Shown here piece by piece: positions 1 to 64,000 of a stretch of 64,000 nt of DNA (within the stretch, counting starts at the first letter, position 1; the number at the start of each line of letters is the position of its first letter). This DNA is from Asticcacaulis sp. EMRT-3 (lineage in GTDB: Bacteria; Pseudomonadota; Alphaproteobacteria; Caulobacterales; Caulobacteraceae): NCBI RefSeq assembly GCF_030027245.1, contig NZ_JASERT010000001.1, positions 827,001-891,000 of the forward strand. The letters are read 5' to 3'. The notes beneath the pieces were generated by a model. It made no database searches. It was not told the DNA's origin and worked only from the letters and a program-made list of their open reading frames with translations. The translations under genes were made by a program, and so were the position numbers.

Positions 1-1294
1 AGGCCTGATCGCTGAGGCGCACGCGCAGATGGATACGGCCCTGTTCATCATCGTGGCGGCCGGTGACGCGGCCATTCTGGTACAGAAAGGCCAATGGCTC
101 GCCCTGATGGGCTTCGAGAACGATATCCACTTCTTCGCCCTGCGCATCGACCAGTGCGGCAATGGCCGCCAGCAGGGCCGGAACGCCCTCGCCCGTCACG
201 GCGGACACCGCCAGCGGCTTGTTCTTCGCGCGGTCACTGGTGGCGCGTGCATAGAGGATGTCGCGCGTGTCTTCGTCGATCAGGTCGATCTTGTTCCATA
301 CCTCGACCATGCGCGCGCGGTCGAGTTCGGGCAGGATCTGCGTCAGAACCTGTTCGACATCCTGCCTCTGGGCCTCGGTTTCGGGATTGGCGACATCGCG
401 GACATGCAGAATCAGGTCGGCCTCGGCCACCTCTTCCAGCGTGGCGCGAAAGGCCGCCACCAGTTCGTGCGGCAGGTCGGAAATGAAGCCGACCGTATCG
501 GACAGGATGGCGGAGCGGCCATTCGGCAGCTTCAGGCTGCGCAAGGTGGTGTCGAGCGTGGCGAACAACAGGTCTTTCGCCATGACCTCGGCGTGGGTCA
601 GGCGGTTGAACAGGGTCGATTTACCGGCATTGGTGTAGCCGACCAGCGCCACAATCGGATAGGGCACCTTCTTGCGTGCCGATCGATGCAGGCCGCGCGT
701 GCGGCGCACATCCTCCAGCTCGGACTTAAGCTGCTTGATCTTGTCAGCGATCATGCGACGGTCAAGCTCGATCTGGGTTTCGCCGGGGCCGCCGGTCGTA
801 CCGGTGGCGCGCTGGCGTTCGAGGTGGGTCCAGGTGCGCACCAGACGCGATTTTTCGTATTCCAGACGCGCCAGTTCGACCTGCAACTTGCCCTCATTGG
901 TGCGGGCACGGCGACCGAAGATTTCGAGAATCATGCCGGTGCGGTCGATGACCTTGACCTCAAGCGCCTTTTCGAGATTGCGCTGCTGGATGGGCGTCAG
1001 GGCACCATTGACGACGCAGAGCGTGGCCCCGGTATCAACGCATAAAGCCCTGATCTCTTCCACCTTGCCCTGCCCGAACAGGGTGGCCGGACTGATCTTG
1101 CGCACGCGCAAGGTTATGGCGCCCACCACCTCAAGATCGAGCGCCAAAGCCAGACCGATAGCCTCATCGAGACGTGAGTCTTCGTGCAGGCGGGCCGGTG
1201 CGGCCTCGCGGTCACGGACATAGGCGTCCATATCGGGATCGACGACGACAGCACGCACCGTTTCCGGCGCGTGGTCATGGAAGCGGTCACTCAA
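1..1294 (-). CDS. hflX: HflX ribosome-associated GTPase (3' end beyond window)
   Basis: The frame is open to the left edge, so the C-terminus is missing; about 431 codons are visible. HflX is a TRAFAC-class GTPase that binds 50S subunits and splits stalled ribosomes. Visible motifs are the HflX glycine-rich segment TGGPGETQIELDRR (about residues 167-180), Walker A GYTNAGKST (219-227), DTVG (266-269) and NKID (334-337). An in-frame TGA lies just upstream of TTG 1294, which is the first usable start and has GAGGGG about 8 bases before it. Hfq ends 48 bases upstream on the same strand, the usual hfq-hflX arrangement, so they are probably cotranscribed. Family assignment is secure; the TTG start is inferred. 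Confidence 0.95.
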   Translation of the reverse strand, partial: MSDRFHDHAPETVRAVVVDPDMDAYVRDREAAPARLHEDSRLDEAIGLALALDLEVVGAITLRVRKISPATLFGQGKVEEIRALCVDTGATLCVVNGALTPIQQRNLEKALEVKVIDRTGMILEIFGRRARTNEGKLQVELARLEYEKSRLVRTWTHLERQRATGTTGGPGETQIELDRRMIADKIKQLKSELEDVRRTRGLHRSARKKVPYPIVALVGYTNAGKSTLFNRLTHAEVMAKDLLFATLDTTLRSLKLPNGRSAILSDTVGFISDLPHELVAAFRATLEEVAEADLILHVRDVANPETEAQRQDVEQVLTQILPELDRARMVEVWNKIDLIDEDTRDILYARATSDRAKNKPLAVSAVTGEGVPALLAAIAALVDAQGEEVDIVLEAHQGEPLAFLYQNGRVTGRHDDEQGRIHLRVRLSDQA

Positions 1295-1342
1295 AACCGA
1301 TACCCCTCAAAGCCGGAGGCGGGATTTCGTCTTCCGCAAACC

Positions 1343-1591
1343 TTAATCTTCAACGTCGTCTTCTTGCTCGTAAAGCTGGACGGGCACGGCGGGCATAATC
1401 GTCGAGATCGCGTGCTTATAGACGAGCTGCGACTGGCCATCGCGGCGCAACAGCACGCAGAAATTATCGAACCAGCTCACAATCCCTTGCAGCTTGACGC
1501 CGTTGATCAGGAAGATGGTCAGAGGGGTTTTTGTTTTACGGACACTGTTCAGAAACGTGTCTTGCAGGTTTTGCTTTTTTTCGTGGGACAT
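1343..1591 (-). CDS. hfq: RNA chaperone Hfq
   Basis: Hexameric Sm-like RNA chaperone that pairs small RNAs with mRNAs. The protein is 82 residues: Sm1 spans about residues 30-50 ([20 protein letters not shown]) and the diagnostic Sm2 motif YKHAIST is at 58-64, followed by a short acidic tail. A longer frame opens at 1645, but the start at 1591 ([10 protein letters not shown]) matches the family N-terminus and has GAGAAGG upstream. It sits between a D-amino-acid transaminase gene (112 bases upstream) and hflX (48 bases downstream), all on the minus strand. Confidence 0.97.
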
Positions 1592-1703
1592 TGTCGGCCC
1601 TTCTCGTTGCATTATTGGAAGGCACGATACCCTCCACACAATCACAAGTGCAACATTAGGGCATGACTTACCCCTTTTTCAACCGTGTTGCGGTAAATTT
1701 ATT

Positions 1704-2567
1704 TTACAAACCTGCGGTGCGGCGTGCCTGATCGATATAGGCTTCGCGCAGGGCGGTGGCGATCGGGCCCGGAACGCCGTCGCCGATTCTGCGGTCATCA
1801 ATAGCCACGACCGGCATGACCAGACTGGTGGCGGCGGTGATGAAGACCTCGGCGGCGGCCTTGGCCTCAGCCAGTGTGAAGGCTTCCTCGCGCACATCCA
1901 GGCCGCTTTCGCGCATCAGTGGCAGCAGGTTGAGGCGCGTCACGCCGCCTAAGATATTGGCGTTGAGCGCGCGCGTTTTGATGACGCCTTCACGGGTGAC
2001 CATATAGACATTGGTGGAACCGCCTTCCGTCACCAGACCGTCGCGGTCGATGAAGATCACCTCGCCTGCGCCGCGTTCGCGCGCCGCCTGTTTGGCCAGC
2101 ACATTGGGCAAAAGGCCGATGGTTTTGATGTCACAGCGGCCCCAGCGCGTATCGGGCGCGCTGATGGCGCGAATCCCAGCCTCGGCCTTGCGCGCCGCGG
2201 CTTCGCGGTCCACAGGTTTGGCGGTGATGACGACGGACGGCATGATGTCGGCGGGAAAGACGTGATCGCGGGGTGCCACGCCCCGGCTGACCTGCAAATA
2301 GACCATGCCCTCACTGATGCGATTGCGCCGCACCACCTCATTCAGCACGGTCAGCAGGGCGCTGCGCGGCATGGGTTGCATAATCTGCAACTCCCGCAGG
2401 CTTCTGTCCAATCTGTTGAGATGACCTTCGGCATCGGCTAACCGACCATCAAATACCGACCAGACCTCATAGACGGCATCGGCGAACTGATAACCGCGAT
2501 CATCGATCGATACGGCGGCCTCAGAAGCGCGGGTATAGAGGCCATTGACATAGGCGATACGGGGCAT
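1704..2567 (-). CDS. dat: PLP-dependent class IV aminotransferase, probable D-amino-acid transaminase
   Basis: A 287-residue fold-type IV PLP enzyme. The Schiff-base lysine is K148 in DIKTIGLLPN, and E181 in the TEGGSTN signature contacts the cofactor. These segments and the length match D-alanine transaminase (D-Ala + 2-oxoglutarate to pyruvate + D-Glu), which supplies D-amino acids for peptidoglycan. Branched-chain aminotransferases of the same fold are longer, so D-specificity is favoured but not proven. It lies between ntrX (48 bases upstream) and hfq. Confidence 0.85.
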   Translation of the reverse strand: MPRIAYVNGLYTRASEAAVSIDDRGYQFADAVYEVWSVFDGRLADAEGHLNRLDRSLRELQIMQPMPRSALLTVLNEVVRRNRISEGMVYLQVSRGVAPRDHVFPADIMPSVVITAKPVDREAAARKAEAGIRAISAPDTRWGRCDIKTIGLLPNVLAKQAARERGAGEVIFIDRDGLVTEGGSTNVYMVTREGVIKTRALNANILGGVTRLNLLPLMRESGLDVREEAFTLAEAKAAAEVFITAATSLVMPVVAIDDRRIGDGVPGPIATALREAYIDQARRTAGL

Positions 2568-2615
2568 GGGATAATCCGGCTAAACAGCAACTGAACAAGG
2601 CGCAGTCATTAGCAC

Positions 2616-4016
2616 CTAAATCTCGTCTTCGTCGCCACGAATATGGGCCAGACCCAGCGATTTCAGCTTACGGTGCAGGGCCGAGCGCTCCATGCCGATG
2701 AAATTAGCTGTGCGCGATATATTGCCGCCGAACCGCACGATCTGCGATGACAGATATTCACGCTCGAACACTTCACGCGCGTCGCGCAGCGGCAGGGCGA
2801 TGATTCGTTCCGGTCGGATAGCCCCCGCCACCGCCGATTCGACCACTTCGGAAGGCAGCATTTCGGCGGTGATCGGATCGGAGGGATTGCCCGAAGCCAG
2901 GATCAGCAGGCGCTCGATATTATTGCGCAACTGACGGACATTGCCCGGCCATTCATGCACCTGCAAGGTCGCCATCGCATCTTCCGACAGGATGCGCTTG
3001 GGCAGGCCCTGCGCCATGCTGATGCGCTCGATGAAATAGGTGACCAGTTCGGCGATGTCGCCGCGCCGTTCGGACAGGCCCGGCACGCGCACCGGCACCA
3101 CATTCAGGCGGTGAAACAGGTCTTCACGGAAACGGTTTGCCGCAATCTCGGACGCCAGGTCTTTCGAGGTTGAGGAAATCACCCGCACATCGACCTGCAC
3201 GTCCTGCGCACCGCCAACACGGGTGAAGCGCTGCTCGACCAGCACGCGCAGGATGCGGCTCTGGCTTTCCGGCGGCATGTCGGCCACCTCGTCGAGGAAC
3301 AGCGTGCCGCCGTGCGCGCGCTCGAACACGCCGACCTTGCGCGTGCGCCCGCCCTCGCCCTCCTCGCCGAACAGTTCGACATCGAGGCGCTCCGGCGTCA
3401 TGCCGGCGGCGGAAATCGGCACAAATTCGCACTTGGCGCGCGGGCTGGCCTCGTGGATCATGCGCGCCACCAGCTCCTTGCCCGAACCCGCCGGGCCGGA
3501 AATCATGATGCGCGAATTGGCCGGGGCCACCTTGGCGATGGTGGATCGCAGCAGTTGCGCCGCCGCCGAATTGCCGATCAGGCCATCGGGCACCACGGCC
3601 TGATTGCGCAGGCGCTTGTTTTCGCGGCGCAGGCTCGTCAGTTCGAGCGCGCGCTGCACCACCATGATCAGCCGTTCGGTCTTGAAGGGCTTTTCGATAA
3701 AATCAAACGCGCCGCGCTTGATCGCCGTCACGGCGGTTTCGATCGTGCCGTGGCCGGAGATCATGATCGCCGGAATATCGGGATCGAGTTCGTGGATCAC
3801 ACTGAGCAGTTCCAGCCCGTCGAGCCCGCCGCCCTGCATCCAGATGTCGAGCACACACAAAGACGGCTTACGGGCCCGGATGGCGCGTAAGGCTGCATTG
3901 GAGTCGGCGGCGGTACGCACCGCATAGCCCTCGTCTTCGAGGATGCCCGCGATCAGCTCGCGGATATCCGCCTCGTCATCCACCACCAGAATATCAACGC
4001 CAGACGATACTTTCAT
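2616..4016 (-). CDS. ntrX: NtrX response regulator
   Basis: Response regulator paired with NtrY, 466 residues. It has a receiver domain (1-120, phospho-acceptor D57 in LCVLDIWM), an AAA+ domain of the NtrC type (about 145-375; Walker A GPAGSGKE 174-181, Walker B TLFLDE 238-243) and a C-terminal Fis-type helix-turn-helix (GNISRTANFIGMERSALHRK). Where sigma-54 activators carry GAFTGA after ELFG, this protein reads ELFGEEGEGGRTRKVG (214-229), so the sigma-54 contact loop is missing. Its start overlaps the ntrY stop (TGATG), which indicates translational coupling. Members of this family control nitrogen, redox and envelope genes in alphaproteobacteria. Confidence 0.95.
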   Translation of the reverse strand: MKVSSGVDILVVDDEADIRELIAGILEDEGYAVRTAADSNAALRAIRARKPSLCVLDIWMQGGGLDGLELLSVIHELDPDIPAIMISGHGTIETAVTAIKRGAFDFIEKPFKTERLIMVVQRALELTSLRRENKRLRNQAVVPDGLIGNSAAAQLLRSTIAKVAPANSRIMISGPAGSGKELVARMIHEASPRAKCEFVPISAAGMTPERLDVELFGEEGEGGRTRKVGVFERAHGGTLFLDEVADMPPESQSRILRVLVEQRFTRVGGAQDVQVDVRVISSTSKDLASEIAANRFREDLFHRLNVVPVRVPGLSERRGDIAELVTYFIERISMAQGLPKRILSEDAMATLQVHEWPGNVRQLRNNIERLLILASGNPSDPITAEMLPSEVVESAVAGAIRPERIIALPLRDAREVFEREYLSSQIVRFGGNISRTANFIGMERSALHRKLKSLGLAHIRGDEDEI

Positions 4017-6352
4017 CAGACCCTCATCATGTTGTGCGGCCCGTTATCGGAACCTTCACTGGCGACATCCGGGCGGAAACCCGTTTGTTGCCTCGGCAGA
4101 CGCAGGACAGCCCGCGCGCCGCTTAAAACAACCGCGTCATTGAGATAGAACTCACCGCCGTGGTCTTCCAGAATACGCTTTACAATCGCCAGGCCGAGGC
4201 CTGTGCCCTTTTCGCGTGTCGTGACATAAGGCTCAGTCAGGCGGTCGCGGTCTTTTTCAGGCAGGCCAATGCCGTCATCCTCGACCTCGATCACCAGTTC
4301 ACCCGCTTCCAGCCGCATCTCCACGCGCAAGTGGCCGACAATCGTATCGGTGTCATGGCTTTCCGCCCGGCCTTCGCGCATCAGACGCGACGAAATGGCC
4401 TCGCCGCCGTTTTTCAGCACATTGCCAAGCGCCTGACTGAGCATCCGCCCATCGCACACCACCTTGACCTCAGGCAGAGGCTCGACGATCTCGACCGAAA
4501 TATCATGGCGGGCCACGCGCTGCGAAAAGACGCAGGCCCGCACCAGTTCGGCGGCCTCTTCCTCGGCGAAATTGGGCGCGGGCATCCGCGCAAACGACGA
4601 AAACTCATCAACCATGCGGCCAATATCGCCGACCTGACGCACAATGGTGTCGGTCAGGCGATCAAAAGTCTCGGTATCGGTCTGAATCTGCGCGCGATAT
4701 TTGCGCTGCAACCGCTCGGCCGAAAGCTGGATCGGTGTCAGCGGGTTCTTGATTTCGTGGGCGATGCGCCGCGCCACGTCCTTCCAGGCGGCGTTACGCT
4801 GGGCCGCGATCAGGCGCGTGATGTCGTCAAACGTCAGCACTGCACCGCCGGTTTCCAGCCCGGACACGCGCACGCGCACGCGCCGCGTTTCGCCGAGACG
4901 CACGAGATCGACCTCTTCCTCCTCGACGCGGTGCACATTGGCCTTATCGAGAAGATCTGCGATTTCCGGGGCGATTTCACGAATATTGCGGCCCAGCGCG
5001 TCCTCGGCGCTGGTGCTGAGGAAGTTGGCGGCATGGCGGTTGATGGCCGAAACATGCTCCAGCACATCGAGGCCGATAATACCGGCGCTGATTTCCGACA
5101 GCACGGTTTCGATAAAGCGGCGGCGGCTTTCGGCCTCCTCGCCCGCCGATTTCAGCGCCAGTTGCTGGCTTTGCAGATCGGAGGTCATATGGTTGAAGGC
5201 GCGTGACAGGACGGCGATGTCTTCCGACTGCTTGCTGGTCATGACGCGCGCATTGAGATCGCCCGCCGCCACCTTACCTGCCGCCTGCACCAGACGGGCC
5301 ACCGGCACGGCTATGCTTTCCGCCGCCGAGGCCCCGCCCCAGATCGCGCCGATCAGCACCAGCAGCACGGCCTCGACATAGGCCAGCATGAAGATGGTCT
5401 GGGCGCGGGCCTTGCGCGCTGTGGTGTCGCGGTAATCGGTAATGGCCTGACTGGAGGCTTGCAGCTTCTGCCAGATATTGGGTGGCCAGGTTTTCAGCCC
5501 ATAGAGGATGGCACCATTATAATTTTGCAGCGGATACAAAAGCCGTTCGGCGTCGGGCGCGGTGAAGCCGACCGCGCCATTGGCATTGGCGTCGGCGATG
5601 GCGTCTTCGGGCGGGGCCATATAGACCGGCGCATCGGGGCTTTCGGCGCGGGCCAGCACCTGTCCGGCGGGATCGACAATATAGACGGCGGTCAGGTCGC
5701 CGCGGTCGGTAAAGGCGTTGCGCAGCGCAATCGAAAACGCCAGCCGGTCGGGGAAGAGTTTGCGCGCATCATCGGTTTCGATCAGCTTCTGGATATGGGT
5801 CAGCGCCTGTGACGAGGTTTCGTGCTGGGCCTCGATATAGGTCTTGGCGATGGCCGCGCCGTTTTCAACCGAGGTTTTCACCCGGTCGGAAAACCAGGTG
5901 TCGATGCCGCGATTAAGGAAGCCGAAGGCCAGGGCCACGATGATGGCCGGGGCCACGGCGGCCAGCGAAAACAGGAAAACAAAGCGCAGGTGCAGGCGCG
6001 CCCCGGCATCGGCACCCCGGCTGCGCGCAATGCGGATGACACGCATCACCACGACCGACATCAGGCCGAGCAGCAGCACCATATTGAGGCAGATCAGGAT
6101 GAGCAGGTAATTGCCGACCTGACTGACCGGCCCGGTGCCGGGCGTGGCCACGATCAGCCACATCACGAAGGCGGTGGTCAGGATCGACGCGCCATAGCCC
6201 GCGCCAAGCAGCAGCTTTTGCAGTCCCGCCGCGCGAAGGCTGCGCAGATTGCGGGACAACCAGAAATGCCAGCGCCGTCTTGCGTGAGCCTCTTTCAAAG
6301 TGCCATCCAGACCATGAGCATATGCGTGGCATTTGCGCACTACTGTGTCCAA
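4016..6352 (-). CDS. ntrY: NtrY membrane sensor histidine kinase
   Basis: Sensor kinase for NtrX, 778 residues. Three hydrophobic segments lie near the N-terminus (about 47-70, 82-106, 124-146), followed by a periplasmic region (about 150-315), a fourth segment (about 318-342), HAMP (345-400), PAS (415-515), HisKA with H532 in AHEIKNPLTPIQ, and HATPase with N-box ALGNVLKNGGEAI and G-boxes EDDGIGLP and GTGLGLAIV. The frame begins at TTG 6352 with no clear Shine-Dalgarno, and no in-frame ATG precedes the first membrane segment, so the true start is uncertain. dusB ends only 53 bases upstream; ntrB and ntrC, which often sit between these genes, are absent. Confidence 0.95.
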   Translation of the reverse strand: MDTVVRKCHAYAHGLDGTLKEAHARRRWHFWLSRNLRSLRAAGLQKLLLGAGYGASILTTAFVMWLIVATPGTGPVSQVGNYLLILICLNMVLLLGLMSVVVMRVIRIARSRGADAGARLHLRFVFLFSLAAVAPAIIVALAFGFLNRGIDTWFSDRVKTSVENGAAIAKTYIEAQHETSSQALTHIQKLIETDDARKLFPDRLAFSIALRNAFTDRGDLTAVYIVDPAGQVLARAESPDAPVYMAPPEDAIADANANGAVGFTAPDAERLLYPLQNYNGAILYGLKTWPPNIWQKLQASSQAITDYRDTTARKARAQTIFMLAYVEAVLLVLIGAIWGGASAAESIAVPVARLVQAAGKVAAGDLNARVMTSKQSEDIAVLSRAFNHMTSDLQSQQLALKSAGEEAESRRRFIETVLSEISAGIIGLDVLEHVSAINRHAANFLSTSAEDALGRNIREIAPEIADLLDKANVHRVEEEEVDLVRLGETRRVRVRVSGLETGGAVLTFDDITRLIAAQRNAAWKDVARRIAHEIKNPLTPIQLSAERLQRKYRAQIQTDTETFDRLTDTIVRQVGDIGRMVDEFSSFARMPAPNFAEEEAAELVRACVFSQRVARHDISVEIVEPLPEVKVVCDGRMLSQALGNVLKNGGEAISSRLMREGRAESHDTDTIVGHLRVEMRLEAGELVIEVEDDGIGLPEKDRDRLTEPYVTTREKGTGLGLAIVKRILEDHGGEFYLNDAVVLSGARAVLRLPRQQTGFRPDVASEGSDNGPHNMMRV

Positions 6353-6405
6353 ATATCAACAACTATATTGTCTATGTGCGGCAAATTTATCGAAATTCAG
6401 CCTCT

Positions 6406-7398
6406 TCAGGCCTGCATCAACGCCCGGACGGCGGTTTCGATTTCTTCGGGATCGTCCATGCGACACAGGCGGCCCTTGTCCTGACGACGTATCAACGGAT
6501 CGGGATCGTGGGTCGAGGCCTCGATATAGGCACCGAGATGCTTCTTGAACATGCGCAGGCCCAAAGCGGCGCCATAGAAATCAAGGCTGGCCTGCATGTG
6601 CTCGATCAGGATGTCGGCGCGCGTGGCCAGATCCATTTCCTGCATGGGCCTGTTGTCGTTGAGCGCCCGGTCGAGATGGCTGGCGAACCACGGACGGCCA
6701 TAGATGCCGCGCCCGATCATCACGCCGTCGGCCTCCGATTGCCGAAGCGCTGTGCGCGCCGAGGCCAGATCGACAATATCGCCATTGACGATGACCGGGA
6801 TGCTGACCGCCCGCTTGACCGTGGCCACGGCGCACCAGTCGGCCTGACCCTTATAGAATTGCTGGCGGGTGCGGCCATGCACGGTCAGGGCCCTGATACC
6901 CAGTTTTTCGGCGCGCTGCGCCAGTTCGGCGGCATTGTGGCTGTTGTCGTCCCAGCCGAGGCGCATCTTGACCGTGACGGGACGCGATGTGGCCTCAAGC
7001 GCCGCCGTCATGATCCGTTCGGCCTGATCGAGGTCGCGCATCAGGGCCGATCCGCACAGAACGCCGGTCACCTCCTTGGCGGGGCAGCCGAAATTGAGGT
7101 CGATAATGTCGGCTCCGGCCTCCTCGGCCAGTTTTGCGCCGCGTGCGATATGAACCGGATCGCGGCCGATAAGCTGGATGATCTTCAGGCCGGAATGGTC
7201 GCCAAGCTGGGCTTTGCGGCGGATGTCGGCGCGCGTGCCGCCCATCTCGGCGCAGGCCACCATCTCCGTGGCGGCATAGGGCGCGCCGTGCTTATGCGCT
7301 ATCTGGCGAAACGGCAGATCGGACACGCCCGTCATCGGCGCGATCAGCACGCGGCCGGGCACATGTACATCACCGATCTTGAGGGCTTTAGCTGTCAT
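6406..7398 (-). CDS. dusB: tRNA-dihydrouridine synthase DusB (NifR3)
   Basis: FMN-dependent enzyme that reduces uridine to dihydrouridine in the tRNA D-loop; 330 residues from ATG 7398. Motifs are [13 protein letters not shown] near the N-terminus (flavin barrel entry), the catalytic C105 in NFGCPAKEV, and a phosphate-binding VNGDI segment. An upstream extension of the frame to 7479 would run into the ispDF start, so ATG 7398 ([10 protein letters not shown]) is preferred. It is divergent from ispDF with a 79-base gap that must hold both promoters. In alphaproteobacteria nifR3/dusB typically opens the ntr operon, as it seems to do here for ntrYX. Confidence 0.95.
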
Positions 7399-7477
7399 GG
7401 GCGGCTGTGTACAAGAAAGCGGCGCGAATGCCAATCTTCCAGCTTGCGCCGCGTCTATTTCGGGATAAACAGCCAGC

Positions 7478-8611
7478 ATGACCTTTCACGCCATCATCGT
7501 GGCCGGCGGATCCGGCAGCCGTTCCGGCGGCAAGAAGCAGTGGATGCCGCTGGGTGGCAAGCCCGTCCTCGACTGGTCGGTGACGGCCTTCGCCGAGGCT
7601 GGGCAAATCGTCATCGTCGTGCCGCCGGAGGATGTGGCGCGCGCCGAACAGGCCTATGGCGCGCGGGTTCAGGTCGTGGCCGGGGGCGGCCAGCGGGCGG
7701 ATTCCGTGGTCAACGGCCTGAAGGCGCTGACGGCCGCTGATGAGGATCTGGTCATGATCCACGATGCCGCCCGTCCCTTGCTGAAGGCAAGCCATATCGG
7801 CAAATTGCTGGCTGCGCTGGAACAGAACCGCGCCGCCATTCTGGCTTTGCCGGTGACCGACACGCTCAAAAAGAGCGCCGACGGCCTGATTATCGACACG
7901 CCGCCGCGTGAGGATTTGTGGCGCGCCCAGACACCGCAGGCCTTTCGTTATGGCGATATTCTGCGCGCCTATGCGGCTTGGCCGACCGGGCAAACCGCCA
8001 CCGATGAGGCGATGGTGGCAGCGCATAGCGGCATTGTGGTCGCTCTGGTCGAAGGCGACATCGCCCTGCACAAGCTGACCTATGGCGAGGATTTCGCCCT
8101 TCTCGAAGCCCTTTTACATGCGAGCAAGCCTTTGAAACAGATCAGAATCGGACAGGGTTTCGATGCCCACCGCTGGGGGGAAGGCGAAAGCGTCTGGCTG
8201 TGCGGCGTCGAGATCGCGCACAGCCAGACCCTGATCGGCCACTCCGATGCCGATGCGGGGCTACACGCCCTGACCGATGCCCTGCTGGGCGCGGCGGCGC
8301 TGGGCGACATCGGTGATCATTTCCCGCCCAGCGATCCGCAATGGAAGGGCGCGTCATCCGATCTGTTCCTCAGATACGCCGCCCAACTGATCCGCCAGAA
8401 AGGCGGTGCCATCATCAATATCGATGTCACCCTGATCTGCGAACAGCCGAAGATCAAACCGCACCGCGAAGCGATGCGGGCGCGCCTCGCTGCTATACTT
8501 GGCCTTGAAATCCAACAGGTTTCGGTCAAGGCCACGACCACCGAGGGCATGGGCTTTACCGGTCGCGGCGAAGGTCTGGCGGCCCAGGCGGTTTGTATGA
8601 TTGAAATCTGA
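7478..8611 (+). CDS. ispDF: Bifunctional IspD/IspF of the MEP isoprenoid pathway
   Basis: Fusion of two non-consecutive MEP-pathway enzymes, 377 residues. Residues 1 to about 218 are IspD (MEP cytidylyltransferase), with the nucleotide loop [14 protein letters not shown] and substrate motif DAARPL (97-102). Residues about 222-377 are IspF (MEcPP synthase), with metal ligands D229 and H231 in GFDAHRW, H255 in GHSDADAG, and the closing [16 protein letters not shown]. The fusion is common in alpha- and epsilonproteobacteria. The gene is divergent from dusB; no terminator is apparent before the sodB promoter. Confidence 0.97.
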
Positions 8612-8674
8612 CGCCAGACAGAAAACCATTGAATTTTTATGGTAATTTAAGGCAAAGTTTCGCCAAGCCTTCCC

Positions 8675-8703
8675 TTGCAATAGGCGGTAACGCCGAATAT
8701 ATC
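8675..8703 (+). promoter_or_regulatory. Putative sigma-70 promoter of sodB
   Basis: TTGCAA (8675-8680) and TATATC (8698-8703) are separated by exactly 17 bases and lie 46 bases upstream of the sodB ATG. The spacer contains the small inverted repeat GGCG-GTAA-CGCC (8683-8694), a possible operator. Assignment is by pattern only. Confidence 0.45.
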
Positions 8704-8748
8704 ACGAAGGTAGCGTTTTCCTTTTCCATTCAAGCCGTGAGGTCTGCC

Positions 8749-9363
8749 ATGACATTCGAACTGCCCGCCCTGCCCTATGCCTCCGATGCGCTTGAGCCGT
8801 ATATGTCGGCCAATACGTTCAGCTTTCACCACGGCAAGCACCATAAGGCCTATGTCGATAACCTCAACAAGGCCCTGCCCGGCAGCGAATTTGAGGGCAA
8901 GTCGCTGGTCGAGATCATCAAGGCGTCAGAAGGCAAGAACCCCGGCGTTTTCAACAATTCGGCGCAGGTGTGGAACCACACCTTTTTCTGGCATTCGATG
9001 AAGCCCAATGGCGGCGGCGCGGCCACCGGCAAGATTGCCGACAAGATCAATGCCGATTTCGGCTCGTTCGACGCTTTCGTTGAGCAATTCAAGATGGCGG
9101 GCGCCACGCAGTTCGGCTCCGGCTGGGCCTGGCTGGTTCTGGGTTCCGATGGCAAGCTGAAGGTCACCAAGACGCCGAACGGTGAAAACCCGTTCACCAA
9201 GGGCGACAAGCCGATCCTGACGCTCGACGTCTGGGAACACGCCTATTATCTCGATTACCAGAACCTGCGTCCGAAATTCATCGAAACCTTCCTCGACAAG
9301 CTGGTCAACTGGGATTTCGCCAATGAGCGGCTCGATGCGCCTTTGTTTGAGGGCGTTGCCTAA
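8749..9363 (+). CDS. sodB: Superoxide dismutase, Fe-type
   Basis: Dismutates superoxide to peroxide and oxygen in the cytoplasm; 204 residues. The four metal ligands are visible as H27, H77, D160 and H164 (DVWEHAYYLDY). The segment GATQFGSGWAW, with Q before FGSGW, is the Fe-type pattern. A longer frame opens at 8629, but the conserved N-terminus MTFELPALPY and a TGAGG 7 bases ahead fix the start at 8749. It is followed by a strong intrinsic terminator. Confidence 0.97.
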   Translation: MTFELPALPYASDALEPYMSANTFSFHHGKHHKAYVDNLNKALPGSEFEGKSLVEIIKASEGKNPGVFNNSAQVWNHTFFWHSMKPNGGGAATGKIADKINADFGSFDAFVEQFKMAGATQFGSGWAWLVLGSDGKLKVTKTPNGENPFTKGDKPILTLDVWEHAYYLDYQNLRPKFIETFLDKLVNWDFANERLDAPLFEGVA

Positions 9364-9373
9364 TTCATTTTCA

Positions 9374-9407
9374 AGGGCGCGAATTTCGGTTCGCGCTCTT
9401 TTTCTTT
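9374..9407 (+). terminator. Rho-independent terminator of sodB
   Basis: A 10-bp stem (AGGGCGCGAA paired with TTCGCGCTCT, one G-U) with a 6-base loop is followed directly by TTTTTCTTT, 10 bases after the sodB stop. Confidence 0.85.
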
Positions 9408-9422
9408 GAGCTGGTCGGATTC

Positions 9423-9932
9423 ATGCACACATCACGGCTTGCCGCCCGGCTCATCGAGCGTTTGCGCGAGCAGCAAAAAACCATCGCCACGGTCGAAAGC
9501 TGCACGGGCGGGCTGATCGCCGCCGCCATTACCAGCATCGCCGGGTCTTCCGATGTGTTCCAGTCGGGCTTCGTCACCTATGCCAATGCCGCCAAGAGCG
9601 CGATGGTCGGGGTGCCGGAATATCTGCTGGCCAGTTATGGCGCGGTCAGTATCGAAGTGGCCGCCAGCATGGCCGAAGGCGGCCTGAAAACCGCCGGAGC
9701 GCAGATCGCGCTCAGCGTCACCGGCATTGCCGGGCCGGGCGGCGGCACGCCGGAAAAGCCGGTGGGCCTCGTCTGTTTCGGCCTCAGCTATATTGATCCA
9801 GAACAGGAAATCGTCACCTACGCCCAAAAAATGACGTTTGGCGATATGGGCCGTGACAGGGTGCGTGAAAAGAGCGTCGAACACGCCCTGCAATGGGCGC
9901 TCGACGTTCTGGAACCGGGCACCAATGCCTAG
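9423..9932 (+). CDS. pncC: CinA C-terminal-type nicotinamide-nucleotide amidase
   Basis: A 169-residue stand-alone CinA C-terminal domain. This family deamidates NMN to nicotinate mononucleotide in pyridine nucleotide recycling. Diagnostic segments are TVESCTGGLIAAAIT near residue 25, which holds the catalytic serine, YANAAKSAMVGV, and the glycine loop TGIAGPGGGTPEKPVG. The N-terminal molybdopterin-binding-like CinA domain is absent, as usual for the short form in alphaproteobacteria. It follows the sodB terminator and is convergent with the Coq10-like gene. Confidence 0.9.
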   Translation: MHTSRLAARLIERLREQQKTIATVESCTGGLIAAAITSIAGSSDVFQSGFVTYANAAKSAMVGVPEYLLASYGAVSIEVAASMAEGGLKTAGAQIALSVTGIAGPGGGTPEKPVGLVCFGLSYIDPEQEIVTYAQKMTFGDMGRDRVREKSVEHALQWALDVLEPGTNA

Positions 9933-9992
9933 AGCAACGAGCATTTAATTTGACTTACAAAATGAATGCGAGATGCGGAAAAACGTAAAATG

Positions 9993-10044
9993 TAGAGCGG
10001 GTTGCATTCCTTTGACCGATTCAATCAGAATGCAGACCGCTCTA
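9993..10044. repeat. Imperfect inverted repeat (TAGAGCGG type)
   Basis: Two 17-base arms, TAGAGCGGGTTGCATTC and the complement of TAGAGCGGTCTGCATTC, are separated by 18 bases and differ at two positions. The right arm includes the stop codon of the convergent Coq10-like gene. There is no T-run, so it looks more like a dispersed extragenic palindrome than a classical terminator. A second TAGAGCG element is at 18036-18086. Confidence 0.7.
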
Positions 10045-10494
10045 AACCGGTGTCAGCGTAGCGGCGGCGCGATCCTCGAAGCATTTCATCAGGCGCGAGA
10101 CGGCCAGGTTGAAATTGGCCTTGAACAGGGCGTTGAGGAGCGGATTGCGAATATCCAGCTCCATATCGAAGCCGATCTGCGTGCCCGTCTCGTCGGGCGT
10201 AAACGTCCAGTGGCCTTTCAGCGTGCGAAACGGCCCCTTGATCAGGCCAATATCGACGCTGCGCGCATCGGGATTACGGACAATGCGCGTCGAAAAGGTT
10301 TCGGTCAGCATCTTGAAACCGACACTGACATCGGCATCGAAACGGCTGTGGCCCGGTTGCGGTGCCTCGCGGTTATAGGCACGCAGGCGCTTGATCCACG
10401 GAATGAAGTCGGGGTAGTGCTCGACATCGCCGACCAGCGCCCACAGCGCATCAGCGTCATAAGGTAAATGGCGCTCAAGCCGGAAGGTCGCCAA
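10042..10494 (-). CDS. Coq10/RatA-type START-domain protein
   Basis: A 150-residue polyketide-cyclase/START-like protein. The N-terminal half carries the family signature around LWALVGDVEHYPDFIPW, followed by FKMLTETFSTRI and a C-terminal helix LNALFKANFNLAVSRLMKCFE. Coq10 homologues bind ubiquinone and support its delivery to the respiratory chain; the same family in gammaproteobacteria is known as RatA. Here the partner is probably ubiquinone. It begins 3 bases after the lipA stop, so the two form an operon. Confidence 0.88.
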   Translation of the reverse strand: MATFRLERHLPYDADALWALVGDVEHYPDFIPWIKRLRAYNREAPQPGHSRFDADVSVGFKMLTETFSTRIVRNPDARSVDIGLIKGPFRTLKGHWTFTPDETGTQIGFDMELDIRNPLLNALFKANFNLAVSRLMKCFEDRAAATLTPV

Positions 10495-10497
10495 GCG

Positions 10498-11469
10498 TCA
10501 GACCCCGCGCGCTTTGGCAGCGGCGCGGGCGGCACGCAGACGCTCGAAATCCTCACCGGCATGGTGCGATGAGCGCGTCAGCGGCGACGACGACACCATC
10601 AGGAAACCCTTGGCGCGCGCAATCGATTCGTAAGCCTTGAACTCTTCCGGCGTCACGAAACGATCGATGGCGGCGTGCTTGCGCGTTGGCTGCAAGTACT
10701 GGCCGATGGTGATGAAATCGATACCGGCCGAACGCATATCGTCCATGACCTGCATCACCTCTTCGCGTGTTTCGCCAAGGCCGACCATAATGCCGGACTT
10801 GGTGAATTGTTGCGGATCGCGTTCCTTCACGCGCTCCAGCAAACGTAAGCTATGGAAATAGCGCGCACCAGGACGGATTTTCAGATAGTTGCGCGGCACG
10901 GTTTCCAGATTGTGGTTGAACACATCGGGCTTGGCGTCGATGACAATCTCAGCCGCGCCTTCCTTGCGCAGAAAATCGGGCGTCAGGATTTCGATGGTCG
11001 TCTGCGGCGATTGGGCGCGGATCTGGCGGATGACTTCGGCGAAATGTTCAGCGCCGCCGTCTTTCAGGTCGTCGCGGTCCACCGAGGTGATGACGACGTG
11101 CGCCAGCTTCATCAGAGCCACGGTTTCGCCGACGCGCCTCGGCTCATCGGCGTCAAGCGCTTCCGGCAGGCCGGTCTTGACATTGCAGAAGGCGCAGGCG
11201 CGCGTGCAGGTGTCGCCCATGATCATGATGGTGGCGTGGTTCTTCGACCAGCATTCGCCGATATTCGGGCAGGCCGCCTCTTCGCACACCGTCACCAGCT
11301 TGGCGTCACGCACGATCTTCTGCGTTTCGGCATAGCCCGACGAACCGGGTGCCTTGACGCGCAGCCAGTCGGGTTTTTTGAGGATCGGCGAATCGGGGCG
11401 ATTCTGCTTTTCGGGGTGACGCAGTTCGCGGGCGCCTGACTCGGCGAGACGATTGATAACGGTGGGCAT
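10498..11469 (-). CDS. lipA: Lipoyl synthase
   Basis: Radical-SAM enzyme that inserts two sulfurs into octanoyl groups on lipoyl domains; 323 residues. The auxiliary cluster cysteines C62, C67 and C73 ([12 protein letters not shown]) and the radical-SAM cluster C88, C92 and C95 (CTRACAFC) are all present, together with the C-terminal [11 protein letters not shown] loop whose serine ligates the auxiliary cluster. It serves the PDH E2 and E1-beta lipoyl domains encoded at 21.2-23.9 kb. It is followed closely by the Coq10-like gene. Confidence 0.98.
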
Positions 11470-11605
11470 GATACAGACTTGTCGACCGGCACAAGGTTGC
11501 CAAGGCCTAATTGGTCTTTTTGCGCGGTAATATCAAGTCACATTACGCTACTGTTTCTGTGCGAATGTCATGGCCGCGTTATGGAATCTCGCCTAAACTC
11601 GCCGG

Positions 11606-12568
11606 ATGCGCAATCCTTACCTCTTGCCATCCATTCTCATTCTGACCCTGACCTTAAGTCTTGGCATGGCGGGCTGTTCGCGCCAGAAAGGCGGGCATGA
11701 CCGCCAGCCGGGACAGGCGTTTCTGGCCAGCCGCATACCCTCCGGTCTGGCCCCGCAATATTACCCGCCCGAAGGCTTTGTCTGGGATGGCTACCGCGCC
11801 GATGGCCTGCCCGAAGCGCGTTATGGCGTGGCCTCGCCCCCGGTCAATCCTCATGCTCAGGTGCTGATCCTGGCCGATGCCGATTATCCGGCGGAGGTCT
11901 ATTTCGAACTGGCGCGGCAATTGCTGGCCGCGGGCTATGGCGTATGGATTTTGGAGCCGCCGGGTCAGGGTGGCGCGGGCCACTATCTGTTGCAGGGCAA
12001 GGCCATCTATGCGCCCAACGACCACGATGCCGAGGCTGTGGCGGCGGGCCTGATCCGCGACCTGATCCATCCCTCGCCCGACAAGCCGTTGTTTGTCGTC
12101 GGCAGCGGCTATAGCGCCATCACCGCCCTGTCGCTGTCCACCCTGCTGAAGGACAGGGCCTATGCCGGTTTTGTGGCCTTCAATCCCTATCTCGGCGGCG
12201 GGATCGCGCCCGGTACGCTGTGGCACCGTGACCAGCCCTTGCCCGGCTATTGGGGCGGGATCGCCCAAAGCTGGCAGATGGAGAATCCCGATCTTCGCTT
12301 GCGTATCAAAAGTGATCCGTGGCGCAAGCAGATGGCCGGGGCCTATGCCGGTGTCACCAGCCTGCATCTGCCGGTGGTCGCCTTGCGCCAGCACGGCGCG
12401 CCGGTGCGCCTGTTCGAGCCGAAAACAGCCGTTACATCGGCCCTGAATGCCGCCTCGGCCCTGTGCGCCCATGTGCCGCGCTGCAAGCTGGCCACCAGCG
12501 CCGGGGAACAGGCCTTCGGCGGCGAACTGACGGCTTTTCTCGATACTCAGACGTCACCCGCGCCTTAG
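11606..12568 (+). CDS. Putative lipoprotein with alpha/beta-hydrolase fold
   Basis: A 320-residue exported protein. The N-terminus has a hydrophobic core ending in GMAGC (C24), a lipobox, so a lipid-anchored envelope protein is likely. The body resembles an alpha/beta hydrolase: strand-loop segments VLILADADYPAEVYFELARQ and WILEPPGQGGAG, then FVVGSGYSAITALSLS, which sits where a GxSxG nucleophile elbow would be but reads G-Y-S-A. I cannot place a convincing catalytic His, so activity is doubtful. No specific substrate is inferred. It has its own promoter region, being divergent from lipA. Confidence 0.75.
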   Translation: MRNPYLLPSILILTLTLSLGMAGCSRQKGGHDRQPGQAFLASRIPSGLAPQYYPPEGFVWDGYRADGLPEARYGVASPPVNPHAQVLILADADYPAEVYFELARQLLAAGYGVWILEPPGQGGAGHYLLQGKAIYAPNDHDAEAVAAGLIRDLIHPSPDKPLFVVGSGYSAITALSLSTLLKDRAYAGFVAFNPYLGGGIAPGTLWHRDQPLPGYWGGIAQSWQMENPDLRLRIKSDPWRKQMAGAYAGVTSLHLPVVALRQHGAPVRLFEPKTAVTSALNAASALCAHVPRCKLATSAGEQAFGGELTAFLDTQTSPAP

Positions 12569-12623
12569 GACAGACGAGCATAGCCCTGAACCGCCCTTAA
12601 AAGCGGCTTTCCTCAAGAAATTC

Positions 12624-12728
12624 ACCACGGATAGACACGGACGGTCGCAAGCGGCCACACGGATAAGAGCAGATTTCTGACCTTATCCGTGTGACGGCCA
12701 CAGGTCGTCATCCGTGTCTATCCGTGGT
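12624..12728. repeat. Composite hairpin repeat, CCACGGA family (copy 1)
   Basis: Outer arms of 18 bases are perfectly complementary (ACCACGGATAGACACGGA at 12624-12641 and its complement at 12711-12728). Inner arms CACACGGATAAG (12656-12667) and CTTATCCGTGTG (12682-12693) are also perfect. The middle segments are only partly complementary. ACACGGA recurs within the arms at about 10-base steps. It lies between the lipoprotein gene and the trehalase remnant. A related element is at 41331-41470. Confidence 0.85.
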
Positions 12729-12752
12729 CCAACTTTCTGAAGACCTTCCATT

Positions 12753-13100
12753 CTAATCGGCCGAATCGAGATCGGGATAATTGGCCAGCAGGGCGCGGGT
12801 TACGCCAGCGCGCAGGGCGTCCGACGTTTGCGGCTTTTGCGCGCGGTAATCGGCCATGATCGCCGCCGCCGGGCGTCTGGCCACGGCATCGACAAAGTTT
12901 TTGCCGTCCGGAAAGACGTGCTGCATCTGCACGCTGAGAAACAGATCGCCATAGAGATCGGCGGGCGTCGGCGATGGCGCTTCGGCAAGGGCGGGCAGCG
13001 CGAACGCCAGAGACAGAGCCAGAGACAGGGCGAGTATGAGCGGTTTGAGTTTGATGCGCCAATCATAACCGGCCCTGGCGCGCGGCGCACCCGGTCTCAC
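12753..13100 (-). pseudogene. Truncated periplasmic trehalase remnant
   Basis: The 115-codon frame starts at GTG 13100 with no good ribosome site. It encodes a signal-peptide-like segment (KLKPLILALSLALSLAFALPALAEA spans about residues 18-42) and then ADLYGDLFLSVQMQHVFPDG and KNFVDAVARRPAAAIMADYR, which match the mature N-terminus of TreA-type trehalases. Those enzymes are roughly 500 residues long; here the frame stops at residue 115 and everything carrying the catalytic core is absent. The stop lies 25 bases from a large hairpin repeat. A short functional exported protein derived from trehalase cannot be excluded. Confidence 0.55.
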
Positions 13101-13183
13101 GGGATCGTCATCTTCGCCTTTGACGCGCCCGGCGCTTCGTCTATGATCGTGGAAAATCCATGATCGCAGAGAGCAGGAAGCGC

Positions 13184-14743
13184 ATGAAGCGCGAATTACG
13201 GGCTGAAGATTATAATGTATCGTTATTCGAAGCCCTGAGCGCGGCGCAGAAGCGCTTCGGATCGGGCAAGATCATTATCGAGGATCAGGATCGCAAGCCG
13301 CTGTCCTATGGCCTGTTCCTGACCGGCGTTTTTGCTTTGTCCCGTCTGCTGAAGCGTCATCTCGGCGATGAACCGCGCATCGGCATGATGTTACCGACCT
13401 CGGCCGGAGCGGCTGTGTCGTTTTATGCCCTGCACGCGCTTGGCCGCACGCCGGTGATGATCAATTTCACCGCCGGACAGGCCAATATCCGCGCCGCCGC
13501 CCAGACCGCCCAGCTCAAGACCGTGCTGACCTCGCGCCGCTTCGTCGAGCAGGGCAAGCTGGAGGATCTGATCGAAGCGATGCGCGGCTATGTCCGCATC
13601 ATCTATCTCGACGACATCCGCAAGGAGGTGGGGCTGGCCGACAAGCTTTTCGGCGTCATCGCCTCGAAAGCGCCCGCCCTGTTCGCCAAAAAGATGAGGC
13701 CGCACGATACCGGCGTCATCCTGTTTACCTCCGGCAGTTTCGGCAGCCCGCGCGGCGTGGTGCTGACACAGTCCAATCTGGTCGCCAATACGCGCCAGAT
13801 CGAGGCCCATATCGCGCTTAAGCCGGAATGGGTCATTTTCAATCCCCTGCCCATCTTCCATTCGCTCGGCCTGACCGGCGGCATCGTCCTGCCGCTGCTG
13901 GCGGGCTTGCGCAGTTTTCAGTATCCGTCGCCGCTGCACGTCAAGCAGATCCCCGACCTACTGCGCGAATCAAAAGCATCGCTGTTGTTTTCGACCGACA
14001 CCTTCCTCAATCAATATGCGCGCTCCGGCCAGCCGGAAGATTTCCAGTCGCTGGAATTCATCGTCTGCGGCGCGGAGAAAGTGCGCGACGAAACGCATAA
14101 TCTTTTCGCCACGCAATTCGACGGCATACCCATTCTCGAAGGCTATGGCGTCACCGAATGCTCGCCCGTGGTGGCGGTCAACTATCCCGACAACAACCAT
14201 TTCGGCACGGTAGGCCGCCTGCTGCCCGGCATCGAAGCGCGGCTGGAGCCAGTGGACGGTATTCCGGTCGGTGGACGGCTGTGGGTGAAGGGGCCGAATG
14301 TCATGGCGGGCTATATCAATATCGACAGCCCCTATGTGCTCGAAAAACCGAAGGACGGCTGGCACGATACCGGCGACATCGTGCATATCGACGGAGAAGG
14401 CTTTGTGCGTATTCTGGGCCGCGCCAAGCGCTTCGCCAAGATCGCCGGTGAGATGATCTCGCTCACCGCCGTCGAGCGCATCGCCGAAGAGGTCTGGCCC
14501 GAAAATCGTCACGCTGTCATCGCCGTTTCGGACGCGAAAAAAGGCGAACGGCTCGTGCTGGTCACCGACAACAGGGACGCCGATTCCACACGTCTGGCGA
14601 ACTGGGCCAAGGCCAATGGCACCCCTGCCCTGGCCATTCCGAAGACGATCGTCAAGGTCGATACTGTGCCGGTTCTGGGCTCCGGCAAAACCGACTATGT
14701 CACCCTGCAAAAGCTGGCGGAACTGAAAACGCCTGCCGCCTGA
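13184..14743 (+). CDS. AMP-dependent acyl-CoA/acyl-ACP synthetase, Aas-like adenylation half
   Basis: ANL-superfamily adenylating enzyme, 519 residues from ATG 13184, which has AGGA 5 bases upstream; an in-frame ATG at 13160 is an alternative. Motifs are the phosphate loop FTSGSFGSPRG (about 181-191; less canonical than TSGTTGxPKG), GYGVTECSPVV, WHDTGD, the hinge GRAKRFAKIAGE and the C-terminal lysine in GSGKTDY. The sequence most resembles the C-terminal half of Aas, which activates free fatty acids to re-acylate lyso-phospholipids, but no PlsC acyltransferase domain is present. It is monocistronic and ends with an intrinsic terminator. The substrate is unproven. Confidence 0.85.
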   Translation: MKRELRAEDYNVSLFEALSAAQKRFGSGKIIIEDQDRKPLSYGLFLTGVFALSRLLKRHLGDEPRIGMMLPTSAGAAVSFYALHALGRTPVMINFTAGQANIRAAAQTAQLKTVLTSRRFVEQGKLEDLIEAMRGYVRIIYLDDIRKEVGLADKLFGVIASKAPALFAKKMRPHDTGVILFTSGSFGSPRGVVLTQSNLVANTRQIEAHIALKPEWVIFNPLPIFHSLGLTGGIVLPLLAGLRSFQYPSPLHVKQIPDLLRESKASLLFSTDTFLNQYARSGQPEDFQSLEFIVCGAEKVRDETHNLFATQFDGIPILEGYGVTECSPVVAVNYPDNNHFGTVGRLLPGIEARLEPVDGIPVGGRLWVKGPNVMAGYINIDSPYVLEKPKDGWHDTGDIVHIDGEGFVRILGRAKRFAKIAGEMISLTAVERIAEEVWPENRHAVIAVSDAKKGERLVLVTDNRDADSTRLANWAKANGTPALAIPKTIVKVDTVPVLGSGKTDYVTLQKLAELKTPAA

Positions 14744-14760
14744 TAGCCGGTAAAGAACTC

Positions 14761-14790
14761 GCCGTCAGTCAGAATTTGACGGCTTTTTTA
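14761..14790 (+). terminator. Rho-independent terminator
   Basis: Stem GCCGTCA/TGACGGC around a 9-base loop, followed by TTTTTTA, 17 bases after the acyl-activating enzyme stop. Confidence 0.85.
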
Positions 14791-14797
14791 TATTTAA

Positions 14798-14815
14798 CAA
14801 TATCATTAAATATTG
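14798..14815. promoter_or_regulatory. AT-rich inverted repeat upstream of the ArsR-type gene
   Basis: CAATAT-CATTAA-ATATTG lies in an AT-rich stretch (14784-14900) that contrasts with the GC-rich surroundings and precedes the ArsR-type regulator. ArsR-family proteins bind AT-rich imperfect palindromes, so this is a candidate autoregulatory operator, on pattern alone. Confidence 0.3.
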
Positions 14816-14937
14816 CCCTTATCGTTAAACTTTCGAGACATCGGGAATTTTATGATATAAAATACTCATCTTATTCAACATGATAATAATTCCGTTTTTA
14901 TAGAAATAACTATCGCCTTCACGGAGACACGGCGGCC

Positions 14938-15252
14938 ATGACGGTTACACTCGATCAGACACTGGCGGCTCTGGCCGATCCAAACCGGCGGCAGGTGATC
15001 GAAATCCTGTGCGCCCAGCCCCTGCCAGCGGGTGAACTGGCGCGACGCATCGGCCTGTCGCCCGCCGCCCTCAGCCGTCATCTGCGGGTACTGAAAACGC
15101 TTGGCATGATCAGCGAAGTGCCGCTCCATACCGATGCGCGCGTACGGGTTTACGGCCTGCGACCGCAGCCCATGGCCGACCTGAAAGTCTGGCTCGGTCA
15201 TACCGAAACCCTGTGGACGCGACAGGTTGAACGATTCAAAAGCGATGCCTGA
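14938..15252 (+). CDS. ArsR-family winged-helix regulator
   Basis: A 104-residue ArsR/SmtB-type repressor. The recognition helix-turn-helix is GELARRIGLSPAALSRHLRVLK (about residues 32-53), followed by a wing. The ELCVCDL metal site of metal-sensing members is absent: only C25 is present, in LCAQPLP. It may therefore be a metal-independent member of the kind that controls lipid or methyltransferase genes. Placement just before a DUF2946 protein and a TonB receptor suggests local control of uptake. The gap to the next gene is 75 bases. Confidence 0.85.
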   Translation: MTVTLDQTLAALADPNRRQVIEILCAQPLPAGELARRIGLSPAALSRHLRVLKTLGMISEVPLHTDARVRVYGLRPQPMADLKVWLGHTETLWTRQVERFKSDA

Positions 15253-15327
15253 CCTTGCCCTCTGACCTGGCCCCTGCGTCCGGTCGCCGCACTTGACAGA
15301 TGGTCGCAGGCCCGTTACCCGGCCATC

Positions 15328-15750
15328 ATGACCCGCCGCACGACCGCGGCTGCATTTATGCCCGCTCAGGAAGTTCGCTTCTGGGCGCTGGTCGTCGTGG
15401 CCCTGGCCCTGTTCACGCAGGTGCTGTTTCCGCCGCAGGTCATGGCGGTTGAATCGGAGAGCGGCCAGCGCCTCGTCCTGTGTTCGTCAGGCATTGACAG
15501 CCAGCCGATTGTTGAGCCAGGTCTGGCGAAAATTCTCAATATCGATACGCACAAAAAGGGCCTGCAAGGCCTGAAATGCGCCGATTGCGTGCTGGCGTCT
15601 CTGACGGCGATCCAGACGCCGGTTCAGACCTATGTGCCTGCCGTTTACCGCGTCGAACACATTGCCTTCTGCCCGCTGCAACGCACCTCGCCCGTCAAGG
15701 CCCGTGCCCCGCCGCGTCCCTATTCCTGCGGGCCACCGTCACAGATTTAA
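15328..15750 (+). CDS. DUF2946-like small membrane-anchored protein
   Basis: A 140-residue protein with one N-terminal hydrophobic segment (about 17-38) and an extracytoplasmic part with four cysteines before the tail, including CADC (84-87). The C-terminal proline/arginine tail RAPPRPYSCGPP resembles the ending of DUF2946 proteins, which often sit next to TonB-dependent metal receptors. A role in copper or iron handling is inferred from this pairing. A start at 15358 is possible. The TonB receptor starts 74 bases downstream. Confidence 0.65.
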   Translation: MTRRTTAAAFMPAQEVRFWALVVVALALFTQVLFPPQVMAVESESGQRLVLCSSGIDSQPIVEPGLAKILNIDTHKKGLQGLKCADCVLASLTAIQTPVQTYVPAVYRVEHIAFCPLQRTSPVKARAPPRPYSCGPPSQI

Positions 15751-15824
15751 GCTGAACGTCACGCCGCGCCCGCGTTTTACGCTGGCGCGCCTTCATGCTT
15801 ATTCCTGACCAACGGACTCTCTCC

Positions 15825-18038
15825 ATGACAACCCGCTTTCTTTTGCTGGCGCTCGCCAGTTCCGCCTCCCTGCCCGCCATCATGGCCTCCGTCGCCCAGG
15901 CCGACACGCCCACCAAAATCGTGGTGACCGGCCAGCGCCGCGCGCCCAATGTGCCGACCACGACCGAAGGCGTCACCGCCGAAGCGCTCGGCAAGGCGGT
16001 CAATGTCGTCACCCCCGAAGACACGCTGCGCTACGTGCCCAATGTGCTGATCCGTCAGCGCCATATCGGCGATACGCAAGCCCCCATCACCACGCGCACC
16101 TCCGGCGTCGGCGGTTCGGCGCGCAGCCTGATCTATGTCGATGGCATCCTGATCTCGGCCCTGATCGGCAATAACAACACCTCGGCCTCGCCGAAATGGG
16201 GCCTGATCGCACCGGAAGCCGTCAGCCGCGTCGATGTGCTGTATGGCCCGTTTTCCGCCGCCTATGCCGGTAATTCGATGGGCAGCGTCATCGAATTCAC
16301 CACGCGGATGCCATCAAAGCTGGAAGGCACGCTGGAGGTGCAGGGCGGTTCGCAGGCTTTCAAAAAATATGGCGACGACGACAGTTACGGTACGGGCCGC
16401 ATCGCCGGCAGCATCGGTGACCGCGCCGACCGCTTTGCCTGGCGGCTCAGCTATAATCACCTCGACACCAACGCCCAGCCCCTGACCTATGTGACGGCGG
16501 CTTCCGCGCCGGCAGGCACGACCGGCGCCTATGCCGACGCCAATCGCACCCGCGTGCCGGTGGAGGTGCTGGGCTCCGGCGGGCTGGAGCACCAGATTCA
16601 GGACAATCTGTCGGGCCGCCTGACCTATGACCTGACCCCCACCCTGACCGCGGCCTACACGTTTGGCGTCTTTAAAAATAACGATGATGCCACGGTCAAT
16701 ACCTATTTGCGCGATGCCAATAATGCCCCGGTCTATACCAGCGCCTTTTCCAAAGGCGTCTATCATCTCGATGAAACCCAGATCGCGCAAGCGCTGTCCC
16801 TGACCTCACATACCGGCGGCGTCTTCGATTACAGCCTGACGGCCTCGACCTTCGATTACCAGAAAAGCCATCAGCGCACACCGACCGCCGTCCTGCCCGC
16901 AGGCTTTACCGGCGGCCCCGGCACCGGTGCCTGGCTGGACGGTACGGGCTGGTACACGCTCGACGCCAAGGGCACATGGCGGCCCAATGCCGCCCATATC
17001 GTCACTTTCGGCGCGCATCAGGACGCCTTCAAGCTCAATAATCCGCAATACAGGCTGTCGGACTGGATCGACGGCGCACCCGGCACGGTCAACAGTTCGA
17101 GCGCGGGCCGCACACAGACCCAAGCCCTGTGGGTGCAGGATGCGCTCACGATCACCCCGCGCCTGAAACTCACGAGCGGTATCCGTTTCGAACATTGGCG
17201 CGCCTTTGACGGCGTCAACTATTCGGCCTCCCCGGCGCTCGATGTCCGTCAGCCCGACCTGCAACGCGACGCCGTCTCGCCCAAGCTGGTTCTGGCCTAT
17301 AACCCGACGCCCGACTGGATGCTGAAGGCCTCCATCGGCGCGGCCTCACGCTTCCCGACCGTCACCGAACTGTACCAGACAGTGACGACGGGTGCTGTCC
17401 TGTCGGTGCCCAATCCGAACCTGCGGCCGGAACGCGCCGTCTCTTCGGAACTGTCGGCGGAGCGCCAGTGGGACAGTGGCAGCGCGCGCGTCTCGCTGTT
17501 CAACGAAACGATTGCCAATGCTCTGATTTCGCAGAGCGCGCCGCTCGTGGCCGGATCGTCCACCCTCTATAGCTATGTGCAGAATATCGACCGTACCCGC
17601 GCCACCGGCATTGAACTGGTAGCCGATCAGCAGGATGTGCTGATCAAGGGGCTGCAACTCTCCGGCTGGGTCACCTATGTCGATGCGAAAATCGACAAGG
17701 ACACGGCCTATGCACCCGCGGTGGGCAAAAACCTGCCGCAACTGCCGAAACTGCGCGGGGCGCTGGTGGCCACCTACAGCCCGACACCCAAGCTCGACCT
17801 CACCCTGGCAGCGCGCTACAGCGACCGCAGCTTCGGCACGATCGACAATTCCGACACCTATGCCAATACCTATACCGGTTTCAGCGGCTATTTCGTCATG
17901 GACGCCCATGTCCGTTATAAGATCAACCCGCATCTGTCGGCTGAGATCGGCGTCGATAACCTCAATAACCGGTCGTATTTCCTTTACCACCCCTTCACCC
18001 AGCGCACGATCATCGCCGGGCTGAAATACAGTTACTAG
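15825..18038 (+). CDS. TonB-dependent outer-membrane receptor
   Basis: A 737-residue receptor from ATG 15825; a frame extension to 15795 is ignored because the signal peptide begins MTTRFLLLALASSAS. The signal peptide ends near AQA-D (residue 26). A TonB-box-like KIVVTGQR follows at about 31-38, then the plug domain to about residue 150 (RTSGVGGSARSLIYVDGI, YGPFSAAYAGNSMGSVIEF), and a beta-barrel ending in the terminal aromatic motif AGLKYSY. The ligand cannot be read from sequence. Flanking DUF2946 and PepSY genes suggest a metal or metal-chelate. Confidence 0.93.
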   Translation: MTTRFLLLALASSASLPAIMASVAQADTPTKIVVTGQRRAPNVPTTTEGVTAEALGKAVNVVTPEDTLRYVPNVLIRQRHIGDTQAPITTRTSGVGGSARSLIYVDGILISALIGNNNTSASPKWGLIAPEAVSRVDVLYGPFSAAYAGNSMGSVIEFTTRMPSKLEGTLEVQGGSQAFKKYGDDDSYGTGRIAGSIGDRADRFAWRLSYNHLDTNAQPLTYVTAASAPAGTTGAYADANRTRVPVEVLGSGGLEHQIQDNLSGRLTYDLTPTLTAAYTFGVFKNNDDATVNTYLRDANNAPVYTSAFSKGVYHLDETQIAQALSLTSHTGGVFDYSLTASTFDYQKSHQRTPTAVLPAGFTGGPGTGAWLDGTGWYTLDAKGTWRPNAAHIVTFGAHQDAFKLNNPQYRLSDWIDGAPGTVNSSSAGRTQTQALWVQDALTITPRLKLTSGIRFEHWRAFDGVNYSASPALDVRQPDLQRDAVSPKLVLAYNPTPDWMLKASIGAASRFPTVTELYQTVTTGAVLSVPNPNLRPERAVSSELSAERQWDSGSARVSLFNETIANALISQSAPLVAGSSTLYSYVQNIDRTRATGIELVADQQDVLIKGLQLSGWVTYVDAKIDKDTAYAPAVGKNLPQLPKLRGALVATYSPTPKLDLTLAARYSDRSFGTIDNSDTYANTYTGFSGYFVMDAHVRYKINPHLSAEIGVDNLNNRSYFLYHPFTQRTIIAGLKYSY

Positions 18039-18086
18039 AGCGTTTTCCCAAAAAGTGGATGCCACTTTTTGGATAAGAAAGAGCGA
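18036..18086. repeat. REP-like inverted repeat (TAGAGCG type)
   Basis: The core CCAAAAAGTGG-ATG-CCACTTTTTGG (18048-18072) is a perfect 11-bp stem with a 3-base loop. It is flanked by TAGAGCG and AGAGCG and overlaps the receptor stop codon. Similar palindromes are dispersed in other alphaproteobacterial genomes, from recall. It separates the receptor from the PepSY gene and might stabilise or attenuate the transcript. Confidence 0.75.
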
Positions 18087-18110
18087 TAAAACAAAGAATT
18101 AGGGGATGTC

Positions 18111-19448
18111 ATGAAAGAACAGGCCGCGCATTTTATTCGCCTCAGCCGCAGGCTGATTGATTACCGCATGATCTGGCGGTGGCACTTCTATGCCGGCCTG
18201 TTCTGCATACCCTTTATCGTCGTTCTCTGCCTCACCGGCCCGATCTACCTGTTCAAACCGCAGATTGAGGCGGCGATAGATGCGAAATACGATCATCTGG
18301 CCTTTTCAGGCGCGCCTGCCTCAGCGCAGAGTCAGGTGGCGGCAGCCCTAAAGGCGGTGCCAGGATCGACCTTTGCCGCCATCGAGGTGCGCCCCGACCT
18401 CCATGACGCGGCGCGCATCACCGTGGTGCGGCACGCCGAGAAAATCCGCGTCTATGTCCATCCGAAAACTTTGCAGATATTGAAACAGGTGCCTGAAAAC
18501 GCGCGCTTTATCGAGATTGTGAAAGATATTCACGGTGAGCTGTTCGCGGGCCGCTTTGGCCAGATCATCGTCGAACTGGCCGCCTCATGGGCCATTGTCA
18601 TGATCCTGACCGGCCTTTATCTGGGCTGGCCGCGCGATCTTAAGGGCGTGGCCGGACTTTTGTATCCGCGCCTCAAACTGGGCAAACGCATCTTCTGGCG
18701 CGACATCCACGCCGTCACCGGCCTTTATATATCGATGCTGGTGCTGTTCTTGCTGCTGAGCGGTTTGCCGTGGACCTATGTGTGGGGCAGCGAATTGAAA
18801 GCCATCCGCAATATGGGCCATCCCGCCGCCGCCGCGGGCTGGAGCCTTGGCCGCGCCGATGAGAAAAAGACCTTGCAGGCCGAGCGTTTCGTAGCGCCGG
18901 ACATGTCGCGTCTCGATAATCTTCTCGATATGTCGCGCGGACTCGATATAGCCGCACCGGCGATTCTCAGTCCGCCGGACAAGGGCGGCCATCTCTGGAA
19001 ACTGTCGTCGGACAATGGCAATCGCCCGCAGCGCGTCACCATGATGATCGACCCCGCCATGCTGGAGGTCATCAGCCGCAGCGATTTCCGCAACAAGCCG
19101 CTGATCGACAGGATCATAGGGGTCACCACGGCGGCGCACGAAGGCCAGTTGTTCGGCCCGTTCAATCAGGCGCTGGGTGTTATCACCGCGCTGGGCCTGC
19201 TGACCCTGTGCGCCAGCGCCATGATCATGTGGTGGCAGAGGCGACCCGAAGGCAGGCTGGGCGCGCCCATGCTCATGCCCGAACAGAAACTGGGGCCGGG
19301 TCTGGCCGTGATCATCATCGCTCTGGGCATTTTTCTGCCGGTTTTCGGCATCAGCCTGATCGTGATCGGCCTGCTGGAATGGGGAGCCCTGCGCCACATT
19401 CCGCAAGCCCGTCAATGGCTTGGCCTGAAGGTCACCGCATCAGTGTGA
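18111..19448 (+). CDS. PepSY-associated transmembrane protein
   Basis: A 445-residue inner-membrane protein of the PepSY_TM family. Five hydrophobic spans are visible: about 24-48 (starting WHFYAGLFCIP), 147-168, 200-221, 355-374 and 396-423, with a large periplasmic PepSY-containing loop between the first two. Members are usually encoded beside siderophore or metal TonB receptors and include ferric-chelate reductases, so it probably acts downstream of the receptor at 15.8-18.0 kb. A GGGG lies close ahead of the ATG. It overlaps the convergent DUF6496 gene by 9 bases. Confidence 0.9.
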   Translation: MKEQAAHFIRLSRRLIDYRMIWRWHFYAGLFCIPFIVVLCLTGPIYLFKPQIEAAIDAKYDHLAFSGAPASAQSQVAAALKAVPGSTFAAIEVRPDLHDAARITVVRHAEKIRVYVHPKTLQILKQVPENARFIEIVKDIHGELFAGRFGQIIVELAASWAIVMILTGLYLGWPRDLKGVAGLLYPRLKLGKRIFWRDIHAVTGLYISMLVLFLLLSGLPWTYVWGSELKAIRNMGHPAAAAGWSLGRADEKKTLQAERFVAPDMSRLDNLLDMSRGLDIAAPAILSPPDKGGHLWKLSSDNGNRPQRVTMMIDPAMLEVISRSDFRNKPLIDRIIGVTTAAHEGQLFGPFNQALGVITALGLLTLCASAMIMWWQRRPEGRLGAPMLMPEQKLGPGLAVIIIALGIFLPVFGISLIVIGLLEWGALRHIPQARQWLGLKVTASV

Positions 19449-19700
19449 GTGGTGCATGTGGCCTTCCTTTTCCTGCCGGGCCGTCTTGCCGTGGCGCTCC
19501 TTGGACGTGGTGTGGGCGTAAGCGCGCCTGTTGTCGGGCTTGCTTTCCTGATTGGTCGTGCCGGATTCGTGCATACCAATGGCCACGGCCTGCTTGCGGC
19601 TTTTGACCTTTTTGCCGGTGCCGGTTTCCAGTTCGCCATGCTTGTACTCGTGCATGACGCGCTCCATCGTATCCTTTTGGCCGGAAGATTCCTTAGGCAT
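19440..19700 (-). CDS. DUF6496-like small basic protein
   Basis: An 86-residue, highly charged, His/Lys-rich protein starting at ATG 19700 with AGGAG upstream. It contains the family core VMHEYKHGELETGTGKKVKS-RKQAVAIGMHESG (about 15-48) and ends HMHHSH. This family is small, without a known function and common in alphaproteobacteria; the KKVKSRKQA segment recalls nucleic-acid-binding tails. It overlaps the PepSY gene tail to tail. Expression and function are unknown. Confidence 0.8.
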   Translation of the reverse strand: MPKESSGQKDTMERVMHEYKHGELETGTGKKVKSRKQAVAIGMHESGTTNQESKPDNRRAYAHTTSKERHGKTARQEKEGHMHHSH

Positions 19701-19765
19701 ATGATCGCTCCTGTGAATGGCCCCACCCCGCCATGAACGCCCATTCACCGTAAAATCGCCATGCG

Positions 19766-19799
19766 AAAAAGCCGCCCCGCTGATAACGGGACGGCTTTT
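19766..19799 (-). terminator. Bidirectional terminator downstream of lpdA
   Basis: AAAAGCCGCCCCG pairs with CGGGACGGCTTTT around CTGATAA, with one mismatch. On the minus strand it is followed by a T-rich run and lies 25 bases past the lpdA stop. It can also act for the plus strand. Confidence 0.85.
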
Positions 19800-19823
19800 A
19801 AAGTTTGTTTGCAAACGGCAAGT

Positions 19824-21233
19824 TTACAGATTGATCATCCGGCCATCGGCGTCGAGCGACGCTTCGAGGATGGCTTCCGACATGGTGGGGTGCGGGAACA
19901 CCGTACCTTGCAGGTCTTCTTCGGTGGCTTCCATCGTAATGGCCAGACAGAAACCCTGGATCATTTCGGTGACATTGGCACCGATCATGTGCGCGCCCAG
20001 CAGAGCGCCCGTCTTCTTGTCGAAGATGACCTTGACGAAACCGCCCGATTCACCGGCGGCAATCGCCTTGCCATTGGCCTTGAACGGGAAGCGGCCGATC
20101 TTGACATCAAGCCCCTTCTCCTTCGCGCCCTGTTCGGTGATGCCGACCGAAGCCACTTCCGGCGTGGCGTAGGTGCAGCCCGGAATCGGCGGATTGAGGT
20201 TGCTCAGTTTCTTGCCCGCCATATAATCGACGGCGTGGATCGCTTCGTGTGACGCCTTGTGCGCCAGCCAGGGCGGGCCAGCACAATCGCCGATGGCATA
20301 GAGCCCCTTCACATTGGTCTTGCCGTGGCTGTCGTTTTTGACGTGGCCGCGATCCATCTCAACGCCAAGCTTATCAAGGCCGATGCCGTCCGTATTGGCG
20401 ACGATGCCGACCGCAACGATGCAGCCTTCGGCGGTCAGAACCTCGGTCTTGCCGTTCAGTTCCACCGAAACTGAGACGCTGTCCTTGCTCTTTTCGACCT
20501 TGGTGACCTTGGCCCCAACGCGGAACTTCAGGCCACGCTTCTCGAACGCCTTGTGCGCCTCAGCCGAGACTTCCTTGTCTTCCACCGGCAGGATGCGGTC
20601 GAGCGCCTCGATAACCGTAACATCGGCACCGAGCGAACGGTAGAAGCTGGCAAACTCGATGCCGATAGCGCCCGAACCGATCACGACCAGCGATTTCGGC
20701 ATACGGTTGGGTGTCAGGGCGTTGCGATAGGTCCAAATACGGTCGCCATCGGAAACCGCGCCAATGGCCGGGATTTCACGCGCCCGTGCCCCGACCGCCA
20801 GCATGACGTTTTTCGCCTCAACCACCTGTTCGCCGCCCTTATTGAGCTTGACGGTGACCTTGGGCGCGGGTGCATCTTTTGGGCCCGGCGACAGGGTGGC
20901 GAAGCCCTCGATCACGTCGATCTTGTTCTTCTTCATCAGATAGCCGACGCCGCCATTGAGCTGCTTGGCCACGGCGCGCGAACGCGCCACCACTTTTTCA
21001 AAGTCAAAGCTGGGCTTTTCGCCGCTCAGGCCGTAATCGCCGAGATGGTTGATCTTATCGAACACCTCCGCCGATTTGAGCAGGGCCTTGGTGGGGATAC
21101 AGCCCCAGTTCAGGCAGATGCCGCCGAGCAATTCGCGCTCGACAATGGCGACCTTCATGCCGTTTTGCGCGGCGCGGATAGCGCCTTCGTAACCGCCAGG
21201 GCCCGAACCGATCACAACGAGATCATAAGTCAT
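19824..21233 (-). CDS. lpdA: Dihydrolipoyl dehydrogenase (E3)
   Basis: FAD flavoprotein that reoxidises dihydrolipoamide in 2-oxoacid dehydrogenase complexes; 469 residues. The FAD loop is GSGPGGYEGAI, the redox pair is C40/C45 (GGICLNWGCIP), the NAD loop is VIGSGAIGIEFA, and the C-terminal active-site histidine is in HPTMSE. It is the last gene of the pdhA-pdhB-pdhC-lpdA operon, 14 bases after pdhC, and is followed by a terminator. Confidence 0.98.
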   Translation of the reverse strand: MTYDLVVIGSGPGGYEGAIRAAQNGMKVAIVERELLGGICLNWGCIPTKALLKSAEVFDKINHLGDYGLSGEKPSFDFEKVVARSRAVAKQLNGGVGYLMKKNKIDVIEGFATLSPGPKDAPAPKVTVKLNKGGEQVVEAKNVMLAVGARAREIPAIGAVSDGDRIWTYRNALTPNRMPKSLVVIGSGAIGIEFASFYRSLGADVTVIEALDRILPVEDKEVSAEAHKAFEKRGLKFRVGAKVTKVEKSKDSVSVSVELNGKTEVLTAEGCIVAVGIVANTDGIGLDKLGVEMDRGHVKNDSHGKTNVKGLYAIGDCAGPPWLAHKASHEAIHAVDYMAGKKLSNLNPPIPGCTYATPEVASVGITEQGAKEKGLDVKIGRFPFKANGKAIAAGESGGFVKVIFDKKTGALLGAHMIGANVTEMIQGFCLAITMEATEEDLQGTVFPHPTMSEAILEASLDADGRMINL

Positions 21234-21247
21234 GTTGAATCAGCTCC

Positions 21248-22516
21248 TTAAGCCAACATTTTAATAGGGTCTTCGATCAACGGCTTGAAAGCGCTGATAA
21301 ATTTGGCGCCAATGGAGCCATCGACCACGCGGTGATCGCAGGTCAGGGTCACTGACATGACGGTGGCCACGGCCAGTTGACCGCCCTTGACCACGGCGCG
21401 CGGTTCACCCGCCCCCACCGACATGATGCAGCCCTGCGGCTCATTCAGGATCGAGGTGAAGGTCTTGATGCCGAACATGCCGAGATTGGACACCGAGAAG
21501 GTGCCGCCCTGGAATTCTTCCGGCTTCAGCTTGCGGTCACGCGCGCGTTGCGCCAAATCCTTCATCTCGGTCGAGATTTCGGCCAGAGATTTGCTTTCCG
21601 CCTTGCGCACGATCGGGGTGATCAGGCCGCCATCAATGGCCACGGCCACGGCGATGTCGGCATGGTGGTGCATGGCAATGCCTTCGGGCGTGTAGGAGGC
21701 GTTCGCTTCCGGCACGGCCTTGAGCGCCAGGGCTACCGCCTTGATGATCATGTCATTGACCGACACTTTCACGCCGCGCGATTCGAGCGCCGTATTGATC
21801 TTCGAGCGCGCCGCCAGCAGGCTGTCGAGTTCGATGTCAACGGTCAGCGGGAAGTGGGGGATGTCGCGGAACGATTCGGTCATGCGGCGGGCAATGACCT
21901 TGCGCATCCCGTCGAGCGGCACGAGATCGTAGGAACCGGCGGGAATACCCATCTGTTCCAGCGATTGCACCTTACGCGGTTCAGCAGCGCCCGCAACCGC
22001 CGGGGCGGCCTTTGTGCCACCCGAAGCCATACTGGCCTCGATGTCGCGCTTGATAATGCGGCCATGCGGGCCGGTGCCCTTGATCGACTTGAGGTCAAGC
22101 TTGTTGATCTCGGCCAGACGGCGGGCCAGAGGCGAAGCAGCGACGCGCGCACCGGAGGCAGCGGCGGGCGCAGTCGATGCCGAAGCCACCACAGGCGCGG
22201 CCTTGGCCTCGGCTTCCTTCTTGGGTTCGGCGGTCGCTTCGGCGACGGCCTTGGGGGCTGGCGCAGGCGCGGCCCCGCCCTCACCCCTCAGGCGGGCGAT
22301 GGGCGCATTAACCTTCACGCCCTCAGTGCCGGCGGGGACGAGGATTTCCTCGATCACGCCTTCATCAACGGCCTCGACCTCCATCGTGGCCTTGTCGGTT
22401 TCGATCTCGGCAATCACGTCACCAGCATTGACGGTATCGCCCACCTTGACGTGCCATTTGGCGAGAATGCCCTCCTCCATCGTAGGAGACAGGGCCGGCA
22501 TCAGAATATCGGTCAT
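21248..22516 (-). CDS. pdhC: Dihydrolipoamide acetyltransferase (PDH E2)
   Basis: Transfers acetyl groups from lipoyl arms to CoA; 422 residues. It has one N-terminal lipoyl domain (1-78, lipoyl lysine in [10 protein letters not shown]), an Ala/Pro/Lys linker, a peripheral-subunit-binding domain (about 125-165, [16 protein letters not shown]), a second linker and a catalytic domain ending with [10 protein letters not shown]. Its opening residues [16 protein letters not shown] are identical to those of pdhB, so one of the lipoyl domains arose by duplication. It is spaced 12 bases from pdhB. Confidence 0.98.
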
Positions 22517-22528
22517 GCGTGCTGCTCC

Positions 22529-23875
22529 TTAACGGTAGGTGACGGCCTTGACGGCGGCGACGATCTTTTCGACGCTGGGCACGGTCAGGGCTTCGAGGTT
22601 GGCGGCATAGGGCATGGGCACATCTTCCTGATGGACGCGCAAGGGCGGCGCATCGAGATCGTCAAAGGCCAGTTCGGTGACCTTGGCGGCCACTTCGGCC
22701 CCGACGCCCATTGGCCCCCAGCCTTCTTCGACGGTGACAAGACGGTTGGTCTTCTTCACCGAGGCGACGATGGTGTCCATGTCGAGCGGGCGGATGGTGC
22801 GCAGATTGACCACTTCGGCGTCGATGCCTTCGGCAGCCAACAGTTCGGCGGCCTTGAGGGCGAAGCCGACCATGCGCGAATGGGCGGTGATCGTAACGTC
22901 TTTACCCTCGCGCTGGATCTTGGCCTTGCCAATCGGCAGGACGAAATCCTCAATCTGCGGCAGGTCGAATTCCAGCCCGTACATCATCTCGTGTTCGAGG
23001 AAGACGATGGGGTTGGGGTCGCGGATGGCGGCCTTCAGCAGGCCCTTGGCGTCGGCAGCGTCATAAGGCGCAATCACCTTCAGGCCCGGCACATTGGCGT
23101 ACCAGGATGAGTAATCCTGGCTGTGCTGGGCGGCCACGCGGGCGGCAGCGCCGTTCGGGCCACGGAAGACGATGGACGACTTGATCTGACCGCCCGACAT
23201 ATAAAGCGTCTTGGCCGACGAATTGATGATGTGGTCAATCGCCTGCATAGCGAAATTGAACGTCATGAACTCGATGATGGGCTTGAGGCCCGCCATAGCC
23301 GCGCCCGCGCCGATACCGGCAAAGCCCATTTCGGTGATCGGCGTATCGATCACGCGGCGCTCGCCAAATTCCTGCAACAGATCGCGCGACACCTTATAAG
23401 CGCCCTGATACTGGGCCACTTCTTCGCCCATCAGGAACACTTTTTCATCGCGGCGCATTTCTTCGGCCATCGCATCGCGCAGGGCGTCGCGCACCGTGAT
23501 TTTCACGGTCGGCGTGCCTTCAGGGATATCGGGGTCAGATTGCGGCTTGGAGACCGGCGCAGCAGCGGCGGGCGCAGGCGCGGCTTCGGACTTGGCTTCA
23601 GGCGCGGCGGCTGCCGGTGCCGAAGCTGGCGCAGACGCACCGCCTTCGAGACGGGCAATCGGCGTATTGACCTTGACGCCTTCGGTGCCGGCCTCGACGA
23701 GGATGGCCTCGACCTTGCCTTCATCGACGGCTTCGACTTCCATCGTCGCCTTGTCGGTTTCGATTTCGGCGATCACCTGACCGGCAGAGACTTCATCACC
23801 TGCCTTGATCAGCCATTTGGAAAGTGTGCCTTCCTCCATCGTCGGGGAAAGCGCGGGCATAAGAATATCGGTCAT
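22529..23875 (-). CDS. pdhB: Pyruvate dehydrogenase E1 beta subunit with lipoyl domain
   Basis: 448 residues: an N-terminal lipoyl domain (1-78; [10 protein letters not shown]), an Ala/Pro-rich linker (about 85-120), then the transketolase-like beta subunit (about 125-448; [20 protein letters not shown] and [13 protein letters not shown]). E1-beta with its own lipoyl domain is a known alphaproteobacterial arrangement. It forms the E1 heterotetramer with PdhA. It lies 17 bases after pdhA and 12 before pdhC. Confidence 0.98.
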
Positions 23876-23892
23876 GGAATGTGCGCCCTGAA

Positions 23893-24927
23893 TTAAGCTT
23901 CGAGATAAACGTCGGTGTACAGTTCGGACGGATCGGGTTCCGGGCTCGTCTGTGCGAACTCAACCGCCGCCATCACGATGGTTTTGATCTCGTTATCGAG
24001 CGTCTTGATCTCGTCTTCGGACACGCCTGCCTGTTGCAGCATGGTCTTGATGTGGTCGATCGGGTCGCGCGTCGTCTTGACCTCGTCCACCTCTTCCTTG
24101 GAACGGTATTTCGCCGGATCGGACATCGAGTGGCCGCGATAGCGATAGGTTTTCATCTCAAGGATATAGGGGCCCTTGCCGGAGCGGGCGTGTTCGGCGG
24201 CCTTTTCGGCGGCGGCCTTGACGGCGAAGACATCCATGCCATCGACCGTTTCGCCCGGAATGCCGAACGAAGCGCCGCGTTCGGCCAGATTGACCGTGGC
24301 CGAGGCGCGGGCCAGCGACGTGCCCATCGCGTATTCGTTGTTTTCGATCACATACACGACCGGCAGCTTCCAGAGCTGGGCCATGTTGAAGCTTTCATAG
24401 ACCTGGCCCTGATTGGCCGCGCCATCGCCGAAATAGGTGAAGGAGACATTGCCGTTCTGCTTATAGTGATCGGCGAAGGCCAGGCCCGTGCCAAGCGATA
24501 CCTGCGCGCCGACGATACCGTGGCCACCGAAGAAACCGGCCTCGACGTCGAACATGTGCATCGAACCGCCCTTGCCCTTCGACGAACCACCCGAACGCCC
24601 GGTCAGTTCGGCCATGACTTCCTTGGGATCCATGCCTGCGGCCAGCATGTGGCCGTGGTCGCGGTAGCCGGTAATGACCTGATCGCCTTTTTTGGCGGCG
24701 GCATACATGCCAACAGCGACGGCTTCCTGACCGATATAGAGGTGGCAGAAACCACCGATCAGTCCCATGCCGTAGAGCTGTCCGGCGCGTTCCTCGAAGC
24801 GACGGATCTGCACCATTTCGCGGTAATAATGCAGCAAATCTTCTTTCGAGACATTGCGTCGGGCGTTGTCGCCGGTCTTCCCGCCTTGCGGGCTGGCCTT
24901 TGTATCGGTCTGGGCGGCACGCGCCAT
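23893..24927 (-). CDS. pdhA: Pyruvate dehydrogenase E1 alpha subunit
   Basis: Thiamine-diphosphate-dependent decarboxylating subunit, 344 residues. The TPP motif is [17 protein letters not shown], with the closing asparagine in IENNEYAMG. The conserved loop [16 protein letters not shown] lies near residue 275. The start is ATG 24927: the upstream GTG 24933 is part of the Shine-Dalgarno AGGAGGTG, leaving a normal 5-base spacing. It is the first gene of the pdh operon and is preceded by three hairpins in the ftsB-pdhA gap. Confidence 0.97.
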
Positions 24928-24988
24928 GGACACCTCCTACAGTAGAACATTACACGGCCCTCATTGAATAAGAAGGCCTGAATTTCAT

Positions 24989-25080
24989 GCGCGCTGATGC
25001 GCGCTTATTACGGAATCGCTGTGCGCATTTGCGCACATGCCAGCGAAGGCTGCTTTCCTTTAGGAGAGGAGCGCCTTCGC
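24989..25080. repeat. Cluster of three hairpins between ftsB and pdhA
   Basis: Three perfect inverted repeats follow one another: GCGCGC-TGAT-GCGCGC (24989-25004), TGTGCGCA-TT-TGCGCACA (25020-25037) and GCGAAGGC...GCCTTCGC with a 22-base loop (25043-25080) that itself holds TCCT/AGGA. They lie in the pdhA leader or the ftsB trailer on the minus strand. No T-run accompanies them, so they are not simple terminators. Confidence 0.7.
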
Positions 25081-25099
25081 GTAAAGGGCTAAAGACAGG

Positions 25100-25414
25100 T
25101 CAGGAACCGGCGTTTGGCGCCGCCGGCAGGCGAATGACATAGGCGTTGGGCTCGGCAAGCCCCAGCAGGACGCGCGCGCGCTCCTGTAACAAATCTTTAG
25201 AAAGATGGTCTATGCGCAGATATTTAGCACGCGCTTCAAGATCCGTACGCTCCGCCGTCAGGTTTGCAAGCTGCTGCTCCTTGACAACAAGCTCACGATC
25301 ACGTTGTTCCTGAGAAAAAAATCCTTTATTGCCAGTCAAATACTGAACACATACATAGGACAGAACAAGCGTTATTAAGGCGGTGGGAATATAAGGCCTC
25401 AACCTGAAAAACAC
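25100..25414 (-). CDS. ftsB: FtsB/DivIC-type septum formation initiator
   Basis: A 104-residue bitopic membrane protein of the divisome. One transmembrane segment (about 9-27, YIPTALITLVLSYVCVQYL) is followed by a coiled coil (about 35-75, QEQRDRELVVKEQQLANLTA). This is the layout of FtsB, which bridges FtsL and FtsQ and activates septal wall synthesis. It sits just upstream of the pdh operon, as in many alphaproteobacteria. The 259-base gap to pyrG (25415-25673) contains no gene I can support; eno, commonly found there, is missing. Confidence 0.88.
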   Translation of the reverse strand: MFFRLRPYIPTALITLVLSYVCVQYLTGNKGFFSQEQRDRELVVKEQQLANLTAERTDLEARAKYLRIDHLSKDLLQERARVLLGLAEPNAYVIRLPAAPNAGS

Positions 25415-25673
25415 GACTTAAAGACCCTTCTGTAACGATGCAATCCCGAACCCGATTTTGCCGCCCGCGCAGTTAACATAGTGTTACTGAACATGTCGGA
25501 GAGCGCGAAAGAATTTATCGAAACAATCCGTCGTTTCAGCCGCTGCATCACGCCGTTTTTATCTTTATTGTCAAAAAGTGAGCAAGTCCATCGCATCTCC
25601 CTATGCGCGTCGTCAAAATGATAACGCTAACAAAGGAATGCGCTGCTTTCCGGCGGCCATCCTGAGTCGTGTT

Positions 25674-27308
25674 TCAGAAAAGGCGGCTCTTCACCTTGGC
25701 GGCCGCCACGAAGCTGGAAAACAGCGGATGCGGCGCAAACGGACGGCTCTTCAGTTCCGGGTGGTACTGCACACCGATAAACCACGGATGATCATCGCGT
25801 TCGACGATTTCCGGCAACAGGCCATCAGGCGACATGCCGGAGAATTTCAGGCCCACCGTTTCCAGCCGCGCGATATAGTCACGATTGACTTCATAGCGGT
25901 GGCGATGGCGTTCGTTAATATCGGTTGTGCCGTAGATTTCGGCCACTTTCGAACCCTCTCGCAGGCGCGCATCGAAGGCACCGAGCCGCATGGTACCGCC
26001 TAAGTTCCCACCCGCCGCGCGCTGGGTCAGTTCGTTGCCGCTCAGCCATTCGGTCATCAGCCCTACAACCGGTTCGGAGGTGTGGCCAAACTCGGTGGAG
26101 GAAGCCTCCTTGATTTCGGCCATGTGGCGCGCCGCTTCCAGCACCGCCATCTGCATACCGAAGCAGATGCCGAAATAGGGAATCTCATGTTCACGGGCGA
26201 AACGCGCCGCGTCGATCTTACCCTGTGCGCCGCGCTCGCCGAAACCGCCCGGCACGAGAATAGCGTGGACGTTTTCGAGGCGCTGACGCACCAGATCGGG
26301 CTCGCCTTCAAACGTTTCCGATTCAACCCAGTCGATATTGACGCGGACATTATTAGCCATGCCACCATGATACAGCGCCTCGATCAGCGACTTGTAGGCG
26401 TCCTTGAGCACCGTGTATTTGCCGACGATGGCAATCGATACTTCGCCGTCGGGATACTGGTAGCGCTGGGTAATGTCTTTCCACATCGACAGGTCGGGTT
26501 CGGGCGCGTCCTCGATGCCAAAAACGCTCAGCACTTCCGTATCCAGACCCTGCCGGTGGTAATCGAGCGGCACGGCATAGATGTTTTCTGAATCCATCGC
26601 CTGTATGACGGCGGTTTCGCGCACATTACAGAACAGCCCGATCTTGCGGCGTTCTTCAGGCGGTATCTCCTGCTCGCAGCGGCACAGCAGGATGTCGGGC
26701 TGGATGCCGATCGAGCGCAGTTCCTTAACCGAGTGCTGGGTCGGCTTGGTCTTCATCTCGCCGGCGGTCTTGACGAAGGGCAGCAGGGTCAGGTGGATGA
26801 AGCAGGCCTGACGGCGCGGCAGTTCCTGACCGAGTTGGCGGATGGCCTCGAAAAAGGGCAGACCCTCGATGTCGCCGACCGTGCCGCCGATTTCGACAAG
26901 GATAAAATCGGCGTCGCCCTGATCGGACACGACGAACGACTTGATCTGGTCGGTGACGTGCGGCACCACCTGCACGGTGGCGCCCAGATAATCGCCGCGC
27001 CGTTCTTTTTCGATGATGTTGGAATAGATGCGGCCGGTGGTAATATTGTCGGTCTTGCGCGCATTGACGCCGGTAAAGCGCTCATAGTGGCCGAGGTCGA
27101 GATCGGTTTCGGCACCATCGTCGGTGACGAAAACCTCGCCGTGCTGATAGGGGCTCATCGTGCCGGGATCGACGTTCAGATAAGGGTCGAGCTTGCGCAG
27201 GCGCACCTTGAAGCCACGCGCCTGAAGCAGGGCTCCCAGCGCCGCCGAAGCCAACCCCTTGCCGAGCGAGGACACCACCCCGCCAGTGATAAAGACAAAA
27301 CGCGCCAT
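25674..27308 (-). CDS. pyrG: CTP synthase
   Basis: Aminates UTP to CTP using glutamine; 544 residues from ATG 27308 ([10 protein letters not shown]), the family start. An ATG at 27320 would add four residues and has a Shine-Dalgarno too close. The synthetase domain covers about 1-267 ([29 protein letters not shown]), and the class I glutamine amidotransferase domain about 290-544, with the nucleophile in [11 protein letters not shown] and the His/Glu pair in VQYHPEL. It is transcribed after secG, with a hairpin between the two. Confidence 0.97.
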
Positions 27309-27352
27309 ATCCGATGTCATCCTGGAATGAGCTAGACTAATATCAAAAGCAA

Positions 27353-27378
27353 CCCATGAGGTACACTAACCTCATGGG
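27353..27378. repeat. Perfect hairpin between secG and pyrG
   Basis: CCCATGAGGT-ACACTA-ACCTCATGGG is a 10-bp perfect stem. On the minus strand it is followed by TTGCTTTT, which makes it a weak terminator or attenuator ahead of pyrG. Confidence 0.6.
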
Positions 27379-27406
27379 CTGAAATAAACGGAATTTCAAA
27401 CTGCGC

Positions 27407-27988
27407 TTAGCGCGCGGCGGAAGAACTGGCGGCGGACGATGCCGGGGCCTTCGACGCATTAGCCGTATGAGCGGCGCTGGACGAAGATTCCCAGATCGCA
27501 TTCTTGGCGGCTTCAACCTGCTTTTGTGAAGACTTGACCTGCGGCAAAACAACCGGCGGCGGCAGGGCGCTCAGCCCGCCCGTGACCGGCTTCGACGCAG
27601 GCTGGTTGGCGGCTTGCGGCTGCACCGGTGCGCCGGTCGGCAGGTCGTTCAGCGACGGCATGGAGGCGCTGGAAGAGGCCGCTGCGGCCGCTTGCGGCGC
27701 GGTGGAGGGTGTCAGGGTCAGGCCGGACGTATCGACCTGATCGACCGCCGAGCTGACGCGGTTATGTATATTGCCAACAATGGTGAGGCCAATGCAGTTG
27801 GCGAAGAACAGAAAGGCCAGAATGCCGGTGGCGCGGGTCAGCAGATTACCGGCACCGCGCGCCGACATGAAACCGCCGCCACCGCCGCCCATGCCCAGCG
27901 CTCCGCCTTCGGATTGCTGGATAAGAATCAAGCCACCCATGGCGAGGCAGATGATGATCTGGGCAGTGAGCAGGATACCAAAAAGCAT
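27407..27988 (-). CDS. secG: Preprotein translocase subunit SecG with long C-terminal tail
   Basis: Accessory subunit of SecYEG, 193 residues. Two transmembrane helices (about 3-24 and 55-74) flank the glycine-rich loop ALGMGGGGGGFMSARG typical of SecG. The remaining residues (about 85-193) form a low-complexity Ala/Ser/Pro/Gln tail, making the protein more than twice the length of the E. coli form. Such tails occur in alphaproteobacterial SecG, but this one is long. The gene lies between tpiA and pyrG on the same strand. Confidence 0.92.
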   Translation of the reverse strand: MLFGILLTAQIIICLAMGGLILIQQSEGGALGMGGGGGGFMSARGAGNLLTRATGILAFLFFANCIGLTIVGNIHNRVSSAVDQVDTSGLTLTPSTAPQAAAAASSSASMPSLNDLPTGAPVQPQAANQPASKPVTGGLSALPPPVVLPQVKSSQKQVEAAKNAIWESSSSAAHTANASKAPASSAASSSAAR

Positions 27989-28127
27989 GTCAGGTCTTTA
28001 TATTGCATTCAAAAGTCGCTCGCCCTTAGCATCCCTCATGGCGCTTGGCCATAGGTGATGTGAAGGGGCATTACAGATTTATGGCGCGGGCAGAGGTTTG
28101 CAACCAGCCCGAAAAAGAAATTTACGC

Positions 28128-28871
28128 TCAGTCCGTAGCTGCCACGATCGGCATGAAGGTCTCGACGGTCAGCGAAGCCCCGCCGATCAGGGCGCCATTG
28201 ATTCCCTCCAGCGACAGGAGATGGCGCGCATTCGACGGATTGACCGAACCGCCATACAGAATATGGCCAACAAAGCCGTTGCCGAATCGCTGGTCGAGAT
28301 GCTGGTGGATGATGGCGATCGCCTCGCGGATCTGGTCATCTGAGGCCGCAAGCCCGGTGCCGATGGCCCAGACAGGCTCGTAGGAGACGTGAAAACTGGC
28401 GTCTTTCAGTTCATCGGGCAGGCTGTCGCTCAGTTGGCGGCGCAACACCTGCGCCGTCAGCCCGGCCTGACGCTGGTCGAGGGTTTCACCGATACAGATG
28501 ATCGGCTCGATACCGGCGCGCAGGGCGGCGCGCGCTTTGCGCGCCACCAGAGCACAGGGTTCGAGATGACCGTGGCGGCGCTCGCTGTGACCCAGTATGA
28601 CCATGCTGGCCCCGGAATCCTTCAGCATGGCCGCGGAAATATCGCCCGTATAGGGGCCGAAATCGGCATGGTGGCAATCCTGCCCGCCAAGCCGGACGCC
28701 GGTTCCGGCCAGGGCTTCGGCCATCAGGGGCAAGAGGGTGACCGGCGGAAAAAGGGCGATAACGCCATTGGCATGTTTGCGGCTTTGCGCAGCTATGGTT
28801 TGCGCCACCGGAAGCGCGGCTTTTGTACCGTTCATCTTCCAGTTGGCGGCAATCAGATGTGTTTGTGGCAT
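28128..28871 (-). CDS. tpiA: Triosephosphate isomerase
   Basis: Interconverts glyceraldehyde-3-phosphate and dihydroxyacetone phosphate; 247 residues, the normal length. The catalytic lysine is K12 in AANWKMNG, the electrophilic histidine is in VILGHSERR, the general base is in VSYEPVWAIGTG, and the phosphate loop is YGGSVNPSN. It heads a minus-strand group tpiA-secG-pyrG and is divergent from the PpiD-like gene across 217 bases. Confidence 0.97.
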   Translation of the reverse strand: MPQTHLIAANWKMNGTKAALPVAQTIAAQSRKHANGVIALFPPVTLLPLMAEALAGTGVRLGGQDCHHADFGPYTGDISAAMLKDSGASMVILGHSERRHGHLEPCALVARKARAALRAGIEPIICIGETLDQRQAGLTAQVLRRQLSDSLPDELKDASFHVSYEPVWAIGTGLAASDDQIREAIAIIHQHLDQRFGNGFVGHILYGGSVNPSNARHLLSLEGINGALIGGASLTVETFMPIVAATD

Positions 28872-28902
28872 TAAACGTCTTTTTTTTTGTGGTTTCTTTT
28901 AT

Positions 28903-28950
28903 CCGGGCCGCGAATGCGCGAACCCTTGATGAGCATAGACTGCGGCCCGG
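28903..28950. repeat. GC-rich inverted repeat in the tpiA/ppiD intergenic region
   Basis: CCGGGCCGC (28903-28911) and GCGGCCCGG (28942-28950) are exact complements around a 30-base loop. This falls in the shared promoter region of two divergent genes, so an operator or leader structure for tpiA is possible. Confidence 0.45.
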
Positions 28951-28982
28951 TTTGAGGCCAAGCGGAAAAAGCCAATAAAAGC

Positions 28983-29011
28983 TTGAAAGCAACAAATTCC
29001 CTTTGTAACAG
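28983..29011 (+). promoter_or_regulatory. Putative promoter of the ppiD-trpE transcript
   Basis: TTGAAA (28983-28988) and TAACAG (29006-29011) are spaced by 17 bases, 77 bases upstream of the PpiD-like ATG. The -10 match is partial. Confidence 0.3.
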
Positions 29012-29088
29012 CCTTATTCGTGCCGTAAGACACGGCCACATAGCGACGCGATACGGCCATTATAGCTTCAGGGACTTGAAGACACCCG

Positions 29089-31038
29089 ATGATCAGCCTT
29101 TTCAGAGATTTCACCAAATCATGGGTATTCACCGCCATCATGGCGCTGCTGATCCTGTCCTTCGCGGTGTTCGGCCTGCGCGACGTTTTCGGTTCGGCCA
29201 ATACCGACTATGTGGTGACGGCGGGCTCGCGCCACGTAACGAGCGACGATTTCAAAGCCAGAATCGATCAGTACAAGGCGCAATATGCACAGAAAAACAA
29301 CGGTCAGACCTTTACGAATCAGGAATTCGTGACCTCCGGCAGCTATTTGCAGGCGCTCGACAGCATTGCCGACGAAACGGCCTTTTCCGCCTGGCTCGAC
29401 AAGCTGAACATCAAGGCCACGCCGAAGATGATCGTGGCGCAACTGGCCAAGATCCCGGCCTTCTTCAATTCGGTGACCGGCCGCTTCGACAAGGACACCT
29501 ATCGTCAGCGTCTGGCCGAAAACCAGATGACCCAGCAGCAGTTCGAAAGCAATATGGCCGACGAACTGGCCGTACAGCAATATACACATGCGGCTTTGGG
29601 CGGACTGCACGCGCCGCGCATCCTGTCAGCCGTCGAGGCTGCCTATGAGGAACAGTCGCGCGATGTCCGCGTCTTCACCCTGTCGCCCAATAATGTCGCC
29701 CATCCTGCTCCGCCTACCGATGCGCAGATCGCCGACTATTACAAGGCGCACCTTCAGCAATTGCAATTGCCGGAATTGCGCACGGCTTCGGTGATCCGTT
29801 TCTCGGCCAGCGATTACGAAAAGTCGGTGCCGGTCACCGATGCCGACCTGCAAAAGCTGTACAACCAGGAACTGCCGACGCTGAAAACCCCCGAAACCCG
29901 CTCTTTCGTCGAAATCACCGCGCCGGATGAAGCCGCCGCCAAGGCGATTTCCGCTGACCTGAAGGCTGGCAAGTCGCCGGATGACGCCGCCAAGGCGCAC
30001 AAGGGCAATGTGATCAGCTTTGACAACAAGACGCAGGACGATGTGCCCGACGCCGCCATCGCCGCCAGCGCCTTTGGCATGGCGTCCGGCGATGTGTCTG
30101 GCGCGCTCAAGGGCAGCCTCGGCTATGCCGTCGTCAAGATGGGCGACATCAAGCCCGGCACCACGCCTTCATTTGAAAGCCTGCGCGCCAAGCTGACCGA
30201 TGATTATCGCAAGAGCGCCGCCGCCGATAAGGTCAATGATCTCGTCCACAAGTTCCAGGACGCCCATGACGCCGGTGATGATTTCAAAACCAGCGCCGCC
30301 AAGCTGGGCCTGACCATCACCCAGCTTCAGCCGATGACCGCTCAGGGCAAGACCGGCAATCCGCAGGTCGATTATTCGCCATATACCGACCTGGTGAAGG
30401 ACGTGTATGACCTGTCCGCCGTCGGTGCCACCTCGGATGTCGAGCGCATGAGCGATGGCGAATATTTCGCCCTCAGGCTCGATGCGATCAAGCCTGCCGG
30501 CCCGCCGCCGCTCGCCGAGGTCAAGAACGATCTGGCGCGCTATTACATGATGGAAAAGATGGGTGACGCCGTGAAAGCCAAGGCTGACGAAGCCAAGGCG
30601 CGCCTCGACAAGGGCGAAGATTTCGCCAAGGTGGCCGCCGCCTATAATGCCCCGATCCAGACCCTGACCGCGCTCGACCGCAACAAGGCGCAGCAGGCCA
30701 AACTGCCCGATGCTATGGCCAACAGCATTTTTCTGGGTCAGGCTGGCGATACGTTCGAAGCCGCCGCCGACACATCCGGTCTTGCCTATGCCATCGGCCA
30801 TATCGACGCCGTGCATCAGGCCGATCCGAAAACCGCCAATATACTGGCGGCCTCGGCCAGTGATCAGATGTCGCAGATGATCGCGCGCGATCTGGCCGGG
30901 ATCACGCAATCGACGGCGCGCACCCTGGTCAAGACCAAGACCTATCCGTTGGCCGCCATCAAGGCGCTGGGCGTGACACCGCCCGCCACCACCAAGGATG
31001 GCGCGAAGGATAAGGGCGCTGATAAGGACAAGTCGTGA
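29089..31038 (+). CDS. ppiD: PpiD/SurA-type peptidyl-prolyl isomerase, membrane-anchored
   Basis: A 649-residue periplasmic foldase. One N-terminal anchor (about 11-32, SWVFTAIMALLILSFAVFGL) is followed by a SurA_N-like region (about 40-190), a central parvulin-type region (about 220-400; the segment IAASAFGMASGDVSGALKGS fits a PpiC fold, though divergent) and a C-terminal segment ending in a Lys/Asp-rich tail (GAKDKGADKDKS). PpiD proteins sit at the Sec exit and assist secreted proteins. Its TGA overlaps the GTG start of trpE, so the pair is translationally coupled. Confidence 0.88.
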   Translation: MISLFRDFTKSWVFTAIMALLILSFAVFGLRDVFGSANTDYVVTAGSRHVTSDDFKARIDQYKAQYAQKNNGQTFTNQEFVTSGSYLQALDSIADETAFSAWLDKLNIKATPKMIVAQLAKIPAFFNSVTGRFDKDTYRQRLAENQMTQQQFESNMADELAVQQYTHAALGGLHAPRILSAVEAAYEEQSRDVRVFTLSPNNVAHPAPPTDAQIADYYKAHLQQLQLPELRTASVIRFSASDYEKSVPVTDADLQKLYNQELPTLKTPETRSFVEITAPDEAAAKAISADLKAGKSPDDAAKAHKGNVISFDNKTQDDVPDAAIAASAFGMASGDVSGALKGSLGYAVVKMGDIKPGTTPSFESLRAKLTDDYRKSAAADKVNDLVHKFQDAHDAGDDFKTSAAKLGLTITQLQPMTAQGKTGNPQVDYSPYTDLVKDVYDLSAVGATSDVERMSDGEYFALRLDAIKPAGPPPLAEVKNDLARYYMMEKMGDAVKAKADEAKARLDKGEDFAKVAAAYNAPIQTLTALDRNKAQQAKLPDAMANSIFLGQAGDTFEAAADTSGLAYAIGHIDAVHQADPKTANILAASASDQMSQMIARDLAGITQSTARTLVKTKTYPLAAIKALGVTPPATTKDGAKDKGADKDKS

Positions 31039-32567
31039 TTTCCATGACCATGAGCGTTTCTGATAATGTCGGTGGCGCGTCGCAAAGCGCCTTTCTGGAA
31101 GCCTATGCAGCGGGTAAGCCCGGCCTGGTGTGGCGTCGCCTGATCGATGATCTCGAAACGCCCGTTTCGGCCTATCTGAAGCTGTCGCAGAACCGCCCGT
31201 TCAGCTTTTTGTTTGAATCGGTGGAAGGCGGTGCCTTGTCGGGCCGTTATTCGATCCTCACCCTGTCACCCGATCTGGTGTGGCGCTGTTTCGGCGAACG
31301 GGCCGAGATCGCGCGCGGTTCGGCGGTCGAAACCGCCGACTACAGCCCCGAATCTCTGCCGACGCTCCAATCGCTGCGCGCGCTCGTGGCGACCAACCGG
31401 ATGGAGATTCCCGAAGGCCTGCCGCCGATGGTGTCGGGCCTGTTCGGTGTGTTCGGCTATGACATGATCCGCCTGACCGAACCCCTGGGCGCGGCCAATC
31501 CCGATCCGCTTGACCTGCCCGACGCCGTGATGGTGCGGCCCACCGTGGTGTGCGTCTTCGATAATGTAGCGCACGAAATCCTGTTGGCCAGCCCGGTCTG
31601 GCCCGATGAAAAGTCCGCTCAGGCGGCCTATGATGTAGCGCAAGGCCGTCTCGACGCGGTCGAGGCCGATCTGCGCGTACCGCTGGCCGCCCAGCCCGCA
31701 GCGCAGGATCATAGGCAGGAGCCTCTGATGTCGCCCACCTCACCGCTTGATTATGGTAGCATGGTCGAGCGCTCCAAGGCCTATATAGCGGCGGGCGATG
31801 TTTTTCAGGTGGTGCCCAGCCATCGCTTTGAGGCGCCCTACCCGCTTGATCCGTTTGCCTTTTATCGCAGTCTTCGCCGTCATAACCCTTCGCCCTATCT
31901 CTACTATCTTAATTTCGGCGACTTCCAGCTTGCGGGCTCCTCGCCGGAAATCCTGGTGCGGGTACGCGATGGCAAGCTGACCATCCGCCCGATCGCCGGC
32001 ACGCGGCCACGCGGCAAGACTCCCGCCGAAGACAAGGCGCTGGAAGACGAACTGCTGGCCGATCCGAAGGAATTGTCCGAACATCTGATGCTGCTCGATC
32101 TGGGCCGCAATGATGTCGGCCGGGTCGCCAAACCGGCCACGGTGCGCGTCACCGAAAAATTCATCATCGAGCGCTACAGCCACGTCATGCACATCGTCTC
32201 GAACGTCGAAGGTGATGCGCCGGATACGCTCGATGCCGTCGATGCCCTGCTGGCCGCCCTGCCCGCCGGCACCCTGTCGGGCGCGCCCAAGGTGCGGGCG
32301 ATGGAGATCATCGACGAACTGGAATCGGTCAAGCGCGGCGTCGTCTATGGCGGCGGCGTCGGCTATATTTCCAGCGCGGGTTCGGTGGACATCTGCATCG
32401 TGCTGCGCACCGCCCTGTTCAGGGATCGGATGATGTATGTCCAGGCGGGCGCGGGCGTGGTCGCCGACAGCGTGCCGCAAAAGGAATATGAGGAAACCTG
32501 CCACAAGGCGGGCGCTCTCATCCGCGCAGCACAGGATGCCTGGCGTTACAGCTATCAGAAAAACTAG
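31035..32567 (+). CDS. trpE: Anthranilate synthase component I
   Basis: Converts chorismate to anthranilate with TrpG; 510 residues from GTG 31035, which overlaps the ppiD stop as GTGA and has AAGGA 6 bases ahead. ATGs at 31044 and 31050 are alternatives. Signature segments are IAGTRPRGKTPAEDKALEDE, the active-site HLMLLDLGRNDVGRV, SHVMHIVSNVEG, GTLSGAPKVRAMEIIDELE and GGGVGYIS. The tryptophan-feedback LExx region is near SFLFESVEGG. trpG lies 476 bases downstream, separated by a convergent small gene. Confidence 0.97.
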   Translation: MISMTMSVSDNVGGASQSAFLEAYAAGKPGLVWRRLIDDLETPVSAYLKLSQNRPFSFLFESVEGGALSGRYSILTLSPDLVWRCFGERAEIARGSAVETADYSPESLPTLQSLRALVATNRMEIPEGLPPMVSGLFGVFGYDMIRLTEPLGAANPDPLDLPDAVMVRPTVVCVFDNVAHEILLASPVWPDEKSAQAAYDVAQGRLDAVEADLRVPLAAQPAAQDHRQEPLMSPTSPLDYGSMVERSKAYIAAGDVFQVVPSHRFEAPYPLDPFAFYRSLRRHNPSPYLYYLNFGDFQLAGSSPEILVRVRDGKLTIRPIAGTRPRGKTPAEDKALEDELLADPKELSEHLMLLDLGRNDVGRVAKPATVRVTEKFIIERYSHVMHIVSNVEGDAPDTLDAVDALLAALPAGTLSGAPKVRAMEIIDELESVKRGVVYGGGVGYISSAGSVDICIVLRTALFRDRMMYVQAGAGVVADSVPQKEYEETCHKAGALIRAAQDAWRYSYQKN

Positions 32568-32845
32568 CGTATAGGCTCGCTGCCCGGCGTTACCGGCTTG
32601 GCCGGATCGGCGTCAGGGAAGGCGCTGCCGGAAAGCTGAAAATCGGCGGAAACCGGCGCTGCGGCAGGTGTGATCGCGGCCTTCTTCGCAGGCATTACCA
32701 GACTGGCCAGCATGGAGGCGGCGGCGAACAGGGCCAGCACCGCCAGCAGGATCGCCAGACCTGACGGCGTGGGTTTGCGCCGCTCCAGCAGGTTTGAAGC
32801 GGCGTGAAGGCGGTCATCGAAAAGCGGGGCTGAGGAAGCAGGCAT
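32564..32845 (-). CDS. Small single-span membrane protein, unknown function
   Basis: A 93-residue protein with one predicted transmembrane helix (about 29-50, GLAILLAVLALFAAASMLASLV) between a polar N-terminus and an Ala/Pro-rich C-terminus. I do not recognise a family. It is convergent with trpE and the stop codons interlock (CTAG region 32564-32567). The coding call is supported by the coherent membrane topology and by the 198-base non-coding gap upstream (32846-33043). It could be a chance frame, but that is less likely. Confidence 0.55.
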   Translation of the reverse strand: MPASSAPLFDDRLHAASNLLERRKPTPSGLAILLAVLALFAAASMLASLVMPAKKAAITPAAAPVSADFQLSGSAFPDADPAKPVTPGSEPIR

Positions 32846-33043
32846 GTCGACTCGTCGGTTCGATTGGCAATGAAGATCACGCTAGGGCGATTTGGTTAAC
32901 GAAATTTTGCCTGACATTAACCATAACACCGATAAATCCGCCTTCCAATGCTGCGCCCGCATCTTGCCGCTTGGAAAATCAGCCATATGTTCGTAAACAG
33001 CGCTGAATACGCATTTTAGAACGGCTCCAAGGAGCAACAGGTC

Positions 33044-33637
33044 ATGATTCTGGTCATCGATAATTACGACAGCTTCACCTATAATCTCGTTCATTATCTG
33101 GCCGAGCTTGGCGCGGAAACGCAAGTGTATCGCAATGACGCCCTGAGCGTGCAGGACGCGCTGGCGCTGAAGCCCAGAGCCATCCTGCTGTCACCCGGCC
33201 CATGCGCGCCCGATCAGGCCGGTATCTGTCTGCCGCTCCTGCGCGCCGCGCCCGAAGACATGCCCATTCTTGGCGTCTGCCTCGGCCACCAGTCAATCGG
33301 TCAGGCCTATGGCGGTGATGTGATCCGCGCCAAAAGCCTGATGCACGGCAAGACCAGCCCGATCCATCACAATAATAAGGGCCTGTTCAGGGACATGCCC
33401 GATCCGTTCACCGCTACGCGCTATCATTCGCTGGCCGTCAAGCGTGAAACCCTGCCCGACGAACTGGAAATCACCGCCTGGACCGAAGACGGCGAGATCA
33501 TGGGGCTGCAACACCGCACGCGCCCAATTCATGGCGTGCAATTCCACCCTGAATCGATCGCCACCGAGGGCGGCCACCAGTTGCTGGCCAATTTCCTCGC
33601 GCTGGCCGGTATCGAAAGCCACAATCTCTATGTCTGA
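33044..33637 (+). CDS. trpG: Anthranilate synthase component II (glutamine amidotransferase)
   Basis: Supplies ammonia to TrpE; 197 residues, class I amidotransferase. The nucleophile is C79 in [12 protein letters not shown], and the His/Glu pair is in [20 protein letters not shown] precedes the ATG by 9 bases. trpD starts inside the last codons (8-base overlap), so trpG-trpD-trpC are coupled. No leader peptide with tandem Trp codons or attenuator is visible in the 198 bases upstream. Confidence 0.97.
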
Positions 33638-34655
33638 CGCCTTCAAACCCCTACTGGCCCGACTGGCCGACGGATCAACGCTCGATGAGGCCGACGCCGA
33701 ATCGTTCTTCACTGCCTGCCTGCGTGGCGAACCAACGCCTGCACAGGTAGCGGCGGCGGTGACGGCAATAAAAATACGCGGCGAAACCGTAGGCGAAATC
33801 GCCGCCTCTGCCCGCGCCATGCGCAAGGCCGCCATCCATCTCGATCACCCTTATGATGTCATCGACGTGTGCGGTACGGGCGGCGATGGCCTGCATACAC
33901 TCAATATCTCAACCGCCGTCGGTTTCGTGGCGGCGGGCGGCGGGCTGAAAGTGGCCAAGCATGGCAACCGCGCCATCACCTCGAAATCGGGCACAGCCGA
34001 TGTGCTGGCGGCGCTCGGCGTCAATCTGGAAGCGACACTCGATCAGCAGCGCACGGCGCTCGATGAGGCGGGCATCTGCTTCATGTTCGCTCAGGCCCAT
34101 CACGGTGCGATGCGTCATGTGTCGCCGATCCGTCAGCAGCTCGGCTTTCGCACCATCTTCAACCTGCTGGGCCCCTTGAGCAATCCGGCAGGCGCTAAGC
34201 GTCAGGTGATGGGCGTGCCGTCCTTGCGCTTTGTTGAGCCGATTGCGCAGGCGCTTGGCCAGTTGGGGGCGGTCAGGGCGTGGGCCGTGCATGGTTCGGG
34301 CCTCGATGAACTGACCACGACGGGCGAAACCGACGTGGCTGAATATCATAACGGCTTTGTGCGCCTGTTCAAAATTACACCGGAAGCCGTGGGCCTGCCG
34401 CGCGCCGCTCTGGCTGATCTGATCGGTGGCGCACCCGATCATAATGCCCGCGAACTGACTGATCTGCTCGACGGTAAAAAAAGCGCCTATCGTGACATCG
34501 TCATGCTCAATGCCGCCGCTGCCTTTCTGGTGGCCGACAAGGTCGAAACCCTGCGCGAAGGTATTGCTCTGGCAGGCGATGTGATTGATCAGGGCCGGGC
34601 GCGGGCTGCGCTGGCGGCGCTGATCCGCGCCACCCCGCCTCTGGAGACGACATGA
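33630..34655 (+). CDS. trpD: Anthranilate phosphoribosyltransferase
   Basis: Transfers phosphoribose from PRPP to anthranilate; 341 residues from ATG 33630 ([10 protein letters not shown]). The frame extends upstream inside trpG but that part is a shadow. Motifs are the PRPP loop [17 protein letters not shown], the [21 protein letters not shown] segment (split KHGNRAIT and [11 protein letters not shown]) and [20 protein letters not shown]. It overlaps trpC by ATGA. Confidence 0.97.
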
Positions 34656-35443
34656 CCGATATTCTTGAACGCATCGCCAATTATAAGCGCGAAGAGGTGG
34701 CGGCGCGCCAAAAAGCTGTCACACAGGCCGATCTCGATGCTGCGATCAAAGCGGCGGATGCGCCGCGCGGCTTTGCGGCGCGTCTGGTGACCGATCAGCG
34801 TCCGGGCAGTCTGTCGCTGATTGCCGAAATCAAGAAGGCTTCGCCGTCCAAAGGTCTGATTTGTGATGATTTCGATCCGCCGTCTCTGGCGCGCGCCTAC
34901 GAATCGGGCGGTGCCTCGTGTCTGTCGATCCTGACCGACGGGCCCAGCTTCATGGGCCACGAATCACACTTTCAGGCGGCGCGCGCGGCGGTGAATCTGC
35001 CCTGCATCCGCAAGGAATTTCTCGTCGATAGCTGGCAGGTGGCCGAATCACGCAGCCTCGGCGCCGATGCGATTCTGGTCATTATGGCGATGATCGACGA
35101 TGCTCTGGCGGGCGATCTGATCGACGCAGCCCATGACCTCGGCATGGATGCGCTGGTCGAGGTGCATGACGCAGCGGAAATGACGCGCGCCTTGCGTTTG
35201 AAATCCAAACTGATCGGCATAAATAACCGGAATCTCAGGGATTTTCATGTCGATCTGAAGGTGACCGAAGACCTGTCGGTCATGGTCGGCAAAGAGCATA
35301 TTCTGGTGGCCGAAAGCGGCATCTTTACCGCCGAGGACGTGGCGCGACTGGCCTCGACCGGGGCCACCGCCATGCTGGTCGGCGAAAGCCTGATGCGTCA
35401 GGGCGATGTGACGCAAGCCGCGAAAAAACTGCTTTCTCGCTAA
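34652..35443 (+). CDS. trpC: Indole-3-glycerol phosphate synthase
   Basis: Closes the indole ring; a 263-residue (beta/alpha)8 barrel. Conserved segments are [13 protein letters not shown], the catalytic [12 protein letters not shown] region with preceding [32 protein letters not shown] and [15 protein letters not shown]. It is a single-function enzyme with no TrpF domain. The last gene of the trpGDC group, 110 bases before lexA; moaC and moeA, which often follow trpC in alphaproteobacteria, are absent. Confidence 0.97.
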
Positions 35444-35473
35444 AAAATTGCGGCATTAGCTTGACATTAACCG

Positions 35474-35488
35474 GAACACATATAGAAC
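35474..35488 (-). promoter_or_regulatory. SOS box 1 (LexA operator)
   Basis: GAAC-ACATATA-GAAC is a perfect alphaproteobacterial LexA site (GTTC-N7-GTTC) read on the minus strand, just downstream of a TTGACA hexamer (35461-35466) and 66 bases ahead of the lexA ATG. Confidence 0.85.
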
Positions 35489-35499
35489 ATTTTGCATAG

Positions 35500-35514
35500 G
35501 TTCATGACTTGTTC
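35500..35514 (+). promoter_or_regulatory. SOS box 2 (LexA operator)
   Basis: GTTC-ATGACTT-GTTC is a second perfect LexA site, in the opposite orientation to box 1 and centred 26 bases from it. Two sites before lexA imply tight autoregulation. Confidence 0.88.
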
Positions 35515-35553
35515 CGCGCCATATTGTGGGCGGAAAAATGCAAAGGTGTCCCG

Positions 35554-36252
35554 ATGCTGACGACCAAACAACGCGAACTTCTGATGTTCATCCATGAACG
35601 GATCAAGGAAACCGGCGTGTCGCCTTCTTTCGATGAAATGAAGGAAGCGCTCGATCTGGCGTCGAAATCCGGCATTCACCGCCTGATCACGGCGCTGGAA
35701 GAGCGCGGCTTTATTCGCCGTCTGGCGCACAGGGCGCGCGCGCTTGAGGTCATCAAGCTACCGGATCAGGCCACCACCTCAGCACCGCCGCGTGGCCGTC
35801 AGGCCTTTGTACCGCAGGTCGTTGAAGGCACGAAGCCCGCCGAAGCGCCGCGCGCGGTCACTGATGAAACGCGCGACCTGCCCCTGCTGGGCAAGATCGC
35901 GGCGGGCGTGCCGATTGAGGCGATGGGGCAGGAACGCGACCGTCTGGCCGTGCCGGAAGCCATGCTGGGGGCGGGCGAGCACTATGTCCTCGAAATCGAA
36001 GGCGATTCGATGATCAATGCCGGTATTCTCAACGGCGATTATGTGGTGATCCGCAAAACCGATACGGCGCAGTCGGGCGAGATTATCGTGGCTCTGGTTG
36101 ATGATGCGACCGCCACCCTCAAGCGTTTGCGCAAAAAAGGCGCGTCGATTGCACTTGAAGCCGCCAATCCGGCCTATAAGACGCAGATCTATAATGATGG
36201 CCAGGTCAAGGTGCAGGGCCGCCTTGTCGGGCTGATGCGGCGTTATCACTGA
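35554..36252 (+). CDS. lexA: SOS repressor LexA
   Basis: A 232-residue autocleaving repressor. It has an N-terminal winged helix (1-66, [33 protein letters not shown]), a linker of about 45 residues, and an S24 peptidase domain with cleavage site A117-G118 ([10 protein letters not shown]), nucleophile S152 (EGDSMI) and general base K190 (TLKRLRKK). The start is ATG 35554, the family N-terminus; a frame extension to 35509 would run through the second SOS box. It is convergent with comEC, and the stops overlap by 7 bases. Confidence 0.98.
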
Positions 36253-38405
36253 CCTAATTCAGCATCCGAAGGGCTTGACCAGTAGCGTTGGCCACGCAGC
36301 GGCTGCCCGGCGCGGATGGCCCAGCCTTTTTGCGTGCGGGTCAGTTCGAGCGCGCCGAGGCGGCGGAAATCCCCGGCGCTGATATGGTTGACGCCTGAGC
36401 AAGTTTGCGGCCAGTCGCCGACCGGATTGCGCAGGACGACGAGTGTGCTTGAACGGCACAGAGAATCAAGCACCTTGGGTTTGGGCGGCACATTGGAAAA
36501 CCAGAAGCCGACACGGTAAGGCGATGCAGCTTGCGGAATGCAAGCATAGCCCTTGCAGGTATAAAATTTTTGACGGGTATCGGCGTCAAGCGGTTGCAGT
36601 CCGTAACGCTGCGTCCACTGCACATAGCCGAATTGCCGGACTTTCGGACGCAGGACATAGGCGTCGTGGCCGATGCGAATAGCAGCGTTACCGCCATCGG
36701 GATCGACCCAGATGTCGGAAACCGGCAGGCGCGGCCACCACAGGATGGCCGTGGCGGCGATCAGGCCCAGCCAACGCACCGGGCCGCGTACCAGACATAT
36801 CCACACTACGCCGAACAGCGAAACCGGCAAAATATAGCTGGCGGTGGACGGCCAGCCTATAACGGCTTGTGGCAGGGCCGATGTCCAGGCGGCGATATGG
36901 GCGATGAGCCACAGCCCGCCCGCCGCTACATTGAGCAACAGTGGCCCCAGCGGCGTAGCGGCCAGAACCGTGCCGAGCGCCAGAGCGGGCATGACGATAA
37001 AGGCGGTAATCGGCGATTCAAACAGATTGGACAACAGGCCATAGACCGAAAAACGGTTGAAATAGGCAATGGCGAAGGGCGTTGTGGCCGCCGTCGCCAC
37101 CAGTGAAGCCACCAGCGACAACCAGAAACCGTGAACAATCGACTGAATTGTTTTCACCCACATGGGCACGCTGATTTCGCTGACCGGTGCCTGAAGAGCT
37201 TCAGCGAGGGCCAGCAGCGCCGCTGTGGCGCAAAACGACATCTGGAAACCAGGCTGAACCACCGCTTCGGGCGTCAGCGCGATCACCACCAGGGCGGCGA
37301 TGGCCAGGGCGCGCAGGGACAGGGCGCGACGATCCAGCATAATAGCCGTAAAGGCGATACAGGCCACGACGGCCGAACGCACAGCGGGCGCAGGCGCGCC
37401 GGAAATGGCCAGATAGGCCAGGACGCACACCATGCTTAAGGCCGCAGCGATCTTCTTGATCGGCGCATTGAGCGCCAGAACCGGTATCATCGCCATCAAT
37501 CCGCGCAGGGCGAAGAAGATAAAACCGCCGACCACAGCCATGTGTACGCCGGAAATCGACAGGATGTGCGCCAGCCCGGAATTACGCATATCGACGATCA
37601 GAGCTTGCGGTACGAAAGCCTCCTGCCCCGTCACCAGAGCCGCCGCAAAGCCGCCGAGCCTGCCGCCGTCATGCCAGACGGGGGTGATCGATTCCACAAG
37701 CCTTTGCGTGATGTTCCAGCGCAGGCGATTGAGCCGCAGGATCAGATCGAGCCGCCATCCATGCACGGGGGCGGCGATCTTTTCCGGCGCACCCGGCACC
37801 AGCCCCACACCGCCAATACCCTGAAACCAGGCGGCGCGCGCGAAATCATAGCCGCCCGGCAGGGAAGGTTCCGGCGGCGGATTGAGGATGGCGAAAACAC
37901 TGATCGCATCCCCGGGTTTCAGGCCCGTCGCCGCGATCACCCCCGGTCGCAGCGACACGCGCAGGCGCAAGGGCACATCGCGCGCCGCCATCCCCTTGAT
38001 GGCGAACGGAGCCAGCAGCAGACGCGGCGAATCGGCGGAAGGCGATATATTGTCAATGACAAAAGCCTGCACCCTATAGGTCGAATGGTCGGGGTTCAGC
38101 ACCGGCGCGCGCACATGCTCGGTGCGCAATTTGGCCACCGCCAGCCCGAAGGCAAAAAAAGCGATCAGCACCACCGGCCCGGTCAGACGCGCCGCCGCAG
38201 GCCAGCGCCACATCGCCAGCAGCAGGGCCCCCATCAGGATGGCGGGCACAACAGCCCAGACAAGCGCCGGTTCAAACGGCAGGGCCAGATAGGCCGCCGC
38301 GCCGAAACCGAACGCCACCGGAAACCATAGGAACAACCGCCCGGCCTGCTGCTGCCATATGGCCGTTGCGCGTGCCCCCACCTCTTGCCAAACCGCTGTT
38401 TTCAT
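36246..38405 (-). CDS. comEC: ComEC/Rec2 DNA-uptake channel
   Basis: A 719-residue polytopic inner-membrane protein of the natural-transformation channel. The start is ATG 38405, preceded by a G-run; the frame's earlier TTG is unlikely. An N-terminal pair of helices is followed by a DUF4131-like periplasmic domain (about 90-215) and the competence domain with many helices (about 230-560), including [20 protein letters not shown] (LSISGVHM is diagnostic). The C-terminal part (about 590-719) resembles the metallo-beta-lactamase-like region but has no HxHxDH motif. It is divergent from gltX. Confidence 0.92.
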
Positions 38406-38451
38406 CCCCCGTCCGGACAGATAGCACTTGGTTGCCCGCGCAGAGCGTTCT

Positions 38452-39891
38452 ATGAGCAAGCCAATCTTTCCTCAATTTCCTGGCTATGTGACCATGTCCG
38501 CACCGCACACGCAAGTCGTCACCCGCTTCGCACCCTCGCCGACGGGCTTTCTGCATATCGGCGGAGCGCGTACGGCCCTGTTCAACTGGCTGTATGCCAG
38601 ACACATGGGCGGTACATTCCTGATCCGCATCGAAGATACCGACCGCGAACGCTCCACGAAGGCAGCCGTCGATGCGATCTTTGCCGGGCTTGACTGGCTG
38701 GGCCTGAAAGGCGATGGCGAGATCGTCTTCCAGCATTCCCGTGAAGACCGTCACAAGGCCGCCGCCGCCCAATTGCTGGCGTCGGGCCATGCCTATGCCT
38801 GCTTCATGACGCCGGAAGAAACCGACGCCGCCCGCGAACAGGCCCGCCAAGATGGCCATGCGCTGCGCTCGCCGTGGCGCGACCGCACACCTTCAGTGGA
38901 AGAGATGCAAAAGCCGCATGTCGTTCGTTTCAAGGGGCCACTCAACGCCCCCCTGATCATCCATGACGCTGTGCAGGGCGAGGTCGCTTTCAATACGAAA
39001 GACATGGACGACCTGATCCTGCTGCGCTCGGATGGCAGCCCCACCTATAATCTTGCCGTCGTCGTCGACGATCACGATATGGGCGTCACCCATATTATCC
39101 GCGGTGACGATCACCTTAATAATGCCGCCCGTCAGAGCCTGATCTATCAGGCGCTCGGCTGGCCGGTGCCGGTTTTTGCCCATATTCCGCTCATTCACGG
39201 GCCGGACGGCGCGAAACTCTCCAAACGCCACGGCGCGCAGGCTGTTGGTGATTATGAAGAGCTCGGCTATCTGCCCGAAGCCATGCGCAATTATCTGGCG
39301 CGGCTCGGCTGGTCGCACGGCGATGACGAAATCTTCGACGATGCGCAAGCGGTCGAATGGTTCGATATTACCGGCATCAACAAGGCCCCTGCCCGTCTCG
39401 ACTTCGCCAAACTCGGCTCGGTCAACGCCCACTGGATTCGCGCCTGCGCGCCGCAGCGCCTGACCGATCTGATGGCGCAGCGCCTCCGCATCAGCGATCC
39501 GGCTGTCCGCGCCGTGCTGGCCCGCACCCTGCCGCTGGTGCGCGAGCGCGCCCAGACTCTGGTGCAACTGGGTGAACTGGTACAGTTTGCACTGGCGAAG
39601 GGCCCCTTCACCATCGATGACAAGACAAAAAACCTGCTGATTCCGGAAACCGTTGCGCGTCTTCACCGTCTTCACGAAAATGTGTTAGGGTGGAGTGCCT
39701 GGGATGCCGGGGCCATCGACATGGCTTTAAAAAACTTTGTGGAAAATGAAGGTGTTGGCTTCGGCAAGATCGGCCCTGTACTGCGCGGCCTGCTCTCCGG
39801 CGGTCACCCCGCACCTGATATTTCGCGCACTTTTGCCAGCCTTGGCCGTGAAGAAAGCCTGTCACGATTGCAAGGGGGCCTTTTCATTTAG
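38452..39891 (+). CDS. gltX: Glutamyl-tRNA synthetase
   Basis: Class I aminoacyl-tRNA synthetase charging tRNA-Glu (and often tRNA-Gln in alphaproteobacteria, for later transamidation). The HIGH motif appears as FLHIGGARTALF and KMSKS as KLSKRHGA. I chose ATG 38452 (MSKPIFPQFP, 479 residues); ATG 38494 (MSAPHTQVVT) gives a length closer to other family members but has no ribosome site. It is followed after 89 bases by gltA. Confidence 0.95.
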   Translation: MSKPIFPQFPGYVTMSAPHTQVVTRFAPSPTGFLHIGGARTALFNWLYARHMGGTFLIRIEDTDRERSTKAAVDAIFAGLDWLGLKGDGEIVFQHSREDRHKAAAAQLLASGHAYACFMTPEETDAAREQARQDGHALRSPWRDRTPSVEEMQKPHVVRFKGPLNAPLIIHDAVQGEVAFNTKDMDDLILLRSDGSPTYNLAVVVDDHDMGVTHIIRGDDHLNNAARQSLIYQALGWPVPVFAHIPLIHGPDGAKLSKRHGAQAVGDYEELGYLPEAMRNYLARLGWSHGDDEIFDDAQAVEWFDITGINKAPARLDFAKLGSVNAHWIRACAPQRLTDLMAQRLRISDPAVRAVLARTLPLVRERAQTLVQLGELVQFALAKGPFTIDDKTKNLLIPETVARLHRLHENVLGWSAWDAGAIDMALKNFVENEGVGFGKIGPVLRGLLSGGHPAPDISRTFASLGREESLSRLQGGLFI

Positions 39892-39980
39892 GCCGCATGT
39901 TTATATAGCAGGCGCGACGCTGATTTTAGTTGCGCCGCACAAACCCTTATGGGGTTCACTATCTTTCTGAGGCAAGCGTA

Positions 39981-41273
39981 ATGACCCAGACTTCCACGAA
40001 TGCGACTTTAAACCTAGGTGACAAGACCGTCGAACTGCCCGTGCAAAAAGGCACGCTCGGCCCCGACGTGATTGATATTCGCAAATTATATGCGGCCACC
40101 GACGCCTTTACCTATGATCCGGGCTTTACCTCCACCGCCTCGTGCGAAAGCAAGATCACCTTTATTGACGGCGATGCCGGCGTATTGCTGCACCGCGGTT
40201 ATCCGATCGGCGAACTGGCCTCCAATTCGAGCTTCCTCGAAACCTGTTACCTGTTGCTGCATGGCGAACTGCCGACAGCCAGCGAATTTGAGTCGTTTGA
40301 ATCGACCATCACGCGCCACACCATGCTGCATGAGCAGTTCGACCGCTTCTTCTCCGGCTTCCGCCGCGACGCCCACCCGATGGCCGTGATGACCGGTGCG
40401 GTCGGCGCCCTGTCGGCCTTCTATCATGACAGCCTCGACATCCACGATCTCGAACAGCGCGAAATCTCGGCGCACCGCCTGATCGCCAAGATGCCGACCA
40501 TTGCCGCGCGCGCTTTCAAATACAGCCTGGGCCAGCCCTTCGTGCATCCGCGCAACAATCTGTCCTATGCCGAAAACTTCCTGCGCATGTGCTTTGCCGT
40601 ACCGGCGGAAGACTATGTGGTGAACCCGGTTCTGGCCCGCGCTATGGACCGCATCTTCATCCTGCACGCCGATCACGAACAAAACGCCTCGACCTCGACC
40701 GTCCGTCTGGCCGGATCGTCGGGTGCCAATCCGTTCGCCTGTATCGCCGCTGGCATTGCCTGCCTGTGGGGCCCGTCGCATGGCGGTGCCAACGAAGAAG
40801 CGCTCAACATGCTGAAGGAAATCGGCACGCCGGAGCGTATTCCTGAGTTCATCGAAGGCGTGAAGGCACGCAAGTACAAGCTGATGGGCTTCGGCCATCG
40901 CGTGTACAAAAACTATGACCCGCGCGCCACGGTGATGAAACAGTCGGCTGACGAGGTTCTGGCCGCCGTTGGCGATCCGAACGATCCTCTGTTCCAGGTC
41001 GCTAAGGAACTGGAACGCATCGCGCTCAACGACGAATATTTCATTGAACGCAAGCTGTTCCCGAACGTGGACTTCTATTCCGGCATCACCCTGTCGGCGA
41101 TGGGCTTCCCGACCACCATGTTCACCGTGCTGTTCGCCCTGGCGCGCACCGTCGGCTGGATCGCCCAGTGGAAGGAAATGATCGAGGATCCTTCGCAGAA
41201 GATCGGCCGTCCGCGCCAGCTCTATACGGGTTCCACGCAACGCGAATTCGTGCCGATTTCGCAACGCGGCTAA
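39981..41273 (+). CDS. gltA: Citrate synthase
   Basis: Condenses acetyl-CoA and oxaloacetate; 430 residues, type II hexameric class. The start is ATG 39981 with GAGG 8 bases upstream; a longer frame from 39930 is not used. Catalytic histidines are in [12 protein letters not shown] and [13 protein letters not shown], and the aspartate is in the NVDFYSGI segment. An N-terminal extension of about 50 residues ([20 protein letters not shown]) is typical of type II. An intrinsic terminator follows 19 bases after the stop. Confidence 0.98.
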
Positions 41274-41292
41274 GAGCGCTCCTGATCCAAAT

Positions 41293-41330
41293 AAAAAGCC
41301 CGCTCCGGTTTGCCGGGGCGGGCTTTTTTA
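41293..41330 (+). terminator. Rho-independent terminator of gltA
   Basis: AAAAAGCCCGCTCCGG pairs with CCGGGGCGGGCTTTTT around a 4-base loop, ending in TTTTTTA. Confidence 0.92.
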
Positions 41331-41470
41331 TTGACCACGGAAAACACAGAAAGCACGGAAAAAGAAAGAATATTCAAATGGCTTGCGCTTCGCGCATAGG
41401 CTTTCAGTCTCTTGTCCAAAACAGGATAGCAAACCTCCTGTCTGTGCTTTCTGTGTTTTCCGTGGTTCAA
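41331..41470. repeat. Composite hairpin repeat, CCACGGA family (copy 2)
   Basis: Terminal arms of about 28 bases are nearly exact complements: the left begins TTGACCACGGAAAACACAGA and continues AAGCACGGA; the right, read on the minus strand, begins TTGAACCACGGAAAACACAG and continues AAAGCACAGA. One base is inserted and one substituted. The 84-base interior is not strongly paired. It directly follows the gltA terminator and ends 7 bases before the thiG stop. The CACGGA/CACAGA units match the element at 12624-12728 in style. Confidence 0.85.
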
Positions 41471-41477
41471 TCTCCCC

Positions 41478-42275
41478 TTAAATCAGACCCGCCAGCGGTG
41501 ACGAAGGATCGGCATATAATTTACGTTGCATTCTGCCAGCGAGATAGGCCTCGCGCCCGGCAATGACGGCGTGCTTCATGGCGCGCGCCATGCGGATCGG
41601 GTCTTTCGCCTCGGCAATCGCCGTATTCATCAACACCGCATCGCAGCCCAACTCCATCGCCTCGGCGGCTTCGGAGGCCGTACCGACACCGGCATCGACC
41701 AGCACCGGCACTTTCGCGTTCTCGATGATGATGCGTAGCGTCACCGGATTCTGAATGCCCAGCCCCGAACCTATGGGGGCAGCCAGCGGCATGATGGCGG
41801 CAGCACCCGCTTCTTCCAGCTTGCGCGCATAGACCGGATCGTCGGAACAATAGACCATGACGTCGAAGCCTTCGCTGACCAGCAGTTTCAGGGCGCGCAG
41901 CGTCTCTTCCATATCGGGATAAAGCGTCTTCGGATCGGACAGCACTTCCAGCTTGACCAGATTCCAGCCACCGGCTTCGCGCGCCAGACGCAGGGTGCGC
42001 ACAGCGTCTTCGCCCGTGTAGCAACCCGCCGTATTGGGCAGGTAGGTGAAACGGTCGGGCTTGACGAAATCCATCAGCATGGGCTGGCTGGGATCGCTGA
42101 TATTGACCCGGCGCACGGCCACGGTCACGATCTCAGCCCCGGAAGCTTCGGCGGCGGCGGCGTTCTGGGCATAGTCCTTATACTTGCCCGTGCCGACGAT
42201 CAGGCGCGAGCGGAAGGTGCGTCCGGCAACGCTCCAGCTTTCGGAAGCATCGGTTTTTTGCGATTGATCGTCCAT
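41478..42275 (-). CDS. thiG: Thiazole synthase
   Basis: Builds the thiazole phosphate of thiamine from DXP, dehydroglycine and ThiS-thiocarboxylate; 265 residues. The start is ATG 42275 with GGAGGTGG upstream. The barrel motifs [11 protein letters not shown], the Schiff-base lysine in [26 protein letters not shown] and [19 protein letters not shown] are all present. thiS ends 4 bases upstream. No thiO, thiH or thiE is in the window. Confidence 0.97.
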
Positions 42276-42279
42276 GGCT

Positions 42280-42480
42280 TCAGCCACCTCCAACAAAATG
42301 TACAATTTCCAGCCGGTCGCCCTCATCGATGGCGGTGGCCAGATAGGTTGAGCGCGGCACGATTTCGAGATTCTTTTCGACCGCGATCTTGCGGCCATCT
42401 AAGCCGATTTCTTCGATCAGGGCGCTCAGGCTGCGGGCCTCTACCTCCCTGTCTTCGCCATTCAAGCGTATTTTCACCAT
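42280..42480 (-). CDS. thiS: Sulfur carrier protein ThiS
   Basis: A 66-residue ubiquitin-like protein with the C-terminal GGG whose penultimate Gly-Gly is thiocarboxylated. It begins [15 protein letters not shown] and ends [12 protein letters not shown]. It is translationally adjacent to thiG. It is divergent from aroQ; the 116-base leader shows no TPP-riboswitch core (no CUGAGA/ACCUGA pair), only a hairpin at 42540-42569. Confidence 0.92.
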
Positions 42481-42539
42481 TTTTCTGCCCGATTTGCCAA
42501 AAAAGACGCTCTGAAACCGCCTGCGCGCCGTGAAGCCCC

Positions 42540-42569
42540 CTTGTGAGCCCCGGTGTCCGGGGTTACAAG
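42540..42569. repeat. Hairpin in the thiS/aroQ divergent region
   Basis: CTTGT...ACAAG outer pairing encloses CCCCGG-TGT-CCGGGG (42549-42563). It sits 28 bases before the aroQ ATG and may act as a leader structure for either gene. Confidence 0.5.
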
Positions 42570-42596
42570 TGCCGCTTCGTTTTTCGTGCAGGTTTC

Positions 42597-43058
42597 ATGA
42601 AGCCCATATATGTCCTCAATGGCCCAAACCTCAACCTTCTTGGGGTGCGTGAGCCGGAAATTTATGGCTACGACACGTTGGCCGCTATCGAATCACGCTG
42701 CACGGCGCTTCTCGAAGGCTCCGGCACCGCTTTGGTGTTTCGCCAGAGCAATCATGAAGGCGAACTGATCGGCTGGGTGCAGGAAGCCCGCACCGAAGCC
42801 TGCGCCCTGATCATCAACCCCGCCGGTTACGGCCATACATCCGTGGCCTTGCTCGACGCGCTGAAGGCGCTCGACATACCGGTGATCGAATGCCACCTCT
42901 CCAATCCCCAGACCCGTGAAACCTTCCGCCATCACTCATATGTGTCACTGGCGGCCAAAGGGATCATTGCGGGCTTCGGTGCCATTGGCTATGAACTGGC
43001 CATTCGCGCCGTTCAAGCCCTGGTAAAACCCGCAGATTCAGCAAAAACAAAAGCTTAA
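42597..43058 (+). CDS. aroQ: 3-dehydroquinate dehydratase, type II
   Basis: Third shikimate-pathway step; 153 residues from ATG 42597. Motifs are [19 protein letters not shown] (with the catalytic Arg and Tyr), [30 protein letters not shown] and the catalytic histidine in [17 protein letters not shown] longer frame from 42543 spans the upstream hairpin and is not used. It feeds chorismate to trpE. accB and accC follow closely (29 and 7 bases), the conserved aroQ-accB-accC operon. Confidence 0.97.
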
Positions 43059-43087
43059 ACCTCATTTGCGTTGCTCAAGGTTAAGAT

Positions 43088-43576
43088 ATGACGACACCCA
43101 AACCCGCCGCTTCCGACCCGATTGATCCCAAGCTGGTTCGCAAGCTCGCTGACATACTGAAAGAAACCGAACTGTCGGAGATCGAGGTCGAGCAAGGCGG
43201 ACTGAAGATCCGCGTCGCCCGTCAGCTCCAGACGGCATCGCAGGTTTCCTATGTCCCCGCTGCGGCGGCACCCGCGCCTGTTCAGTCCGCCGCACCCGTT
43301 GCCGAAGCGCCGGCCGCCGCGGCGGCCCCGGCAGTCTCCTTCAAGGATGCGATCAAATCGCCGATGGTCGGCACCGTCTATTTGCAGGCCCAGCCCGGTT
43401 CACCGGCCTTCATCAAGGTGGGCGATACGGTCAAGCAGGGCCAGACCCTGCTGATCATCGAAGCCATGAAGACGATGAACCCCATCCCCTCGCCGCGCGA
43501 CGGCGTGGTGGCCCAGATTCTGGTCAGCGATTCCCAACCGGTCGAGTTTGGTGAAGCGCTGGTCGTTTTCGAGTAA
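43088..43576 (+). CDS. accB: Biotin carboxyl carrier protein of acetyl-CoA carboxylase
   Basis: A 162-residue carrier. The N-terminal helical segment (about 12-50) is followed by an Ala/Pro linker (about 55-83) and a biotinyl domain (about 85-162) with biotin lysine K128 in [10 protein letters not shown] and the BCCP thumb region AQPGSPAFI. It carries CO2 from AccC to the carboxyltransferase. Confidence 0.97.
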
Positions 43577-43583
43577 GGGTCAG

Positions 43584-44939
43584 ATGACCAAGCAATTTGA
43601 TAAGATCCTGATCGCCAATCGCGGTGAAATCGCCCTTCGCGTCATTCGTGCCGCCAAGGAAATGGGCATCAGCACCGTGGCCGTGCATTCCGAAGCCGAC
43701 CGCAGCGCCATGCACGTGCATCTGGCCGATGAAAGCGTCTGTATCGGGCCTGCTTCGGCGGCCAAATCCTATCTCAATATCCCGTCGATCATCGCCGCCG
43801 CTGAAATCACCGGCGCTCAGGCGATCCATCCCGGTTATGGCTTCCTGTCGGAAAATGCCCGCTTCGCCGAGATCGTTGAAGCGCACGGCATGACCTTTAT
43901 CGGGCCGAAACCCGAACATATCCGTATGATGGGCGACAAGATCACCGCCAAGCAGGCGGCGCGCGATTCCGGCATTCCGGTCGTGCCCGGCTCGGACGGC
44001 GGCGTCTCGACGGTAGAAGAGGCGATGGCAGCCGCCGAAACCATCGGCTTCCCCGTGCTGATCAAGGCGGCGGCCGGCGGTGGCGGACGCGGCATGAAGG
44101 TGGCCAAGACCAGAGACGATCTGGCCGAAGCCGTGCTCAGCGCCCAGACCGAAGCCGCCGCCGCTTTTGGCGATGGCACGGTCTATATGGAGCGCTATCT
44201 GCAAAAGCCGCGCCATATCGAAATTCAGGTTATTGCCGATAGTCACGGCAATGTGGTGCATCTGGGTGAACGCGACTGTTCCTTGCAACGCCGCCACCAG
44301 AAGGTGCTGGAAGAAGCCCCCTCACCGGTGATCGATGCGCAGGCGCGCGACAAGATCGGCATGACGGTTGTCAATGCCATCAAGGCCATCGGCTATCTTG
44401 GCGTCGGCACGATCGAGTTTCTGTATGAGGACGGCGAATTCTTCTTTATCGAGATGAACACCCGCCTCCAGGTCGAGCATCCGGTCACCGAATTTGTCAC
44501 CGATACCGATTTGGTGCGCGAACAGATACGCATCGCCGAAGGCCATCCCCTGTCCTTTACGCAATCCGACATCCAGATGCGCGGCCACGCTATCGAGGTG
44601 CGTATCAATGCCGAAAACGCGCGCACCTTCGTGCCTTCCCCCGGTACGGTGACCGATTTTCACGCCCCCGGCGGCCTCGGCGTGCGCATGGATTCGGCCA
44701 TCTATAATGGTTATGCCATCCCGCCCTATTACGACTCGCTCGTCGGCAAGCTGATTGTGCATGGCCGCGACCGGCCCGAAGCCCTGGCGCGCCTGAAACG
44801 TTCGCTTCAGGAAACGGTCGTATCCGGCATCGATACCACCATCCCGCTTTTCCTTGATCTGCTTCAGGAAAAGGACATCCAGACCGGCGACTACAACATA
44901 CATTGGTTAGAAAACTGGATTAAAGGCCAAGAGGCTTAA
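43584..44939 (+). CDS. accC: Biotin carboxylase subunit of acetyl-CoA carboxylase
   Basis: ATP-dependent biotin carboxylation; 451 residues from ATG 43584 with AAGGG upstream (the frame starting at 43548 overlaps accB and is not used). ATP-grasp motifs are [29 protein letters not shown], the [11 protein letters not shown] loop and [15 protein letters not shown] strong terminator follows. Confidence 0.98.
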
Positions 44940-44960
44940 ATCCAGCGGACTGGAAACCAC

Positions 44961-44995
44961 AAAAAGCCTTGCCGAGTGCAGGGCTTTTTTTCTTT
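44961..44995 (+). terminator. Rho-independent terminator of aroQ-accB-accC
   Basis: AAAAAGCCTTGC pairs with GCAGGGCTTTTT around a short loop, followed by TTTTTCTTT; 21 bases after the accC stop. Confidence 0.9.
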
Positions 44996-45053
44996 GATCA
45001 CCGCGACAGCCCTGCTACCCTATGACAAGAAAACCATTCGCCGGGAGGCAGCC

Positions 45054-45458
45054 ATGAAAAGATGCGTCGCCACCGTGCTGGCCTTAAGCCTGTCGCAGCT
45101 ATGGATCGCCGCGCCCGCCTCGGCGAAAATCCGCGATTACACCTACAATACCTCAACCCTGCATGATGTCGTCATTGCCGATTATGGCAAGCGCCCGGAA
45201 CCCTCAGGCATATTGCGCACCTGGCTGCGCATCGGCGTGGTTGAAAACCGCCTCGCCAATCTCGATGTCTATATCAACTACCTCGGCGAGTCGCAAAAGC
45301 TGCCGCCTATGGGCGCTACCTGCGATATTGTCTATCATATGGGCTGGATCGAAGGCTATTACCGCCCCCTTAAAAGCGTAGCCGATCAGGATCGCGTCGT
45401 CGATCATTTCAATTGCAAAGCGCCGCGCAAGACGGACAGAAAAGTGCGAATTTCCTGA
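45054..45458 (+). CDS. Small exported protein, unknown function
   Basis: A 134-residue protein starting at ATG 45054 with GGGAGG 6 bases upstream (a frame extension to 44976 runs through the accC terminator). A signal peptide ends near APASA-K (about residue 24). The mature part has two cysteines (CDIVYHMGW and HFNCKAPRK), possibly a disulfide, and a basic C-terminus. I recognise no family. It lies between accC and aat, in the same orientation and probably on its own transcript. Confidence 0.75.
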   Translation: MKRCVATVLALSLSQLWIAAPASAKIRDYTYNTSTLHDVVIADYGKRPEPSGILRTWLRIGVVENRLANLDVYINYLGESQKLPPMGATCDIVYHMGWIEGYYRPLKSVADQDRVVDHFNCKAPRKTDRKVRIS

Positions 45459-45532
45459 CGAAGCCCTTGCCCGTCACGTCCTGAATTGCCCACAATGCAG
45501 GCCGACTCATCGCCGCGACAGGAACCTACGGC

Positions 45533-46192
45533 TTGGCCGATTTCACCCTTGATGACCTGATCCAGTGCTATCGCAGCGGCGTCTTTCCGATGTCCGATGC
45601 GCGCGATGACGAATATCTGTTTCTCGTCGATCCGCCCCTGCGCGGTATCCTGCCTCTGGAGCAGTTTCACATACCGGCCAGGCTGGCGCGCACCGTGCGC
45701 AAGGATGATTACACGGTGCGCATCGATACGGCCTTCGCGCAGATCATCGAACTCTGCGCCGAGGAAGCCTATAACCGCACATCGACCTGGATCAGCCATG
45801 CCATTCAGGATTTGTATCAGGCCCTGTTCGCGCGCGGCCTGGCGCACAGCGTCGAGGTCTGGCGCGGTGAAGACCTGATCGGCGGCCTTTACGGCGTATC
45901 GATCGGCGGCGCCTTTTTTGGCGAAAGCATGGTGTCGCGCGCCAGGGATGCGTCCAAGATCGCCCTGGTGCATCTGGTGGCGCGGCTGCGCGCCGGTGGG
46001 TTCAGCCTGCTCGATTGCCAGTTTCAAACCGACCACCTGCGGCAATTCGGCGTCATGGAGATTGCCAAGGCCGATTATCTGAAGCTTCTCGGGCAGGCCG
46101 TTGATCAAAAAGCGGATTTTTACGTCTTGCCTAGCAAGACAAGCGGGGCCGAAGCGCTCGATTTCGTAGCTCAGGCACCCGGCAAGGGCTGA
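45533..46192 (+). CDS. aat: Leucyl/phenylalanyl-tRNA--protein transferase
   Basis: Adds Leu or Phe to N-terminal Lys/Arg so that ClpAP can degrade the protein (N-end rule); 219 residues. Family motifs are YRSGVFPMSDAR, FGESMVSRARDASKIAL and LLDCQFQTDHLRQFGV. The only in-frame start at the expected N-terminus is TTG 45533, with AGGA about 9 bases upstream; the nearby ATG 45495 is out of frame. It is convergent with the DUF2155 gene and overlaps it by 22 bases. Confidence 0.93.
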   Translation: MADFTLDDLIQCYRSGVFPMSDARDDEYLFLVDPPLRGILPLEQFHIPARLARTVRKDDYTVRIDTAFAQIIELCAEEAYNRTSTWISHAIQDLYQALFARGLAHSVEVWRGEDLIGGLYGVSIGGAFFGESMVSRARDASKIALVHLVARLRAGGFSLLDCQFQTDHLRQFGVMEIAKADYLKLLGQAVDQKADFYVLPSKTSGAEALDFVAQAPGKG

Positions 46193-46962
46193 CGACAGGC
46201 GACAACCCAGGCATCATAATTGGGATGTTCGATCGGGTTGAGGCTCGGCGCCGAGGCAAAGCTCCAGCCGTGGAACACTTCCCGCGACCGCACAGCCGGG
46301 GTGGTATTGGTGGCTGCCACCGGATTGGTGCGCACTTCGAGATAGGCCATGACGTCAGGCGCGGCTTCGTCATCGGCGGTGGTTTCGCAGGCGCGCGCCG
46401 TATAGATCAGGCCCTTGTAGCGAATGGGCTTGCCGATGGGCGCTTCGAAACGCACGGTTTCCGCCGTCACCTTGTCGAGGGCCTCGATAACCGCCACGGC
46501 ATACCGCGGGCGTTTTTTGGGCATGTAGCTTTCAGGGCTGGCCGAAGATGACGAAACAGACGAAGCCTGCGCCACGACCGGGGTGGCAGGTTTTGCCACA
46601 ACCGGCGCATTGACCGGCGCTGTCGGCACATAGGGGTGCAGTTCGGAAACCGGTCCCGGCGGCGCAATCGCCGCATCGGGCGCTACGCCATTATCCGCTT
46701 GTCTGGCGTCAGGCTTTTTACGACGCTGATCGGGCACATAGGGCTTGTATTCGACACCATCGACATAATAGGGCTGGCGGTCGGCATTATCGACATAGCC
46801 GGGTACATTGCCAGAATCATCGCCCGAATCGCGCGTTGGCGGTGCCACCTGCGCCCCCGCCGGAATCACGATGCAGCCAACGGCCAGAGCCACTACGGCC
46901 AGACCCGCACGCCACCACAATTTCTGGCTGAAAGCCCCGGTTATCCGATAATGTCGCGGCAT
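46171..46962 (-). CDS. DUF2155-domain exported protein
   Basis: A 263-residue envelope protein from ATG 46962 (AGGAGG 6 bases upstream). It has one N-terminal signal/anchor (about 15-37, AGLAVVALAVGCIVIPAGAQ), a Pro/Asp/Tyr-rich low-complexity region (about 40-150) and a C-terminal DUF2155 domain (about 155-263: IEALDKVTAETVRFEAPIGK, YTARACETTADDE, FHGWSFASAPSLNPIEHPNYDAWVVAC cut here as FHGWSFASAPSLNPIEH). The family is alphaproteobacterial; its role is unknown, though it travels with the NDUFA12 gene as here. Confidence 0.88.
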   Translation of the reverse strand: MPRHYRITGAFSQKLWWRAGLAVVALAVGCIVIPAGAQVAPPTRDSGDDSGNVPGYVDNADRQPYYVDGVEYKPYVPDQRRKKPDARQADNGVAPDAAIAPPGPVSELHPYVPTAPVNAPVVAKPATPVVAQASSVSSSSASPESYMPKKRPRYAVAVIEALDKVTAETVRFEAPIGKPIRYKGLIYTARACETTADDEAAPDVMAYLEVRTNPVAATNTTPAVRSREVFHGWSFASAPSLNPIEHPNYDAWVVACRQPLPGA

Positions 46963-46972
46963 GAAGGCCTCC

Positions 46973-47368
46973 TTAAGGCTTCCAGGCCTCGTAATCGCCG
47001 GTAGTGGCCTGACGCTTGCCGTCCACCTCGAGCGAGCCGGTGGGAAAACTGGCAAATGGCGTGCCGCTCAGATTGGGACGATGCTCCTTTTCCCAGGACT
47101 TACGCGGCAAGGCTTTTTCACTCGGCGGGGTATCATAGACATAATGCATCCAGCCATGCCAGTCGGGCGGAATCTTGGAGGCGTCGGCATAGCCCTTGTA
47201 CATCACCCAGCGGCGCTTGCGTCCCGTATCATAGGAATGCTTTGCCGTGCGGTCCTCAAAATAGCGATTGCCGAATTCATCGGAACCGACAAGGCGGCCA
47301 CGCTTGCCGATGGTGAACACAGTACCGAGCGTCGCGCCGCTCCACCAGAGAAACATCTTGTCCAGCAA
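46973..47368 (-). CDS. NADH:ubiquinone oxidoreductase accessory subunit, NDUFA12 family
   Basis: Bacterial homologue of the mitochondrial complex I 17.2-kDa (B17.2) subunit; 131 residues. Core motifs are FLWWSGATLGT, GRLVGSDEFGNRYFEDR, RRWVMYKGYADASKIPPDWH and the C-terminal RPNLSGTPFASFPTGS. I place the start at TTG 47368 because it gives the usual seven residues before WW and has AGGA 9 bases upstream; ATG 47356 is the alternative. It precedes DUF2155 by 10 bases, so the pair is an operon. Confidence 0.9.
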   Translation of the reverse strand: MLDKMFLWWSGATLGTVFTIGKRGRLVGSDEFGNRYFEDRTAKHSYDTGRKRRWVMYKGYADASKIPPDWHGWMHYVYDTPPSEKALPRKSWEKEHRPNLSGTPFASFPTGSLEVDGKRQATTGDYEAWKP

Positions 47369-47608
47369 GGTCTTCAATCCTGAACTATGAGCGCCTGCGC
47401 CCGGAATACAGCCCCGACTTATAGAGGGCTCTGCGCCTTTGGTCAAAGCCCAAGCCGCCCACTTATCGAAAATTATGAAATCCGCCTCATATCAACATAT
47501 TGTGGATGAAGCGCGGTTTTTCCACCAGATTTATTGATGTTTGGCGCATAAGACGTTAACCTTCTCTCCGAATACGCGAAACTTAAGTCTTCCAGCTCAG
47601 GATCAATT

Positions 47609-50365
47609 ATGGCCGCATTGCCCCCCGCATTGCTCAAACTGTGTCCTCCGCTCGATCTGGAGGGCCGCGAAATCGAACGCGGAGCCGGACTGGCCTGGCT
47701 GATCTGCCCGCGCGACATGACCACAGCTCAGGCTGAGGCCTGGCTCGACTGGGGTGATTCGCTGGCGCGTGACCTGCCCGCCGGTGCCAAGCGTCGCACG
47801 CCTGACGAAGACGATCCGTTTGATGGCGCGATGGCTGATTATGCGCACAGGCTGGCGCAATGGGGGCTCACACTCGGCTATTTCCACGATTCCGCCGATG
47901 CGAACGCCTTCGCTGAAGCGGTTGAGGCCACCCTGCTGGCCGGACTGGCTGCGCCGGGGCTGGGCCTACCGTCGGGCCATCGCCTGCACCCGACGGCCGG
48001 CGACATCCTGCCGCCATCAAATGAGACGGCTCTGCTCTATCTCGATGATCATGCCGGTCGTCAGGCGCTGGGCCGCCGCCTGATCGACGCACGCGGTCGC
48101 ACCTTAAACCGCACGCTCGGCCAGCATCTTGCCGGAGCGCTTGAGGCGATCAGCGATGCCATCGCACGCAGTGAAGGCGACAACCGCACCAGTCTGAAAC
48201 ACAATGCTGCCCTGGCGCGCGCCGCCGCCCGCGCCCGCCGCCTCGGTGCCAGCGATACCCTGATCGCCCGCCAGATCCAGATGGGCGCGGGCAACTGGCC
48301 GGAAAGTGGTGCGCCTGACGAAACATCGCCCGCCTTGCGTGCCGTCATCGCGCCACGCGACCTTGTCGGGGCCGGTGATCCAATGGCGGTTCTGGCCGCC
48401 GAAGCCGCGCTGGAATCACCTCCTCTGCCGCTGGTGTTTGAACCCGCCGATGCTGAAGCCGTTGAAGCCTTGAATTGCGCGCCACGCGCCGCGCTCAATC
48501 TGACGCGATTTTTCGATGATGATGGCGCATTCGCACTCGACGCCTTTCTCGAAACCACCGCCCTGTGGGTGCGCGTCCTCGATATTGAGGTGGCTATCGG
48601 CTTTTCCGGTGAGGCCCAACATGCGCGCCGCCGCGCTGAGCAGCGCCCGCTGGCCCTGACTCTGGCGGGCCTTGGTGAAGTCCTGGTGGCGCAGGGTCTG
48701 AGTGTGCGCGACACAGCCGGGCTTGACTATGCGGCGCAGATTTTCGCACTATTTGAAGCGGTTGCGCTGGAAACCTCAACACTTCTGGCCGGTCAGCTAG
48801 CCCCCTATGAAGGCTTCGCCGCCGAAAAAACCGAGCGCCTCGACCGTCTGAGCCAGTATATTTACCGGATCGGAGAACTGAAAGGACATGGCGATCTCAA
48901 ACCCCACGCTCTCGAATTGATCCAGACGGCGCAAAAACGGGCGCGCAGCGTCGGGTTGCGCCACAGCCAGATCACCGCCATCTATCAGGATCACGAACTG
49001 GCTCTGCGCCTTGGTGCCAGTCTTGGCGTGCAGGCGCTCGATACACCGCTCACCGTCATGGAAGCGGGCGATGGCCTGTTGATCCCTACGCTCAAAGCCT
49101 GCGTGATCAAGGGGCTGCAAAACCTGGGCATGGACTGGCCGGAGGTGCGGCGTCACCTGCTCGGCAGCCGTCTGCTGCACGATGCGCCGCACATCAATAC
49201 GGCCACCCTCAAATGTAAGGGCCTGAGCGATTTTGAGATCAATCGCCTTCAGGAGGCTTTGCTGACAGCGGAAAACCTGTCCGAAGTCATGTCAACCCGC
49301 CATCTCGATGCCAATTTCATCAAGGATATATGGGGTTTAAGCGATGCCGAACTGGCCGACCCGGCGCTCGATCTTCTGGGCGTCATGGGTTTTTCCGCTG
49401 AGGAAGTGGCCGCAGCCGATGCCCATATTTTCGGCCATCGTGACCCCGAAGCCCTGCGCCTGATCAGCGATGGCGTCTATCATTTGCTGGCGCCTTTGCC
49501 GTTGAAACATCAGGTGGCTTTAAGGCAAAGACTGGAGGCCTTCTGCGACGCCCCCGACATCGTGCCTTTCGCTATTCAGTGGGAACAGGGCGTCAGCGAG
49601 GTGATGAAGCTTTATGCCCTGGCGGCCACAGCGGGCCTGCGCGCTGTGGACGTGCGCCGTCCCGACGCGCCGCCCGATTTCCGGCTTGATATTCCCGACA
49701 TTGACGAAGCCCCCAAACGCCCCCTCGTCGAACCGGTGAAAGAAGCGCCGCCGCGCATTGTTGAAAAACTGGTTGAGCGCGAGCGCAGCCGTTTAAAGCT
49801 GCCCGATCGCCGCAAAGGCTATATCCAGAAGGCGGGCGTCGGCGGCCACAAGGTCTATATCCATACCGGCGAATATGATGATGGCAGCCTTGGCGAAATC
49901 TTCATCGACATGCACAAGGAAGGCGCGGCCTTTCGTTCGCTGATGAATAATTTCGCCATCGCCATTTCGATCGGCCTGCAATATGGCGTGCCGCTCGATG
50001 AATTCGTCGATGCCTTCGCCTTCACCCGTTTTGAACCGGCAGGCCCTGTGACCGGCAATGACCGGGTCAAATCGGCTACCTCGATCCTTGATTATATCTT
50101 CCGCGAACTGGCCATTTCCTATCTCGACCGCGACGATCTGGCCAATGCCGACCCCGCCGGACTGAACGCCGACGGCCTGAGACAGGGCGATCAGCCAGTG
50201 CCTGCCGATACACCCGAAGACGCCCTGCCCGCTTCGCAACTGATCTCGAAAGGCTTTGCGCGCGGCACCCATACCGATAACCTCGTGGTGGTGCCCTTCG
50301 GTGCAAAAGCGCGGCGCGACAGCATTAACCCCTTGCCGGATGAACATGGTATAGAAGAGCGGTAA
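47609..50365 (+). CDS. Class II ribonucleotide-reductase-like pseudoenzyme with C-terminal TSCPD domain
   Basis: 918 residues, collinear with alphaproteobacterial vitamin-B12-dependent NrdJ from about residue 75 onward. [20 protein letters not shown] (78-97), [20 protein letters not shown] (295-314) and [16 protein letters not shown] (529-544) are recognisable NrdJ segments. The TSCPD domain (735-845; [40 protein letters not shown]) is nearly canonical. The catalytic core is eroded: PTGTIG is replaced by [10 protein letters not shown] (459-468), the NPC and CANPCG-type cysteine motifs are gone, only six cysteines remain (12, 33, 290, 498, 536, 646), and the terminal CxxC tail is missing. Reductase activity looks impossible. 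AGGA lies 7 bases before the ATG. The frame is intact, so it is a maintained gene rather than a pseudogene. Confidence 0.8.
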
Positions 50366-50415
50366 GGGCGCAAGACTTGCCTGTCAGAACATAAATCCAG
50401 AGAAGGTGTTCTCCT

Positions 50416-50970
50416 ATGAAACATGCAGTCCCGACAAAGAATGGCCCGAAAAAGAATGGCCCGAAACAGTCCCGTCTGAACTCTATAGGCCTGGCCCTGA
50501 TCGCCACGGCGCTTTTCGCCGCCCCGGCCTTTGCGCAGAATGCGGCTGAGGTGACCCGCGCCCAAAACGGTGCCAACTGCCCGCATTGCAATCTCTTTCA
50601 GGCCGATTTCAACAATCGCACCCTGAAAAACAAGAATTTCGCCGGTGCGCGTCTGCGTCAGGCCGATATGGGACTGGGCATTTTCAACGGCACCACCTTT
50701 GCCGGCGATGACCTGCGCGACATCAACGGGGCCGCCGCCCTGTTCGGCCACGTCAATTTCAGCCGCGCCAACCTGACCAATGCCAATTTCGTCGGAGCCT
50801 ATCTCGAACATGCCAATTTCAGCGGTGCCACGCTCGATGGCGTCAATTTTTCGGGCGCGGAAATGGGTTCGGCGGTCGGCCTGACGCAACGCCAGCTCGA
50901 CAAGGCGTGCGGCGACGCCTCGACGGAAATGCCGCGCGGCCTGCGTATTCCGGTGTGCCGACTGAAATAA
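50416..50970 (+). CDS. Secreted pentapeptide-repeat protein
   Basis: 184 residues. The N-terminus has a tandem KNGPKKNGPK segment encoded by a near-exact DNA repeat (50438-50465), then a signal peptide ending near AFA-Q (about residue 41). The mature part opens with CPHC (56-59) and continues with pentapeptide repeats A(N/D)(L/F)xx for roughly 18 turns (about 60-150), forming a right-handed beta-helix. It closes with LTQRQLDKACGDASTEMP, a tail I recall from other Caulobacter-type pentapeptide proteins. The function is unknown; CPHC could bind metal or form a disulfide. Confidence 0.85.
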   Translation: MKHAVPTKNGPKKNGPKQSRLNSIGLALIATALFAAPAFAQNAAEVTRAQNGANCPHCNLFQADFNNRTLKNKNFAGARLRQADMGLGIFNGTTFAGDDLRDINGAAALFGHVNFSRANLTNANFVGAYLEHANFSGATLDGVNFSGAEMGSAVGLTQRQLDKACGDASTEMPRGLRIPVCRLK

Positions 50971-51027
50971 CGTCTTTTCCGACAGGTTAAGTCTGATACA
51001 TCTGCCTGGTCACAACCATGTAATATT

Positions 51028-51750
51028 ATGCCGACAGACATTTTCCGCCCCAGACTGTCTTTTAATTCAAATGCAAAATTTTCCGCCCTCCAGCTTGGGC
51101 GGGAAAAGAGTAATGTTCTTCAGATAGATGGCCTGTTGCTGAACGCTGAACCGGTCAAGGCCTATGCCCAGGCGTGTCAGGATTATACACCACCTTACAA
51201 TTCCTTCTATCCAGGTCTGACCGCACCGGTTCCAGAGGATATGGTTCTGAATCTGATAACAGCCCTGCGCAAAATCCTGCGGAGTGGCTATGGTATATCT
51301 GAAAGCACTCACCTGATTTATAATGCCTTTTTCGGTCTTGTGACACATGCACACGCCGATCTGCACCCTTTCCAGACCCTTCCGCATATTGACGATTTTT
51401 CGCGGTATCAAATCGCGGCCGTCTATTATATGTGCGGTACGGATCATGGTGGCACAGCCTTCTACCGTCAAAAGCGTACAGGCTTTGAGCGTATCGAGCC
51501 AGATCGTTTGGCCGCCTATAATGACCACATGCAAGATGAACTACAGGCCCGCGCCGGTTTGGCTCCGGCTTATTTTCAGGATAGCGATGACGATTACGAA
51601 CAGATCGGTAAAATCGATTCCTGCTTTAATCGCATGGTTGTTTATCCAAGCTACCTGCTCCATTCCGGTCTTGTGAATCCCGGCCTACTGTCAAAAGACC
51701 CAAAAAAAGGCCGCTTAACCGCAAACTTCTTCTTCGGAATTTCCAGATAA
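51028..51750 (+). CDS. DUF6445-like putative 2-oxoglutarate/Fe(II) oxygenase-fold protein
   Basis: 240 residues, no signal peptide. LPHIDDFSRYQIAAVYYM (about 118-135) provides a possible HxD metal pair, VVYPSYLLHSGLVNP (about 207-221) a distal histidine, and RLTANFFF (about 230-237) an arginine in the position that binds 2-oxoglutarate. This is the pattern of DUF6445, often found near tryptophan halogenases and TonB receptors in Caulobacterales; neither is adjacent here. Base composition is less GC-rich than its neighbours, which may point to transfer. The substrate is unknown. Confidence 0.7.
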   Translation: MPTDIFRPRLSFNSNAKFSALQLGREKSNVLQIDGLLLNAEPVKAYAQACQDYTPPYNSFYPGLTAPVPEDMVLNLITALRKILRSGYGISESTHLIYNAFFGLVTHAHADLHPFQTLPHIDDFSRYQIAAVYYMCGTDHGGTAFYRQKRTGFERIEPDRLAAYNDHMQDELQARAGLAPAYFQDSDDDYEQIGKIDSCFNRMVVYPSYLLHSGLVNPGLLSKDPKKGRLTANFFFGISR

Positions 51751-51803
51751 CTTGTACACTCCGCTATCAGGGCCGGAAACAGTTATGTCGTCGCGACAGC
51801 CAC

Positions 51804-53600
51804 TCAGGTGACCTTCAATGGCAAAGCCGTGCGGACATGCAATTCTTTCAATTGCTTATCCTCAACGCCTGACGGCGCATTCATCATCACATCCTGGCCT
51901 TGCTGGTTCAGCGGGAAGGCGATGACCTCACGGATCGCCTGTTGCCCGGCCAGCAGCATGACGATGCGGTCGATGCCGGGGGCCAGACCACCGTGCGGCG
52001 GCGCGCCGTATTTGAACGCATTGAGCATCCCGCCAAACTGGCTTTCGACGAAATCGGCGTCATAACCGGCAATCTCGAACGCTTTCAGCATGATGTCCTG
52101 CTTGTGGTTCCGAATTGCGCCGGAACACAGCTCATAGCCATTGCAGACGATGTCGTACTGATAGGCCAGAATGTCGAGCGGGTCTTTGGTTTGCAAAGCC
52201 TCCATCTCGCCTTGCGGCATCGAGAACGGATTGTGCGAGAAATCGACCTTCTTTTCGTCGTCATTATACTCAAACATCGGGAAATCGACGATCCAGCAGA
52301 AGCGGAACTGGTCTTCATCGACCAGACCGAGATCGGTGCCCACCTTGGTGCGCGCTAAACCGGCGAACTTGACGAATTCATCGACCTTGCCCGCCACGAA
52401 GAAGGCCGCGTCGCCGCTGCCAAGGCCAAGTTGCTGGCGCAGGGCTTCTGTGCGCTCCTCGCCGATATTTTTGGCCACCGGCCCTGCGGCTTCCAGCCCC
52501 TCAGTCGCGCCTTCCGGCGTGCGCCAGAAGATATAGCCGAGCCCCTTTTGGCCTTCACCCTGTGCCCAAGAATTTATCTTGTCGCAGAAGGCGCGTGAAC
52601 CACCGCCCTTGGCCGGAATCGCCCAGACGGCGGTTTTTTCCTGTTCCAGAATCGAGGCGAACACCTTGAAACCGGAACCGGCAAAATGCACGGAGACATC
52701 CTGCATCTCGATCGGGTTGCGCAGGTCGGGCTTGTCCGAGCCGTATTTGGCGATCGAGTCCTTGTAAGGGATGCGCTGGAACGGATAATCCGACACACGC
52801 TTGCCCTCACCGAACTCGCTGAACAGGCCGTGCATGACCGGCTCGATGGCGGCGAACACATCTTCCTGCGTCACAAAGCTCATCTCAATATCGAGCTGGT
52901 AGAATTCGAGCGAGCGGTCGGCGCGCAAATCTTCGTCGCGGAAGCAGGGCGCGATCTGGAAGTAGCGGTCGAAGCCCGAAACCATCAGCAATTGCTTGAA
53001 TTGCTGCGGGGCCTGCGGCAGGGCATAGAACTTGCCGGGATGCAGGCGCGACGGCACCAGAAAATCGCGTGCGCCTTCGGGCGACGAAGCAGTCAGGATC
53101 GGCGTCTGGTATTCGAGGAAGCCTTGCGCCACCATGCGGTTGCGGATCGACTGGATCACGTTCGAGCGCAGCACGATATTTTTGTGCAGGGTTTCGCGGC
53201 GCAGATCGAGGAAGCGGTTTTTCAGGCGGATTTCCTCAGGGTATTCAGGCTCACCGAATACCGGCAGCGGCAGTTCGGCGGCTTCCGACAAGACCTCGAC
53301 ATCGGCTACCTGAACCTCGATCTCACCCGTCGGCAGATTGGCGTTGATCGTGGCGTCATCGCGCCTGACCACCTTGCCATCGACACGGATGACGCTCTCG
53401 GCGCGCAAACGCTCCACCTTGGCGAAACCCGGCGAAGACGGATCGAACACCAGTTGCGTCAAACCGTAATGGTCGCGCAGGTCGATGAACAAAAGGCCGC
53501 CGTGGTCACGTTTGCGGTGAATCCAGCCCGAAAGGCGGGCCTGAGAGCCGGCATCGGCAGCGCGCAGGGCGCCGCAGGTGTGAGAACGGTAAATGTGCAT
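51804..53600 (-). CDS. aspS: Aspartyl-tRNA synthetase
   Basis: Class II synthetase, 598 residues from ATG 53600 ([10 protein letters not shown]). It has an N-terminal OB-fold anticodon domain (1-105), class II motif 2 [18 protein letters not shown], a bacterial GAD insertion (about 290-420) and motif 3 [14 protein letters not shown]. Whether it is discriminating or also charges tRNA-Asn cannot be settled from this window. It is divergent from hdaA across 219 bases without a recognisable gene. Confidence 0.97.
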
Positions 53601-53819
53601 GTCAAAAGCCGTATAGAATAAGGAATTTAGTTGCCGCGTAGGGCACATGATGCGCCTGTAAAGTCAAGTCCTTTTGGCAATTTGCACTACGCTCAGGACG
53701 GGCTTTTCATCAACAGGCCAGCGATCTTCTCCCCAGCCGCGCGCATTGTCATTGGGCGCGATGGCTTCTACACTCAAGGCCCGTCCAATCAGCCCTTTCC
53801 TTAAACCCGCCACAGGCCC

Positions 53820-54494
53820 TTGCCGCATCAACTGCCCCTCGATCTCGAAGCGCCCGACCGTTACAGCCGCGACCGCTTCATCGCCACGCCACCCCTGCGC
53901 GACGTGCTGAGCCTGCTTGAGCGCGATAAATCGTGGCTTTCGCCGCATCTGATCCTGCAAGGGCCGACCGGCAGCGGCAAGACCCATCTCGGCCACATCT
54001 TCGCCGCCGATCATGACGGCCTGTTTCTGAGCGCCGCCGACACGCACCAGCTTGATCCGGCCCGGCTGGAAGCGCGCCCCTATGTGGTCGATGATGCCGA
54101 AATGGCCGATGAAGAAGCTCTGTTTCACTTAAGTAATCACGTTCAGACATACGGACAAAAGCTTGTTTTAACAACCCATATTCAGCCCCTCATGTGGGAA
54201 ACCCACCTGCCCGACCTGGCCTCGCGCCTGCGCGCCATGCGGCTGATCGTGCTGCCCGAACCCGACGAAGACCTGCTGACCGGCATATTTCATAAGCTAT
54301 TCTCCGAGCGGGCGATTTCGCCTTCCGCCGACTGTATCGACTATCTGGTGCGCCGCATGGATCGCTCGGTCGCTACCGCACAAAAAATTGTCACAGAACT
54401 TGAGCATTATGCCAATGGCCGTCCGTTCAACCGGATGCTGGCGCGCGACTATATGGAAAGTGGCCAGACATCCCTATTTGATGAATCGACGTAG
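53820..54494 (+). CDS. hdaA: HdaA, DnaA-related regulatory inactivator
   Basis: A 224-residue AAA+ protein lacking the DnaA DNA-binding domain. The first residues MPHQLPLDL contain a beta-clamp-binding motif (QLPLDL, residues 4-9). Walker A is GPTGSGKT (48-55), Walker B is YVVDDAEM, and sensor segments are DLASRLRAM and [12 protein letters not shown]. With the clamp it stimulates DnaA-ATP hydrolysis to prevent re-initiation, as shown for HdaA in Caulobacter. An in-frame stop at 53802 makes TTG 53820 the first possible start. ppk1 follows after 82 bases. Confidence 0.92.
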
Positions 54495-54576
54495 TTCGAC
54501 AGATTTTAAGAGTTTTCCACTAGGTTTCCCCAAAAAAGCCACCAAAAAAGCCCACAGAAAAGCCTATTTATATCTC

Positions 54577-56847
54577 ATGACCGATTCGCCCGCCACCAGC
54601 CTGCCCGCCCCGACCGAAGCGCCCCTGTCCGCCCTGTCCGTGCCGGGCGAGGCCGTGGCCGCGACACCTAAGCCTGAGGCCTATGATTTCAGCGAAGACA
54701 CGCCGCTCGATCCCACGCTTTATGTCAATCGTGAACTGAGCTGGCTGGCCTTTAACCAGCGCGTCATCGAAGAAGCGAGAAATCCGCGTCATCCGCTTTT
54801 GGAGCGCTTACGTTTTCTGTCGATCTCGGCCAATAATCTCGATGAATTCTACATGGTGCGCGTAGCCGGCCTGCAAGGTCAGGTGCGCGAAGGCGTGCGC
54901 GTGCTGAGCGCCGATGGCCATACGCCTGCCGAACAGCTCGAACTGGTCAACAGCGCCGCCAGCCAGCTAATGAGCCGCCAGCAGGCCATCTGGTCGCATA
55001 TCCGCCATCAGCTTCACGATGAAGGCCTGATCCTGCTTCATCCGAAGGACATCAACAAGACCGATACGGCCTGGCTCGAAAAGCAGTTCGAGAGCCAGCT
55101 TTTTCCGGTGCTGACGCCGCTGGCCATCGATCCGGCCCACCCGTTTCCGTTTATCCCCAATCTCGGCTTTTCCATCGTCCTGAAGCTGATCCGGCGCAGC
55201 GACAACAAGACCATGTATGCGCTGGTGCCGATCCCCACCGGCGTCAAGCGCTTCTGGGAAGTGGTCACCACGGCGCGCAAGCCCGGCGATACCGGCCCGC
55301 AGCGCCGCAAATTCATCTCGCTGGAAAACTTTGTCTCCCTGTTCCTCAATCAGCTCTTTCCGGGCTTTGACATCGTTTCGCGCGGCCTTTTCCGAATCCT
55401 GCGCGATTCCGACATCGAAATGGAGGAAGAGGCCGAAGATCTGGTGCGCGAGTTCGAGGCCCTGATCAAGCAGCGCCGTCTGGGCTCCGTGGTGCGGGTC
55501 GAGATCGATGAAAACATGCCGGAAGACCTGCGCGATTTCATCACCGGCCACCTCCACGCCAAGGGCAAAGACGTGGTGCTGATGAATGGCATTCTCGGCA
55601 TGGCCGAGGTGGCGCAACTGATTCCGCGCGACCGCAACGATCTGAAGTTCAAACCGTTCGAGCCGCGCTTCCCCGAACGCATCCGTGACAATGGCGGTGA
55701 TATATTCGGTGCCATCCGCGACAAGGATATTCTGGTTCACCACCCGTTTGAATCGTTCGACGCCGTGGTGCAGTTCCTCAAACAGGCGGCGCGTGATCCG
55801 AACGTGATCGCCATCAAGCAGACCCTGTACCGCACCTCGAAAGATTCGCCGATTGTGGCGGCCCTGATCGAGGCCGCCGAACAGGGCAAGAATGTCACCG
55901 CCCTGGTCGAGATCAAGGCGCGCTTCGATGAAGAAGCCAACCTGCGCTGGGCGCGCGCCATGGAACGCGCCGGCGTGCATGTCGTCTATGGTTTTGTCGA
56001 ATACAAGACCCACGCCAAGCTCAGCGTGGTGGTGCGCCGCGAAGGCGAATCGCTGCGCACCTATTGCCATTTCGGCACCGGCAATTATCACGTCATCACG
56101 GCCAAGATCTATACCGACCTGTCCTTGTTCACCGCTAATCCCGAACTGGGCCGTGACGCCATGCGCGTGTTCAACTTCATCACCGGCTATGCCCGCCCGG
56201 AGATGATGGAAAAACTCTATTTCTCACCTGTTACCTTAAAACCTGGACTTATCCACCTGATTGATCAGGAAATAAATAATGCTAAGGCGGGCAAGCCCGC
56301 ACAAATCTGGGCCAAGCTCAATGCGCTGGTTGATCCGACCATTATCAAAAAACTCTATCAGGCCTCACAGGCCGGGGTGCAGATTGATCTGGTGATCCGT
56401 GGTATCTGCTGCCTGCGTCCGGGGGTGCCCGGTGTGTCGGAAAACATCCGCGTCAAATCCATCGTCGGCCGCTTCCTCGAACATGCGCGCATCGTCTGCT
56501 TCGCCAATGGCCACACCCTGCCCTCGGATCAGGCGCGCGTCTTCATGTCGTCAGCCGACTGGATGAGCCGCAATCTTGACCGCCGCGTCGAGGCCATGAT
56601 CCCCATTGAAAACCCGACCGTCCATCGTCAGGTGCTCGATCAGATCATGGTGGCCAATCTGAATGACGAGGCCCAGACCTGGTCACTGGGCAATGACGGC
56701 ATCTATCATCGCCTCGATACCCGCCACCTCGACAAGCCCTTTTCAGTGCATGACTATTTCATGACCAACCCGTCGCTTTCCGGTCGCGGACGCGGCGTCA
56801 AGGATATGCCGCAGGCCTTTGATCATATTGGCGCCCGCAAAGTCTGA
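54577..56847 (+). CDS. ppk1: Polyphosphate kinase 1
   Basis: Synthesises polyphosphate from ATP; 756 residues. After a Pro/Ala-rich leader (1-45) come the N domain ([20 protein letters not shown]), the head domain and two phospholipase-D-like catalytic domains with the autophosphorylated H479 in [10 protein letters not shown] and [12 protein letters not shown]. The start at ATG 54577 lacks a clear ribosome site, but earlier in-frame starts overlap hdaA. It ends 75 bases before ppx. Confidence 0.96.
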
Positions 56848-56922
56848 TAACGCCCTTTTGAACTGGTCAAACCCCAGCAAAGGCTTTAAGCGCAGAGGTG
56901 GATTTGACCGGAGACGGGTGCC

Positions 56923-58404
56923 TTGAACTATAATACCGCCGTCATCGATATTGGCTCCAATTCGGTGCGCCTCGTCATCTATCGTGTCGAAGGCCGCTCG
57001 ATCTGGCCCATTTTCAATGAAAAGGTGCTGGCGGGCCTTGGCCGCGATCTGAAAACCACGGGCGTCCTGCATAAGGGCGGGGTGAAGGAAAGCCTGATCG
57101 CGCTGCGGCGTTTCAAAGCCATCCTCGAAACCTACAATCTCAATGGCATTCACGCCGTCGCCACAGCCGCCATACGCGAAGCCGAAGATGGCCGTGATTT
57201 TGTCGCGCAGGTTTTGCGCATGACCGGCTTTTCCGTCCGCATCTTGAGCGGTGCTGAGGAAGCCTGGTATTCGGCCCTGGGCGTGCGCTGCGGCCATCTC
57301 GATGCGCATGGCGTGGTCGGCGACCTCGGCGGCTCTTCACTCGAACTGATCGATCTCGACGGCCATGACGCCAGTGCGGGCATCACCCTGCCGCTCGGCC
57401 CGTTTGCGCTCGGCGCGCCCAAACCGATCGATCTCGATAAAACCTATCCCGCTATCCGTGAGCAACTGACGCCGCTCAAAGGCCGTTTCGCCAATCCGAA
57501 ATTTCACGCTGTGGGCGGGGCGTGGCGTAATCTGGCGCTGATCTGGATGATGAAGCAGCATTATCCGTTGCAGATTGTGCAACAGTTCGAGCTACCCGCC
57601 CGTGAGGCGCTCGAAATTTCACGCCTGATCGCCAGCCAGTCCTTGTCATCGCTTGAAAAATTGCCGGGTGTTTCCAAGCGTCGCCTCGAAAACATCTCCT
57701 ATGCCGCTCTGGTTTTGCAGGGACTGATCGAGGAACTGAAGTTCGAAACCCTGTGCTTTTCCGCCTTCGGCCTGCGTGAAGGCCTGCTGTTCGAATCGCT
57801 GGGCGACGATCTGAAGCGTGACGATCCGCTCATCGCCGGCTGCGCCGCCCTCGGTGCGCGCCTCGGCATCAATGATGATCTGGGCCCGGCGCTCGGCGAG
57901 TGGGCGATGGACTTTTATGCCAGCCTCGATCAGGAACAGATTGAATCGCCCAGCGAAAAGCTGATCCGTTCGGCCGCCAAGCTGAGCGACATCGGCGCGC
58001 GCCTCCATCCCGACCACCGCGCCGATCTGGCCAGTGATCAGGTGTTGCGCGCCCCTATTCCGGGCCAGAACCACGAAGAGCGCGTCTTTTTGGCCTGCGC
58101 CGTCTATACGCGCTATTCCGGCGACACCTATACGCGCGAACCGGTGCTGACGGGCCGCATTCTGGGCGAGGATAAATTGCGTCAGGCCACCCAGCTTGGC
58201 CTGTTATTGCGGCTGGGTTGCGATCTTTCGGCCAAATCGGCGCGGCTGCTGGTGCAATCGCACGTCACACAGGATCAGGGACAACTGGTGCTTAGCGCCA
58301 AGGCGGGCTGGGAGGATCTTCTGCTCGGCGAACAAACGAGGCGGCGTGCCCGCGCCCTGGCGCAGTCGCTTAAGCTGAACCTGAACATTGTCACCTATCC
58401 GTAA
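56923..58404 (+). CDS. ppx: Exopolyphosphatase / GppA-type phosphatase
   Basis: Hydrolyses polyphosphate or pppGpp; 493 residues, sugar-kinase/actin fold. P-loop motifs are AVIDIGSNSVRLVIY (residues 6-20) and VGDLGGSSLELIDLD, with the catalytic glutamate region near ATAAIREAEDG. The C-terminal part contains an HD-like helical domain. The start is TTG 56923 with a G-rich site upstream. It pairs with ppk1 for polyphosphate turnover and is convergent with rnd. Confidence 0.94.
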   Translation: MNYNTAVIDIGSNSVRLVIYRVEGRSIWPIFNEKVLAGLGRDLKTTGVLHKGGVKESLIALRRFKAILETYNLNGIHAVATAAIREAEDGRDFVAQVLRMTGFSVRILSGAEEAWYSALGVRCGHLDAHGVVGDLGGSSLELIDLDGHDASAGITLPLGPFALGAPKPIDLDKTYPAIREQLTPLKGRFANPKFHAVGGAWRNLALIWMMKQHYPLQIVQQFELPAREALEISRLIASQSLSSLEKLPGVSKRRLENISYAALVLQGLIEELKFETLCFSAFGLREGLLFESLGDDLKRDDPLIAGCAALGARLGINDDLGPALGEWAMDFYASLDQEQIESPSEKLIRSAAKLSDIGARLHPDHRADLASDQVLRAPIPGQNHEERVFLACAVYTRYSGDTYTREPVLTGRILGEDKLRQATQLGLLLRLGCDLSAKSARLLVQSHVTQDQGQLVLSAKAGWEDLLLGEQTRRRARALAQSLKLNLNIVTYP

Positions 58405-58419
58405 GATTCAAATAGATTT

Positions 58420-59568
58420 TTAGTCCAGCTCGACCACTTCAACGCGCGTGCCATTGAGCACCAACGCCAGTTCTCCGCGCTTCAGTCGCAGCGCGTCCTC
58501 ACCGAACACCTTGCGCCGCCAGCCTTCAAGCGCGGCCACCGCCGCCTTGTCATCAAGCGCGATTTTTTCCAGATCAGACACAGTGGCGATCAGTTTCGGC
58601 GCTACACCTTCTTCTTCACAGCGGATGCGCAGCAAGACCTTGAGCAGTTCGACCACCGAGGCGGGCACCTGCACCGGCGGGCCGGATTTTTCGACCTTGG
58701 GCGCGTAGTTTTCCGGTGTTTTCAGCACATTGCGGATGATTTCGGCCAGTTCGACGCCGAATTTCGATGCACCGAAACCCTTGGAGGTCGAGCGCAGATG
58801 ATCGAAGGCCGCCGAATCGGTCGGCAATTGCGTGGCGATTTCGTCAACGCCTTCATCCTTGAGGATACGGCCACGCGGCATGTCGCGTTCCTGCGCCATC
58901 CGCTCACGCCAGGCCGCGACCTGCGCGAAGACCGCCATATATTTGACCGAATGCTTGCGCGGCCTTAAGCGCTTCCAGGCGTCCTCAGGTTCAGTGGAAT
59001 AGAGGCCAGACACGGTCAGGGCCTTCATCTCCTCGGCCACCCATTCCAGCCGTCCCTGTTTGGCCAACTGATCGCGCAGTTTTGGATACAGCTTAGCCAG
59101 ATGGGTCACATCGCCCAGCGCATAATGCAGTTGTTGCTCGCTCAGGGGCCGTCTGGCCCAGTCGGTAAAGCGCGAACCCTTGTCGATGTCGATCTTCAGC
59201 GTCTGGCGCACCAGCGAATCATAGGCCACCTGATCGCCGTAGCCCGCCGCCATCGCCGCGACCTGCGTATCAAAGACCGGTTTGGGCATAACACCCAGAT
59301 TGACGAAGATTTCCATATCCTGTCGGCAGGCATGAAAAACCTTCAGCACCTTTTCATCGCTCAGAATATCGAGAAAAGGCTGCATATCCAGATCTTTGGC
59401 CAGCGGATCGATGATCGCAGCATGGTCAGCGCTGGCCGCCTGAATCAGGCACAGCTTGGGCCAATAGGTGGTTTCGCGCATGAATTCGGTATCGACCGTG
59501 ATAAAGGGCGCGGTTTTTATCGCTTCACAAAAGGCGATCAGGTCATTCGTATTTGTAATTGGTGTCAT
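58420..59568 (-). CDS. rnd: Ribonuclease D
   Basis: 3'-5' exonuclease for tRNA and stable-RNA maturation; 382 residues from ATG 59568. DEDDy motifs are ITVDTEFMRETTYWP (Exo I), VFHACRQDMEIFV (Exo II) and HYALGDVTHLAKLYP (Exo III with tyrosine-type spacing), followed by two HRDC-like helical domains. A longer frame to 59895 would cover the purM N-terminus and is rejected. It is divergent from purM across 63 bases. Confidence 0.95.
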   Translation of the reverse strand: MTPITNTNDLIAFCEAIKTAPFITVDTEFMRETTYWPKLCLIQAASADHAAIIDPLAKDLDMQPFLDILSDEKVLKVFHACRQDMEIFVNLGVMPKPVFDTQVAAMAAGYGDQVAYDSLVRQTLKIDIDKGSRFTDWARRPLSEQQLHYALGDVTHLAKLYPKLRDQLAKQGRLEWVAEEMKALTVSGLYSTEPEDAWKRLRPRKHSVKYMAVFAQVAAWRERMAQERDMPRGRILKDEGVDEIATQLPTDSAAFDHLRSTSKGFGASKFGVELAEIIRNVLKTPENYAPKVEKSGPPVQVPASVVELLKVLLRIRCEEEGVAPKLIATVSDLEKIALDDKAAVAALEGWRRKVFGEDALRLKRGELALVLNGTRVEVVELD

Positions 59569-59631
59569 TTTGTAGCTATAGCAAACCGAAATCTTGCAGC
59601 CAGCCTTAAAGTGATCACAGGATAATTTTTT

Positions 59632-60675
59632 ATGTCCCAGCCGACGTCCGCCCCGCCGCCGAAAACCGGACTCACCTATGCCCAGTCTGGCGTCGATATT
59701 GATGCCGGTGAAGCGCTGGTCGATGCGATCAAGCCTTTGGCCAAGGCCACCAGCCGTCCCGGCGCGGAGCCGAGCCTCGGTGGCTTCGGTGCCTTGTTCG
59801 ATCTGCGCGCCGCCGGATACAATGATCCGCTGATCGTCACCACGACCGATGGCGTCGGCACCAAACTGAAAATCGCCATCGAAACCCACCGCCACGATAC
59901 GGTCGGCATTGATCTGGTGGCCATGTGCGTCAATGATCTGCTGGCGCAGGGCGCAGAGCCTTTGATGTTCCTCGACTATTACGCCACCTCGAAACTCGAT
60001 GTCGATACGGCGCGCCGCGTTGTGGCCGGGATCGCCGAGGGCTGCAAACGCGCGGGCTGCGCGCTGGTGGGCGGCGAAACCGCCGAAATGCCCGGCATGT
60101 ACGGCAGCGATGATTATGATCTGGCCGGTTTCTCGGTCGGGGCCGTGGATCGTGACAAGGTATTGCCGCGTTTTGATGATCAGCGCGCCGGTGATGTGGT
60201 GATCGGTCTGGCCTCATCGGGCCCGCATTCCAATGGCTATTCGCTGATCCGCAAGGTGATCGAGGTGGCCGGGCTAACCTGGTCGTCGGAAGCACCGTTC
60301 GCCAGGGATCAGTCGCTGGCTCAGGCTCTGCTTGAGCCGACACGCATCTATATCAAGTCGGTTCTGCCGCTGATGAAGGCGGGCCTGATCAAGGGCGGCG
60401 CCCATATTACCGGCGGCGGTCTGATCGAAAACCCCGACCGCGGCGTCCGTGATGACCTGACGGCTCAGTTTGATTTCAACGCCTTCACCTTCCCGCCGGT
60501 CTTCCAGTGGCTGATGGAGACGGGCGGCATCGACAAGCAGGAAATGCTGCGCACCTTCAATTGCGGCATCGGTTTCGTGGTGTATGTTGCGCCGAAAGAC
60601 GCCGATGCGGTTCTGGCGGCCCTGCTCAATGCCGGTGAAGACGCCTTTGTCTGCGGGCAACTGGCGGCAAAATAA
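59632..60675 (+). CDS. purM: Phosphoribosylformylglycinamidine cyclo-ligase
   Basis: AIR synthase of purine biosynthesis; 347 residues. Motifs are [31 protein letters not shown], the metal/ATP segment [31 protein letters not shown] and [16 protein letters not shown]. purN follows 149 bases downstream, with two perfect palindromes in the gap. Confidence 0.98.
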
Positions 60676-60681
60676 GCACTG

Positions 60682-60793
60682 AACTCCCCCTGATATCAGG
60701 GGGAGTTGGCGCGCCAGCGCCGGAGGGGGTCAGAGCGGGCCGCTATAACCCCGCCCGCCCTTTGGGCACCCTCCCCTGATATCAGGGGAGGGT
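60682..60793. repeat. Paired perfect palindromes between purM and purN
   Basis: Two 26-base perfect palindromes, 60682-60707 (AACTCCCCCTGAT plus its complement) and 60768-60793 (ACCCTCCCCTGAT plus its complement), share the core CCCCTGATATCAGGGG. Between them are GGCGCGCCAGCGCCGG and a GCGGGC/GCCCGC pair. Such composite GC-rich elements are dispersed in alphaproteobacterial genomes, from recall. They could pause transcription or set the purM:purN ratio. Confidence 0.85.
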
Positions 60794-60823
60794 CTGATAA
60801 CTCAGATAAGAGAGTTCAGAACC

Positions 60824-61399
60824 ATGAAAAAAACCAAAACCGCCATCTTCATTTCAGGCCGCGGCTCAAACATGATGGCTTTGGTAGAGGCGGCGAAAGC
60901 GCCTGATTTTCCTGCCAAATTCGTGCTGGTGGTCGCCAATGATCCGGCAGCTCCCGGCCTGGAATGGGCACGCGATCACGGCATCAAAACTTTGGGGCTC
61001 GATCACAGGCCGTTCGGCAAGGATCGTGAAGCGCACGAACGTGCCATCGATGCGGCCCTGCGCGCCGAGGGCGTCGAATTCATCTGTCTGGCCGGTTATA
61101 TGCGCGTTCTGACGCCCTGGCTGGTAGAGCAATGGGCGGGCCGGATGATCAATATTCATCCCGCCCTGCTGCCGGAATTCAAGGGCCTGCATACCCATGA
61201 ACGGGCGCTGGAATCGGGTGTGCTCGAACATGGAGCCACGGTGCATTGGGTGTCGGCGGGCGTTGATGAGGGCGAGATCATCGCTCAGGCGCGCGTGCCG
61301 GTGCTGGAGGGCGATACGCCGGATCGGCTGGCCACGCGCGTACTGGCCGAAGAACACAGGCTGTATGCGCAGGCGCTGCGCAAGGTGCTGGCGCGTTAA
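60824..61399 (+). CDS. purN: Phosphoribosylglycinamide formyltransferase
   Basis: Formylates GAR using 10-formyl-THF; 191 residues. Motifs are the phosphate loop ISGRGSNMMALVEA, the catalytic Asn/His region MINIHPALLPEFKG and the aspartate loop HWVSAGVDEGEIIAQ. It is convergent with ndk across a structured terminator region. Confidence 0.97.
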   Translation: MKKTKTAIFISGRGSNMMALVEAAKAPDFPAKFVLVVANDPAAPGLEWARDHGIKTLGLDHRPFGKDREAHERAIDAALRAEGVEFICLAGYMRVLTPWLVEQWAGRMINIHPALLPEFKGLHTHERALESGVLEHGATVHWVSAGVDEGEIIAQARVPVLEGDTPDRLATRVLAEEHRLYAQALRKVLAR

Positions 61400-61402
61400 G
61401 CT

Positions 61403-61524
61403 TATGGGGTTTGGGGGCTGTGCCCCCAAGTCTTGTCTATCTGATAAAAAAGCCCCGTCCATCGGACAGGGCTTTTTTATCAGAAGAGGTAAGGTTTGTG
61501 GGGTCACAGACCCCACGCCCCATA
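61403..61524. repeat. Nested hairpin block between purN and ndk
   Basis: An outer pair TATGGGG (61403-61409) and CCCCATA (61518-61524) encloses TTGGGGG-CTGTG-CCCCCAA (61411-61429), the terminator at 61441-61483 and GTGGGGT-CACAG-ACCCCAC (61498-61516). The whole gap between the convergent genes can fold into one multibranched structure. Confidence 0.75.
61441..61483. terminator. Bidirectional terminator for purN and ndk
   Basis: CTGATAAAAAAGCCC and GGGCTTTTTTATCAG are perfect 15-base complements, with GTCC/GGAC extending the stem around a 3-base ATC loop. A run of six T follows on either strand. Confidence 0.93.
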
Positions 61525-61528
61525 GGTT

Positions 61529-61945
61529 TTAACCGACGATCTGGTCTTCGGTGAAGAATTGCGCGATCTCGATGGCGGCATTCTCGTCCGAATCCGAACC
61601 ATGCACCGAGTTTTCACCGATCGACAGGGCGAACAGCTTGCGCAGCGTGCCTTCGGCGGCCTGCTCAGGATTGGTGGCACCCATCACTTCGCGGTACTTC
61701 GGCACGGCATTGTCGGCTTCCAGAACCTGCACGACCACCGGCTCGGCGGTCATCTGCCCCACCAGTTCGCCGAAGAACGGACGTTCCTTGTGAACGCCAT
61801 AGAAGGTTTCGGCTTGCGCCTTCGTCATGTGAACGCGGCGCTGCGCCACGATACGCAGACCGGCAGCTTCGATAACGGCATTGATCGCGCCGGTCAGGTT
61901 GCGGCGCGTAGCGTCCGGCTTGATGATCGAAAAGGTACGGGACAT
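61529..61945 (-). CDS. ndk: Nucleoside diphosphate kinase
   Basis: Equilibrates NTP pools through a phosphohistidine; 138 residues from ATG 61945. The active-site histidine is H115 in [22 protein letters not shown] and the Kpn loop [12 protein letters not shown] are standard. A frame extension to 61972 is not used. It is divergent from the ABC-F gene. Confidence 0.97.
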
Positions 61946-62054
61946 GAAAAGTTCCAATATGTTTTGCGCCAAAAGGCTTTAGATTTCGGTTGGCGTGGCT
62001 TATAGCGACACCCGATCCATTCGCCAACCCTGAATTTTTCCAAGTTTTTGTAAC

Positions 62055-63956
62055 ATGCTCCAAATTACCGGTCTGGTCTTCGACGCCTATGGTCGCCGCT
62101 TCTTCGATGGCGCCACCCTGTCCCTGCCGCCCGGCACCAAGGCGGGTCTGGTCGGCCTGAACGGCGTCGGCAAATCCACCCTGTTCAAACTGATCCTCGG
62201 CCACCTCCAGCCCGGCGGCGGCGACATATCCATGCCCAAGGCGTGGCGTGTCGCGTCGGTCGATCAGGAAATCGCCGCTTCACCCAAACACCTGCTCGAT
62301 GAGGTGCTCGATCTCGATGTGCGCCGCCGCGATCTGCTGGCGGCGCTCGAAACCGCCGATCCGATCCATCAGGCCGAAATCCACCATGATCTTTATGCTA
62401 TCGGCGCCGACCGGGCGCCTTCCAAGGCAGCCGAAATCCTGAGCGGGCTTGGCTTCTCCACTGCCGACCTGACGCGGCCAATTTCCGATTTTTCCGGCGG
62501 CTGGCGGATGCGCGCAGCGCTGGCGGGCGCGCTTTTGGCCGAGCCCGACCTGCTGCTGCTCGATGAGCCGACCAACTATCTCGACCTAGAAGGCGCGCTG
62601 TGGCTGGAAGCCCGCCTCAAGCGCTACCCCAATGCCGCCCTGATGATCTCGCACGACCGCGACCTGCTCAATGAATCGGTCGACGCCATCGTTCACGTCG
62701 TCGGCCAGAAGCTCGACTACTACACGGGCGGCTATGACTCGTTCGAGCGTCTGCGCGCCGAAAAAGCCCGCCTGAACGCCGCCAACGCCTCCAAACAGGA
62801 GGCTGAACGCGCCCATTTGCAGGCCTTTGTCGATCGTTTCCGCGCCAAGGCCTCAAAAGCCGCCCAGGCGCAGTCGCGCATGAAGAAGCTGGAAAAGCTG
62901 CCGCCTATCTCGGCCACCATCGAAGACCGCGTCGCCCCCTTCATGATCCCCTCACCGGAAAAGCAACTGGCGCCGCCGATCATCCGCCTCGATGATGCCA
63001 GCGTCGGCTATGGCGACACCATCATCCTGCGTCACATGAACATCCGTCTCGATCCCGATGATCGGATTGGCGTTTTAGGCGTCAATGGCGCGGGTAAATC
63101 GACCTTCGCCAAGCTTCTGGCGGGCGCTTTGACGGAGTCGCACGGCACCCAGTGGCGCGACCGCCGCATGACCGTGGCCTGGTTCCATCAGCACCAGATC
63201 GAGGCGATGGATCCCGAAGACACGCCGCTGGAAATGATCCGCCGCGTCCGCCCCGATGAAACCGAGGCCAAGCGCCGCTCGCGCCTCGGCTCCTTCGGCA
63301 TGGGCGCACAGAAGGTTGAGACGAAGGTGAAGGACTTATCGGGTGGCGAACGCGCCCGCCTTTTGCTCAACATGGTATCGATGGATCGCCCGCACCTGCT
63401 GATCCTCGACGAACCGACCAACCACCTCGACATCGACAGCCGCCGCGCCCTGCTCGACGCGCTCAACGACTATGAGGGCGCGGTTCTGATGATCACCCAC
63501 GACCGCTCACTGATCGAACTGGTGGCCGACAAGCTGTGGCTGGTCAATGACGGCACGGTGAAGACCTATACCGGCAGTATGGACGATTACGCCAGGCTGG
63601 TGATCGAGCGCTCAAAAACGGCGACGCGCGAAGAGGCCGCCGAGGCCAATAAGGCCAAGGATCCGCAGGTCAATTCCAAGGAGGCGCGTAAAGCCGCCGC
63701 CGCCGCGCGCAACGCCATCGCACCGCTGAAAAAGAAGGCCGATGAACTGGAGCGCCGAATCGAATCAACCGGCAATCAGATACGGCTGCTTGACCTCAAA
63801 CTGGCCGATCCTGAGCTTTATGTGAAAGATCAGGCGAAGGCCATAAGCCTTGGAAAAGACAAGGCCCATCTCGAATCCGAACTGGTGCGCCTCGAAGCCG
63901 AATGGATGGAAGCCGCCGAGGTTTATGAAAACGCAAAAAGCGAAGCCGGGGTCTGA
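62055..63956 (+). CDS. ABC-F family ATPase (Uup/YheS-like)
   Basis: 633 residues, two ABC domains in one chain and no membrane segment, so a ribosome-acting ABC-F protein. Domain 1 (1-240) has Walker A GLNGVGKST, signature SGGWRMR and Walker B LLLLDEPTNYLD. A charged linker (about 240-290, EKARLNAANASKQEAERAHL) follows, then domain 2 (about 310-530) with GVNGAGKST, SGGERAR and LLILDEPTNHLD. A C-terminal coiled coil (about 535-633) resembles the Uup DNA-binding arm. It most likely acts in translation quality control rather than in resistance. Confidence 0.93.
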   Translation: MLQITGLVFDAYGRRFFDGATLSLPPGTKAGLVGLNGVGKSTLFKLILGHLQPGGGDISMPKAWRVASVDQEIAASPKHLLDEVLDLDVRRRDLLAALETADPIHQAEIHHDLYAIGADRAPSKAAEILSGLGFSTADLTRPISDFSGGWRMRAALAGALLAEPDLLLLDEPTNYLDLEGALWLEARLKRYPNAALMISHDRDLLNESVDAIVHVVGQKLDYYTGGYDSFERLRAEKARLNAANASKQEAERAHLQAFVDRFRAKASKAAQAQSRMKKLEKLPPISATIEDRVAPFMIPSPEKQLAPPIIRLDDASVGYGDTIILRHMNIRLDPDDRIGVLGVNGAGKSTFAKLLAGALTESHGTQWRDRRMTVAWFHQHQIEAMDPEDTPLEMIRRVRPDETEAKRRSRLGSFGMGAQKVETKVKDLSGGERARLLLNMVSMDRPHLLILDEPTNHLDIDSRRALLDALNDYEGAVLMITHDRSLIELVADKLWLVNDGTVKTYTGSMDDYARLVIERSKTATREEAAEANKAKDPQVNSKEARKAAAAARNAIAPLKKKADELERRIESTGNQIRLLDLKLADPELYVKDQAKAISLGKDKAHLESELVRLEAEWMEAAEVYENAKSEAGV

Positions 63957-63962
63957 TTCCGT

Positions 63963-63992
63963 CTCTTAGGTTCTCGGCTCTTAGGTTTTCGG
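63963..63992. repeat. 15-base tandem repeat after the ABC-F gene
   Basis: CTCTTAGGTTCTCGG (63963-63977) is followed directly by CTCTTAGGTTTTCGG (63978-63992), one mismatch. The window ends 8 bases later, so the full array length is unknown. Confidence 0.6.
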
Positions 63993-64000
63993 CTTTTTCG

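What the first reader, a model, noticed from the sequence alone, without database searches (positions are those of the whole stretch)
47609..50365. A maintained, catalytically dead class II ribonucleotide reductase paralogue
The 918-codon open frame aligns in order with B12-dependent NrdJ and keeps an almost canonical TSCPD C-terminal domain (735-845), yet it has lost the PTGTIG loop (459-468 reads [10 protein letters not shown]), the paired-cysteine motifs and the terminal CxxC redox tail. A long intact frame with a conserved accessory domain and a destroyed active site suggests a repurposed protein, for example an NrdJ-binding regulator, a nucleotide or cobalamin sensor, or a structural subunit. 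The motif losses are read from sequence; the alternative function is inference.
Basis: partly seen in the sequence, partly recalled or inferred. Interest (0 to 1): 0.85.

Follow-up and report, generated by a model that had tools for sequence, protein, structure and literature searches.

The report
Non-catalytic descendant at the nrdJ locus
This gene is what remains of a vitamin B12-dependent DNA-building-block enzyme: its catalytic half has decayed while its C-terminal TSCPD domain stays almost unchanged, and related bacteria, including ocean SAR11, kept that domain after losing the enzyme, which suggests it does a separate, unknown job.

Summary
The frame is real and cannot work as a class II ribonucleotide reductase: radical cysteine, active-site redox cysteines, PTGTIG loop and C-terminal redox pair are gone. 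Its TSCPD domain stays 81-84% identical to intact NrdJ, against 12-45% elsewhere. "Paralogue" is not supported: the genome has no other TSCPD protein or class II barrel, only class I NrdA/NrdB, and the gene sits where nrdJ sits in other Alphaproteobacteria. By score, 205 of 299 Caulobacterales genomes carry a degenerate form. Of 109 distinct degenerate frames none has the six-cysteine tail and 100 keep four zinc-type cysteines. dN/dS is low on TSCPD and below 1 on the barrel. In one SAR11 family 36 of 38 genomes have a free TSCPD protein and no intact NrdJ; 36 of 40 of the sister family keep NrdJ. Best reading: TSCPD has a function separable from ribonucleotide reduction; what it does is inferred. 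Against: three families kept degenerate barrels but lost TSCPD, 18 of 299 genomes have neither form, and the search favours TSCPD-keeping forms.

The parts
47609..50365 (+). degenerate, non-catalytic NrdJ (918 aa) at the ancestral nrdJ locus
47843..47965 (+). possible N-terminal NrdJ-like remnant, residues 79-119
   Evidence: phmmer stretch to 7b9p 114-154 is not significant by itself (5 bits); visible in the alignment
48485..49444 (+). remnant of the C-terminal barrel half, residues 293-612, without radical and redox cysteines
   Evidence: 7b9p 489-829, i-Evalue 5.4e-15; residue counts
48983..49012 (+). residues 459-468 [10 protein letters not shown] in place of PTGTIG; D461, R467, L468, G469 conserved in the new family
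49787..50143 (+). TSCPD (IscU-like) domain, residues 727-845, 81-84% identical to intact NrdJ
50144..50362 (+). C-terminal tail; zinc ribbon and redox cysteines both absent in this genus
43548..44939 (+). accC, first gene of the conserved block (start codon not checked)
   Evidence: name from recall; synteny
45533..46192 (+). aat, leucyl/phenylalanyl-tRNA-protein transferase
   Evidence: Pfam PF03588
46171..47055 (-). DUF2155 protein
   Evidence: Pfam PF09923
46973..47446 (-). NDUFA12-like protein, the upstream neighbour
   Evidence: Pfam PF05071; nearest of the window's gene set in 29 of 30 degenerate and 6 of 9 intact Caulobacterales loci
50416..50970 (+). pentapeptide-repeat protein, the downstream neighbour
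   Evidence: Pfam PF00805; nearest of the window's gene set in 25 of 30 degenerate and 8 of 9 intact Caulobacterales loci
51804..53648 (-). aspS, also downstream of the free TSCPD gene in two SAR11-family loci (L198, L227)
   Evidence: name from recall

Best explanation
The protein is the positional descendant of class II ribonucleotide reductase NrdJ and is not a reductase. It is kept for a job separable from ribonucleotide reduction, carried in most of the lineages examined by the TSCPD (IscU-like) domain. SHOWN by sequence: loss of the catalytic and redox cysteines, retention of TSCPD, the same locus as nrdJ, purifying selection, and parallel reduction to a free TSCPD protein in a SAR11 family and another order. 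INFERRED: in a studied NrdJ the C-terminal domain drives dATP/dGTP-induced oligomerisation (Loderer 2017), so the likeliest retained activity is that of a non-catalytic, nucleotide-responsive oligomerising regulator or scaffold. GUESS (about 0.35): its target is the cell's class I NrdA/NrdB; otherwise another protein of DNA-precursor supply or replication. In Caulobacteraceae the barrel remnant has gained conserved features of its own (D-x-E-L-A-L-R-L-G loop) and probably contributes.
For: Residues: in 30 degenerate rows (chosen by model score) the radical cysteine and the ACNLAS cysteine are in 0 of 30 against 12 of 12 intact; the tail redox pair is lost in 30 of 30 and the four zinc-type cysteines kept in 28 of 30. 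In 109 distinct degenerate frames: ACNLAS 0, PHAC 0, PTGT 1 (chance, L046), six-cysteine tail 0, four-cysteine ribbon 100; in 54 intact frames 54, 52, 54 and 53 for the first four. This splits along Loderer's assignment of zinc ligands C920/923/936/939 and redox pair C933/945. At AccC identity 0.65-0.75, TSCPD identity is 0.84-0.85 intact-intact (7 pairs), 0.85 degenerate-degenerate (245), 0.83-0.85 mixed (132); the barrel falls from 0.55-0.57 to 0.23-0.24. dN/dS, independent pairs: degenerate barrel 0.258, TSCPD 0.031 (20 pairs); intact 0.062, 0.008 (14 pairs). Locus: NDUFA12 the nearest hit in 29 of 30 degenerate and 6 of 9 intact Caulobacterales loci and in 17 of 20 nrdJ loci of other families. 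SAR11: free TSCPD in 36 of 38 genomes of family f102, none with intact NrdJ; 36 of 40 of sister family f177 with intact NrdJ; locus the same in the two f102 loci read.
Against: Families f108, f125 and f119 have degenerate barrel proteins at the same locus with no TSCPD: four proteins read (G506, G672, G418, G412), Pfam finds the barrel and not TSCPD in 4 of 4; G595 has it in pieces. The model used for the searches scores the conserved C-terminus highest, so forms that lost TSCPD are under-detected. 18 of 299 Caulobacterales genomes have neither form by score, 8 of them one genus, so the gene is dispensable. Over all pairs rather than independent ones, barrel dN/dS differs less: 0.218 degenerate (62 pairs) against 0.160 intact (114 pairs), and TSCPD 0.026 against 0.034. 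The zinc ribbon is lost in Asticcacaulis and in G395. No structure, expression or phenotype was obtained; the target rests on no data from this window.
Confidence: 0.72

Rival explanations
1. A paralogue that binds and regulates an active NrdJ in the same cell.
For: Some Caulobacterales genomes hold a second, short NrdJ with its motifs beside the degenerate gene (e.g. G081, L064 and L065; G009, L165 and L180).
Against: The window's genome has no other TSCPD protein or class II barrel. Of 61 genomes of the window's family, 50 have one TSCPD match, 8 have two and 3 none. Locus and synteny are those of nrdJ itself.
Confidence: 0.04
2. A decaying relic without function (pseudogene in the making).
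For: Barrel dN/dS is higher than in intact NrdJ (0.258 against 0.062 in independent pairs; 0.218 against 0.160 over all pairs); some genomes lost the gene; G225 has barrel and TSCPD in different frames.
Against: Long open frames in the loci read; barrel dN/dS 0.04-0.42 and TSCPD about 0.03; TSCPD as conserved as in the intact enzyme at equal AccC identity; retention in small SAR11-family genomes.
Confidence: 0.03
3. A NrdJb-like redox helper that passes electrons to class I NrdA in trans.
For: In split NrdJa+b enzymes the C-terminal domain is a separate gene.
Against: The redox pair is lost in 30 of 30 aligned rows and the six-cysteine tail in 109 of 109 frames; NrdA of this genome ends in its own ECLACQ tail; the Asticcacaulis proteins and the SAR11-family protein read (L198) lack the ribbon.
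Confidence: 0.03
4. The barrel remnant is the functional part (binding site or new enzyme) and TSCPD only supports it.
For: Barrel dN/dS is below 1; the ex-PTGTIG loop is newly conserved; f108, f125 and f119 kept the barrel and lost TSCPD.
Against: Barrel identity between the window and two other Caulobacteraceae genera is 27-34%; the free proteins of the SAR11 family and of the order of G306 have no barrel.
Confidence: 0.12
5. Degenerate and intact genes are old paralogues from one early duplication with differential loss, or intact NrdJ was re-acquired at the locus.
For: The tree of barrel plus TSCPD splits 30 degenerate from 12 intact Caulobacterales rows with support 100 and rejects f4 as one clade (p 1e-7).
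Against: Fast-evolving barrels may attract each other; the TSCPD-only tree rejects neither grouping (p 0.89 and 0.85); the neighbour-gene tree joins intact L069 with degenerate f4 (support 100); both forms use one locus. SAR11 needs its own event or its own re-acquisition.
Confidence: 0.2

Closest known systems
Long dimeric class II RNR of Alphaproteobacteria (NF005736/PRK07562; nearest solved chain 7b9p)
   Same: same locus, domain order, TSCPD nearly identical, barrel remnant
   Different: no radical cysteine, redox cysteines, PTGTIG loop or redox tail; 372 bits against a cut-off of 1737
CRD / NrdJb of class II RNR (Loderer 2017, PMC5704485; abstract and passages seen)
   Same: TSCPD plus four-cysteine zinc ribbon in most relatives; the free form resembles NrdJb in layout
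   Different: no partner NrdJa in this genome; redox pair lost; no ribbon in Asticcacaulis or in the SAR11-family protein read (L198)
IscU-like domain of class II C-termini (PMC9669993; passages and section 2.4 seen)
   Same: by position and recall the same domain as Pfam TSCPD; its role is 'not reported in the RNR literature'
   Different: here it survives without the enzyme; no cysteines in it in the window's protein
Inactive RNR large-subunit homologues of cytomegaloviruses (search listing only; further detail recalled)
   Same: a dead RNR large subunit kept for a non-catalytic role
   Different: class I, viral; an unrelated event

Membership tests
Class II RNR (NrdJ) | thiyl-radical cysteine in the finger loop | tested here: not met
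   0 of 30 degenerate rows against 12 of 12 intact, groups chosen by model score. In one search, 77 the groups were set by this motif, so its count there is no test
Class II RNR (NrdJ) | active-site redox cysteine pair | tested here: not met
   PHAC segment deleted (one stray C in 30 rows); ACNLAS cysteine in 0 of 30 and 0 of 109
Class II RNR (NrdJ) | PTGTIG phosphate loop | tested here: not met
   YQDHEL in its place
Class II RNR (NrdJ) | curated NrdJ model cut-off | tested here: not met
   372 of 1737 bits
Class II RNR (NrdJ) | adenosylcobalamin binding | not testable with these tools
TSCPD domain (PF12637) | score over the gathering cut-off | tested here: met
   41.7 against 22.8 bits
CRD / NrdJb | six-cysteine C-terminal array | tested here: not met
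   absent in the window; 0 of 109 frames have six, 100 of 109 have four
NrdJb | catalytic NrdJa in the same genome | tested here: not met
   only a class I NrdA barrel besides this gene
IscU-like scaffold | cluster-ligand cysteines | tested here: not met
   no cysteine in residues 727-845

The most novel reading that the evidence does not exclude
The TSCPD (IscU-like) domain is an old, RNR-independent cellular module riding on class II RNR. Alphaproteobacteria that rely on class I RNR repeatedly discarded catalysis at the nrdJ locus and kept the module, fused to a decayed barrel (Caulobacterales and others) or free (SAR11 and the order of G306). It would be a nucleotide-responsive regulator of DNA-precursor supply or replication in some of the most abundant bacteria on Earth, now annotated as ribonucleotide reductase.
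Probability: 0.5. Interest if true: 0.9.

Novelty: new variant of a known kind. Interest (0 to 1): 0.77.

Why it matters
It separates, in nature, the C-terminal domain of class II RNR from the enzyme, so its unreported role can be tested in a cell without class II activity. It also affects annotation: the C. crescentus gene CCNA_01966, listed in print as NrdJ in a B12 pathway figure (PMC6538847, legend seen), very probably belongs to this degenerate family (not verified: no C. crescentus NA1000 sequence was read), and free SAR11 proteins are named ribonucleotide reductase by their sources. Inferences of B12 demand from such annotations would be wrong.

Tried and rejected
Paralogue acting on NrdJ: rejected for this genome. 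Shifted cysteines: no such set found. Neutral decay: rejected by dN/dS. Redox helper: rejected by loss of the redox pair. Counting independent decays inside Caulobacterales: unresolved, because three trees disagree; the neighbour-gene tree also puts intact L066 (f4) with f2 at 95, against its listed family. A barrel-only tree failed with a script error and was not repeated. Literature: searches listed no paper on a catalytically dead NrdJ or on TSCPD proteins without NrdJ; these are term searches of an open library that lacks most subscription papers, and most listings were not opened. Passages only were seen of PMC8365446 and PMC3019208. Classification of the 299 genomes as intact, degenerate or neither is my hand tally of best E-values (0 or below 1e-250; 1e-57 to 1e-122; above 1e-35), not a reading of each gene. 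In some searches the intact and degenerate groups were split by the NPCS motif itself, so the count of that motif there is by construction; the other motifs are independent of the split. L005, put among the degenerate by that rule, is intact NrdJ with SPC, hence 109 and not 110.

Full report
OBSERVATION. The frame 47609-50365 is open for 918 aa. Pfam sees a weak RNR barrel (294-533) and a TSCPD domain (742-835). The intact-NrdJ model NF005736 gives 372 bits against a cut-off of 1737. The closest solved chains are 7b9p and 7b9q, B12-dependent RNR, over 293-612; with a profile of the family the best stretch in them is 293-689 of 944 positions, and no listed match covers TSCPD. A protein search listed 112 relatives at E <= 1e-3 among 7995 scored candidates; those with source names are mostly from Asticcacaulis, Caulobacter, Brevundimonas, Phenylobacterium and other Caulobacteraceae.

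RESIDUES. I aligned 30 degenerate proteins, including the window's, with 12 intact NrdJ of the same order, the groups chosen by model score. The finger-loop radical cysteine is present in 12 of 12 intact and 0 of 30 degenerate rows. The ACNLAS cysteine is 12 of 12 against 0 of 30. The PHAC segment is deleted (one stray C). The four tail cysteines that Loderer et al. modelled as zinc ligands are kept in 28 of 30; the two that form their redox pair are lost in 30 of 30 (paper passages; in their metal data three of the four ligand mutants, not all four, lost zinc). In a wider set of fetched frames, distinct over their last 400 residues (109 degenerate, 54 intact), the degenerate ones have ACNLAS 0, PHAC 0, PTGT 1 (chance, L046), six-cysteine tail 0 and four-cysteine ribbon 100; the intact ones have 54, 52, 54 and 53 for the first four. 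The two groups were split by the NPCS motif (L005, with SPC, moved by hand), so that motif is not counted as evidence in this wider set. The nine degenerate frames without a ribbon are eight Asticcacaulis-type loci, the window's included, and L136, which stops at a contig end. The window's TSCPD region 727-845 is 81-84% identical to four intact NrdJ; other regions are 12-45%.

GENOME. The window's genome holds one TSCPD (this gene), a class I NrdA-type barrel with SNLCSEI, PTASIS and ECLACQ motifs (their meaning is recalled) and one NrdB match. There is no class II enzyme in it for this protein to regulate.

DISTRIBUTION. In 299 Caulobacterales genomes (tallied by hand from best E-values): 76 intact or fragmented NrdJ (18 of 59 in family f4, 58 of 59 in f5; 64 of 299 pass the model's cut-off), 205 degenerate (58 of 61 in the window's family f1, 33 of 59 in f4, 114 of 120 in f2 and f3 together) and 18 neither. 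These classes rest on scores; sequences were read for fetched loci only. TSCPD is found in 283 of 299, NrdB in 291 of 299. Some genomes hold a second, short NrdJ with its motifs (L065, L171, L180, L181); Loderer et al. also note two NrdJ in a few Alphaproteobacteria, only one with the C-terminal domain.

SAME LOCUS. accC-aat-DUF2155(-)-NDUFA12(-)-gene-pentapeptide surrounds both forms. Among hits to the window's genes, NDUFA12 is the nearest in 29 of 30 degenerate and 6 of 9 intact Caulobacterales loci, the pentapeptide gene in 25 of 30 and 8 of 9; contig ends cut some loci, and unmatched genes may lie between. In 20 nrdJ loci of other alphaproteobacterial families, 17 show NDUFA12 next to nrdJ by the same measure; of the other three, one is a 5.8-kb contig (L234) and two show no neighbour hit (L230, L238). 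The window's gene is therefore the positional descendant of nrdJ.

THE SAME THING ELSEWHERE. In the order of G395 (78 genomes), family f102 (38) has a free TSCPD frame of 273-294 aa in 36, no intact NrdJ, and an NrdA-type match in 36; sister family f177 (40) has NrdJ over the cut-off in 36 and no NrdA-type match. Close relatives of the free protein are named Candidatus Pelagibacter or Pelagibacteraceae by their sources (candidates capped, 120 rows listed), so f102 is very probably the SAR11 family Pelagibacteraceae. In the order of G306 (32 genomes, only 5 of them at least 90% complete and little contaminated) none has intact NrdJ and 27 have a TSCPD match, 24 of these in frames of 270-301 aa; the one read in full (L199) keeps four tail cysteines. 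NDUFA12 is the nearest hit in both f102 loci read (L198, L227) and both of the other order (L199, L229). Long degenerate forms with TSCPD also occur in G338, G678, G603 and G514, the first three beside NDUFA12 and the fourth with no neighbour hit. Since SAR11 and Caulobacterales each contain relatives with intact NrdJ, at least two independent losses of catalysis with retention of TSCPD are likely, unless NrdJ was re-acquired.

CASES AGAINST. G506 and G672 (f108), G418 (f125) and G412 (f119) have degenerate barrel proteins at the same locus without TSCPD: Pfam finds the barrel and not TSCPD in 4 of 4; G418 keeps a stretch that looks like a TSCPD fragment by eye. G595 (f108) has it in two pieces at separate places. 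One genus of f4 (8 genomes) and a few others have neither form. The search model scores the conserved C-terminus best, so forms that lost TSCPD are under-detected and the balance seen is biased towards TSCPD-keeping forms.

SELECTION. Nei-Gojobori dN/dS, pairs at 70% protein identity or more with dS 0.15-1.2. Each locus used once: degenerate, 20 pairs, barrel plus N-terminus median 0.258 (0.042-0.417), TSCPD 0.031 (maximum 0.177); intact, 14 pairs, 0.062 (0.018-0.231) and 0.008 (maximum 0.067). Over all pairs, which are not independent: degenerate 0.218 and 0.026 (62 pairs), intact 0.160 and 0.034 (114 pairs); the relaxation of the barrel is thus clear in sign and unsure in size. At equal AccC identity the TSCPD of degenerate proteins is as conserved as that of intact enzymes, while the barrel is far less so (only 10 intact-intact pairs). 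The ex-PTGTIG loop has become a conserved D-x-E-L-A-L-R-L-G in the Caulobacteraceae set. So the barrel is relaxed but not free, and TSCPD is under strong constraint.

TREES. Barrel plus TSCPD: degenerate against intact, support 100; f4 as one clade rejected. TSCPD alone: neither grouping rejected. Neighbour genes: intact L069 falls with degenerate f4 at 100, intact L066 with f2 at 95. How many decays occurred inside Caulobacterales is open.

MECHANISM. Published work on one class II RNR gives its C-terminal domain two roles: electron delivery through a redox pair, and dATP/dGTP-induced oligomerisation. The first is abolished here. The IscU-like part has no reported role; I equate it with Pfam TSCPD from position and recall. 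The economical inference is that oligomerisation or nucleotide response, or an unknown binding role, is what was kept, acting on class I RNR or another part of DNA-precursor metabolism. That last step is a guess at about 0.35. Shown are the residue losses, locus, distribution and selection; the rest is inference.

PRIOR KNOWLEDGE. Ten searches of the open library listed no paper that describes this. PMC6538847 (passages) names C. crescentus NrdJ as CCNA_01966 in a figure legend; PMC5869019 (one table row) calls it vitamin B12-dependent ribonucleotide reductase and lists it among RNAs co-purified with GsrN. That it belongs to this family is inferred: the C. vibrioides control genome matches TSCPD but has no NrdJ over the cut-off, and frames of close relatives (L096, a C. 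vibrioides MAG by its title, and L185) fall in the degenerate group.

Noticed in passing
L198 9409-10224; L199 9744-10577: A SAR11-type family and another small-genome order carry a free TSCPD protein at the nrdJ locus beside class I RNR; relatives are named ribonucleotide reductase in databases.
   Followed up: yes
L218 (G506), L219 (G672), L222 (G418), L223 (G412): The reverse case: degenerate barrel kept at the locus, TSCPD not found by Pfam.
   Followed up: partly
TSCPD coding region in degenerate loci: Synonymous divergence in TSCPD is lower than in the rest of the gene for degenerate proteins (median ratio 0.75, 15 independent pairs, 0.41-1.00) but not for intact NrdJ (1.01, 10 pairs). 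Codon bias, recombination or an overlapping element could explain it.
   Followed up: partly
L040 8400-11100 (G225): Barrel and TSCPD lie in different frames: a frame change in the linker, real or a sequencing error.
   Followed up: no
L065, L171, L177, L180, L181: A second, short class II RNR frame (743-828 aa, NPC motif and six-cysteine tail) in genomes of several families.
   Followed up: no
window 50416-50970: A pentapeptide-repeat protein lies next to both intact and degenerate nrdJ in most Caulobacterales loci examined; no link in function is known to me.
   Followed up: partly
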